NCBI RefSeq assembly: GCF_036711975.1
Contig: NC_091972.1
Span: 5,001 to 69,000 of the forward strand
Direction: 5' to 3'
DNA: 64,000 nucleotides
Source of the DNA: Onthophagus taurus
Taxonomy: Eukaryota; Arthropoda; Insecta; Coleoptera; Scarabaeidae
Part shown: positions 1-64,000 of the stretch, in pieces
Position numbering within the stretch: position 1 is the stretch's first letter
Layout of the letters: each line of letters begins with the position of its first letter
Notes under the pieces: model-generated
The model's input: the letters and a program-made list of their open reading frames with translations, nothing else
What the model was told of the DNA's origin: nothing
Databases searched by the model: none
Position numbers and translations under genes: made by a program

Positions 1-1092
1 ACCCTACCGCAACCCAACCCTACCGCAACCCAACCCTACCGCAACCCAACCCTACCGCAACCCAACCCTACCGCAACCCAACCCTACCGCAACCCAACCC
101 TACCGCAACCCAACCCTACCGCAACCCAACCCTACCGCAACCCAACCCTACCGCAACCCAACCCTACCGCAACCCAACCCTACCGCAACCCAACCCTACC
201 GCAACCCAACCCTACCGCAACCCAACCCTACCGCAACCCAACCCTACCGCAACCCAACCCTACCGCAACCCAACCCTACCGCAACCCAACCCTACCGCAA
301 CCCAACCCTACCGCAACCCAACCCTACCGCAACCCAACCCTACCGCAACCCAACCCTACCGCAACCCAACCCTACCGCAACCCAACCCTACCGCAACCCA
401 ACCCTACCGCAACCCAACCCTACCGCAACCCAACCCTACCGCAACCCAACCCTACCGCAACCCAACCCTACCGCAACCCAACCCTACCGCAACCCAACCC
501 TACCGCAACCCAACCCTACCGCAACCCAACCCTACCGCAACCCAACCCTACCGCAACCCAACCCTACCGCAACCCAACCCTACCGCAACCCAACCCTACC
601 GCAACCCAACCCTACCGCAACCCAACCCTACCGCAACCCAACCCTACCGCAACCCAACCCTACCGCAACCCAACCCTACCGCAACCCAACCCTACCGCAA
701 CCCAACCCTACCGCAACCCAACCCTACCGCAACCCAACCCTACCGCAACCCAACCCTACCGCAACCCAACCCTACCGCAACCCAACCCTACCGCAACCCA
801 ACCCTACCGCAACCCAACCCTACCGCAACCCAACCCTACCGCAACCCAACCCTACCGCAACCCAACCCTACCGCAACCCAACCCTACCGCAACCCAACCC
901 TACCGCAACCCAACCCTACCGCAACCCAACCCTACCGCAACCCAACCCTACCGCAACCCAACCCTACCGCAACCCAACCCTACCGCAACCCAACCCTACC
1001 GCAACCCAACCCTACCGCAACCCAACCCTACCGCAACCCAACCCTACCGCAACCCAACCCTACCGCAACCCAACCCTACCGCAACCCAACCC
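1..1092 (-). repeat. Telomeric array of a 16-bp unit
   Basis: The plus strand repeats ACCCTACCGCAACCCA without a visible error for about 68 units. It then breaks down at 1093 into degenerate CCAACC/AACC steps. The G-rich strand is the minus strand and runs 5' to 3' toward base 1, the orientation expected of a telomerase-made chromosome end. Written in telomere form the unit is TTGCGGTAGGGTTGGG. It looks like TAGGG and TTGGG modules joined by TTGCGG. Insects usually have TTAGG and many beetles TCAGG. Calling it telomeric is an inference from orientation, perfect homogeneity and terminal position. A simple subtelomeric satellite is the alternative. Confidence 0.88.
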
Positions 1093-1280
1093 AACCAAAC
1101 CCTCGAACTTTTCTGCCACTTTCTCCTCAAAAAAAAACTTGAGTTGTAATAAATCCATTATCACATGCAATTTCGAGAACATTTTTGTTTTCGTTCCATT
1201 TAAATGAATCTTGATGTTTCTGCAAGAAATGTTGCGCTCGGCGTAACGTGTTTGCCGTAATACCGAATGGTGAGCGCCAT
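1093..1280 (-). pseudogene. JHAMT-like methyltransferase, 5' fragment cut by the telomere
   Basis: Reading from an ATG at 1280, the minus strand gives MALTIRYYGKHVTP and then, after a frame change, a stretch with KHQDSFKWNENKNVLEI and ACDNGFITTQ. This matches the N-terminal SAM-binding start of juvenile hormone acid O-methyltransferase-like proteins and the neighbouring copy at about 2340 (KHKNLFHW, NILEIGGGNGVIT). A further frame change gives EEKVAEKFEGLVG, which is the next part of the family. The coding sequence then runs straight into TTGGG-type telomere repeats. It is non-functional: the frame is broken at least twice and everything downstream is missing. Confidence 0.62.
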
Positions 1281-1334
1281 GCGGGCGTACAACATACCTG
1301 TCACTAAAAATTATTAGCACACAAAACGTTTTAA

Positions 1335-2370
1335 TCATAAAAGTGATTCACCTAGAATAATTTCATCATCTGTAAAGATAACATCAACCGTATCGATTTC
1401 AATCATTTTGATTGTAAAACCGGCGTTTTCTAATATTTTAGTAATACTTTCAACATGATTAGGACCGTAATCAACGAATAAATCCGGACAATTTTCGATA
1501 TACTTTTTCCAAGGTGTTGATTTTTCCATTTTTTGATCGTCTATTGCTTTTGTGAAACAATTTGGAATTATATTTAACGTGGCAAATACATCACCATTGT
1601 GTGTTAGTATATTATACACATTTTTAGCCCAACTAAAAAATATTCTAAAGTTATACAATGTTTAAGTAGCAATGAATGGAATGGTGAATTAAAAAATATG
1701 TTTTTTATTGTTTAATAACACTTACTTGTTAATGGTAAACGCGAAACTAAATATTTCTTTAGAGAATTCGTTAATTATAATATTTAACTTTAAAATATTT
1801 TGTAGGTATATTTTGAACTCTTGAAACTCCAGGATAATAATTTTAATAAGAATTACTACCTACTCTATATAATTATATTCGTAAACTTTAACGAATATTC
1901 AACATATTGAGCGGTATGGAAATGTACAGCAATTATGATTACATAACACTTCAAAAGATATCAAATTTGAAAATTTTAATAACAAAATTTATCTCTATAA
2001 CCTACATTTCTCTCCAACGTTCTAATGTTCAAATAAACTTACCCTTCCGTCGGTTTAGCTAATTGTTAGCAATAAAATGCAAAAATGTGTTAAAACTTTA
2101 CAAAATATTCTATCCCAACCTCAGGATCAGTAACATCCATTTGAACAAACGATCAATTTATTTTATTATAATTCTTTTTGGCTACATCAACAGCTTCTTG
2201 ACAATAATCACTTCCTATTAACTGATTTAAATATTTTTCAATGAAAGGATGAACCACCGTGTGTGTTATAACACCATTTCCACCTCCAATTTCTAATATG
2301 TTTTCTTTATCACACCAATGAAACAAATTTTTATGTTTATTCAAAAATTATTCTCCATGCTTGATAGTGT
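1335..2370 (-). pseudogene. JHAMT-like methyltransferase, second tandem copy, decayed
   Basis: This is a SAM-dependent methyltransferase of the juvenile-hormone-acid methyltransferase type. The N-terminal exon (about 2370-2109) encodes MENNF, then LNKHKNLFHW, NILEIGGGNGVIT (the SAM-binding glycine motif), GSDYCQEAVDVAKKNYNKIN and VQMDVTDPE. One T is missing from a T run near 2345, and an in-frame TGA follows KIN near 2156. A short exon around 1735-1790 gives KEIFSFAF, ending at a GTAAGT donor. The exon at about 1349-1640 gives SWAKNVYNILTHNGDVFATLNII and KYIENCPDLF, ending near a GTGAAT donor. No C-terminal exon follows before the next copy. The protein family is clear; the exact exon joins are inferred. 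Probably a dead subtelomeric duplicate. Confidence 0.6.
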
Positions 2371-2750
2371 TTAAGTTATATTTTTAAAAATTTGTGGGAT
2401 TATGCATATTTCTTAGTATTTTCTAAGATGTACTGAAACTCTTTGAATCTAGATACAGACTACACGAAAATTAAAAAAAAATTCAACGTTGTTAAAACAC
2501 GCGCAACCCAGAAAGCTTTCTGTAAACGATCCATTAAAAAACACAACCTTGGACTTTATTCCGTTGCCATTTTCTATTGGTGTTTATATAAAGGCGTAAA
2601 CGATTCCCCTTTTTTATACTGTAATTTGTATTTATGAAATAAGATAAGGTTGTTTTAAAAGAACGCCGTAGTACAAATAAAGATATTTTGTGACATAAAT
2701 TCTTTTTTTGTAATTGTAGTGTGATTGTGTTGGAAAAACGAAACGAAAAA
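2371..2750. other. Spacer and 5' flank of MGST exon 1a
   Basis: AT-rich sequence between the methyltransferase relic and MGST first exon 1a. TTTTTTTGTAATTGTAG ending at 2719 could be the acceptor of a 5'UTR intron, or exon 1a may simply be transcribed from its own promoter here. No convincing coding sequence or repeat is seen. Confidence 0.4.
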
Positions 2751-2885
2751 ATGGTTAATTCAATTTTGGAAATTATAAATTTGGATAGCCCTGTTTTTAG
2801 AGGTTACGTTTTTTATTCATCCGTCTTGGTTCTTAAAACTATGATAATGGCACCTCTTACTGGTCGACAAAGATTTAGGAATAAG
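2751..2885 (+). CDS. Mgstl: MGST alternative first coding exon 1a
   Basis: This exon encodes 45 residues starting MVNSILEIINLDSPVFRGYV and ending RQRFRNK, then a donor AAG/GTAGTA. It is a close paralogue of exon 1b at 5534-5671 (MNEGGVLEILNLTNPIFKGY ... TQRFKRK). Both end in phase 0, so either can join exon 2 at 5758. No second copy of exon 2 exists between them, which favours alternative first exons over a broken tandem gene. The exon covers the first transmembrane helix of the MAPEG fold. A mariner-type transposon starts 8 bp after the exon end, just past the donor, so the exon may now be weakly spliced. The start is the first ATG in frame. Confidence 0.68.
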
Positions 2886-2893
2886 GTAGTATA

Positions 2894-5111
2894 CAGTGCT
2901 AGCGTAAAGTAACCCCCCCCCTGTTTAACTTCCGAACAAATTGAGATATCACTATGAACAAAAAAACGTCAGTTTCTATATTTTATCAGCACAAATATTT
3001 TCTTATGGAAAATTTTGCCATCACTTTTAGTTTTTCCGGAAAATAGATCAACCTTGTTTTTTTAAATGGAACACCCAGTATATTATGGTATCTTCCGAAA
3101 GATGAAACCAATACGAATCCAACGGTACCTCACAATCAAATATCGGTTTATTAGTTTTTCGCATAAAAATTAAACAAAATGCGGAATTTTGCCGGAAAAA
3201 CCAACGTATCTTCGTCGACTACCTGTCGAAATGCAATCGGCCAGGTAAATGGTGGACGGTAGGTTAACGGTCGGTATACGCTCGAGCTGACAATGAGACG
3301 GATTTAAAATTGCAAGTTCAATTACTTATTTTTTTTAGAAATGAAATAAAAGTTGTTTGGAAGTATATTAAATTTATGAATTAATCATATTTCATATCAA
3401 TTCATATCAAAAAATATTTATAAAGAAAAAAAGTCAATATAAGAAATGAAATTTTCTTATTAAAGATTTTGCTAGTATAGGTAACGGTTGAAAAATTTGC
3501 TTAGTGTTGTTATTGAATAATAAAAGAATTTTTTATTTATTAAGAATCAAATATTAAGTAAATTGTTCGATATGATTACCTTGAACTTCTAGGCAGTGGT
3601 ACCATCTTTGTAGTGTTTCCTCTTTCACACGGCTTAACATGTGATGATCAATATTTTGGCAGACGTCAATAATTTTTTGTTTTAAATCCTCAATACTACC
3701 CAACGGAATTTCATATACCTTGGATTTTAAATAACCCCATAAAAAGAAATCTAAAGGTGTCAGATCTGGTGATCTTGTTGTCCATTAAAATTTTTATCAA
3801 GATAATTTCGTACCATTGGCGCATAATGTCACCTCCACATTATGAACCTCCGTCTTGATGAAACACTAGTTCCATTTCAAAATCGTCAGAATTCTGTTGT
3901 ACAATTTGCAAAAGTCTTGAAAAAAAAACATTTACTTTCTAATGAAATTGAGTGATAACGTCACGATATTCATGTGGATTAACATCACGCCGATGCAATT
4001 TTCCACCCAAAAAGAAAGTACATTCATCACTGAAACAAATATGTTTCAAGTATAATCGATTTCGTTCAACCATATTTGTCATTAGCTCACAAAATTCTGT
4101 TCTTCTATATCAGGGTCATCTTCTGTTAATTCATGAAGCATTTTTATTTAAAATGGATGATATTTATTCTTCTTTTAGTATTTCCACGTCGTCCAACAAC
4201 GACGCGGAAATATTTAACACATCACACGTTGATGCGACAGCAGCAGACGACATCATGGGCACATTAAATACTTCTGTTAATATCTGACGACCAGTTCTTT
4301 TGCGGTCTTCGACGCTTCCAGTTTCCAAAGACTTATTCACAAGTTCTCTTAAATATTTTCGACTAATTGGATGTTCAGGAAATCGTTCCTTAAATTGTCG
4401 CTCTGTTTCATGTAGATTTCTGTCAGCACGAGCGAATATTAAAATTGCTTCGATATTGTGCTCTAAACTCCTTCTAGCCATTTTGATCTCGCCTTTCTTT
4501 GGTTATACTTGGTCGGGTAGAATTCAAAGATAGAAATGAAGGAAAATATTTGCATGCTGCCTTAAATACAAAATTTCAAAGTACCTACAAACTTTAAAAT
4601 TGTTGTTATGACAATTTTTTCTTAGAAGTTTTAAAAAGAACTTTCTTTTTATCCTTTTCTTGTATTGATTGTTTCATAAAAACATTCTAAAAGAATTGCT
4701 GATTTTAACCCTGCTTAATCCGAGCGTAGACCGACCTTTAACTGACCGTCCACCATTTATCTGGCCCATTGTATCTCGACAGGTAGTCAACGAAGATACG
4801 TTGGTTTTTCCGGCGAAATTCCGCATTTTGTTTAATTTTTATGTAAAAAACTAATAAACCGATATTTGATTGTGAGGTATCGTTGAATTCGTATTGTTTT
4901 ATTCTTTCGAAAGATACCATAATATACTGGGTGTTCCATTTAAAAAAACAAAGCTGTTCCATTTTCCGGAAAAACTAAAAGTGATACCAAAATTTTCCAT
5001 AAGAAAATATTTGTGCTGATAAAATATAGAAACTGACGTCTTTTTGTTCATATTGATATCTCAATCTGTTCAGAAGTTAAACAGGGGGGGGGTTACTTTA
5101 CGCTAGCACTG
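2894..5111 (-). mobile_element. Tc1/mariner-type DNA transposon, decayed
   Basis: A 2.2-kb element flanked by a TA duplication (2892-2893 and 5112-5113). It has long terminal inverted repeats of about 390 bp (2894-3284 and 4721-5111) that start CAGTGCTAGCGTAAAGTAAC and stay highly alike. Its transposase lies on the minus strand between 4481 and 3554. The N-terminal helix-turn-helix part is MARRSLEHNIEAILIF (DUF4817-like). The catalytic core shows FSDECTFFLGGK, then FHQDGG, then SPDLTPLDFFLWGYLKSKVY, giving the three acidic positions. The middle is disrupted by frame changes and a stop, so it should not make active protein. It sits in the first intron of MGST, immediately after exon 1a. Confidence 0.9.
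3554..4481 (-). pseudogene. Transposase of the mariner-type element, interrupted
   Basis: The ATG at 4481 opens an N-terminal DNA-binding half (through about 4164: KERFPEHPISRKYLRELVNK, SLETGSVEDRKRTGRQ), typical of insect DUF4817/mariner transposases. Catalytic blocks follow in other frames: FSDECTFF near 4030, HQDGG near 3865 and SPDLTPLDFFLWG near 3765. The reading frame ends HCLEVQGNHIEQFT at 3554. At least two frame breaks separate the blocks, and a stop follows DVITQFH. This is a relic, usable only as a source of binding sites in trans. Confidence 0.8.
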
Positions 5112-5409
5112 TATGTATAAATAAAATTGGAAAAAATCGTTTATTCACGATGATTACATATTTTTCTTTTAATCTTATCAATAAGTTTTGACTCGCCTCA
5201 TTTCGAAATTAAAATTCAACTATTTTTTGTGATAAACATGATAATCTAAAACAAAAATAATCTTAATGTTCCTTGTAACTATCAATTTCTTTGACCTGAA
5301 TAATTTCTTTCGATTAAAATCGTCGTATTATTTTACCTTAGTTATTGCATAATACAATGATCATCAATAATTTACTGTTATCTTCACTTTTCAAAACAGC
5401 GAGTCACGA

Positions 5410-5533
5410 TATATAACTGTACTGCGCAAGCGTATACAAACTCAAGTAAACACTTAAGTATGAGTCGATTATGTTTGGTCAGTTGGTCACCGGTTTCATT
5501 GCAATCCAAACGAACAAAATAAAACAATAAACC
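5410..5533 (+). promoter_or_regulatory. Probable promoter and leader of MGST exon 1b
   Basis: A TATATAA sequence at 5410-5416 lies about 120 bp upstream of the exon 1b ATG. A TCAGTT initiator-like site lies near 5478, and the leader ends AAACC/ATG. This would drive the second MGST isoform independently of exon 1a. Motif-based only; no transcription evidence is available. Confidence 0.35.
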
Positions 5534-6078
5534 ATGAATGAAGGAGGGGTTTTAGAAATTTTAAATTTAACCAATCCCATTTTTAAGGGATACATTTTCT
5601 ATTCCGCACTTTTAGTACTAAAAGTTCTTGCAATGGCTGTGTTAACAGCTACACAACGTTTTAAGCGTAAGGTATACATAAATATATTGATGTCATTTTT
5701 TTTCTTTCTAAATCTAATTTAAATGGGTTTATATAATTGATTTTTTTGATTTTTTAGGCTTTCGCTAATCCAGAAGACGCTGAACCAAGGAAACTCAAAC
5801 CAAAAATAGATGAAAATGTAGAAAGAGTAAGGAGGGCTCATTTGAATGATTTAGAAAACATCCCAATCTTCTTCGTAGCTGGATTTGGTTACATGTTAAC
5901 CAACCCAGCAGTTGGAACCGCTTTGATGCTCTTCAGAGTGTTTACCATTGCTAGATTCGTCCATACATTGGTTTATGCAGTTGTTGTGGTTCCACAACCC
6001 TCAAGAGCATTAGCTTGGGCTACCGGTTATTTTATCACTGGTTTTATGGCTGTGAAGACCCTTATGCACTTCTTATAA
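5534..6078 (+). CDS. Mgstl: Microsomal glutathione S-transferase (MAPEG), main form
   Basis: Membrane-bound glutathione transferase/peroxidase of the MGST1 branch of the MAPEG family, acting in the ER and outer mitochondrial membrane. Exons are 5534-5671 (46 codons) and 5758-6078. The 152-aa product has the family's usual length. Exon 2 carries the MGST1 signature region (ERVRRAHLNDLENIPIFFVA, where the conserved E-R-x-x-x-A-H-x-N-D-x-E-N-I motif is visible) and three further hydrophobic helices, ending MAVKTLMHFL. The intron is short with a phase-0 junction (AAG/GTATAC ... TAG/GCT). An AATAAA lies near 6163. Exon 1a upstream can give a 151-aa variant with a different first helix. Identification is firm. 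Confidence 0.95.
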
Positions 6079-6636
6079 AAAGTAATTTTTGAAATTTTAC
6101 AGTGGAGTTTGTACAAGGTTTTTTTATTTTATTAATAAGTTTCTGCTATTTTTTTTTGTAATTAATAAAGATAGTTTGAATATAATTATTGAGTATTAAT
6201 TAATAATTAATAACTTCGTATGAAAATAAGGGAAAAAAGTGTTATTTCCTTGATAACTTAATCCTTCATTAATTTAACAACATTATCAAAAAAAAATCAA
6301 ATTATGTCATGTTATCAAATTCTCCACGTGGTATTTCTTTCTGGTATATTATATATGTATATACCATTTAAAAGGGAATCTAGAATGGTCTTCGTAGTCT
6401 TTTTTACTCGCTAGTCCGATTTAAACTGGTCACTAGTGGACCAGATCGATAGTGAGCGTAATGCAAAGACGTCGTCCAACGTCATCGATTGCTTGAACCA
6501 CTACGTCATACGGACACGTTCTCGACTTGTACATAAACGAACCGCTGGAAAGTTCGCTTCGGCAGTTGTGTATCGACATCTCAAGCGCGGTTTTAGATAT
6601 CTTTAATATTTGAAAAGTAAAGAAACCAAGCTGAAT
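6079..6636. other. MGST 3' end and CBS 5' flank
   Basis: The first 100 bp hold the MGST 3'UTR and poly(A) signal. The remainder is the CBS promoter and leader, more GC-rich from about 6410 on. No repeat or extra gene is seen. Confidence 0.5.
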
Positions 6637-10065
<3,429 letters not shown>

Positions 10066-11153
10066 TCTGGAATTTTTACACATATCAATTAAGAGAAATT
10101 ATTTTTATATGTTTTACTTAATGTATTTTTTGAATATATCAAATTATATGATCATACCAAAATAAAATCTAATAAATCCTTACTTTTCTGTAATCTCTAA
10201 TAAAACAGCCTTGCACATGTATAATGCGAAAAGAGAAGGGAAAAGTTTATAAAAATAAACGAAAATAAGAGCAACAAACATAATAACTCCCTGAATAAGG
10301 TAGCATTTATTATCGCTATCGACATGTATATTTCTTAAAATAACTATGAAAAAATCATTCTTTCTATACTCAGCGATCAATTTAGCAATAATATACTATG
10401 TTACTGTTTCACTCTTGTTAATTCAACTCTACTTTTTCCTTGTTGCATTCTTCGTCTAAATCTAGTCTAACAATAAGTTATACATATATTTTTTATGTTC
10501 CTATTGGAAATTCCGTTTTGTATATAAAATCGGAAAATTGAAAAATTTTACAATTTTATGAGTAAAAAGAGTCTTTATTATCTGTAATAAATTACATTAA
10601 AGGAAGTATTAATAACTATTAATAAGAATTGAAAAGAACATGTTAAATTTTCTTAGAGAAAATCTGGAAACATTGTTTTTTCAATTGAATTGGCCAACTA
10701 TTATTCAATTATAAAGAATTGTTTGTTCATTAATTTATCTGCATTTATATTTAAAAATATAACTATTTTATAGTGATACTCATTTTATTTCTCGTTATTT
10801 TTAATATTATTATCTATCATTTCATATTTACAACATTAGGTATATTGATTAACATATTAAATTAAAATACTAAAAACTGAATATCATTACTATATCGGAC
10901 GTTTCCAAAATATTGCACCAACTACAACATTAAATCGCATCATGCATTTAAAATCATAATTTTTAATGACCTTTAAATCTCTAAATATGAATGTGTTAAA
11001 AGCAGTCAAATTAGAAAAACACAAGTTAAATCAAAAATTATCTAAGTTGTCTCATATGTTTATATAGAAATTGAAATCGTTAAAAATGTCAGAAGCGAAA
11101 ATAAAATGTTTTATTTGGCACAGTAGTTTTGAAACACTCAGTATTTTATTTAC
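10066..11153. other. Spacer between convergent CBS and asparaginase
   Basis: About 1.1 kb of AT-rich sequence holding both genes' 3' ends. A short hydrophobic minus-strand reading frame at 10180-10380 has no recognisable family and no splice context, so I do not call it a gene. Confidence 0.4.
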
Positions 11154-14100
11154 TTAATGTTGTGTTAATTCTCCTCGTAAATTTGTTTTCATAAGCTAAA
11201 AATAAGCGAAATAATAATTTTCCATAAACTACATATTAAAAGTAAAAAAAAGACTTACTTGTTTTTTCGCAGTTAACGAAAGTGATAAACCTAAAACGTA
11301 TGATAATTTAGATAAAGCCGCTTCCACAGTCATATCGTGTCCGGGTATAATTCCTAATTGTTCCAGAATTTTTCCAGTTTCGTACGTCGAATCTACAGTT
11401 CCTTGGCAGCATTGAGTAATATTAACAACGATAACATCACGTTTTATTGCTTGAACCAATACGTCTAGTAAATCGGCCCTTTTCGATGGTATGTTTCCTA
11501 TTCCGTAACTTTCAATAATTACACCCATAGTTGGTGGTTTCAAAAAAGCTATTAACTAACAATTTCAAATTAATTATTATTAAAAAAAATGTTTTAAATT
11601 TTATTACCATATCTGCAGAAATTGTAGGAAATAATTGAATCATCGCAACGTTTTTACTCATTTCTGTATATACTTTCAAAGTTTTTGTATTATTAATTTT
11701 CGCAATATTGTTAGGATACACTGTTATCAAACAAAAGTAGGTACATATTAGAAAATTAACATTTTTATTAAAAAAATACCTTCAAAATTAATTCCAACAA
11801 TACCAAGAGGACCGTAATTGGGTGAATTAAACGCTTCTAAGTTGCAGGAACTAAATTTAACCGTACGATTTCCTCGTAAAAGCTGATTTGCAAAACAAAC
11901 GCAAACTTCCGGGATTTTGTAACATCCTGCGAAAATCAATGAAGACAAGAAGTTATCTTTCGCGTCGCTTCTTACTTCAAAAATTGGTATCTAAAATGAA
12001 ATTATTTTTACAAATTCATATTTATTACACCGTTTTGGTGGGCCATAAAAATATTCCTACCTGAGATCCAGTTACAATAACAGCTTTTTGTAAATCTTCT
12101 AACATAAAAGATAAAGCTGATGCGGTGTAAGCTAAAGTATCAGTACCATGTAATATAACAAATCCATCATAATAATCATAAAAACTCTACAGAATAATGG
12201 TCGAATTAATTACGAAAAAAATGTGTTATACTTTTTTACACACCTCGATATCTTTGACAATTCTTACCCAATCATCTACAGACATATTGCTAGAATCTAA
12301 TAATGGATTATATTCCTTTATGGTGTATAAAATAGTGTTTCTGTTATGGATTTGTCTAAAATATTATGTATATGATTTTATTTACAAAGATTTGTTTATT
12401 GTTATAAGAATAATTTCACAGGGAAATAACACATTCCTCATTGATTAATTATGTTCAAACATGATTTAATGGTGATTTAATCAATGTTTAAACATAATTA
12501 ATCAATGAGGAATGTGTTATTTCCCTGTGAAATTATCCTTATAAAAAATAATATTATGCAGGAGAATTCTTAGTGAATACTTTAGTAAACTAATTTTATT
12601 TATGCAACTATCATCATCGTGTATAATTTTACAAACTTACGGCATAATAAGATAATCTTCTTCGGGTATTCCTTCAATATACTTCGATAAAACTTGTTCA
12701 TTATGAAGTTCTGGATATGATTTAATTTTCTGGATAAATCTATTCGATGCTGGAATGTAAACTATAACAACAACAAAAATCAGTAACATTCAGTTTATTT
12801 GTGTCTGAAATTCTTTCTTGTTAATTCGTAAATTAGACGTCACATTTCATAATAATAGCTTAAAAAGATAATAAATGTTGAAAATGTGATCTTGAATGTC
12901 TTGTCTTAAGTACAAAGTCATCTATGTACAAATAATACAATGTTATCGTTCCTATTCTGCGACTTTAAGTCTGATCTCAAGTACAAAGTCATCTAGATAT
13001 ATATAAACGTTATAATGTTATCGTTTCTATTTTGGGTCGTTTTTTTTTAATTATAGGGTTTTCCCGAATTATAGATAGGCACAACTGTTATCGATTTCTT
13101 AAAAGATTTTAAAAAGAAATTATTATTAACATTTGTGTACTATTTGAGAATACTGTAATAAACAAAACCTGAGACATAACCTCATGCAACCATATAATTG
13201 AGAAGAATGTTGTTATCCTTAATCTTTATCTACATTTATTAAATAACATAAAGGTTAAAAAACGTAGGAAAAGTAAAAAACTTTTTTGAGAAATAATAAT
13301 AAAATGTTTAATTTTATCAAGTATACATGTTTCGAAACTAATGTTTCATCTTCAGTACTTGGATTAATATACAATAAATGGAAAAATTATTAGGTAGTAG
13401 GTGGGGTTTAAAAATATATCAAGATATCCTTCTACTTTTCAACAGATAAAAATTATCATAAATAATTTTTAAAAAATTATAAACAAAAAACCCTTTCAAC
13501 AATCTAGTCAATCTTGGAATACAAACATGTTTGTATTCCAAGATTGACTAGATTGTTGAAAGGGTTTTTTGTTTATAATTTTTTAAAAATTATTTATGAT
13601 AATTTTTATCTGTTGAAAAGTAGAAGGATATCTTGATATATTTTTAAACCCCACCTACTACCTAATAATTTTTCCATTTATTGTATATTAATCCAAGTAC
13701 TGAAGATGAAACATTAGTTTCGAAACATGTATACTTGATAAAATTAAACATTTTATTATTATTTCTCAAAAAAGTTTTTTACTTTTCCTACGTTTTTTAT
13801 TTATTACTAGAGAAATATGGAGAATTTCATCCCATTTATAACATAAAGGTTATTATATTCATGTTGTAAATTCACGATTGAGGTAAATCGAGGAGTGAAG
13901 AGACACGAAGAAGATTTAATCAAACCTCAAACATTCTTTTGTAACCTCAATAGATCTTATTAATTAATTTCCAACCGCTTAACAGAAAAAAAATGTTTTT
14001 ATCTTACAATTAGTTCCAAGTTTTTTCTTAATACGAAGAACATTAAATGGTCTCGTAAATATCATTCATGCAAATCGTAAGTAAGAAAGACAATTGCACT

Positions 14101-14466
14101 GATCGGCTTGAATCCAATGCTTCCATTAGTTCAGCATATCAAGATCAGTTATCACAAGCGACATGGGAGACATACAATTTTGATATGAACAATTGTATTA
14201 TTGAAAGAACAACTCGAACATAATCGTTTCTTCAAAGTTATTGTTGTGAACATTAGACTTGCCCTTCAATATGCATTAGTTTAAAAAATAACTACACATA
14301 AATTTAATATAGACTAATTGTTAATAGATTAATTGTTTTAAGCGAAACTATTTTATAAACTAAACAAATTTAAAAGCTTACCACCATCATCATTTTTAAC
14401 CATTCCGATTGTTCCCCCAGTGTATAATACCAAGACTTTTCTTATTTCTTCAACACAAGAAGGCAT
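11154..14466 (-). CDS. L-asparaginase (type I, cytosolic-like)
   Basis: Hydrolyses asparagine to aspartate and ammonia. Eight exons on the minus strand: 14382-14466, 12641-12761, 12244-12355, 12061-12186, 11780-11990, 11608-11720, 11259-11555 and 11154-11195, giving 368 aa. Catalytic landmarks are [12 protein letters not shown] near residue 11 (first threonine) and [18 protein letters not shown] near 115 (second threonine and the Asp pair). The chain also contains [29 protein letters not shown] and [16 protein letters not shown]. It ends with a short last exon encoding [13 protein letters not shown]. It stops where the core domain ends, without the C-terminal ankyrin repeats of some animal homologues. 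The start is the first ATG before the TGGTIGM motif. Introns 1 and 2 contain palindromes, annotated separately. Confidence 0.94.
12404..12542. repeat. Inverted repeat, about 59-bp arms, in asparaginase intron 2
   Basis: The left arm (about 12404-12463) and right arm (about 12484-12542) are reverse complements with few mismatches. Their shared core contains CACATTCCTCATTGATTAAT. The loop is about 20 bp. It sits about 50 bp upstream of the exon 3 acceptor. It may be a small foldback element. No direct target duplication could be fixed by eye. Confidence 0.75.
13256..13799. repeat. Near-perfect 544-bp palindrome in asparaginase intron 1
   Basis: Two arms of about 272 bp meet at 13527/13528 (centre ACAAACATGTTTGT) with essentially no spacer, and I find no mismatch by eye along most of the length. 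The arms end at AAAACGTAGG and its complement. Each arm contains CTGAAGATGAAACATT followed by AGTTTCGAAACATG, resembling a hammerhead ribozyme core (CUGANGA ... GAAAC): 13700-13726 on plus, 13329-13355 on minus. A palindrome this perfect is either recent or maintained. It could be an inverted dimer of a short mobile element. Confidence 0.85.
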
Positions 14467-15570
14467 ATTGAACTTGATTATATTCAAATTGAAATGTTGC
14501 AATAAATGAGTAAATATAAACAAGTGTACTCGATTACAAAATTATAATTGAACTATTTTAAAATATGTATTCGTTTATATAAGTTTTTACTTATTAGTCA
14601 CTTTGTTTATGCGCACTAACGTACTTTAAAAGTTGTTAAGTTACAATTATCAAAATTCAACCACGAAATAGCATTCCTGGTCAATCGTTCGCAACTATTA
14701 AACGGCAGGTACCTATATCGTTTTGAAACGGTTCTATGCACTAACTAAATTTTACCTGAAGTTGCATCAGTATTTATCGATTCGATGCACACCATCAACA
14801 AAGTAATAATATTGATTACAAATAAAATTATGGAAATTAGGTTTAGTTTGCGATAATTTATTTATACTCACGCAAATATGTTAAAATTAATAAACAAATG
14901 TTGAGTTTCCTTTTATCACTTGACGGCCACCAAATTGCAATTTATTGTACTCTCGGAGGCGATTACCGCGCAGTTTAAACGATCTTTTCCTCGACTCTCA
15001 AAATAGCTTTTAACAAGAAATGTTGGGTGTGTAAATATTTTTATTTACGCGAAAGATAAGACACCGATTAACTCGCCAATGAAATGAAAATGATAATTAC
15101 TAAAATGTTATAAAGATGACTTACAACCTAATTACATTAAAATTAAATTATATAAAAGCAAAACAGTAGTAGACACATTGATAAAACGCTATAGTCGTGT
15201 TAAAAAATAAACATGTGTTCATTGAGTCTTTGAAAAAGACCGTAAATTTTAAATACGTGATTATAATTTTGCAATATTTGCGTTCATATTAAAACGCAAA
15301 ATCTTTTACCAGCAGATAACAAAACGTTGAAAACTCCAAAATAAATTATTTAATTAATAACACACTTGCTTAGTAAACAAGTTATCGCAGCAAGTGCAAT
15401 CGAGAAAGACTATTTCTTACCTCCTTGAGCAATTTTACAAGTCAAAATATTATTACAAAGAATTAAAAACAAGACATTTATAAAAAAAAGAATTTTTATT
15501 TATTTAATAAGTAAAAAATCTAAAATCACAATAATTGATTCTAAAAATTATTAAAAATTAACAACTATCC
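14467..15570. other. Asparaginase upstream region
   Basis: About 1.1 kb between the asparaginase start and the stop codon of the next minus-strand gene. It should hold the asparaginase promoter and the neighbour's 3'UTR. A GC-richer patch lies near 14925-14995. No gene or repeat is recognised. Confidence 0.4.
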
Positions 15571-18500
15571 TCATTGATTTTGTTTTGCTGCTATACTTCG
15601 TAACAAGTTTTCCACCGTATTATAGCAATTACTTAAATTCTCCAAGTGTGTTCTAAGAACTTTACTTATCATCACATTAGCGTCTTCTTTAATCTCAGGC
15701 AACTCATTTTTACTCTTCACACAATTGTTCCATTCTTCGTAAATAAATGTAATATTTTGACTTGGTTGAAGATGAATTAAATTTATTTTTTTTAAAGATT
15801 CAGATATGTTTTTTAAATTGTCAATTTTTTCATCGAAAAGTTTTTGTCTAACATAAGCTTGACGCAATAAAATTGCTCTATCCGTTGTATACCTTCCTAA
15901 CAAATACCCTGAAAAAAAACAAAAAGAATTATTACTGCTCCATTTTGTAGCATTCAATTATGTAAAACATCAAGTCGTAAACTTGTAGTCATTAAATTTT
16001 AACGGGCATTGGAACATTTTTACTGCAACGATCTGATGGTAATGATAAAACCTTATTTTGCATATATCCCTAGTGCTTGCGTGTTCAATACAATTTTAAC
16101 TACGAATAAATATGCTAATTGGAACAGTGGAACGTGCAAATCTTGACTGTTATTGCTAACATCACCCTAAAATCCAAAATGAACATTTTCCGTTCTAAAT
16201 TATATCTTCAAAATAAAGGAACTCGAAACGATTTGATTTAAAACGAAATAATCTGTTGACACTGTGTAACATCGGTCAAGTCAAAATAACAATGTTAAAT
16301 GGGACTATTAAGGTCATCTTTGTTATTATTTATAACATTATTAATATTTTATAATTCGCCAATGAATGTTGAAAGGAAATTAATCGAAGTCTGAAAAGTT
16401 ATTTATTGCAACTTACTTAATCAATAACTTATAAAATTTATTCAAAAATAATTACTTTTTAGAGGTTCACTTTAAAGCAAGCCTAAATTAAAATTAGAAC
16501 AAATTAATCTTGTCACAACAATCAGCACTGTCTTCAGATAATAGATACACAAAATCTGTGAACAGCTAATGGCAACTTTGCCAACTTTTAGTGAAATTTA
16601 TCTGACAGATATTGTTATATGTATATTTCAAAAACATATCCATTGTTGGGCAGTGCTATTGTTCATAACTAATGAATTACTTTAATTAATTACATGACAG
16701 TTTAAGGAAAAATACATCACGTATATTTGTATAATATTAAAATAAAACAAATATTCGAAAATTCATCATTTTGAAAACATTTTTAATAAACGGTGTATTA
16801 TACGCGTAAAATGTTAAGTAACGATCAATTTGAACTTTTGCCAAACGGAGATGATTTCTGTTTGGCTACAAATTTTAATTCTAAATCACGATAAAAAATG
16901 TAAGTAAATCATTCTATAATATTTTCAAGTTAATGTTTGTTTTTAAATTTATTTTACTACATCAAGTGATTAACGAAGTAATTTCCCGTATGAACATATT
17001 AATGTTCCTGTCTGCTGTTACAAAAGTTAATCTTGGCACAAGTTAACACTTCCAACAGCCAACTTATCAAAACCAACAAAACTGTAACCTAAATGGTTTA
17101 TTTATTAATATAATTTTTATGCGTGCTAACGTCTACTTATCAAAATCAAGATTTATAACCCTATATATAAAAAAATCACGGAAATATTTTTATATAATTT
17201 ATAAAGGATCTACTTCCATTACGGTACCAGTCACAGCTCAATTTTAAGTTGGACGTAAAATAACATCTATTATTATTTATTTTTGGAACTAAAAACTAAA
17301 ACACGCAATGTTTTATATGAACCGAAAATGGTTTTTACAAATTTTGTAGATATGAACCTAATCCATTACGTGTGCTAATCTAAAATCAGCGTTATTTTCG
17401 AGGTCACGTAATTTTTAAAATCTTTTACCTTTGACGTTGGAAAGTTTTAATTTGACTTTGTATGTAGAAAGAAAATTATTGGAGAAAATTGTGGTCAATT
17501 ACGTATTTGACATTTACATTTTTTTTAAGTTGAAAGCAACTAAAATGTTTGTTTGTCAAAATAAATAAATTGTATCTCGTACGGGAAGTATGCGTATTTA
17601 AGGATATATACACTTTTAGTAGTAATTATAAATATTGCATTTAACACAATGAATATTGATTTTACGATTTTTTTATTTAAACACAAGATGCTGACGTTCT
17701 AAAGGAACTTTGAATCTTATTTTTTTATAAACTCGTCTTATATTTTTAGTGGATGGTTACCAATTTAAATCTTCTACTGTTTCTAACATTCACAGCTTTA
17801 TTCTTAATACGATTTCTTGACATAATCACTACATTTCTTACACAACTTATGTTTTGGTCATTTAATTTTATTACGCGCTTTAAATATGAATCACTGATTA
17901 GAAAATATTTTACCCAAATTTTGTTATATTCCCTTAATAATATCGATGGAGTTCAAAACGGAATGTATAGCTATGTTAATATACACAAAAATATTCGGTC
18001 ACAAATTGACAAATCTCAACGCTGAAGCGGTGCTCCAGATATTTCGAGTACAGTCGTTAAAACACATAGTACTATTATTGTTATTAATAGTACTAACACT
18101 ACACGGTCGTCACAAAAAGGTGATGAAAGAAGAAATCTAAACTGCGGGGAAGCTGCAAATCAATTTCTTGTATTTATTTCTTTAAACCCAAGGAAAAGCA
18201 ACACTTTACTATTTGCACAAGTCCGATGTGTCTGCTGTTCTTTTGATATTGTTCATGTTATACCAAATTTATAGCCTCCTTATTTTTGCTGCCTAAAAAG
18301 AAATCTAGAAATTGTAGAGAAATTTGTTCAAATTTTATACAGAATTAAAAGCAGAAAACGTTCAATAAACATAAAATATATATTATAAGCTTCAACTCCA
18401 CTTATAACGAAATCGTTTTTACGAATTTCGATTATAACCTTACATACAAATATGTGTTTAACTTGTTGGGGGGTAAAGACAATTTTTCGAGATGCTATAT

Positions 18501-18730
18501 TTATCCAAAACATGTTTTTATGTAATTATTTTGTATATTTTTATTATTTCTTTTCGTTGCCAAAAACAATTTTTATCTTTTAAAAAATAATAAAATAACG
18601 ACATATTCTTACCTGCTATTAAAAATAAAAATGCTATTGAAAAGAGAATACTAAAACAAAGTCTTTTCGATACAAATTCACTGCTAGTATTGGGACTTCT
18701 GCTAGTTTCCAAACTAAGTATCCTCTGCAT
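15571..18730 (-). CDS. Uncharacterised single-pass membrane protein
   Basis: Two coding exons, 18613-18730 and 15571-15908, make a 151-aa protein; the junction (GCA G / GG TAT) keeps frame. A short basic N-terminus (MQRILSLETSRSPN ...) is followed by one hydrophobic segment, about residues 27-46 (LCFSILFSIAFLFLIAGYLL). The rest is helical and polar with two cysteines and two possible N-glycosylation sites (NIS, NIT). This topology suits a type II membrane protein. The N-terminus loosely recalls animal membrane peptidases, but no catalytic motif is present. I do not recognise the family. The 2.7-kb intron holds nothing identifiable. The upstream in-frame codons before 18730 lack an ATG. Confidence 0.6.
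15909..18612. other. Long intron of the 151-aa membrane protein gene
   Basis: About 2.7 kb, AT-rich. Read on both strands, I see no family-like coding sequence, no tRNA and no terminal inverted repeats. Confidence 0.4.
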
Positions 18731-21700
18731 CGTAAAATGAAAGAACAATTTTAATTCCACAAATTCACTTTTTATTTCATAAACAATTTAACATCACTGT
18801 ACGTGAAATATAAGGCCACATTATGTGTTTCAAATCGAAGCACCCAGAGAATTTTTTTGTCATAAATTTCTGAGGTCTGACTTTAACAAAGGCCGCTTTA
18901 AAATTAGCCCGGACGGTAGTGAATAACTAGTTTACTACATGACGAAACGGGGGGCGCAGGAAAAGGGATCGATATAGAACACACGCAATTTCACCCTTGT
19001 CGGCACTCTCGGGACACGCTGTTTCGCAACAATCTGTCTCGCCCGTTTATTAATTGGCGTCGCGACGACGACGTCTCCCCGTCAAAACTAAAATCCGTTG
19101 CGGCCAAAAACCGACCGGCAACGCTTTTCCTGAAGCATTTATGAAGTATGCCGTAAATTTAGATCGTTTATTTTTCTACCGCGTGTATGAAAGACTGTTG
19201 TACCTTACGAATCATTTGTCTTTCAACATTCCAATGAGAATATAATTACGTTCATAAAACCGTATGTATCGTTTCATATCCAATCTAAATTTATACATTC
19301 GATTTTATCAATTGTGACTAAATTAGATTAGTAAAACTCATTAACTATATCATTTTGGAAGTAAACCAAACTTACTAAAGCTTTGTGTTTCAACACAAAA
19401 ACATGTTAGCCAAGAAATTTAAAATATTTAAACTAATTTATGTACGAAAAAAATCACTATAACACCTGTAATCTTTTCTGTAATCTTCTGTTTTGCTTAT
19501 CCTCCGTGGATTCTACACTGTTCTCAGAGGGCTTCCTTAATAATTCCTGCTTTATGGAGTTGCTCGTATGTAATACCAAAGATATTTTCTTGTCGATGTT
19601 TATCCCTAGATATTTGTAATATCGCTTGAAAATAACTAATGTGTTACATTTTCAAGAATCTTGCAAATAGAAAGTCACGATAGTCCACCAGCTAACTAGT
19701 GTATTATTACTCTTAGGGATAAGTCTCGCCAAACAACACGTTAGGCTCTTAGTACTTACGTCCCGTTCTCTGATACGATTTTCAAATTAATAATTTAATA
19801 CCAGCGGTACCATGCATACTCGAGACCTAAAATAAAATCTTAATTTCCCACAAAGGATCACTACATCAGCAGTGTGTACTTAAACATCGCTTTTCAATTT
19901 TGGTTCCACTCGTAAATAAATAAAAATGCAGATAATATGAAGTCATTCCATTTTCTTTGAAAAATATCTAAGCTATTAATAAAAAAACATTAAAAACAAA
20001 TATCGAAACTAGTAACCAGCATAACGACGTGCTAACTTTCCAATTTAATTTTCAACAAATACACGTTTATTGGCAACGCAAAAGGCATTAAAACGGCTTT
20101 AAAATCACGTAATGTTCAACGTAAATAGAACAAAACGGACAATCAACAAATTTAAACTGTATATTTATGTCGACGTCCATAAAATGACGTTTCACGCTAA
20201 ATTAATACAAATCTTTTTAACACCTATTAGACTGGAATTATATTAAGATAAGGTTCAAACAATTATATCCAAAAAAAAATTACATATAATTCAGAAATTT
20301 ATTCGATGAAACGTTAGTAATTTACAAAACACGTTAAATACAATCAATCAACATATTTTTTTTAATTGTGCACAAAGTTCAAAGTAGAATTAATCGAACA
20401 CGAATAAGAGCGTTCACAAGAAGCTCAATGATTGCTTTTTTTGTATTGTATTTTAAATTTAAAGAACATTTTTGAATTATCTCTAACTACATACTTTAAT
20501 AAGAGTAATGTGTTTCCATACAAATATAGTGTTCGAAAATAGAACCGCTCCCATCTATGTTTATCACAATAATTGTGTGCTCAGGACGATCTCCCTTTCT
20601 TACTACATTTTCGAAAAAATAGACTACTGCTAAGTACTAAATTTCATATACCTGCATTATGAAAAATATATTTGTCTAAGTAAGCTTAAACGTTGGCATT
20701 TCGTTTCTGCAAAAATTCCTTTATAGGCCTGCGAATTTTCTGTATACTACTAAAATGTAGCTTTATTCACTAAAGAAATTGTATAAAAATGTTAAGTTAG
20801 TGTTTGTACAAAGAAGACTTTTTTGTTAATGCTCGTGCGAGAAGGAACTCTTGCATTAAAATATCACTAAATATAAGTTTTCCAAACATTTTTAATACTT
20901 AAATAAATCAATAATCCCAAACAGATTATTGATTCAAAATGCAAAAAATATCTCTATTTAGTTAATATATCTACTTAAGATTTCTTTAAAGTTTGTGTTC
21001 TTACCTGACATTTGCAATAACGTCTATAGTCGATTTAAAAACTAGGAGAACAGAAGCTAAATGTAACTTTGCTTTAAAAAACTTTTCCCATATATTTAAG
21101 TCAATAAATTTAAAAATTAGATCACAGTAGCTATTAAGGACATAATCAGGGAATTTAAAGATTAAAGTAAAATACAGTAGATTCCGCTTAATTGGGAGAT
21201 CTGTTAATTGGGTATCCGCTCATTTGGAACAAATTTCAAAGAAAGGAATCCAAACTATATATAAATGTATATTATAATCGCTTAATCAGGACCAACAATA
21301 TTCTATAAATTGATTTGTTTTTTTCGAGTCGCGTCAATATAGCGCCGCTCGTCTCGTCTCGTACAATAGAAACTGATTGTAATTTATCAAACATGGTACA
21401 ATATGTAGTGATATCATTCGTCTAAAGTCTTACGTCGGAGATGACTATGAAATCAGAAAAGTTAAGATTGACGAAGTAAAGTGCCGAGAAAAGTTTTTCA
21501 AACAAAACTGCTCTGTTAGACAAAATAAAAAGCCAGCCAATGAATTTGGTTCTCGGGATAAATATTAACATAAAATGAAGCATACAGTCCACCATTGCAA
21601 ATCTTATTCCCCCTGATTTTATTGCTAACTTCATAAACGTTTTTCTAAATTTATAAGAGGGGAATGAACCATAGTTAAACGCAATTTTTAATCATGAATC

Positions 21701-22427
21701 ATTATCACCCTCTTGATTTCTAAATATATATTTTTTATTCTGTGTCTTAGCTGATTATATATTTTTGTTAGGTGTGACACAATCTCGTGATGTGTGATTA
21801 TTGCATCAATGTTCAATGTTATTCTGATAAAATATTTTAAATTGTTTTCCTAATTTTCAAATAGACCATAAGAATACAAAAATAATAAAAAAAAAAACAA
21901 ATAAAAAACAATATCCTTTGAAAAAATAAATAATAATATAAAAATCACAAAAAAATACCGTTCAAAAATATTTTACAATAAAAATTAAGTTTCTCGACCC
22001 ACCTTAAAAAAACAGCGCAAATAACAAAAATGCAATAATAATTTTTAAAAAATCATTGGACTAGCAGAAAAACATGCACTCTCAAGTGCAGAATTGTTAG
22101 TGGACAAAAAGGTTATTTGTAGTGAAATTTCATATGCGCGACTCACAGCCTGGATGAAAATTTCGTTCCTTTCCATTTTACGACTGAATTGGACTACAAC
22201 TGAAATGTGCGAGTGTAACGAGAAATAATAAAAAATAAATAACAACAAAAAAATTTGTAGGATGAAGCAAATAAATAATTAACTAAGAAGTGCTGCCTAT
22301 ATAGCTACAAAAGATAATAAATAAAAGAAAAATATAAACGTGATAAATAACTTATGTAAATACTCCTAAGAAAATTGGTAACATTTTATAATAAAAATCT
22401 AAAAGTCTCATTCTTTTTTGAAACGAA
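18731..22427. other. 3.7-kb intergenic region
   Basis: It holds the 5' flank of the 151-aa protein gene and the 3' flank of the TTLL gene. A GC- and CpG-rich patch at about 18900-19130 could be that gene's promoter or first non-coding exon. A pogo/Tigger-like terminus lies at 21175. The remainder shows nothing I can name. Confidence 0.4.
21175..21260. mobile_element. Possible pogo/Tigger-type element end
   Basis: CAGTAGATTCCGCTTAATTG followed by TTAATTGGGTATCCGCTCAT resembles the repeated terminal motif of pogo/Tigger DNA transposons and follows a TA. I could not find a matching inverted end nearby, so this is at most a solo or truncated terminus. Confidence 0.4.
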
Positions 22428-25400
22428 TCATGATAATTGAGATACTTTTATGCTATTTCGATTTGATCTATTAATAGGCGATAACAAACATGATCCGCTT
22501 AGGTTTGGTAAACATTTTAGGAGACTTTGGAAGTTTGGTGACCTTTGATTCCCGTTTATTGGCACAGTATGTAAATGTAAAAGTTCTTCTAAGTCGCTCT
22601 CCCTATAAATTATAAAATATTAATAAAAAATAACAAGTTAAACAATAAATTACGTTAAATTTAAGATTTTAATAGGAGTTTTGATTGTTACATTGACAAA
22701 CTTCAGAGGGGTTGAGAATTTAAAACAGCATGCATTTTGAGTATACTACTCACCTAGCTGTTTCCAGGAAATTAGTGAAAGCGATGATTCTTGGTACTTC
22801 AGAATGTTTAGTTAAATGGCAAAAAAGCTCAGTTTCTCTATTATACAAATAGATAAAATCATTGAGTTGTTTGGCCACAATAGCTGTTCTATCTTTCATT
22901 GACAACTTTTGACTTGGAGGCTAAAAATATTTTATAAAAGTAAAAATATTTAAGTTATTTAGGGCCGGTTGTACCACCTCCCGATAAACTATCTAGCGGA
23001 TAATTACCATGGTTACAGCGGTTTTAAACGCTCTCATTGGCTAAGTGCGCCAATTTATCTATGGAATAAACTTATCGGGTGGTGGTACAACCGGCCCTAA
23101 GTGAAACAATTTCCCCCAATAAGATTATGGAAAAATGAAAAACAATCTATAAATCCTGACACGTAATGACTCAAATAGTGACGTTAAACCTGCAATTAAA
23201 ACACTAGGCCTGGAACTAAAAACATTCTAAGCACTATTATTAGAACTAATATTAGACCTAGTCATTATTTTAAACATCATCATTTGAAGACAGACCACCA
23301 TGTCTAGATAAATATAATAGCTTTGTTCCAACAATCGGCTTGACTCGTCGTAGACTCGTCAAATGTAATCACACAGCTAAATATTGCAATAAAATCCGTT
23401 AAAATGTGACGACATTACTTGACATGTACGATTACATTTGACAAGTAACGGACGAGTCGGACCGCTTGTTGGAACAAAGCTAATATTAATCATATCTAAT
23501 TGATGTTTAATGTATAACTAAATGATTTTGTTGTGCAGGGCCTTTATAAATTTATCAATAGTAACATACCTTAATAGCAAATGGTGATTTTAAATAATTT
23601 GATGCTCGCTGTAAAAATTTTAAAACAATTTCAACATGCCCTTCTTCTGTTGGTGAATTTGCAATTCTCTTTAAAATGCAATTAAGATACTGACTAAATG
23701 CTTTTCTGATTTCTATGGGGCTATAAAGTATTACATTAAATACAAAAATTAGGTATACACAGTTCAGTACAATATTTGTTGAGTTAAAATTTAAATATTA
23801 GCTTTTTTAAACTACAACTTGATACTAGTTTAGCGGTTAATATAAACGCAGTTAATGTCAAACTTGGCTCAACAAATACCGTAGGAGGTGTATTTTTTGG
23901 TTCACTTTACGTTAATTTTTGTCCATTTTTCACCATATCACAGATTTGTTTCTTCAATTCGGCTGATTCCGACTCGTGTAATGGTTTATGCGGCGGAAGA
24001 AGCGTTTTATGCCCTTGAGTTAGTTTCCGTTCATAGCGATCTTGTCGTTGAAGGGCAATTAAACCTAAAATTATAAATACAAGTAGAAAAATATAATTCA
24101 AGAATCAAACATTTTTAAAGCACTTGGATACCTTTACTATCCAAAGACAAATCTCGTGTTTTATCCAAACTTTTTAAATGTCCTCGATCTAATTTTAATG
24201 TACTGCTAGCCATTTCAGGAAATAAGTGATTAAAAAGTAATAAATTCATATTATGTGGTATTTGAATATTGTAATTACTGGTGATGCTACAAGCCATTGG
24301 TACTCCTGTTATCGGATCTAAAATTTACAAATATCGGAATTCATAAGAAACATCATTAATAATTCTGTTTTAAATGAATCACCTAAATATTGGCCATATT
24401 TGCTCCAACTATCAACTGTAGGAAAAATACGAACGAAACCACCCCTACGATCAAATTGAGCCTTAGCCATTTTTATAATACGCTGTTCTTCCTGCGATAA
24501 ATTTAACGTGCTGGTTGTTAGTCGTCCATGTTGGGATGGAGACGAATTTTTTTTTGGCAACGTGTTACTTAATCCGTCAGCAGAGTGCACTCTGTGGTAC
24601 TAAATTACAAAAGAAATTTTAATTTATAAAGTTACTTATTTCACATTATCGTTTTACACGAGATTATTGTTACAATAAAAGACAACATCCTTTAAGACTT
24701 ACCGCATTAAGTTTCATTCTTAAACTATTATTAGTTCTCGAGTTTTTCGATGAAAGTGTTGTTACGCTCATACGAAGCATAGGATCGATGGCCGGAATAC
24801 CAATAAGAGTTAGCAAATCGGCCAGCATTGCCGATTTCAATCTGACGTCAAGCGGACTATCACATCCTAACGATGGTGATAGATTTATTTCAAGAAGCCA
24901 AGGCTTTAAAGTATCATCCACCAGTATATCAAAACCATAAAGTTCTTTCAAAAAGAAAAAGATTATGAAACTCAAAATAAAAAAAATATTCTTTTCCCTG
25001 AAACTGCTATGTTGAACATTTGATATATTTCCGGATTTGGAAGCCAGTTTTACAGTTTCAGGAAAAAATTAATATAATTTACGTGTGCAGAAAGTCATTT
25101 GCAGACTCTAACTTAAACAACTAATATAATTACCAAAACAGTTATTAATGCTTGGAACAAACATTTTACATGCTGTAACTATTGAATTTCCAGACGATAA
25201 AATCGATTTTACAACTAAATCTTCAATCTGAGACATTAAATTAGCTGTATCATTACCCATAGCCTTTAAATGCCTTAACAAAGCACTTAAAGTCCATTTA
25301 TGACCAACATTCTCTGCACTCGGATCATCAGATCTAAAAAAAAACCAAAAAAGATAAAAATGTTATCAAAATCACCAAACTAATCTTAAATTCATACTTT

Positions 25401-26560
25401 ACATAATCACTGTGATACTTATTGATGCTATAGTTGCATAAATGCATACAAGGATTCCATAACGTTTTATGACTAGTATCGTATTTAACAGTAGCAAATC
25501 GAACCATTCCTTCTTCATAAATATAAATTATTAAAGGATCAAAACAAGTAACCGCAACGTAAAGTCTTAAATCGCATTTATGGCCCTCGACAAGAAGAGG
25601 TTTCGCAACATATTTTGCAACCACGACGGGTTCTTCTAATGGTACTTGATTTGGCGTTTCAACAATATAAATACCTCTCCCGCGACTTGAAGCAACCGGC
25701 TTAACAATCCAAGGTCCCTTGGTCCGATGATGAGTCGAGCAAAGATCTTTGTATTCGCTTGGCATAACAAAGGTTTGGGGGATAAAATCAAAATGTTTAT
25801 ACCCTTTCATATGTTGCATTTTCTCAATATTTTTATATAGCCGATCCTTTCTTGTCAATTCGTAAGATCGCGGAAAGTGATTTACTTTTTGATGAGATGC
25901 TAAACAACGAAACGTTCCCGGTTTGGGATGCGAACCAGTCCATAAGATGTTAAAATCCGAAGAAGTCGGTATAACTTCGGTTATTCCATGACATTCTAAA
26001 AGTTTTGCCAATAATTTTGTTTCAGCTTGTAGGACTTTGTAAGTAATATGGAGTTTATAGGCCGGTTTACTTTGGATGGTGATATCTGTGGCGTTTGCCA
26101 AAGCTGAACTTCGGAATATAAGTATTGCATTTTTTGAACCTAAAGGACCACCAATGATCCATGTATCCGGGGACAAAAGATCCTCGTGAGTTAAAGCATC
26201 TCTATCACTACAAAGTAAATTGAAGATTTCAATAAATATTGGTAAACATAATCTACTCTAATACAACCAACTTTTTAAAAGCAAAAAATAGTATATTCTA
26301 ATAAAAAACAATACTAGATTCCATTAAGTTATTTTGTAGGCTTTAAATCAAATTATTTAAAGCCATAATAGAAGCAATTAACCTACTTATTTTAATATTG
26401 ATGTTCGTATTTTTACGACTCATTCCATGTTAAAGAATGAATAAAAAACAATTTCTAAAAAAGTTTGCAAACAAAACTTTACTTACTAAAAAACTAAATT
26501 TGTTAAACGATTCAATTCTTCAAAATTTCGTTTCGAGGCCTTCCGCCCTCTCTTAACCAT
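22428..26560 (-). CDS. TTLL5: Tubulin polyglutamylase, TTLL5 type
   Basis: Adds glutamate chains to tubulin tails in cilia, centrioles or neurons. Ten exons: 26487-26560, 25398-26207, 25134-25333, 24703-24944, 24383-24599, 24132-24317, 23911-24064, 23570-23720, 22754-22920 and 22428-22602, giving 791 aa. The TTL domain is complete: [40 protein letters not shown] (ATP grasp), [24 protein letters not shown] and [20 protein letters not shown] (metal-binding E and N). The later exons match the TTLL5 tail ([40 protein letters not shown]). Exon 7 has a possible read-through stop (TAA at 23907-23909) straddling its GTAAAG donor. The start ATG (26560) is set by a 24-codon first exon whose phase fits exon 2. 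Two MITEs sit in intron 8. Confidence 0.93.
22962..23097. mobile_element. 136-bp MITE with TA target site
   Basis: Terminal inverted repeats GGGCCGGTTGTACCACC and GGTGGTACAACCGGCCC, extended inward by CCGATAA/TTATCGG, are flanked by TA on both sides. There is no coding capacity. The TA duplication suggests mobilisation by a Tc1/mariner-type transposase. It lies in TTLL5 intron 8. Confidence 0.85.
23320..23480. mobile_element. 161-bp MITE with TA target site
   Basis: Inverted ends GCTTTGTTCCAACAA and TTGTTGGAACAAAGC are flanked by TA on each side. Sub-terminal repeats (GACTCGTC, TCAAATGTAATC) are also inverted. It is a different family from the MITE 220 bp away in the same TTLL5 intron. No coding capacity. 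Confidence 0.87.
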
Positions 26561-28858
26561 CTCATCGGCTCACTTATAGAGTAATTTTCGCGAACTAATA
26601 GGAAAGGGAAATGAGCTTACCGAGCTAACTAGCACGGGCGGTGCGTGGTAGAACGGCCCTCAAAGCGCAATTTCCCCCCGTCCAAATGAAACCGAAAGAG
26701 ACCGCTGCCATACATAAATTAACCTAGAATCCACGACCTGATTGCGGTTATCGGAACTTTTGTTTGTCATGAAATCGAGAAATTTCGATGTGAAGGGTTG
26801 CGGTTTTATCCTTAATTTAGATTGATTACAATAATAACAAATTGAAAAACTACCATTTCCGGAAAAGTAATTTAATATCATTATTTTGATCAAATTCTGT
26901 TCACATCGGGAATTTTTTAGATATGTTAACCGCTGGAAACTTTTTATACCACATTTAAGTCGACTGGAGCTTTAAAATACTTGGAAAGTTTACGGTTTGA
27001 AAGTGTCGCGTGTTTACAAAGTTTTAAACCTCGTGACGAACATGTCGTCGTCTACTAGCCAAGTTCTCGTCGCGTTTCAAATAGTTTATTGGTAAAACAC
27101 ACGTTTAAATAAAAACTTCCGTATATATCATAACATTAGTTATACTATTAACGATTTATAAACAGCTTTAAAGACTTGTACTTTACACTAAAACTGTTAA
27201 CGAATTAAGGGAGGAAATACATTTAGAACTTTCAAAAAATTCAAAATATCTTTTTTTCATAAAAAGGAACATTTTTATGACAAAAACGTTTTAAGAATGT
27301 CACAGTGAAATATTAAAGCGAAATTTTAAGTACTTTCGATGTAATAGCCCCTGTCCCGTTCTGCAGCGCGCTTCATCGAGATGTATAAAAACATATATCA
27401 ACAATGGGGTCATACACGATTTTTTTTTTATTATATTTTCTGAAAGTTTATATAAAAATATAGTTACCGTTATTTTTTTTTTAATATTTTCGAACAAAGT
27501 CATTGTTAAAAAAATTATTGAAAATTTATATACCCATTTGCGCTTTTAAAATTCCCGCGTTGATGACGTACGATTCTCACTTTTGCGTCCCCTGCTCCCC
27601 GCTCAAATGCGAGAAAGAGATGAACGTCATTTAGGTTGTATTGAAAAGAGATAGAGTGTTTGTAGGTTATGTTTATTATGTTTTGTTCATGGATGTAATA
27701 GAGACACTGTATTACATCCATGGTTTTATTTTGACACTGTCACACCGCAAGCGCTATCTAACGGACAATTTAACTTGTTTTAGGCAGTGCGGTTCCTACG
27801 TCACAGAAAAGCCGCGAAATTATTTCGTTTGAATATTTGCTATTTTTCACTTCAAATTACGCAAAATATAAAATTGATCAAAATATTTCTTTTACTTTGT
27901 ATTCATGCATATACTTGTATATATCGTTTGACATAAAAATTTTCTCTAAATTTAATAAGTGTGTATGACCCCATTTATGTATGCAGTAAACAGTAGTTAA
28001 TGACGTAAATGTTTGAAGTTCTTAATAAAAAAAAATCCTGAAAATGTATCTCCCCCCTTAAACAGATGGTACATCCACATGGCCAAATTGTATAAACATT
28101 CTTCCAAGTTGAAAAGAATCAGAAATAAAATATCTTTAGATTTAAAATTTCTCTGATTTTTCAAATTATTTAATGTTCTATTATCTAATGTTAGGATTTC
28201 AAAAAAATTATGACATTAAAGAATCATGCACACAACTTTAATTTTAGAATAAATTAAAACAGCATATGTGAATGTATAAATAACAGAAGTGTAAAAGTCT
28301 TACTGTTTAAAATAGATTAACTTAAAGTTATTGTATGCAAAATAGTATCCATATATTGAAATAATTAATGAATTAAAATATATAGTCTATTTTCTATTGA
28401 ATTTGTCAACATTATTAGCTTAGTTGTGTCATTTTATTTCTGCATTATATTTTTTCAACAAACAGCGATTTTCATCTATAAATTTTGAAAATTTTATGAA
28501 TCACTTTAATATGTTAACCAACACTGAAATTTGTTTCTACTAAAGCATGAACTACATCTATACAACTCCAAGAATTGGTAATAAATGTTAAATAAAATAA
28601 ATAAAAATTGTAAAAGTGAAGGCTAATGCAATACTTATAAACTTTCTAAATCAGTCTAGCATAAAAAGTAATATTATTAAACAAAATGTGAATTGGTATT
28701 TGTATAAAAATGCAACCTTGACATGGTACACCTTATTTAGATAAAAAATACTTTCAAATTGCTACAAAAATAATCTAATGAATTCTAAATATCTACCACA
28801 AATCAGACAAGAATGCCAAAGAAAAATTGTAAGCTAAGAAACATTTTTAAAAATCTTT
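26561..28858. other. Intergenic region upstream of TTLL5
   Basis: The TTLL5 promoter and leader probably occupy 26561-26700, which is GC-richer than its surroundings. A TIR element candidate lies at 27404-27974. From about 27980 to 28858 the sequence is AT-rich and unremarkable, probably including the 3'UTR of the 75-aa gene. Confidence 0.4.
27404..27974. mobile_element. Candidate non-autonomous TIR element, about 570 bp
   Basis: ATGGGGTCATACAC at the left end is mirrored by GTGTATGACCCCAT at the right end. An internal perfect hairpin (CATGGATGTAATA / TATTACATCCATG, 27689-27723) lies in the middle, with GC-richer flanking arms. No transposase frame is seen. The target duplication is unclear, so class and exact ends are uncertain. 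Confidence 0.45.
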
Positions 28859-29137
28859 TTATAACCTTTCACCGAACTGTGATTCATCTTCATTACTTGA
28901 AACATAGGATTCGGAAGCGTTCCATAGGTCACACTTCCAAAGGACAGAGGAGTTAGGACGAGGAGTGAAAATACTGCAACAAAGTGTCAAACACGCAATA
29001 TACAAATAAAACCTTAAAAGTTACCTCTTAATTGTAGTTGATGTATCTGTCGTTGCGGGTGAAGATAAGTCAGTATCAGATTTAGACGTAGTTTTCGACT
29101 CGGTAGGTTCTTTGATCGGGGCTTGATTTTGTTCCAT
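28859..29137 (-). CDS. Small hypothetical protein, 75 aa
   Basis: Two exons, 29025-29137 and 28859-28973, joined in frame (AG / T). The product begins MEQNQAPIKEPTESKTTSKS and is Ser/Thr-rich and hydrophilic over the first 37 residues. The second exon gives FTPRPNSSVLWKCDLWNASE and an acidic end (SSNEDESQFGERL). There is no signal peptide or membrane segment. I do not recognise a family. Support comes from clean splice sites, the single open frame across the junction and a position facing Sec23 across a short promoter. Real coding status is likely but unproven. Confidence 0.55.
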
Positions 29138-29605
29138 TTCTAACTGAAATACTATCAGAAGATGTTAAGCAGCGTGCTACATAAATTTTAGGTTAGGATC
29201 TAGCGGCGGCATAATTTTGAGTAAAACCGATTCAACTACGTTTACTTACATTTGAATGGGTAAAATAATCACATCATCACGAATAGGTATTGAATGAAAC
29301 TGAATGGACTGGAATTTTGACAAAACTTCAAATTTTTAATTTTTAACAAGAGGCCATTTTGTTTTGTAGCAGTCGGTAAATGAGGGAGTGTTGATGTCAC
29401 GTGACGTGTATTTCCGACAACGTCCGCTGATGGAGCTTTCTCTTTGACAGGTGACGTGGTTTTTGGTGTGTTGGAACTATGAAATAAACAGAAATTGTTA
29501 ATCAAAACGTTTAATTACTTAGTTGAAATTACCCCGATTTTGTAGTCAATAAAAGTAAGTATATAAAAATCTTTTTTACTAGAATTTATAATATTAATTT
29601 ATTAG
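29138..29605. promoter_or_regulatory. Divergent promoter of the 75-aa gene and Sec23
   Basis: A 468-bp head-to-head gap. The central part (29340-29470) is GC-richer and holds a CACGTGAC E-box-type palindrome (29398-29405). TTTATTAG directly before the Sec23 ATG looks like a splice acceptor, so Sec23 probably has a non-coding first exon in this gap. Confidence 0.5.
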
Positions 29606-33791
<4,186 letters not shown>

Positions 33792-34103
33792 TTTTAAAGA
33801 ATAAGAAGTTTTTATATAACTTGTGGTTAAATTAGAATTATATGAACAATTAACTCAAAAAATACATTATTCATTTTCATATTTTATTTTGTAAAATAAT
33901 CTGCTTAGCAAATACAATAAAATATTATCTGGTACTGTAATTTGGTCTGTTATTTACATTGTATACCTACGTAAATGTTAACATTAAGCTTTGGTTAAGG
34001 ACATACATATTTTTTAAAAATACTGCAATTAATTATGCGGCAATCTTAGGATACACTACTTTTCACACATAATTTATATTATAAGATTTGTAACTTTATA
34101 GCA

Positions 34104-34795
34104 TTAATTCAAGAAGCGAATGCTCATTTTTTGTTCAACATCTGTTCGTTGTAAGGCCTTACAGAACTCTTCAAAAGAAATCATTTGATCTCCATCAATA
34201 TCTGCTTCAGAAATCGTACGTTCTGCAATACTTGTTAATTGATCTTCGCTAATATTTTCGCCAACCATCATGTGCAAAATCGCCAATAGTTCATCCTTCG
34301 ATATTAGATCGTCATTATCCAAATCATACATTTTAAAAGCAACTAAAACAAAAAGATATAATTTTTAGGGTAACATAACCTCAAAATTTTTACATACATT
34401 TCAATTTTTGTTCCCTTGAATTCAAAGTATTCTCCTTATTCTTTTTAATCGGCCTAAAATGAGCCAAAACATACAAAAACTGTCTAAAATTTACTCTATC
34501 ATTGAAATCATCCACTTGAAAGAAAGAATTTACAATTCGTTCACCCAAGGGGTTAATAGCAATTTCTGGTATCCTCAACAAATCATCACGACTCAAAGTA
34601 CCGCAGTCCCCACGGTCTAAAGATGTAAATCTCGAATATAAACGTTCGATTTGATTAGGCGTGACTAAAAAAATCAATTTCACATAAATTTATATTGTTT
34701 CAATTTATAGGTTAGTTTAAGTACTTACATCCAGTTTCTTGTTGAATTTGTTCAATTTCTTCTTGTCTCAATAATAGCGATGATCGATTTCCCAT
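34104..34795 (-). CDS. CHP1: Calcineurin B homologous protein 1 (CHP1)
   Basis: EF-hand calcium sensor that binds Na+/H+ exchangers and supports membrane traffic. Exons 34729-34795, 34398-34664 and 34104-34342 give 190 aa, near the family's 195. The N-terminus MGNRSSLLLRQEEIEQIQQE carries Gly2 for myristoylation. The two canonical calcium loops are DLDNDDLISKDE (EF3) and DIDGDQMISFEE (EF4); EF1 and EF2 are degenerate, as in the family. The end DVEQKMSIRFLN is a CHP1 hallmark. It is convergent with Sec23, with a 312-bp gap that holds only 3' ends. Drosophila's homologue is ethanol sensitive with low memory (elm). Confidence 0.95.
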
Positions 34796-35311
34796 CTTTA
34801 CGGTTCTAGAGGTGACAGATAACTAAATATTTTTCCTTTAAAACAGATACATAAATTGACCTTGAAAATTACTCGTATTTTTTACGTAATTTTAGTGAGT
34901 CGTTGAGTATGTCAATTTGGTTGCAATGCACTTGGATTTAAAAATTTTATCGATTATACCTTTGACATAAATTGTACTTTGGCTTTTAGTTTTTTGATAA
35001 GTCAGTACTTAAAAACATTTTTTTTAATGTGCTTTTATTATTTATATATTAATCAACAAAAAAATAAATTGTTTCAACATTGAAGTTTGAAGGGGGCTTC
35101 TGTATTAATTACTATACTCATTGAGATAATTAATCTTTTAATTAAATACGGTTAAAATTGGTATAGAAACTTGGAATATGTACAAGTGGTCCAAATTCCT
35201 TGCAATTGCAGCATTTGAATATTTTAAGGATATTTGTTTGATGTGGACTTATTTAAGTTATTGATTTTTTAAAGAATTCTTTATTGTTAAAAAAATTACA
35301 CTTTTTAAAAG
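34796..35311. other. CHP1 5' flank and MBIP 3' flank
   Basis: About 0.5 kb of AT-rich sequence with the CHP1 promoter and the 3' end of the Mocs2/MBIP transcript. No further feature seen. Confidence 0.4.
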
Positions 35312-36029
35312 TTATCGTTTTTGTCTTTTTGTTTCTAATTCCAGAATTAATCGATCAACTTCTTGAATACTATAAATTCGTTTTTTCTTAAAAGATTTGT
35401 TGGTTGTATTTTTCTCCTAAAATATCAAAATAAAATTTAAAAAAAAATCCAAAAAAACGTTATTCACCCAAAATTGAATGTATTCGGGGGAAATTGATTC
35501 CAAATATAATAAACGGTTTTCTAATTCTTTTAATCGGATATAAATACTTCTTGGAACTGGTGTAGTTAAACTCAATTGACTCTCCAAGTTTTCAATTCTT
35601 TCATCGACACCATTTTTAGGAATATATTTTGTTAGATAATCAGCATTTGTTTGGTCTCTATTGTAAGTGTTGTAAACACGATTTACTATAAACAAATTAT
35701 AATTAACTATATTCGTAATATTCGATTATGTATACCCTGTAAATGTCCTTTGGAATCTTTTCTTTTTATTAAAACAGAATCAACTCTTGCACAAGAAGTT
35801 TCTTCATCGTCACCACTCGCAGTTTTTCGACAAAAATCTCTAACGTTACATCGATTTATTTCATTCCGTTTCCTTTCAATAAATTTATCAATACGTTCCT
35901 CAACTTCCTTTTTCGAACATTTAATTTGTATCAAATGTGATGGCGTGGTTGGTACAACCACACCTTGTTTAACTACATTTAAATTCAATTCTGGTTTATC
36001 GGAAGTGTTATTTAATAAGGGAGGTGTAT
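35312..36029 (-). CDS. MBIP-like exons (ATAC complex), probably fused to Mocs2B
   Basis: Three exons, 35736-36029, 35468-35685 and 35312-35416, stay in one frame. They match MAP3K12-binding inhibitory protein 1, a structural subunit of the ATAC histone acetyltransferase complex: KEVEERIDKFIERKRNEINR, NVRDFCR, CARVDSVLIKR, DERIENLESQLSL, TPVPRSIYIRLKELENRLLY and LESISPEYIQFW. A basic tail ends IQEVDRLILELETKRQKR. There is no ATG to open this frame, and its first exon begins with acceptor TATAG/AT needing one base from an upstream exon. A GTGCGT donor at 36146 in the Mocs2B last exon supplies it, giving a 346-aa Mocs2B-MBIP protein. Drosophila Mocs2B is known for such a fusion. Confidence 0.82.
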
Positions 36030-36122
36030 CTATAATTTACAAAAATATATCATCAACATTGTATTTTAAAATATATGAGTATCTATATAAAAATAACAAA
36101 AAATTGAAATCAAGTTTTATTA

Positions 36123-36625
36123 TTAAGTATGTCTTGACCACGCACATTCTTTATTTTCTTTCCATACAGGTTCAAGTCCACCCTCGTAAACCTCTTTTTT
36201 CCAAATTGGAACTGTTTTCTTAACTATATCTATACACCATTGAGTTGCTTGTAAAGAATCTTCACGATGTGGTGATGAAATAGCTATTATTATACTAGCT
36301 TCTTTTACAGGAACTTCCCCGACTCTAAAATAATTATTTTAATTTTATTTTAAATAAAGAAAAATTAGTGAAAGAATTACCGATGAAAAATTGCTATATT
36401 TACAATTTGCGGCCATTTACCTCTCATATCTGAACAAATTTTCTGTAAAGATTTAAAAGCCATATCTTCGTAAGCTTCATATTCAAGTTTAACAACAGTT
36501 TTTCCTTCAAAATTATCTCTTGTCGTTCCAATAAACATCGAAACAGCACCACAATCAGGAGACAGAACCAAACTGTTAGTGTCTGCAACTGATAGTGGTT
36601 CTGCGGTAATTTTTAAATAATCCAT
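36123..36625 (-). CDS. Mocs2B: Molybdopterin synthase large subunit (MoaE)
   Basis: Catalytic subunit that makes molybdopterin from precursor Z using sulfur from Mocs2A. Exons 36381-36625 and 36123-36324 give 148 aa, the normal MoaE length. Visible family features are CGAVSMFIGTTRDNFEGKTV, LEYEAYEDMA, FHRVGEVPVKEASIIIAISS, PHREDSLQA and the C-terminal VPIWKKEVYEGG with WKENKECAW. The ATG lies two bases after the Mocs2A stop (TAACAATG), so translation must come from reinitiation, leaky scanning or a separate transcript. The C-terminal stop can be avoided by splicing from 36146 into the MBIP exons, making a longer form. Confidence 0.95.
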
Positions 36626-36627
36626 TG

Positions 36628-36882
36628 TTAGCCACCACTCAATGGAGGAATAATTGCAAGAATATCACCCGTTTTTAATTCCAACACACTATTTTCATCT
36701 ATAAGTTGTTCGTTAAGTGCTAAGACTATATTGTCTTTAATTGCTACTAAGTTAAATTGATTAATGAGAGCTTCGAAGAGATCTTTATAACTTAATGAAT
36801 TGGAGATTGTTAAAAATGATTCTTTTCTATTCGCCAACTCTTTAGCTTTTGCGAAAAAATATACACGAACGGTTACGTTCAT
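36628..36882 (-). CDS. Mocs2A: Molybdopterin synthase sulfur carrier (MoaD)
   Basis: Ubiquitin-fold sulfur carrier of molybdenum cofactor synthesis. A single 84-codon exon begins MNVTVRVYFFAKAKELANRK and ends LKTGDILAIIPPLSGG. The terminal Gly-Gly becomes the thiocarboxylate loaded by MOCS3. Length and end are typical of the family. It is the upstream cistron of a two-gene mRNA with Mocs2B, the arrangement known in insects and mammals, though here the two frames are separated by two bases instead of overlapping. It is divergent from WDR92. Confidence 0.95.
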   Translation of the reverse strand: MNVTVRVYFFAKAKELANRKESFLTISNSLSYKDLFEALINQFNLVAIKDNIVLALNEQLIDENSVLELKTGDILAIIPPLSGG

Positions 36883-37282
36883 TACTTCTTTTGATTACTT
36901 TCTCGAACATTACGTTTATTTTACGTAATCCTAACAGCAAAAAAAATTGAACAACAGGTCACTACCAGTTAATCATAGATTTTGGTATTGTTATGTTGGC
37001 AACAAAAACGTTTCTGATTTAAAAACGTCAAAAACCTAACCTCATTTTTATATTTCAAAATAGTGACATCTATAAACCAACTTATTAAAAACTTTAATAT
37101 ATATTTTACTACAAATTTATTTATAAAAAAAATGATTTAAGAAGGAATATTGTTACATGATTTAAATAATTAAGATGATAATTATTCAAATGGTAATTAA
37201 CTATTTATTAAAGAATTGTAATTAATAGATTTTTTTTACTAAGCAGTTTCTATGGAAACGAACAAACAGTCTTCTTTCAACC
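36883..37282. promoter_or_regulatory. Divergent promoter Mocs2/WDR92 with an X-box
   Basis: A 400-bp head-to-head gap. GTTTCTATGGAAAC at 37246-37259 fits the RFX X-box pattern RYYNYY-AT-RRNRAC at every position, 23 bp before the WDR92 ATG. RFX factors drive ciliary genes, and WDR92 is a dynein-arm assembly factor. The motif match is seen; its function is inferred. Confidence 0.6.
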
Positions 37283-38566
37283 ATGGACAAGTTGCAAAAA
37301 CCTCAGATAATATGCCACGTAGAAAAAGTGGCAAACTATTCAATAAACGATGTGAAGTGGATTCCGTCCTCAGCAAAATTCGTATCCATCGGCGGTAATC
37401 CAAACGGAACAGGGATAATTGAAGTGTATTGTCTTGGCGGTGATGGTGTTGAAAGAATCAGCGAATTCTGCAAAAAAGAACACTTCAAATGCGGAACATT
37501 TGATGCTTCCAGCTTAAACAGTAGACATTTAGCCACCGGGGATTATACCGGTCGTTTACAAGTTTGGTAATTGACGAAAACATCCACTTTTAAATAAATT
37601 AAATCAATATTTATTTTAACAGGGATTTAGAAGATACTTTACTTCCAATTTATAAAACCACTAAACATACCAGTGTTATTAATTGCATTGATGGTGTAGG
37701 AGGAACTAGCACGGGTTGTGGAGCTCCTGAAATTGTTACAGGATCGAAAGATGGTAAAATAAATAATTATTATTTTAAATAAAAATATAAAAAGTGAAGT
37801 AATAAATAAAAAAATCCCTGCTTCACCAAAAAGCATTTTTTTTAATTAAAGGGAATGTCATGGTTTGGGATGTACGTCAAAAAGATATTCCCGTAGCTAA
37901 ATTTGGCCCTGCCGATGGTGTAACAGGAAGAGATTGTTGGTCAGTAGGTTTTGGAAATTCCTACAACTCGGAAGAACGTGTAGTAGCCGCGGGTTATGAT
38001 AACGGAGATATTAAAATATACGATTTAAAAATGATGAACGTGAGGTGGTCCAAATGTGTTAAAAATGGAGTTGTTGGTTTACAATTTGACCGAAAAGATA
38101 TTCCAATGAATAAGTTGGTTGCCGCTACATTAGAATCGAAAATTTATCTGTTTGATACGAGAACTCAACACCCAAAGAAAGGATTTGCTCAACTTTCTGA
38201 AAAAGCACACAATTCAACAGTTTGGTTAGTTAAACATTTACCACAAAATCGAGAGATTTTTGTTACAACTGGGGGAGCAGGAACATTATGTTTGTGGAAA
38301 TAGTAAATTAGAGAAATATGTGAATTATTGAAATGTGATTAATAGATAATTTTTTTAGCAATTACCCTGATAAAAGAATTGATAAAGATGGTGATGGAAT
38401 CCCTGTTGGAATAATCGGCGAATTATCACCATTACAAAATAGCACGTTATCATCCCAACCAATTAGTGGTTTTGACTGGTGTAAAGATAAAATTGGTTTA
38501 TCCGTTTGTTCATCTTTTGATCAAACACTACGGGTGTTAATAACAACCAAACTTCATCTTTATTAA
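37283..38566 (+). CDS. Wdr92: WDR92/DNAAF10, dynein arm preassembly factor
   Basis: WD40 protein of the R2TP/prefoldin-like chaperone system needed to preassemble axonemal dyneins. Exons 37283-37566, 37623-37753, 37852-38302 and 38359-38566 give 357 aa, the same length as the human protein. WD repeats are visible: [88 protein letters not shown] and [12 protein letters not shown]. The last exon ends [20 protein letters not shown]. All splice phases close. Its stop faces the JKAMP stop only 69 bp away, so the two 3' ends converge closely and may overlap. Confidence 0.96.
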
Positions 38567-38634
38567 ATTTTAAAACTAAAATCTTATTTTTTATTCAATA
38601 AATAAGTTATTTACATAATATATCATCTTTTTTC

Positions 38635-41549
38635 TTATACATGAAACTTACTAGGATCTGTAAATTTGGCGGTACAAATATAAAATAATGTTGGAACTGG
38701 AATTAATAAAATAAGTAAGGCGTGATCTGTTGGATTTGTAAGTTGAGTTATTGATATTATCCCATAAGCATGCATTATCCAATGACCTATTACTATTATC
38801 ATATTTCTTGGCACTAAAACGGTCGTTATCATCAAAGATGCTGCGGATTGATCCAATTTTTTTGCGAAATGTGACGCACATGAAATTACAGATAATATAA
38901 CTATTAAATAAGGGAATGAATAATCTAAAAAATATTATAAACAACTTCTGAAACAATAAATTCATTTAATATTTACATAATAATCCTCCAATAAGTGCAT
39001 GTACGACCATTAATATTGGTATAAAATACATTGCAGCATATACCGACATTTTACTTTGCATTGGATAATATATTCTACATATCCAAGGTCTTATTAGTAA
39101 CATTGAAAATAGTGCACAGACATGAAATACAAAAACTATTGTATATCTAGAAAAAAAACATTTTAAGAACAAATATATACAGAGTGTATCTGAATGACTG
39201 CCACAAACTTCAAGGGGTGATTCTTTAGTGAATTTTAAGGGTACTTTAATATATGAACCATGGGCGACTTCGGCTCCCGTAAGGACCTACGCCCCTCCAA
39301 AAATGGCGAAAAATTATGGTTTAATTTTTTTTTCTCGAGAACTATAAACACCAGGAAAATGAAATTTGGGAATTAAATTTAGCTCATAATAGGTATAGCT
39401 TATTTGTACTTTCAATATTCCCTTCTAAGTAAGCCTAACAACCCAAATTAACGTTTTTCTCAGACATTATTAAATTTTCCAAGAACATCAGGGAGACAAA
39501 AAAGTTTTAGAATATTTTCATCTATCTAAATCAAATTTTTCCAATGTATTTATCATATTCATAAAAAAAATCTAGGCATAAATTGAACGGGGGTGGTTAC
39601 GTTTAATAGTTTAGAAGGGTAGGTTGAAAGTACAAAAAGGGTCAAAACGTGCCCTATTATGAATTAAACATATTCCCCAAATTTCATTTTCCTAGCGTTT
39701 ATGGTTTTTGAGAAAAAGAAATTACACCAAAATTTTCCGCCATTTTTGGAGGAATGATTCATATATCAAAGTACCTTTAAAGTTCACTAAATAATCACCC
39801 CTTGATGTTTGTTGCAGTCATTCAGATACACCTGTATAATTATAATCTTAGAAGGTGAGTTATAATAAATAGGAAATCTCAGAAATTGAGTTATTATACA
39901 TGGAAATTTCATTTTGACATTATTACTACATACCATGATTATTTCTTTTATTTAAGAACTATTTACTATTACACTAATAGTTTATACTGCATAATATTCA
40001 ATTGATTCATATAAAAGTAGTAATCATTTAAAAGAGTTGATAAACAGCTCCAACAATTGATAAAATTTGTTAAAGTTAACAGTGCTATAATGCAGTTACA
40101 ACTTTAAGTAATTTGATAGGACGAATGGAGGTGTACTGCATCAATTAATAGACTAATAACATAAATCAATTAACATAAAGATCTTTATAATAGAGTGATA
40201 TCAGTTAAACTAGGTACAGCAACTTTCCTTTCTCAAGTTCCTAAAATCAGAATGAGACAGATTACACCGACATGCATTCTGGATTTAAACAGTACACCAA
40301 ATAAGATCAAGGTTAGAAAATAGTAGAGTTGGCAGTGCTATTAGGGGTCAAGGAGATATAAAGACTTTATTTTGTAAAAGAACAGTAAAAAGAAACACAA
40401 AACAAACAGTAGAACAACACCAAGCAGTTAAACAATTGTTCCAACCTATTCAGAGGTATATGTGGCATTTAAGGAACATTTCGCATCAATATACATATAA
40501 ACGTAGTGAAAAACAAATTTCTCCAGATTACTGCCGTAAATGTAACGAACAAGTGGAATCGGCACATTGTGACTCTTCAAATCCATACATATATCGCCAT
40601 TTCTTAGTTATATGTTAGTTTCAGTTAGTTTTCATTATTATATACATTACTCCTCAATAGAACACATTAATTTTTTAATGGATGGGTTATCCACTCAAGA
40701 ACTAAATGATGTTTTATCTTATATTCACATACATATATAAAAAAATTGCAAGCAGAGACAACAACAAGCTTCCACTGGTGGATTCTAAAGTTGCAAAAGA
40801 CCTCCAAGATTATCCCTATCCCGACGAAAACCAAAGCTTTATATTTTGGGTATATTTGGAATCGTCAACAATTTTTTACTTTCTTCAAATCGGGAGTCTT
40901 ACAAAAAGGAATTTATCAAAACGTCAAATTTGATTTTCTTAATTGATATCAAACATTTTATAAGGAATATTTAGGTTTATATGTTGAGGAGTTAATAGAT
41001 TTCCTATTCTTTACGAGTCACCTTAAATACATAATACTTACAAAGGATACACAGCTTCTTGAGTACAATAAATTTGTTTTTCATAATTAGGACTGGGATT
41101 TTGCCACAATGTATACCAATCGGCTAGATTTCTCACTTTACAAATATTAATTTTGAATTCACCTTGCGGATGCATTAAAAGTAAAGAAACTATCCCAGAA
41201 ATTATAACTTCTAATATAGCTGTTGTGTGTAAAATTATAATAGCTTTATTAAACCTATAAATGAAAATATTATTAATACTATTCTGGAAACATAAGGTTC
41301 ATTGACATACCTCCGACGCATAATAACCATATCGATAAATGACAAATGTAAAACTAAAACTAAAAGTACATTAAAGCCCAAATAGAACCAGTCATAAAAT
41401 GTTGGTGTATCCAAACAAGGTTCACAAAGAAAATTAGTGTCATTACGTCGAGATCCCCTGGGACAAGCTCCACAGTTACTCAGTTTTCCATCAGGAAGTA
41501 ATGTTCTGCCGCAATAATAACCAGGGCAAGTTGTATCAGAATAAGACAT
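38635..41549 (-). CDS. JKAMP: JNK1/MAPK8-associated membrane protein (JKAMP)
   Basis: ER membrane protein that regulates JNK signalling and recruits the proteasome for ER-associated degradation. Exons 41311-41549, 41042-41254, 38977-39146 and 38635-38924 give 303 aa. The N-terminus has the cysteine-rich luminal part CPGYYCGRTLLPDGKLSNCG and CPRGSRRND ... CEPC. About seven hydrophobic segments follow. Family blocks visible are LADWYTLWQNPSPNYEKQIY, CTQEAVYPLYT, MSVYAAMYFIPILMVVHALI, HWIMHAYGIISI, and the C-terminal LLIPVPTLFYICTAKFTDPS. Intron 2 (1.9 kb) holds a TIR element. The start ATG is the first in frame before the Cys-rich domain. Confidence 0.95.
39180..39834. mobile_element. 655-bp non-autonomous TIR element in JKAMP intron 2
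   Basis: Both ends read CAG(A/G)TGTATCTGAATGACTG inward and continue into inverted repeats of at least 100 bp sharing CATCAAGGGGTGATT-like and TTTAGTGAA blocks. TA flanks each end (39178-39179, 39835-39836). The interior repeats TTTCATTTTCC... blocks in inverse orientation and has no transposase frame. A Tc1/mariner-type non-autonomous derivative is the best reading. Confidence 0.85.
39835..41041. other. Remainder of JKAMP intron 2
   Basis: About 1.2 kb. A short plus-strand frame (40436-40618) contains PDYCRKCNEQVESAHCDS, loosely like the cysteine motif near the C-terminus of some non-LTR retrotransposon proteins. I cannot confirm it. Otherwise unremarkable AT-rich sequence. Confidence 0.3.
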
Positions 41550-42804
41550 TTTATTTCAAATACTTTAATTTAAAAATTAAATCCTAAACGTTTAGCAATA
41601 AATGTAGTACGTAAAATATACATCAAACATTTGAGAGGGCTTTGTAAGTTGATCAGTTTTTATAAAATATAATCCACATAACATTGATAATAAAATAGCT
41701 ATTAAATAACGACACCAATAATCTAAAAAGAATCTTTAATTAAATTGACGATTTAATATATTAAAAAATACACATTAAACTTACACGAACAAACGGCTCT
41801 TTAACGTTGACGTTTGACAATTAATTTAGGTTATGTATCTGTCAAACATTTGATAATAGTAAACGCCATACATTTTCAAGGAGATCTGTTTGTCAGTTCT
41901 GTAACGCTGTCGCGCGATTGGTCAGTCCAGGGGAATATTGAAACCCAATTGGACAACGTGAAACAATTGAGCGTACTTTTACGTTTAGAAAATTTTCTGG
42001 CAGATTGTTTTTGACGTTTCACCGTTTAGTTTGCGCTTAAAAATTATCGGGTGAATTTCCGGCCCTATCTCGTGCCGAAATTTGTGTTTCCTAAAGTACA
42101 TTGTGGCCGTTGCGTAATTGTATTGATCCACGCAGTACCCCCCCATCTATTTTCAGCCCAAGGTACTTTACGGCATCGAATGCGAAAATTATTGTAAAAA
42201 AATCGCAAATCAACGCGTATTACAGTGCCGTTTACGCATCGGTAGTGATCAGGACTGTATTAACGATAATAACGATGGTCTGTTGGGGTGCAGAGGGCGG
42301 AGAACCTATCGAAAACGACGTATTTGTGATGTTGTAACCAGCTGATGGCGGGTGAATATAGTGTATTCGTTCGGTCGCCCGTTTAGTGCTAGAAAAGTGT
42401 TTTTTTAAATCGTCTTTTCCGATCTATTAAAATATATTCGTTTTCAATTTGGGCGATTTCTTCGGGATTTCTATTCGGCACAGGTGGCAGAACTCGGCCG
42501 GCTTTTAGTTCTTTTTTTGGGCGTGCACACACACACGCACACACCTTCTTATTCGACGGTACCCATTGATATTTTCGCGTATCATTCATAAAAGTGTGCG
42601 AAATAGGAAACTGACGGGATACGCGGCCGAAAATTAATTTCAAATAAATAAATGAAAATATGCGAACGGTGTCCATTTGACGTGACCGAAGGCGGCGTTT
42701 TTGCGATGCAGAAGACCGGCGCCGGGTATTCTTTATGTAAATAGGAGCTTAACGGGCCTGTTTCGATTCTTATTTAACCATTTGAAAAAACCACGGACAT
42801 CACA
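41550..42804. promoter_or_regulatory. Divergent promoter region JKAMP/widerborst
   Basis: About 1.25 kb between two divergent starts. From about 41930 to 42800 the sequence is clearly richer in G+C and CpG than the window average. It probably holds the widerborst promoter and a long 5'UTR, including a CACACACACGCACACACC run at 42529-42546. An exon-like stretch on the minus strand (41722 downward) is treated under findings. Confidence 0.5.
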
Positions 42805-45800
42805 ATGTCGACGACGGCGTTCGTCGATAGAATCGACCCGTTCGCCAAACGGTCGCTCAAAAAGAAAACGAAAAAGTCGCAGGGCAGCTCGAGGTACAGG
42901 AACTCACAGGACGGCGAACTGCAGGCTCTTCCTCCGCTCAAAGGTAAGCCATGACCTATACCCCTCCAACAAAGAACGTCAGAATTCCCCCAAATTATTC
43001 TCAACATAACCTCTAAACTTTGACCCCGAAAATACTTTTACATCCTATTCATCCATCAATCTTCTAATCCCTTTTTAACTTACGTTTTTTAAACTATTTA
43101 AACGTTTAGAATATCTATTGTTTTCTTCCCTTAGGGTCATCCTATTAAATCGTTTTATTTTAAAAAAAATCTAATTGATTACTTTCTAATCGCTATTTAT
43201 CACAGTCATAGAGAAATACAAGTGTCTTAGCAGTATTATATGTTATTCTTAGAGATATCAACATAAATAAAATGATGTTATACATACGGAGTGTCCCAAA
43301 ATAAACTCAAGAGAGGCATTGAAACTGAAAGGAACAAAACAAACCAGCTAATATTTCCAATCCTGGTGGTGACCAATCCTAGTGATGTTAAGCATTAAGC
43401 GGTAACCATGGCAACAGCCATCACTTAACCTAACATTCAATAGGAAGTTGTTAAAGTTAACACTAAATCTTCAATCTTTTTAAATAAATAATTCGGTTAG
43501 TATTCTTTTATTGCCTCTTATAGTACAGATACTGTGGCAAACGGATGTTAGAAATCAAGTCAGTTATTTTCCATGTTTCATTAGTTACCAAAATGTTGTT
43601 ATTATTATTATTCTTTGACAACCAAAATAAAAACTAGTCAATCGATAAACTTTTATCTATAAAATAAAATTATAAAAAGGATAAATTAAATCTATTTGAT
43701 TTAATTTCCTTCAGATATCATTATATTATTATTGGTTTATCTAGTCTTATTGGTCTATCAGTTTATCTACAAATGTTGCTAATTAGTTTTGTACTAGTTC
43801 TACTAATTCTCTATAGTAGTAATTGATCGGATCTAAAATCCTGGTTCGATAAATGATTTGAGTTATTGTAGTGACACTTCATCAATTGGTTTATTTAAAA
43901 ATGTCAAGTTTTGCCATAAAAATATTTGTTATAGTTTATTAATGTTATTATGAATTTTTACATTTACAATATTAGTTGAAGAGTAGTTTAGGTAAGTATT
44001 TGACAGAACTAAGATTATAAATTTCGTGTTATATGGAACATTTTGCTATAAATTGCATTGCCACTCAATTTTACCATCTTCCTGTAATCTTTTCAGGGGT
44101 TACATAATCTTTGGGTGTAGATTGGTTTAGTCAGAATTTTATCATTCGATGGGCAGAATTGAAAATAGTAAATGTATAATACAGCTTAACTATGTCAAAG
44201 GCGCATGTATGCACAGTAAAGTACATCAAATCGATCAATTTCACCCATTCGTATACAATTATCTTTGTTGAGTATTGTGTACAGATAAAATGAACCTTGC
44301 TGTTTACAATTCAGACACAATATAGACAAGAAACAATGTAAAATTATACATATACATACAAAGTAATTAATAAATGTTAAAATTCACTCTATAAAATAAT
44401 CCACACTGTGTTAACTGTAACCAACAGTGAATTTTGTGACATTACGCGATATCCAATGGTTGTCGGTGTATTTAATAACACGCATATGTATTTTTAAATA
44501 GATTTGGAATTATTTCAATTAATCAGTAAATTATATCAACATAGTAGTATAATCTATTGATTAACTGGTTTAGATCGCGATTTGTGAAATTTGTCCTAAA
44601 TAAGCGTATGCTCCCTTTTATCTTATGTTTCAATTAAGCGGAATTCAACCAATACAAATGAAGTTTTGTGAAGTGTTTTAGTTCAAATATTAGTACGTAA
44701 TAAAAAGACTTAATTCTTAATGTTACTTTTAGCTACTGAAATTTAATTTCTGAGTTGTAGGTATACACGTAAATATTAATTTTAATTTATACAGTTTTTT
44801 CATTTATATTTAATTAACACTTTTAAAATTTAATAAACCGCCTTTCAAAGTCAAGCTCGTTTTATCGATAAAAAGAAAATAAATACTTATTTAATTAAAC
44901 TATAAATATATGTAGAGTTTATCAGAAAATATGAGATTGAAAGCTGGTTGATATAAAAACAAAATGTTCGGCCTCGATTAGCAATTGTAATTTGACATAA
45001 CCTATAAACTTTGACCAATATAAATTATTGGACGGATTTCATTCCGTGTCTATCAATTGTAACGGGTATTTACTATCGGTTAGTTTTAAGTATATTTTGT
45101 TTGGAGTTGTAGTTCGACTTAAAAACGAATCTACAAAGATTAGAGTATTATCAGATCAGAGTATCAGTATCAACCATAACTTAGGCAGGGTTTAAAACAC
45201 GATGATTAATCAAAAAGTACTAAGTAAAAAACTGGTCGATTGTCGATATCGCTCATCTGTGCAACCTAATCTAATCGAGGAATTTTAATACAAAAGAAAA
45301 TTCAATCATACCAAAAATTTACTATTCGTTAAATAAGTAATTTTAACATGTTATTATTTTTTTAATATTTGAGATAGTATAGCGTATTACAATGACAATA
45401 ACCTTGAAGAGTTTTTTAACGTGTTGCCAAATAATCTCTTGACACGATTCGTAAGTTTGAGGTCAGTTTTATAGGGTTAACACTATAAAACAAGAAACGT
45501 ATAAAAAACTTAACAACATAAGAATAAAATATGATTCATTAAAAAAAATTTGACAAAAACGGTTTTACTTTGGGAAATGATTATTTCGTTTAAAAATAAT
45601 GGTTTAGTACAAGGTTTATGTTGTTTTGGTTCGATTACGTTTAGAAATCATTAGTTTTAATTGGTTCCTTTTACAATTAGAAATTTACCAGGTAATAATA
45701 ACTTTTATTTTAATACTTAGTCAGAAAACATATCGTCTGTGAAGTTCTAATACCTTGTAACCCTAAAAACATTTTTTTTTCAGTAGACATAAAAGACGTT

Positions 45801-48800
45801 TTATATTAAACTGGGAAAGTATTTGTTTGTTTGTTTTGAAACTGTCAGTTACACAAGGGCTTAGATACAAACATATGATTTTTAATGTTTTAGTAAATAT
45901 TGTATATTAAAATTTGCAGTGGCTTACGAGTGATTAGCTTTAGATTTTTGTCAAATTTGTGGATTAGGATATATTATATTATTTTTACAGAAATAAAACA
46001 CTATTTAGGAAACAAAAATCCACTCCAATATCAATTATTTTAAACAATAACATTAGTTATAGCGGACACAGCCTACTACAACATTACTTTATTTTAACAA
46101 TGCCTACTTTTTAATTATTTTTAAATCAAATTACCAAAATTCTTTCTGTAAACAATATTTATTCATTTTTTATTGATTCAATTAAAAAAAACATAAAAAA
46201 CAATGTATTTTTAAAAAAATACTATTTACAGTATTACAAATCGATTATTTTTTAAATAAATACCTTGTATACCACAGTTTGACTTATACCAAATGTTGCT
46301 TAAGAGGTATTCAAATTTTCATTATGGTGTACGAGGTATTATTGTTTTCTTGTTGAGGTGCATTTGGGATACGTGATGAAAGAAATCCCTTTTATCTAAG
46401 TAAATGCGTATTTGTGGATTACTAGGTGTTACTAGTCCTATGTATAATTCTGTAGATTTCATAAAAATATAATAACACAATTTTGGATTTTTTGTGGGTT
46501 ACAAGGCATTAGAATTTCTCAGACGATATATTAGATTAGATTTAAACTTATACTTGATAATGTGTTTATCAACACTAAAAATTGAATGTAAACAATTCAA
46601 TTTAAAATTTTATATTACCTTAAATTGGTAAAAATAGTAATAGATTATAAGTAGAAACGTAAACAATAAAGATGGCACAAGCGTTTCAAATCATTTATGC
46701 GATGCGTGTAAACAACTAAAAACGTATTAGTTATCAACTGGATCGTTTACTCAAACTGATTTTATTCCCGACCACTCAAAGATAAGCTATTCTGGATCAC
46801 CTGCGAGAGAAAATTCAATATTATTTTGACGTGAATATCAAAAATTTTACAAATGTTTCAACTTTAGTATCGCACTGAGTATGCACAGGTGCATATTACA
46901 ATAATAAACAATTTACGATAAAGTACACAAACGAAAATTGCACTCGCTCGGAATATTGTTTATGTGCATGTTCTTTTAAAAGAAATTATAATACGTCGAG
47001 CAAATTTGCTTGTGGTCCCCTTCCAATTTCAACAATGAATGGTTTGAACTAAAACTAGAAATTAACATTCAGGTTTAACGGTGTGTCTCAAGACGCCTAA
47101 ACCCCAATGCTTTTATTTCTAGGTCTAGTGTTGGTTCAACAACAGTTTATCAATTTTTATAAATCTTTATATCTATTATTAAACTAGAACTATCACTTGC
47201 AGTATCATTACGATGCACTGCTAAACCCGAATGTTTCTAATACTAGGTCTAGTGTTAGTTCAAGTCTTAGTTCAATAAAAAATACTATTAAAACTAACCC
47301 TAGAACTAACATAGAACTAGAAACATTCGGGTTTAGCCGTGGGTCTCTCAAGACGGTTAGTTCTAGTTTTTTCTAGTTCAATAAGATATAAAAATTTAAG
47401 AAAACAGTATATTTTTGTTAACAAGTGTTAACTTCAAACTTGTTCCTGAAGAAGGTTGCAACATGGCATCCGAAACGTTAAACACTTTTTGAAACACAAC
47501 CTGAAAGTTTCTACTAGTTCTAGGTCTATTGTTAATGCTAGTGATAGTGTTAGTTCTTGTCTTAGTTCAATTAACACCGGTCGTGAAAGTCTTCATACTT
47601 ATAATGAATCGTTTGTATCACGGTTTGTGAATGTTTACGTTTTGATACGAGGCGTATGAGATAATCATTATGTAGTAAACAGTGCATTGTCAGGCTGCAT
47701 TATTGATTTACTGGCTGTCACAACTTGCTCAAGCCTTATTGAACTCCTCGCTTAATATGTTACGTAATTTAAAAGTATACGATTATAATTCGATTTTTTT
47801 TTTTTCTAGATAAGGCAACCATGCTATTTTATTACCATTCAAAAACAAATTCTTTTCGCAATCACAAAAATTACTAATGCAAAGATTTTTCATATTAAAT
47901 TCATATATTACAGTAGGTATATTATTTTCCAATAAATGATGAAATAGATTAGGTGGGTTTCTCAACATATTGCTTTAATAAAAGCAATGTAGTTTTTTTA
48001 ATTTCAAGATAAAGTGTAGAGTATTAGAAGTTGCTCTGACGGTTTCAATTTCCTGTGTAGAGGAACTTTTTGAGAAAAGATTCGTCGTCGACAAGAATAT
48101 AGAGCAGGTTACTCTCTGCATCCAGGATGACCTTTAAACTTTCGACCGCATTCCCGTTTGTCATATTCGCAGTTTTTATTTCTGCTAGATATTGCAATCG
48201 CGAGACCTATATCTGACAAAAGATCAATCGAAAATATCTGTCATACACGATTTCAACAGAAAGACGCACGTGTCCCGATTTCAAATACAATTTTCTCCAC
48301 ATAGTACTTAACTGCAAAGTGTTTCACTACAAAAATAGAATGAATTTTTATTGTGTATGCAGGGACATCGAGTAATAATAAAATGTTTTATTTAATTATG
48401 GCGTTGAATATCAAAGGACCGCTTATATTAGTAATATTAATGACGAAGGCGCTCTAAAGTGGATATCTAATTATTGGCGGCACGCTGGAATATCGATTAC
48501 GTAATCGTTAGGACAACGGCGATATCAACCTTCAAATCAAATCGGACGAGGCGACAGATTCTGCCGTTTATTTAGTAACGATTTTGTGAATTGAACCGTG
48601 CTTCAGTGCCCGCCAACGTACGCCGCCACACGGGCCCACGTTCATAAATCAAATTAAGGTTTAAAACAAATGCCTGCGATGCATACGTAAGCCCTCTCTC
48701 TACTGCGATATGAATGAGAAGGAAAAGCGCTTCAAACTGTATAGGTGTTCCACAACGATTCATATTACTTTGGTTAGGGTAAAAAAAATACAAAAGCACC

Positions 48801-51800
48801 TCTTTAAACTATTGCCAACTATAGTTTTAGCTTCTTGTTAAAGCTATCCAAGAAATTATTACTGTGATTAAGTTATTTTAAGCGATCTCATGGTTAATTA
48901 ATTGTAATGGTAATTATTGAAATTTGGTTTTAAAAATTTTTTGTATTTAAGAGAAATTAAACATATAAGACAAAGATTTTATTCAATAGAGACAGATCAT
49001 TCTGTGGTCATATCTTCCAAAAATCATATTCTATATTACTTGTTTACCTATTTTGTTGATTTAAAAATGTTATAAGAGTGGTTTTGTAGAACTTAAAAGC
49101 AACATCACGTTCTAAAATTTGATATCATTAAAGAAAAAAGGTTTTTTTTAATTGTCTTGACATTGAAACCCTTCAATGTCAAGTAAGTTGATGTGGTAGT
49201 TTATCGTCAAACATTTTCTCGAATCGCAGTATATCGCTTGACATTGCCACTCTCATTTCTCGCATTAAATGGATTTTTCAGTGATGTTTTCTTTTAATTA
49301 CAACTATTGTTGAAAATCTGGCTGAGCATATGGCAGAGATAGATTCTATAGCTAGATAAATTTTGAGAGAATTGAGTACTAATTAAGTAGTACGGTCACG
49401 TAAAGTCATGAAATTATTTTTAATATCTTCTCAAGTACCTCCGCAAATTAATTTCTTAACATAGTATTCTAGTTTAATGAGACTTTTATTTTAATTTTTT
49501 GTAGATATCCCTCATAAACGAAAATATAAAAAGAATTCGAGATCGTATTTCAACGTCCAGCATAAACATTTTGCATTCTTGTGGCCACGTGTCCTAGTTG
49601 ACGGAACATCTTTATACCGAACACCTGTATATATGTATTATGTATAAATGCAAGGTTATTCGTGGAGAAATTAGATATTCATTCAACCGACTTTTCTATT
49701 ATATTTTTCATTTAATACAATGTTTTATTCAATTTATTTATTTACATTTTAATATAGATAATGCTGAAATGTGGATTTTGTGTGTGTTTTAAGTTATAGC
49801 ATAAACTCGAAGATATTATTTGCTTTAAAGTAAATTAACTTAATTAACAATAGGGCTGAATGCGACCGTTAAAATTTTACGATGGCCCATTTTCTGTACG
49901 ACGACGATGGTGCTGTAATTCATCACATAACGGTGTCGTTAATGTATTTATTGATATTACGCAAAATTGAATTGGATCCTAAAGGTCGCCACTGTTTGAA
50001 CTTGGTTTAATATCGGGTTAATGTAAATAAAATATTTATCTACCACTATATCATTCTCGGCGAACAATGAGCAATTCATTTTTCGGTCATAATTATAAAC
50101 TTATCAACATGCTTAATCATAAATAATGTCTCTAATTTAATCTTGAAATCTAATAAACTCTAGCTCAAAACTGTGGTTTTAGATTATCGTATCCGCTTGA
50201 TTTATTTCATGTCTTAATAAGAATTCTTGATATTTTGAATTAAATTAAACAATGAGCACTACCAATTGTACTTCAATTTAGAGAGTAGTTCGTGTCTTAA
50301 TCCGAAATGTAAATAAAAAAGAATGTCCATTTAGAGATGTTTATAGCATTGTACGGCCGTTTCTTGACACGCTACTAGGTAAATTGACATCAACTGACCT
50401 CAACGTTGCGTCAGTCCATCTCATCGCTTATCTAATTCTCAAATAAAACGATTATTTTCATTACTTCTACTACATTCTAGGTTCATTGCGACAAGCGTTT
50501 CGAATGATTAGGAACCCGTTGGGAACAAATGAGTCATTACTAAAAGAGCTCTACACTAAAATTCTAACATTTTGAAGAAAATAATAATAACAACCTTTTA
50601 TGGTTGTCCCAATGTCTCAATCAATGAACAACACGAGCCGGTAAGAACTCGCGTTTTTTTTAGAGCCTCTACCCCATTTAGAAGTGGGTCAGGTCGCCGC
50701 AACGACGTCTGGCGTCGTCGACGACGTGAAGTCGGCCGTATCTTTACGACTAATTTTTTTTCTTCTAAATGGGGGCTTAATTGGTCGCGTCTATGCAATG
50801 ATATTATACTGTAAACAACGGAGCATCGCGACGACCTGCTAAATCGATAGCAGCGGAACCCTTTTGTGTATTTTCCGCACAGACAAACTTCGCGAGTTAA
50901 TGAGACACTTTTCGTTTATGCTAAAAGAATCGCGCCACGATTTGAATCAAGGGCGTTTTAATTTTTAAGCTGTTTTCGCTCGTGGTAATAAGGACTACGC
51001 CTTTATCACTTGTATTGTGTCGCAACGCGGCATTTTCAATACTTGGCAACGTGAATTTTATCTTAGTATGCCAAAAAGCCATATTTGTTGGAAACAGTTA
51101 TATTAACTAATTCTAATTAGAATACTAAACTTTAATTAGGGTATTTATAACATTTAGTTTTTAATGAATGAATGAAAACGGTTAGAATTGTAAATGTTGA
51201 TCACATTGATTGTAATTACGATTAAAATACAGTTTGAGGTAGTAAAACATTTTCAACTTCCTGTTAGACAATGCAAGTCAATAAGAACGTAACATTGGGC
51301 CTAATAAATATAAAGAGTTTGTTCATATTCCATATATTTAAAGAGTATTTATTAGTATTAATTATTTGTATTAGGTTCCTTGTATTTTTTATTACCTTGT
51401 TGATACAAGCAAATGCTCAAAGTATTTTAACATTTTTTTATTCATAAAATAATAAAAATGAATTGATAATGTTTATCAAGTAATATATACATGAATGATG
51501 TTTTTAACTAGACGTTTCTTTTACAATTGCTTCAGATGTGCCATCGGGTGAACAAGAAGAGTTATTCATCAGAAAACTGAGACAATGTTGTGTCTCGTTT
51601 GATTTTATGGACCCGGTGGCTGACCTAAAGGGCAAGGAGGTAAAGAGATGCACGCTGAACGAGCTGGTCGATTACATCACAGGTGGCCGAGGAGTCTTGA
51701 CCGAGCCGGTCTATCCGGAGATAATCAAGATGATCTCGGACAATCTATTTCGGACGTTGCCGCCGAGCGAAAACCCGGATTTCGATCCAGAAGAGGATGA

Positions 51801-53617
51801 TCCGACGCTCGAGGCTAGCTGGCCCCATCTTCAGCTTGTCTATGAGTTCTTTCTTCGGTTCCTCGAAAGCTCCGACTTTCAGCCGAGTATCGGCAAGCGC
51901 GTCATAGACCAGAAGTTCGTGCTGCAATTGCTTGAATTGTTCGACTCGGAGGACCCGAGGGAGCGTGACTTCCTCAAAACAGTTTTACACAGGATCTATG
52001 GGAAATTTCTCGGTTTGAGAGCGTTTATACGGAAACAAATTAATAATATATTCCTTAGGTAACAAATAAAACGCTTGTTTCTTATTTTGTTTCGTAAAAA
52101 CTTGTTCTTTGTAGATTTGTGTACGAGACTGAACATTTTAACGGTGTCGGTGAGCTGCTAGAAATTCTAGGTTCCATTATAAACGGGTTCGCGCTGCCCC
52201 TAAAGGCAGAGCACAAGCAATTTCTGATCAAGGTGCTGATACCGTTGCATAAGGTGAAGTGCCTCTCGTTGTATCACGCCCAGCTTGCGTATTGCGTCGT
52301 GCAATTTCTCGAGAAAGATCCTAACCTTACTGAGCCTGTTGTTAGGGGCTTGCTCAAATACTGGCCCAAGACGTGCAGTCAAAAAGAGGTGATGTTTCTT
52401 GGCGAAATCGAGGAAGTCCTCGACGTTATTGAACCGTCGCAATTCACTCGCATACAAGAACCACTTTTCCGTCAGATATCAAAATGCGTTTCCAGTCCCC
52501 ACTTTCAGGTAAAATCAATTTTTAAATAAATTACTAATTTTTGAATTATAACTTTATTAATAATTTTAGGTGGCTGAAAGAGCTCTGTACTTTTGGAACA
52601 ACGAGTACATTATGTCACTGATGGAGGAAAATAACCACGTCATTATGCCAATTATGTTTCCAGCACTATATCGTATTTCCAAGGAGCATTGGAACCAAAC
52701 GATTGTAGCACTAGTCTACAACGTACTCAAGACCTTCATGGAAATGAACTCGAAGCTGTTTGATGAATTGACAGCTAGTTACAAAGCCGAACGGCAAAGG
52801 TAAGTCTAAAAAAAGGGAGTAAAGAATAATTTTATTTTAATCTGTAATCATTTTGCTATGAATTTAAAAAAAGCTCCATTAATAAATCGCGTCTTTTCTT
52901 GTTTTGATACCTTAACAGGTTTTTAGCAGAGGAATGACAACTGTATACTTTTTTTTATAACAGTAGCAAAACTTTGCTACCTGATTTTTCTAAATCGAAA
53001 AAATAATGTAATGCATGTAGAAGAAGCACCATTCAAAGTTTGTCAACCTAAACAAGACGCACAGCTAAACCCATATTACCCTGCTAAACTCCTAATTCAG
53101 GGTCTAGTGTTAGTTCTAGTTTTAGTTCAATAAAAATATATAACAACCTGACGCTGAATGACAACTAACACTGACACTTTTACTAGAACTAACATTAGAC
53201 TTACAACTAAAAACATTCGGGTTTAGGCATGTGTTTCTTAAGACGTCTAAATCTGAATGCTTCTAGTTTTAAGTCCAGTGTTAGTTTTAGTTTAGTTCAA
53301 GAAAAGATATAAAGATTCAAGAAAATTGATACATTGTTGTTGAACTAAAACTAGAATTAACACTTGCACAATCATTAGAACTAACACAAGGTGCGCCTTC
53401 TGACGCACGGTTAAACACGCAGATTTCATCATATAAATGAAATGTACAAATTTTTAAATAGGATTTTAATATATACTTACAATTTTTTATAAATTCTTCT
53501 AGAGAGAAAAAACGTGAAAAAGAACGAGATGAATTGTGGAAACGATTAGGTGAACTAGAAATAAGTCATTCAAAGAAAATGATAGGATCGCACAACAGTC
53601 CTCCCGGCAAGAAGTGA
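42805..53617 (+). CDS. wdb: PP2A B56 regulatory subunit (widerborst/PPP2R5)
   Basis: Regulatory B' subunit that targets protein phosphatase 2A. Exons 42805-42943, 51536-52058, 52115-52508, 52570-52799 and 53503-53617 give 466 aa, the size of the epsilon-type B56. Start [20 protein letters not shown]; the B56 repeat domain begins [20 protein letters not shown] and [17 protein letters not shown], continues through [17 protein letters not shown] and [20 protein letters not shown], and ends with a basic tail ([20 protein letters not shown]). Intron 1 is 8.6 kb. Exons 2 and 3 are strikingly richer in G and C at third positions than their surroundings. The 3'UTR probably runs to about 56190, with several AATAAA signals and a UGUAAAUA Pumilio-type site at 54054. 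Confidence 0.97.
42944..51535. other. 8.6-kb first intron of widerborst
   Basis: The largest intron in the window. It contains a repeat cluster (47040-47560) and GC-richer islands near 48050-48650 and 50640-50960. The second island includes an inverted pair CCCCATTTAGAAG/CTTCTAAATGGGG (50669-50773). A near-palindromic GTAACCATGGCAAC lies at 43403-43416. No gene is recognised inside. Long first introns often hold enhancers; that role is an inference here. Confidence 0.45.
47040..47560. repeat. Dispersed foldback repeat, copy B (wdb intron 1)
   Basis: Several inverted and direct blocks: GAAACATTCGGGTTTAGCCG and its relatives, CTAGAACTAACACTAG-type steps, and CTGAAGAAGGTTGCAACATG followed by GCATCCGAAACGTTAAACAC at 47446-47485. 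It is compound, with at least three partial units in alternating orientation. Confidence 0.7.
53040..53420. repeat. Dispersed foldback repeat, copy C (wdb intron 4)
   Basis: Degenerate blocks of the same family (GACGCACAGCTAAACCC, TTCGGGTTTAGGCATG, CTAGTGTTAGTTCTAG) occupy about 380 bp of intron 4. The CTGAAGA/CGAAAC core is not preserved here. Confidence 0.6.
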
Positions 53618-56200
53618 TACTGCTCTATCGCTCGTCCCTTCTCCGTATAGTTATACGCCGGTAAGTCTTACAGTAGTGCGCAATCGGGCCGTTAATATTG
53701 ATTCCGCCCGTTTTACGTAAAAAAACCTGCAAAATACGCGCGATATATTAGGTACAATTTCGACGTCGTTAGTAAAATATTTATGGTTTTATTTTAATTT
53801 CGCCCCTCAACTTGGTTTTAAGTAAAATCCTCAAACGTTATCAATATATGGGTGATCAATATATACGGCCCGAAAACTCGTTACGTGGTGTAACTGATAA
53901 ACAAAACAGTAGCATTAAAATTATATAAGAGATACGAGTAACCTAAAAAAAAAACTATGTGAAAATCGATATCTTCTAACGGACTATGTCCCTATGGTGT
54001 TGTAGCTGTGAAGACAGATTTTGTAAACATGTGCTATAGAATAAATGGTCACTTGTAAATAGCTAAAAAGAAAAAAATCGTGGTTAAGTTCACTTTGTGT
54101 TTGGAGTACGGTTGGTGACTGTCGCCAATGCTTTAAAAAAATTAATATTTAGTAACCTATCGGATGTTTATCCATAATTTGAATAAATTATTTCTACTGC
54201 TATGGATTGTTATTGAAAAGAATTCTTTTTATTTTATTTTCTTTAAAACCTGATGTGCTATATTTTGATTTAGAACATTAAGTTAACGGTTAAGCTTTAT
54301 GTGGTTTCTTTTTTTATTATTATTGTTCAGTAGTTACCCTTGAAAATATATTGTCTAGAGCTTTAAATATTATTGTTTTGTTCTTTGATTAAAAATTAAA
54401 TTGCAATTTTTATATATCGACTTATATTAATTTTGATTAATCATGTGTTTTGTTCTAATTATGACTATCTATTTTTTCGTAGAATTGTATAACAAATTGA
54501 AATTAACGCAATTACTTTTTTCTTTTTTGGCCCCAATCCAATCCTTTTCAAACACAATGTAACCACATAAATGTGCTAAAAAGCTGAACGTACTAAAAAT
54601 GTGAACGAGTGCACGAAATTGGATGCGCGAATGATTTTTCGATTTTTCGAAAGCATATTAACATATTGTACAGAGCAAAAAAAACATGGTCATATGCGGC
54701 CGCTTGAGTACGCACTCTTGAGTGCAAGGCACTCCAAAAAAAATATGTATTTATATAAGAGCACTGTTATGTTATACATAGAGGAGCTTTAGATAAACAA
54801 GAGATAACTAAGAAAATTACTACACCCACACACATTTAACATGGATAAAACTAGCGAATTACGTTTTAGGCGTTAAATACTAAGAACTTATAACTTTAAT
54901 AAAGAAAATAAACGAGAGATAAAGTACGTTGTGCATGTCATGCTCAATTTTAATAGTTGCGCCATTCATAGAGCTACTCTGCCTCGGTGTACGCACTCAA
55001 ACCTATCTTTCTTCTTTTGCAGGTGTGTTTATAAAGATTTGAGAGTACCGGCGTAGAAAAATTTTTCGTATAACGTTCACATTATGACCTATACGATATA
55101 CATACATACATACATACATTTATATACATGAATATGCGATTGAGCACTGTAAATGACAATTATTAATGAAAGAAGTGTAATCTTTAAGTTAATAAAGGAA
55201 AAAAATATAGACCCCTATGTATGCTAAGTATTCTATATAATTATAAAAGTATGATTATTATTATTACTATTATTAATATTTGTTTTTTCGTTGCACTAAT
55301 AACAAGAACCTTGTAATATAACAGCAATAATTTATTTCCTCATCCTTTACTCTTAGTTTGGCCCTTCTTTTTCTAATTAATAATACGTGTATTTAGGTGT
55401 ACTTTTGTGATACGTGTTTATAATAATAAAAGATGAAAAACAATGATATGCCCACTTCTTAAGTATAGTAATAACGTGTGATATAACTTTATCGTCTGTT
55501 ATATTGTAGATTAGCTCTATGAATAAATGAAGTGCATAACTTTTTTTGCTAATGTAAAAGAGAGCCGTAAATAATAAATAAAATGGGCGCGTAACGCGCT
55601 CGATCCCTGATTAGACTATGTAATATATATATATCTGAAGAATCACTAAAAATCATATGTAGATAATATATAAAAATTATATTGTTAAATTTTTGTTGTT
55701 TTTCGCATTGCGTTTGTTCACATTGTAAAACATTTACTATTAATAATATGAATATACGAAACCGGTTCTTACATCAGAATCAAATTAGTTTGCATTTACT
55801 TTTAAGTAAAAAAAATAAGTATATAAAATAACAAAAATGTAATATAACATATACAAGAAGACGTTTGACAACCTCCGATCTCATCATCTTTTGCTTTTTT
55901 TAGTACCAATCGTCCGTTAATCGTCGCATCATTTGCGCCGCATTACAATTTGATTCTGAATTAAGCGAGCGACTACTATTTAAATCTACCATTGTACTTC
56001 TCTTTTCGTTTCGTCGTCTGATTTCCACCACCCCTTTACTTCACTCAGAACATGGAAACGCGTGTATGGGACAGATCAATACATTTATATATAACTTTGA
56101 AAATAGTTTCTATATGAGATATTTAGCTATACGACTTGTGAATGTACGCACTCCTGTGCGTAAATAAACGTTATGATTTTAACAGTAATGGTTTTCTATG
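53618..56200 (+). other. Probable widerborst 3'UTR
   Basis: AT-rich sequence after the stop, with AATAAA at several places, the last near 56163. A CATA microsatellite lies at about 55100-55118. No intact reading frame of interest. A long 3'UTR would allow post-transcriptional control; the actual end is not visible from sequence. Confidence 0.45.
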
Positions 56201-56929
56201 TTTTTCCTATTTTTCCTAAATGTCAATAACAAAATAACAATACCTCATCTATCAATTTGTTTAAAGGCAATAAGTTCGTACTGTGACGGGATTTTTGGTC
56301 GTAAGAGCAGAACGGGCGATAATATTTGTGAATTAAATAGCAGCTAAATCTGTTTGGAATGGTGTACCTCCGCCAACTTATCTCTTAATTTTAATGAAAG
56401 ACCACAAGTGACGAAATGGGCAAGAAGAGCAAAGCGGGGAGTAGCAGTAATTCCTGTGCACAATAAGAACTCATCATTAGAACTAATAAAAGTAGTAGAA
56501 CTTCTGTCGCGTTGATAAACGATATAGGTGCTAAGAACTAATCTATATAGTTGGTTTCTGTTAAATCAACCATGTCGTGGACCAGGCTCGGCAAGTCTTC
56601 TAAGAACTCCCCATTAAGATTTGATATAAATTCTAAATACACTGTTAAATAAGTTATACAAACTATATGTAACACTTTATTATACAGTTTTGTTTTACTT
56701 TCAATTATGTGGTCGAGTTTATTTCAGGGCTTTGACAATAAGGACAAACAGAGAAAGTATCACTTAGTATAATGGACACGTTGCTTCTTAAAAAATAAAC
56801 TTTAATATGAACATAAATAAATGAATATTTTCTAAATGTACAAGAACATTTATTTAACTGACAAGATTGTAAACAAAGGCGCACTTATTGCTTATATATC
56901 ATCATATCATATTATAAGTACATACAAAT

Positions 56930-57180
56930 TTTGAGATTTGAACTAAAATTAGAACTAGAACTAACACTAGAAACTTTCGGGTTTAGCCGTACGTCTTTTA
57001 AGAAAAGGTTTGATGTTTCGGATGCCATGATGCAACCTTCTTCAGAAATTGGATGGAAGAAGGTTGCAACATGACATCCGAAACGTCAAACCTTTTCTTA
57101 AAAGACGCACGGCTAAACCTGAAAGATTCTTGTGTTAGTTCTAGTTTTAGTTTTAATTTTAGTTCAATTCACACAGGCCG
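56930..57180. repeat. Dispersed foldback repeat, copy D, near-perfect hairpin
   Basis: The best-preserved copy. Arms of about 100 bp (CTTTCGGGTTTAGCCGTACG on the left, CGCACGGCTAAACCTGAAAG on the right) face each other around a short centre near 57050. Each arm contains GAAGAAGGTTGCA(A/T)CATG and CATCCGAAAC(G/A)TCAAACC. On the minus strand the left arm shows the full CTGAAGA ... GAAAC core. It lies just beyond the 3' end of the SLC25 gene. Confidence 0.8.
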
Positions 57181-57221
57181 TGAAAGCCTTCGTACTGATA
57201 AATTTTGAGATGCATCCACAT

Positions 57222-57466
57222 TCAAATATCATCTTCACTCAATCGTTCTAATGTGTATTGATAGAAAACGAATATTATCGCATGCGATGGAAATGCTCTT
57301 AATAAGGTAGCCGTTAAACCTCTATTAAAGGACCAAAATCCTCCGTCTTGATAACATTTTTTTAAGCAGTGGATCATTCCACGATATATTGGTTTTGCGA
57401 TGTTATCAGCTTGCATTCGTGTTTTTATCATGTCAAAAGGCATACACATAATCCAAGACGCAACAC
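57222..57466 (-). CDS. SLC25 carrier, alternative last exon 5c
   Basis: Terminal exon with its own stop, encoding the third carrier repeat: SWIMCMPFDMIKTRMQADNI, IYRGMIHCLKKCYQDGG, LLRAFPSHAIIFVFYQYT, ending LSEDDI. It starts after acceptor TTTAG with GT, completing a glycine codon from the common exon ending at 58639. Joined to the common part it gives 304 aa. It is the farthest of three exchangeable exons and the most divergent in its tail. Confidence 0.85.
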
Positions 57467-57925
57467 CTAAACATTTGGTTAAAAAAATCTAATTCTATTA
57501 ATAATTAAACAAATAATTAAGCTACAATTAGCCCTAGGTATAAATAAATTAATTATAAATAAAATTAAAATCGAATAGTAAAAAAAATTCACTAGATTTT
57601 AAATAATTTGTATAAATTGTTGTGACTACTAGGTCCGACTGAACATTTGGCCACTCAGTTAATATCGACATCATTGCAAAAAAATCGATTGAATATATTA
57701 GTGGAAGCTGAATGAAGATTGTTTATATCAGATGACTAGCGATGGTGTAGCAACTAAACTCAGTAATTTCAATTACATGTCATATTTCTTTTAATAATAA
57801 TTGTTACTTATTTGAGACATATTAAATCTGCAGACATTCGGCCTCTGTATACTTCCGAAGGTGGTGCATAAAAAAGGTGTCTTCAGTCGAACACTATTGA
57901 CTAGACTTAGACAATTAATGTATCA

Positions 57926-58167
57926 TTAACGTTCAAAATTCCTTAGAAAATTTGATGCGGTTTCATATCCAACGAAAATAGCTGCATTAACGGGAAAAGC
58001 CCGTAGACATGTAATCACAAACCCGGTATTAAATACAAGAATTCCGTGCGCGTAATACATTTTTCGAAAGCAATCGAACATTCCTTTATAACTCAAAGCT
58101 AGAACGTCCACCTGCATCCTCGACTTGACCACATCAAAAGGCATACAGAATATCCAAGAGACAACGC
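57926..58167 (-). CDS. SLC25 carrier, alternative last exon 5b
   Basis: Terminal exon encoding SWIFCMPFDVVKSRMQVDVL, YKGMFDCFRKMYYAHG, CLRAFPVNAAIFVGYETA and ending FLRNFER. It uses the same acceptor phase (TTTTAG/GC) as exons 5a and 5c and gives a 303-aa carrier. The carrier signature P-F-D-V-V-K is intact. The end of the second helix of this repeat (LVFNTGFVITCLRAF) differs from 5a. Confidence 0.87.
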
Positions 58168-58263
58168 CTAAAATTGAAATCGAAAATGGGTACCAAGATA
58201 AAAAGAGCAAACTACACAGTATTAAATAATTAAAATATAAAAAAAAATTGGTTTTAATAAAAA

Positions 58264-59901
58264 TCAACTACAAACAGCAGGATTAGAAGAAGATGAAAGA
58301 TGATTACAAAACACTATCGTGCGCTCATAAAGTGCAAATGTAGCAGCATTTACTGGGAAAGCACGCAAACAAGTTACAATCATTCCTTTACAAAAAATCG
58401 AACATCCTTCTGATTTATAGGATTTATAGGCACAGTCGATCGTCCCTTTATAAGTAGAATTATTGAAATCGGCTTGCAATCGGGATTTTACCACATCGAA
58501 AGGCATACACATTCCCCACGCTACGGTTCCTACAAAGAAACATTGTCTTTTCGTCTTAAAAGATTTTTTGAAGACAATTTTTAATGTATTAATCAACATG
58601 CATCATGCAATTAAAAAAAGCATAATTATTATTAATACCTGCAAGTCCACCAGCAAATATTTGTCGAGACACATCGCTCATTATCCCAGGAGAAAAAACG
58701 TAGTGTAAACATACTTCATAAACCCATGTATAAACACCATAAGAAGGAACATCTCTTGAACAAAATAAATTGATATTGAAAATAAATTATCTTTGTTACA
58801 TTATTGTTACCTCCACAACATCGGAACGAATCCTCTGTAAAATCCAGAAAACCCACCTTCCTTATAAATTTGTCGTATACAGTTTATCATACCTTTTCTA
58901 ATAACTACACCTTTTTTATCTGCACCCCATGTAGCTTTTCCTTCAGTATGTGCTTGTAAGACTACTTTAACCAATTCAATGGGACAAGTAAAAAAGACGG
59001 TTGCAAATCCTCCAGTACATCCTAAATCATTCAATTTTAATGTAAGATACTAACGTTAAAATGTTAAAAAAAAAGTACCAGCAACAAAAACATTTTGTAG
59101 GTATCGTGGATCATCACTTGGAGATTTCGCATATCGGCCCTCTTCTAAAATGTGAAGTGTATTACCGTAGAAACCAAAAAAAATTGAATTTATCGGCCCA
59201 GTGGTAAGTAAAGGAAATAACATTCCTTTGAAAAAACCACGTACACCTTCGTGTTTGTAAGTACGTGATACTGATGGCCATAATGTTGTTCCATACGTCT
59301 GTTGTCTGACTTTTATTGTATCAGCTGGATGACCTACTAATAATCCAGCAACACCTAAATAAAAAAACAATAAAAAATAAGTAGTTTTATAATTAAATTT
59401 TATTATAATTTGGTTAATAAACATTAATTTAGAGGCATTCAACAGATAAAAATGACTTAAAACTATAAAGATAAGATTTAACGTTAATCGGAAAGGTCAA
59501 AGATGATAACTTTAATAATTTGATAAAAAGCTGTTTCGGATGTAATTAAATAAAATGTTAATAAGTAATGAATCTTAATAAAACGTTCAAAAATGCAATT
59601 AAAATATTTAAATATAATAAATACCTGTAATGTAGACAACCAAGTTTACCTGGTTTAAGAACTTGGCGCAGGCGTATAATGACTGTTAGTAGTTGCAAAG
59701 AATTATTATGCCGTCAAACAATGAAAATTCTTCTTGGTGAGAAATGAAATATTTTTTATCCCTTATATAACGGTAAAGTGATGCAACAGAATCGACAATT
59801 ATTCGTGCGGAAACTTGGAAAGGAGAAAACTTACCGCCTACCCATCCAGCTATGAAATCGTTCCAACAGAAGTCTGAAGTCAGCGAAGTGAAATGCTTCA
59901 T
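58264..59901 (-). CDS. Mitochondrial carrier SLC25A45/47/48-like, form with exon 5a
   Basis: Inner-membrane solute carrier of the SLC25 family, closest by eye to the SLC25A45/47/48 (carnitine/basic amino acid) group. Common exons are 59835-59901, 59079-59354, 58812 less one base (58811)-59021 and 58639-58754. Exon 5a (58264-58529) completes a 311-aa protein. Three signatures are visible: HPADTIKVRQQ, CPIELVKVVLQ and MPFDVVKSRLQ. The start MKHFTSLTSDFCWNDFIAGW precedes the first helix. The common part ends in a G that is completed by any of three terminal exons, so this gene can make three carriers differing only in the third repeat. Exon 5a ends in a serine-rich tail (HLSSSSNPAVCS). The substrate is unknown. 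Confidence 0.9.
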
Positions 59902-60080
59902 CTCATATTAAGGTTCTAGCGTGAATTCTCGAGTTCTTCTAAGTAGTCGACTGTTTCTTGAAAGTCCCTTAGTTCATCACAACTTGAGCGTAAAAAAAGA
60001 ACCCGAGCCGAGCCGCGATCGATGACCTTGAATACGTTCACTTTTGATTTTGTGACAATTCGATCAGAATTACAAGTGAT
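59902..60080. promoter_or_regulatory. Divergent promoter SLC25/Salvador, 179 bp
   Basis: The two start codons are head to head with only 179 bp between them. The gap is GC-richer than the flanks (GAGCCGAGCCGCGATCGATG around 60005-60024, where the ATCGATG is a DREF-like site). A shared core promoter is likely. Confidence 0.55.
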
Positions 60081-63000
60081 ATGTTATCCAGAAAAAATAA
60101 AGATCTTAGGAGTATCAAGGAGGGTGTTGTTGGAAAGTATGTTAAAAAGGACACACCACCAGAAATGCCAAGTAAGGTGTTAATTTAAATTGTTACACTT
60201 ATAAATTTTCTTATTTGACACTGAGTGATTTTCTAACCTAAAAATTCTTTGTTTACATATTTCTAACCATATAATTTCTTTTTAATGAATACAAATCCAC
60301 AATATATTATGTATTTATTTAATAAGTTAATTATGATATATTTTATAAAGGAAAATATAAAAAAATTGCTGAGCTTTAAATCGTAATCATCAAAAATTAT
60401 AAGTTATTGAAGGAAATGTAGTTGACTTTTCTTATATTGATACAAAGAGAATTTTAAAATAAACTACAATCTTTCTCATATTTGACACCATAATGGATTA
60501 TTATATATATTAATTTTGTTGTACATCATAAGATTTTGTTGATGTACCTACTGATTATTAAGGTCTTTATTAGACATAGATAGGCCTTATATCTTCAAGT
60601 TTAAAACATGTCTACTTTGTAATTCATCTTATGCCAGAGAAACTGTTTGTAACATTTATCTAAAGTTAGCTTCCATATATGTTGAATTGAGAGGTCATTA
60701 TTTATTTTTGGTTCCTAGATCCTGAATAAACCCATTGGCTAAATCACCTATATAGGTATGTTAGTCTCTCCAATCTTCAATAACGCAGTCTACGTCTTTC
60801 CATCTGTGTATATGTATATCAGTAAAACAACTGAAGAATCCTTTATTTTTAAGGCTCAAAACGGCATTTATCTGGTTTATGTTAAATGTAAAATTATGCT
60901 ATAACGTATTAATTCAACATTTGAAATTTTAATCACACCATATGGACACTCAGAAAAAATTCTATCGAAAAAAACTGTCCCCTTCTAGTAATTTTCTCTA
61001 CTCTTTTTGATTACATTAACTAATTGTATTAAACAGTAAAAACGTAAACAGTCATTAAGTCAAGTACATTATTGATTTGCAGACTTTGTGATAATGAATA
61101 CATAGCAATGATTAATTTTCAAATTAAAAATATGAAACCCATCTTACAGTAATAAATGTATGGACGACAGAGCCAAAACGAAGACTATCTCAACAAAGTC
61201 GTACCTCTATAGCGACGATACCGCCTGTAGTGACGTCAAATTCACTGCCCAGTATCACCGTGCAAAAGTTCGGCAATCAAAAGACCACAATAAGCGACGT
61301 TGGTTTGGGAGCGCACGAGGGCAAGTATACACCAAGCTCGTCAGTGCCGAACTTGGCCACCAGGTAATAAAATATGTAATGAGACAAAAAAACATTAAAC
61401 ACGTGTAAGTGCCCACGTTTTTAACACCCATTTCTAAAACGTGGCTCCTCCAAAGGTTTGCCAATTTGTCGGTTATTAATAGCGAGAGCAGTTCGAGCGT
61501 GGCGGTCACGACCGTCAACCAGAACACCTACGCCAGCCAACATCACATCAATTCTTCGTATAACATAGATAGTTCATCGGTACGATTTCAAATTTCGATT
61601 TAACGAATGAGTAATCTTTTGCTGTTTTGTTTAGAATAATGCCAATTACGTGGAAATAGATCAATTGTTTTCTTTGAGACAAACGGAAAATACTCAATAT
61701 AACAGAGATAGTAATTATAATCGTACACAATCGCCTATTTATCAGAATACATCGGAAAGTGGAAACGTACCAAGATTGAGTGATACCACCCCGATTTATA
61801 GTAATACAAATTCCGAACACTATCAGTCTCATTATCCTGGAATGAGTTATGGAGAAACTCTTGCACATAGATTAAGGCATAGCAATGGGCAAACAGAAAA
61901 CACTCAAGGTTTCTTTTTGAATAATATACTATATAAGGTGGCGCTTAACCGACTGACACCCTTAAAATTTAAATCATTAATTTAAATGCTTGAAAAGTAG
62001 AGTGCCAAACGAAAATCTCGTAGTCCAAATTTACATCAAAACTTTTATGAACGCTGTCACCCGACCAAAGTACTGAAGGAGACGGTACTTGACCACAACG
62101 AAAAGAATCTCCTTCAGCAGCGAAAGCTTCCCTCTGATCGTCGATCTTACACTGAACATATGGACAAATTACGTAACCGGAATCGTGTTGATCCTAGCGA
62201 ATATTGTCTTGGCCAGACATATCGCAGTTTTTAGGGAGATATGCTTCTCCAGCTCGGATGTCCTCGGGTTTGTTATATATAAAATATTTCATATAATTGA
62301 TTACAATAAGTTTTTTTGATAGTTACGTAAAAAAACGTGATTTCAGTTTGGCAACTACCATGTAAAAGATTCACATAAAAATGATTGAAAAGTAAAGCTG
62401 TAATTGTAAACCGTCAATTATTTTTGAATCATAACTTCATAAATATGCGGCTATGAGTCAGTTAGTTCAGCGTCGCAATATACATCAAATTGTTTCTTCT
62501 AATTATTTTATTACTTAGATCAATCTGAAGAGTTACCATTACCACCTGGTTGGTCAGTTGATTATACATTAAGGGGTAGGAAATATTACGTTGATCATAA
62601 TACGAAAACTACACATTGGTCACATCCCTTAGAAAGAGAGGGCCTACCTACTGGGTGGCAATGTATTCATTCGCCTCAATATGGAGTTTACTATTTTAAG
62701 TAATTCGAAATTTTAAGGAATCTCAAAAACAGAAATTTTTCATTATTTATTTTGCTTTAGTCATATTACACGACAAGCTCAGTATGAGCATCCATGTTTA
62801 ATGCCTTGTTTTAATTATCAACCTGAAGTGAGATATTTCAATCCTCCAAGACAAACAAATTATCAGCCTCACAGCGTTTTAGTACCAGCAAATCCGTATT
62901 TAAATGAAGAAATTCCAGATTGGTTAATAGTATATTTTAAAGGTAATATTAAATATACTTATATTCAATGTACAATATACACTGTGTAATTATAGCAAGT

Positions 63001-63267
63001 ATTGATCATGATCATAAATTGAATTGGGATTTATTCCGATTGAATGAACTGGATTGTTTCAATGCTATGTTAACCAGGCTTTATAAGCAAGAATTACAAA
63101 ATATTGTGATGAGATATGAATCGTATAGGTAAACAAAATTCTTAATATATATATATATCTATTTATTATTTTCATTTATTCATTTCTGTTTCAGGGCAGC
63201 ACTGTTGGTACAAATGGAGAAATTTAAAGTACAACGGAATTCTCCACGAGCAATTACAGGACAGTGA
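60081..63267 (+). CDS. sav: Salvador (SAV1), Hippo pathway scaffold
   Basis: Scaffold that binds Hippo/MST through its SARAH domain to activate Warts/LATS. Exons 60081-60171, 61150-61363, 61456-61579, 61635-61908, 62519-62699, 62761-62942, 62996-63128 and 63195-63267 give 423 aa. The start [20 protein letters not shown] and [10 protein letters not shown] are typical. WW1 is [20 protein letters not shown] ... THWSHP. WW2 is [20 protein letters not shown] ... YEHP, lacking the second tryptophan, as known for this family. The SARAH region is about residues 330-423 ([20 protein letters not shown] through [11 protein letters not shown]). Exons 2-3 have GC-rich codons unlike the rest. Confidence 0.95.
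60172..61149. other. Salvador intron 1
   Basis: About 1 kb, AT-rich, ending in a TCTTACAG acceptor. No coding sequence, repeat or motif that I can support. Confidence 0.4.
61909..62518. other. Salvador intron 4
   Basis: About 0.6 kb. A stretch at 62000-62290 is less AT-rich than a typical intron here and includes a CGAAAGCTTCC segment, but it has no protein-like frame of recognisable family. It may be an old insertion. Confidence 0.35.
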
Positions 63268-63387
63268 ATTATAAATGTTCCTTTTCTTTAGTAAATCAAT
63301 AATTTTACAAATTGAACAATTATTACAGTATATAACGAATTTATTACTACGAATATTAAATGACTTATATTTTAAGTTTTTATTTAA

Positions 63388-63476
63388 CCCTTTCCTTCCC
63401 AAATTAATTCCGCTACTGGAAATCGAAATAGGAATTTAAATGTGATAGCCATATGGCTACCATGGAAAGGAAAGGG
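63388..63476. mobile_element. 89-bp piggyBac-type MITE (TTAA)
   Basis: CCCTTTCCTT at the left and AAGGAAAGGG at the right are flanked by TTAA on both sides (63384-63387, 63477-63480), the insertion target of piggyBac transposases. No coding capacity. It sits in the short convergent gap between Salvador and the terminal minus-strand gene. Confidence 0.8.
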
Positions 63477-63549
63477 TTAAACTTAATTGAGACGCTATTC
63501 TCTATTACTACCCTTTGTGATTTTAAGTATTGCTTTAGTTTTTAGGACC

Positions 63550-63991
63550 CTAATTTACCGCCCCGTTAGAATCACTGATCGTTTCGCCGTTTGTTTTTAT
63601 TTGACTATCAGAGTCGTTATTATTGATTTCGTATCGTTTTACATTGAACCCTTCCACTCTGTACACCGTGGCCTTTTTTATTCCTAAAGTTTTTGACCAT
63701 TGTTGGGCTGAAAAATAAAGTATATTTATATTTCAATGATTTATTATTTTTAATTTAAAGTGCATTAATCACTTTACCTGGCGTTTCATTATTTTCATTT
63801 ATATTATAACCTAGTACTTCTGCCGCACTCCTTTTTCCTTGATAAATGTAGTAACAAACTACTCCAAAGGCATTCCAAGCAATTATCATGTAAACGAAAG
63901 ATAATCTTCTTCTGAAAAATTCCGCTCTTGGTTCAGCTATAGGTGTGGTATGTTTCCGAATAAATCTATGAAGCCAATGAAACCACACCAT
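63550..63991 (-). CDS. Small uncharacterised membrane protein, 123 aa
   Basis: Exons 63778-63991 and 63550-63707 join in frame (CCA G / CC). The start MVWFHWLHRFIRKHTTPIAE is basic and aromatic. One hydrophobic helix lies at about residues 31-51 (SFVYMIIAWNAFGVVCYYIY). The tail is polar and ends SDSNGAVN. This pattern suits a small tail-exposed mitochondrial or ER membrane protein. I cannot name the family. The ATG at 63991 is the first in the open frame and lies 9 bases from the window edge, so an upstream exon beyond the window cannot be excluded. Confidence 0.7.
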
Positions 63992-64000
63992 TTCAGCTTT

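What the first reader, a model, noticed from the sequence alone, without database searches (positions are those of the whole stretch)
1..1092. Chromosome end capped by a 16-bp telomere-like motif
Sixty-eight identical copies of TTGCGGTAGGGTTGGG (G-strand outward) form the terminus in place of TTAGG or TCAGG. The unit reads as TAGGG and TTGGG modules joined by TTGCGG. If made by telomerase, the RNA template must span more than 16 nt or be used in two phases. The perfect homogeneity fits templated synthesis better than old satellite decay.
Basis: partly seen in the sequence, partly recalled or inferred. Interest (0 to 1): 0.85.

Follow-up and report, generated by a model that had tools for sequence, protein, structure and literature searches.

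The report
Telomere-derived 16-bp repeat near chromosome end
One chromosome end of what is very probably a dung beetle carries a perfectly repeated 16-letter block made of altered copies of the animal's real 5-letter telomere repeat; other ends carry their own such blocks, so it is more likely a by-product of telomere evolution than a new telomerase motif, although the blocks share one odd GC-rich piece.

Summary
The array is real: period 16 holds without a mismatch over window 1-1092 (68.25 units). But the window starts 5 kb inside its scaffold (those 5 kb read N), and the exact 16-mer occurs nowhere else in the readable 290.8-Mb assembly. Assembly statistics point to Onthophagus taurus Otau3.0. 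Eight of 61 readable scaffold ends run in (TTGGG)n to the last base; none carries the 16-mer. Nine scaffold ends have a located, very homogeneous higher-order array of TTGGG plus altered units (16, 17, 21 or 22 bp); at six of the nine, (TTGGG)n lies distal. The 16-mer is TTGCGG+TAGGG+TTGGG; C5, C10 and C16 carry close kin. Best explanation: telomerase (inferred) makes TTGGG; altered units in the proximal telomere were amplified by slippage, unequal exchange or small circles and partly exchanged between ends. A 16-nt telomerase template is unnecessary and unsupported, though not excluded. Such arrays are known in Arabidopsis; unusual here are length, uniformity and exactly one YGCGG in each of seven unit types. 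TERT was not found, in searches without a positive control; no telomerase RNA was identified.

The parts
1..1092 (-). Higher-order telomeric variant array, (TTGCGG TAGGG TTGGG)n read on the minus strand from centromere side to telomere side; perfect period 16, 68.25 units
   Evidence: 67 exact 16-mers, found nowhere else in the readable assembly
1085..1104 (-). Proximal edge of the array (overlaps its last period): minus strand reads GAGGG TTTGG TTGGG TTGGG before the first TTGCGG, i.e. plain and slightly altered TTGGG units precede the 16-mer
   Evidence: sequence, minus-strand view, token parse
1105..2350 (-). Flank with two short broken reading frames similar to each other (48% over 31 aa); one has sub-threshold matches to methyltransferase profiles; the outer one (1127-1300) ends about 23 bp from the array edge
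   Evidence: best Pfam E 0.0016, 18.5 bits, below the curated cut-off of 27

Best explanation
The array is a chromosome-end-specific higher-order repeat (HOR) of variant telomeric units in the centromere-proximal part of a (TTGGG)n telomere, very probably of Onthophagus taurus. Shown: the 16-mer is three 5-bp units with one inserted C and one T-to-A change (TTG[C]GG, TAGGG, TTGGG); plain TTGGG units precede it on the proximal side; eight other scaffold ends have analogous HORs, and at six of these TTGGG follows distally. Inferred: telomerase with a TTGGG template maintains the distal tract; altered units that arose in the proximal tract, beyond the reach of telomerase, were amplified by replication slippage, unequal sister-chromatid exchange or copying from a small telomeric circle, and some cassettes moved between ends (TTGCGG-TAGGG on C5, C7, C10 and C16; TTCGCGG on C2 and C8). 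The unreadable 5 kb at this end would then hold mainly TTGGG tract, with or without telomeric retroposons.
For: 8 of 61 readable scaffold ends finish in (TTGGG)n (sequences). HOR arrays, uninterrupted periodic run in units (token parse): C7 left 16 bp x68.2; C5 left 21 bp x30.4; C10 left 21 bp x21.6; C7 right 22 bp x102.3; C2 left 17 bp x123.5; C8 left 17 bp x25.8; C1 right 17 bp x53.3 in the 2.5 kb read, with a contiguous run of hits reaching back to 44,236,675; C11 left 22 bp x9.0. C16 right: 25 hits of the 21-bp unit's 19-mer. TTGGG lies directly distal to the HOR at 6 of these 9 (C1 right, C2, C5, C7 right, C8, C16); unreadable at C7 left and C10; on C11 the array lies between TTGGG units. 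The 11-mer TTGCGGTAGGG has 143 hits: 68 on C7, 31 on C5, 2 on C10 and about 25 on C16, leaving about 17, against 36 for the reversed control. The two innermost C10 units are TTGCGG-TAGGG-CAGGG-TTGGG, the C5/C16 unit, before the change to CAGGG-CAGGG. TTGGG was already listed from database sequence for O. taurus and shown terminal by Bal31 and FISH in Anoplotrupes stercorosus (PMC8233369, passages). Precedent for the process: PMC11406999 (passages).
Against: The distal neighbour of this particular array cannot be read, so a TTGGG cap at this end is inferred from the others. TERT was not found with two Pfam models or with Tribolium TERT as query, and no telomerase RNA was identified; the Pfam searches rang in no control genome and the protein search had no positive control, so they say little. 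The reference is one assembly; polymorphism between individuals, which exchange or slippage predicts, was not tested. Each unit type has a GCGG-type unit, which independent random mutation alone explains poorly. Listings stop at 100 places, so 105 forward TTCGCGG hits and 25 of the 33 reverse hits (8 are on C11) were not located and could lie anywhere.
Confidence: 0.83

Rival explanations
1. A telomerase with a template longer than 16 nt (or a second telomerase RNA paralogue) synthesises the 16-mer directly.
For: Perfect homogeneity over 1,092 bp; Tribolium has two telomerase RNA paralogues, and template changes track telomere changes in beetles (PMC13023368, parts 1 and 2 of 3 read).
Against: The 16-mer is at 1 of 66 scaffold ends, 5 of the 66 reading N; 8 of the 61 readable ones are TTGGG to the last base. 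Seven different unit types would need seven templates. Every template of 18 nt or more contains at least one of four words searched. Outside the arrays the 11-mer has about 17 hits against 36 for its reversed control, the 14-mer 44 outside C7 against 36, and the 13-mer 7 listed single hits plus 21 forward hits that I place on C16 by inference, against 4. The single hits were not read, so a template is not excluded.
Confidence: 0.03
2. Telomerase is absent and this species keeps its ends by recombination alone; end-specific arrays and TTGGG tracts are both copied between ends (compare cynipoid wasps, described as telomerase-independent in PMC13023368, and telomerase-negative yeasts, known to me only from a title cited there).
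For: Different homogeneous arrays at different ends; cassettes shared among some ends; no TERT found here; TERT is reported undetected in Dynastinae, Rutelinae, Cetoniinae and Hopliini among scarabs (PMC13023368).
Against: The distal tract is the same simple 5-mer at 8 ends, which is what a templated enzyme gives. In beetles the same paper infers loss where telomeric repeats, TR and TERT are all undetected, and repeats are present here. The TERT searches lacked a positive control; of the eight best hits, 5 carry a GIY-YIG-like motif as in Penelope-like elements.
Confidence: 0.1
3. An ordinary subtelomeric satellite of independent origin that happens to resemble telomere units.
For: It is a homogeneous tandem array next to non-repeated DNA.
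Against: The modules are one or two edits from TTGGG, plain TTGGG units sit at its proximal edge, and the sister arrays contain TTGGG units and at 6 of 9 ends pass directly into the TTGGG tract.
Confidence: 0.02
4. Assembly artefact (collapsed or mis-extended terminal repeat).
For: The neighbouring 5 kb are not readable here, and terminal repeats are hard to assemble.
Against: If the species is right, the assembly was made from 86.6x PacBio HiFi reads with read N50 13.8 kb (PMC10942260, passages), far longer than the readable array; nine scaffold ends show the same kind of design. No reads were examined.
Confidence: 0.02

Closest known systems
Variant telomeric repeats with local homogenisation and higher-order repeats at Arabidopsis thaliana chromosome ends (PMC11406999; passages, including part of the abstract)
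   Same: Variants of the canonical unit next to the canonical array; blocks of two to four units repeated as HORs; chromosome-end-specific; explained there by slippage and unequal crossing over
   Different: Here the blocks are long and nearly perfectly uniform (9 to 124 periods), mostly one unit type per end, and each unit type contains one YGCGG
(TTGGG)n telomeres of beetles: Onthophagus taurus (database sequence), Anoplotrupes stercorosus (Bal31 + FISH) (PMC8233369, passages); also the lacewing Nineta flava (PMC12564400, passages)
   Same: Same 5-bp distal motif at chromosome ends
   Different: The passages I saw do not mention end-specific variant arrays; the 16-mer is not the telomeric motif
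M-16, M-22 and T-14 short repeats of Rhynchosciara americana (PMC7694509, passages)
   Same: Short tandem units (16 nt for M-16, 14 bp for T-14) at or near insect chromosome ends
   Different: Diptera lack telomerase; the passages do not derive those units from a simple telomere repeat; unit letters were not compared
SART/TRAS telomere-specific non-LTR retroposons (Bombyx details recalled; the names appear in PMC12564400)
   Same: Non-LTR elements with EN and RT domains inserted at one position of the telomere unit (TT^GGG here)
   Different: Only the company the arrays keep on C11 and C16, not the array itself; no phylogenetic placement done

Membership tests
Telomerase-templated 16-bp telomeric repeat | Present at most chromosome ends | tested here: not met
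   16-mer at 1 of 66 scaffold ends; 67 hits in the readable assembly, all in one array; all 33 starts and 33 ends read for at least 300 bases, 5 of the 66 reading N at the very end
Telomerase-templated 16-bp telomeric repeat | Reaches the physical terminus | tested here: inconclusive
   5 kb distal to it read N
Telomerase-templated 16-bp telomeric repeat | Matching template in a telomerase RNA | tested here: inconclusive
   No full 16-mer outside the array; shorter rotation words show no clear excess outside arrays; single hits not read
(TTGGG)n telomere | Motif runs to the last base of scaffold ends | tested here: met
   8 of 61 readable ends: C1 both, C2, C5 and C8 left, C6, C7 and C29 right
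(TTGGG)n telomere | Sensitive to Bal31 / terminal FISH | not testable with these tools
   Reported for Anoplotrupes stercorosus (PMC8233369, passages)
Variant telomeric repeat higher-order array | Units differ from the canonical unit by a few edits | tested here: met
   TTGCGG = one insertion, TAGGG = one substitution
Variant telomeric repeat higher-order array | Lies between non-telomeric DNA and the canonical array | tested here: inconclusive
   Proximal side met here, distal side unreadable; TTGGG distal at 6 sister arrays; the proximal side of C1 right and C16 was not read
Variant telomeric repeat higher-order array | Chromosome-end-specific composition | tested here: met
   16-mer only at C7 left; other ends have 17, 21 or 22 bp units, though some units are shared by two or three ends
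Variant telomeric repeat higher-order array | Copy number polymorphic between individuals | not testable with these tools
   One assembly only
Telomerase-negative end maintenance | No TERT gene | tested here: inconclusive
   No TERT hit, but no positive control rang

The most novel reading that the evidence does not exclude
The once-per-unit YGCGG element in all seven HOR unit types (and, twice per unit, in the 41-bp repeat beside the C2 array) is kept by selection: a binding site for a subtelomeric factor, spaced 16-22 bp, that marks the inner border of (TTGGG)n telomeres and is re-amplified as an array at each new end by copying from small telomeric circles. Only 1 of 36 single edits of TTGGG makes GCGG, so its recurrence at nine ends needs either one ancestral source spread between ends or selection.
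Probability: 0.15. Interest if true: 0.7.

Novelty: new variant of a known kind. Interest (0 to 1): 0.45.

Why it matters
It turns an apparent 16-bp telomere motif into a worked example of how a long 'telomere motif' can be misread from one chromosome end: checking the other ends shows a 5-bp telomere with end-specific amplified variants. It offers a natural, assembled set of nine variant blocks in one insect in which slippage, unequal exchange, small-circle copying and spread between chromosomes could be separated with long reads. It also bears on the open question of which scarabs still use telomerase, since this genome has a simple terminal repeat while TERT is reported undetected in several other scarab groups (PMC13023368).

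Tried and rejected
Rejected: 16-nt telomerase template (distribution across ends; words). Rejected: independent satellite (modules and edges).

Led nowhere: TERT with Pfam Telomerase_RBD and TERT_thumb and with Tribolium TERT, whole or thumb region. Of the top eight of 38 hits, 5 carry a GIY-YIG-like motif (L063, L064, L067, L068, L069), so I read them as Penelope-like elements; the other 30 hits were not examined. The window flank against 20 contig-end stretches gave one 96-bp match (84%), so no sign of a shared subtelomeric block there. tRNA scan of the window: none. A five-term literature search found nothing, and the paper on end-specific arrays in telomerase-negative yeasts is not held (known only as a citation in PMC13023368). 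Searches were malformed; one search failed on a file name; one search was this report in a wrong format.

On print: a search for six array words found 11 papers (10 listed), none about beetle telomeres by title. A search for telomer + Coleoptera + higher-order repeat found 22 papers (15 listed), by title mostly satellite-DNA or review papers; none of them was opened. Supplements could not be read, among them Table S2 of PMC13023368, which may list this species. So I know of no description of these arrays, within that library only.

Full report
What is there. The window begins with a perfect tandem array: period 16 holds without one mismatch from 1 to 1092 (68.25 units), with 67 full copies of TTGCGGTAGGGTTGGG on the minus strand (TRF). 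The G-rich strand points to the scaffold end. The window is G000:C7:5001-69000 of a 290,825,966-base assembly in 33 contigs. The 5,000 bases of C7 outside the window read N, so the array is near the end, but what is distal to it cannot be seen.

Which organism. The assembly statistics point to Onthophagus taurus Otau3.0. Published: 290.862 Mb, N50 33.174 Mb, longest scaffold 44.245 Mb, 34 scaffolds, 9 over 10 Mb (PMC12902608, passages). Here: 290.826 Mb, C6 of 33,174,080, longest 44,240,000, 33 contigs, 9 over 10 Mb. Total, longest and count differ slightly. This is an inference from numbers; no sequence of a named record was compared.

Where the 16-mer occurs. The exact 16-mer has 67 hits in the readable assembly, all in this array. 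I read all 33 contig starts and all 33 contig ends for at least 300 bases. Five of these 66 ends read N at the very end (starts of C6, C7, C10, C28, C30). Of the 61 readable ends, 8 run in (TTGGG)n to the last base: C1 both ends, C2 left, C5 left, C6 right, C7 right, C8 left, C29 right. C11 left has TTGGG from about base 219, and C16 right has a decayed TTGGG tract followed by about 60 other bases. Many of the rest end in a 153-bp satellite or other non-telomeric DNA and are probably not chromosome ends. In the stretches read, TTAGG x4 occurs once (internal, C9) and TCAGG x4 not at all.

The same kind of design at other ends. I split the G-strand after each run of two or more Gs. Writing. for TTGGG: C7 left (TTGCGG TAGGG.) x68; C5 left (TTGCGG TAGGG CAGGG.) x30; C10 left two such units and then (TTGCGG CAGGG CAGGG.) x about 21; C16 right (TTGCGG TAGGG CAGGG.), 25 hits; C7 right (... 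TCGCGGG) x about 102; C2 left (.. TTCGCGG) x about 124 and C8 left x about 25; C1 right (.. TTGCGGG), 53 periods in the stretch read and at most 103 by count; C11 left (... TTGCGGG) x8. At six of nine (C1 right, C2, C5, C7 right, C8, C16) TTGGG lies directly distal to the array; at C7 left and C10 the distal side is unreadable; on C11 the array has TTGGG units on both sides. Proximally, C7 left, C8 and C10 meet non-repeated DNA, C7 right meets a retroelement-like stretch, C2 a 41-bp repeat, C5 a roughly 740-bp insert with more of the same unit beyond it; C1 right and C16 were not read there. Whole-assembly counts agree where the listing was complete (57 of 57 hits on C5, C10 and C16). For the TYGCGGG and TTCGCGG words the listing stops at 100 places: 105 forward hits of the latter, and 25 of 33 reverse hits of the former, were not located. 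The reversed-word controls gave 0.

How the 16-mer arose. TTGCGG is TTGGG with one C inserted; TAGGG is TTGGG with one substitution. At the inner edge of the array the units are GAGGG, TTTGG, TTGGG, TTGGG and only then TTGCGG. So TTGGG units lie inside the array, as expected if a TTGGG tract was there first. The flank contains two short related reading-frame remnants, one weakly methyltransferase-like. At the right end of C7 the tract starts abruptly in what reads by eye as a retrotransposon reverse transcriptase. Both would fit telomere addition to a broken end; this is inference.

Why not a 16-nt template. A telomerase product should be at most ends; this is at one. Seven unit types exist. 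Any template of 18 nt or longer contains at least one of the four words I searched. Outside the arrays TTGCGGTAGGG has about 17 hits against 36 for the reversed word, and GTAGGGTTGGGTTG has 44 outside C7 against 36. GTTGGGTTGCGGT has 129 against 4: 68 on C7, 30 on C5, 2 on C2, 1 on C10's array, 7 single places listed, and 21 forward hits not listed, which I place on C16 by inference. I did not read the single hits, so a template is not excluded, only unsupported. Homogeneity is weak evidence: at 2.8e-9 changes per site per generation (recalled insect value) no change in 1,092 bp is compatible at 95% with any age up to about 980,000 generations.

Mechanism. The precedent is Arabidopsis, where proximal variant units are homogenised and form HORs, explained by slippage and unequal crossing over, while telomerase keeps the tip uniform (PMC11406999, passages). 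I adopt this, with copying from small circles as another good source of perfect multi-unit arrays (recalled from yeast and ALT work). Sharing of TTGCGG-TAGGG among C5, C7, C10 and C16, and of TTCGCGG between C2 and C8, suggests exchange between ends. Telomerase itself is inferred: TERT was not found, but the family searches rang in no control genome, and 5 of the 8 best protein hits carry a GIY-YIG-like motif as in Penelope-like elements. TERT is reported undetected in other scarab groups (PMC13023368, parts 1 and 2 of 3 read), so a telomerase-free route cannot be dismissed.

The odd common feature. Each of the seven unit types has exactly one YGCGG, although only 1 of 36 single edits of TTGGG makes GCGG. 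Common descent with spread between ends is the plain explanation; a selected binding site is the bold one.

Telomeric retroposons. On C11 a non-LTR element with an 813-aa frame and a 1029-aa frame (the latter with endonuclease and reverse transcriptase domains) has TTGGG units on both sides. The same 5' start, directly after GGGTT, is seen at three places (two on C11, one on C16), and poly(A) is directly followed by GGGTT at three places on C11, so insertion is at TT^GGG. This supports TTGGG as the working telomere repeat.

Verdict. Real array, telomeric origin, not the telomere motif of this genome; an unusually regular variant of a known kind of structure.

Noticed in passing
L020:1114-8730 (C11 left end) and L083:84-250 (C16): Non-LTR retroposon with endonuclease and reverse transcriptase domains inserted at TT^GGG of the telomere repeat; the same 5' start after GGGTT at three places and poly(A)-GGGTT junctions at three places. 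Resembles SART-type telomere-specific elements (recalled).
   Followed up: partly
L016:2101-2420 (C7 right end): The telomere tract starts abruptly inside what reads by eye as a Ty3/gypsy-type reverse transcriptase, as if a broken end had been healed.
   Followed up: no
L011:7320-7964 and 9121-9240 (C2 left end): A 41-bp repeat beside the telomere tract that also contains TTGCGGG and TTGCGG and passes into the TTCGCGG array through mixed units.
   Followed up: partly
L013, L033, L036, L038, L040 and several small contigs: A 153-bp satellite fills many contig ends; probably the pericentromeric satellite.
   Followed up: no
L062-L069: Reverse transcriptase elements that are the best matches to TERT in this genome; 5 of 8 carry a GIY-YIG-like motif (Penelope-like by eye).
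   Followed up: partly
L018:4413-4445 (C9): Short internal run of TTAGG (6.6 units), the ancestral insect telomere repeat, in a genome with TTGGG at its readable telomeric ends.
   Followed up: no
window 8830-9937, 25334-26176, 30056-31210, 51538-52529: Ordinary genes near this end: a PLP-dependent enzyme followed by a CBS-domain match (cystathionine beta-synthase-like), a tubulin-tyrosine ligase family protein, a Sec23/24 protein, and a PP2A B56 subunit.
   Followed up: partly
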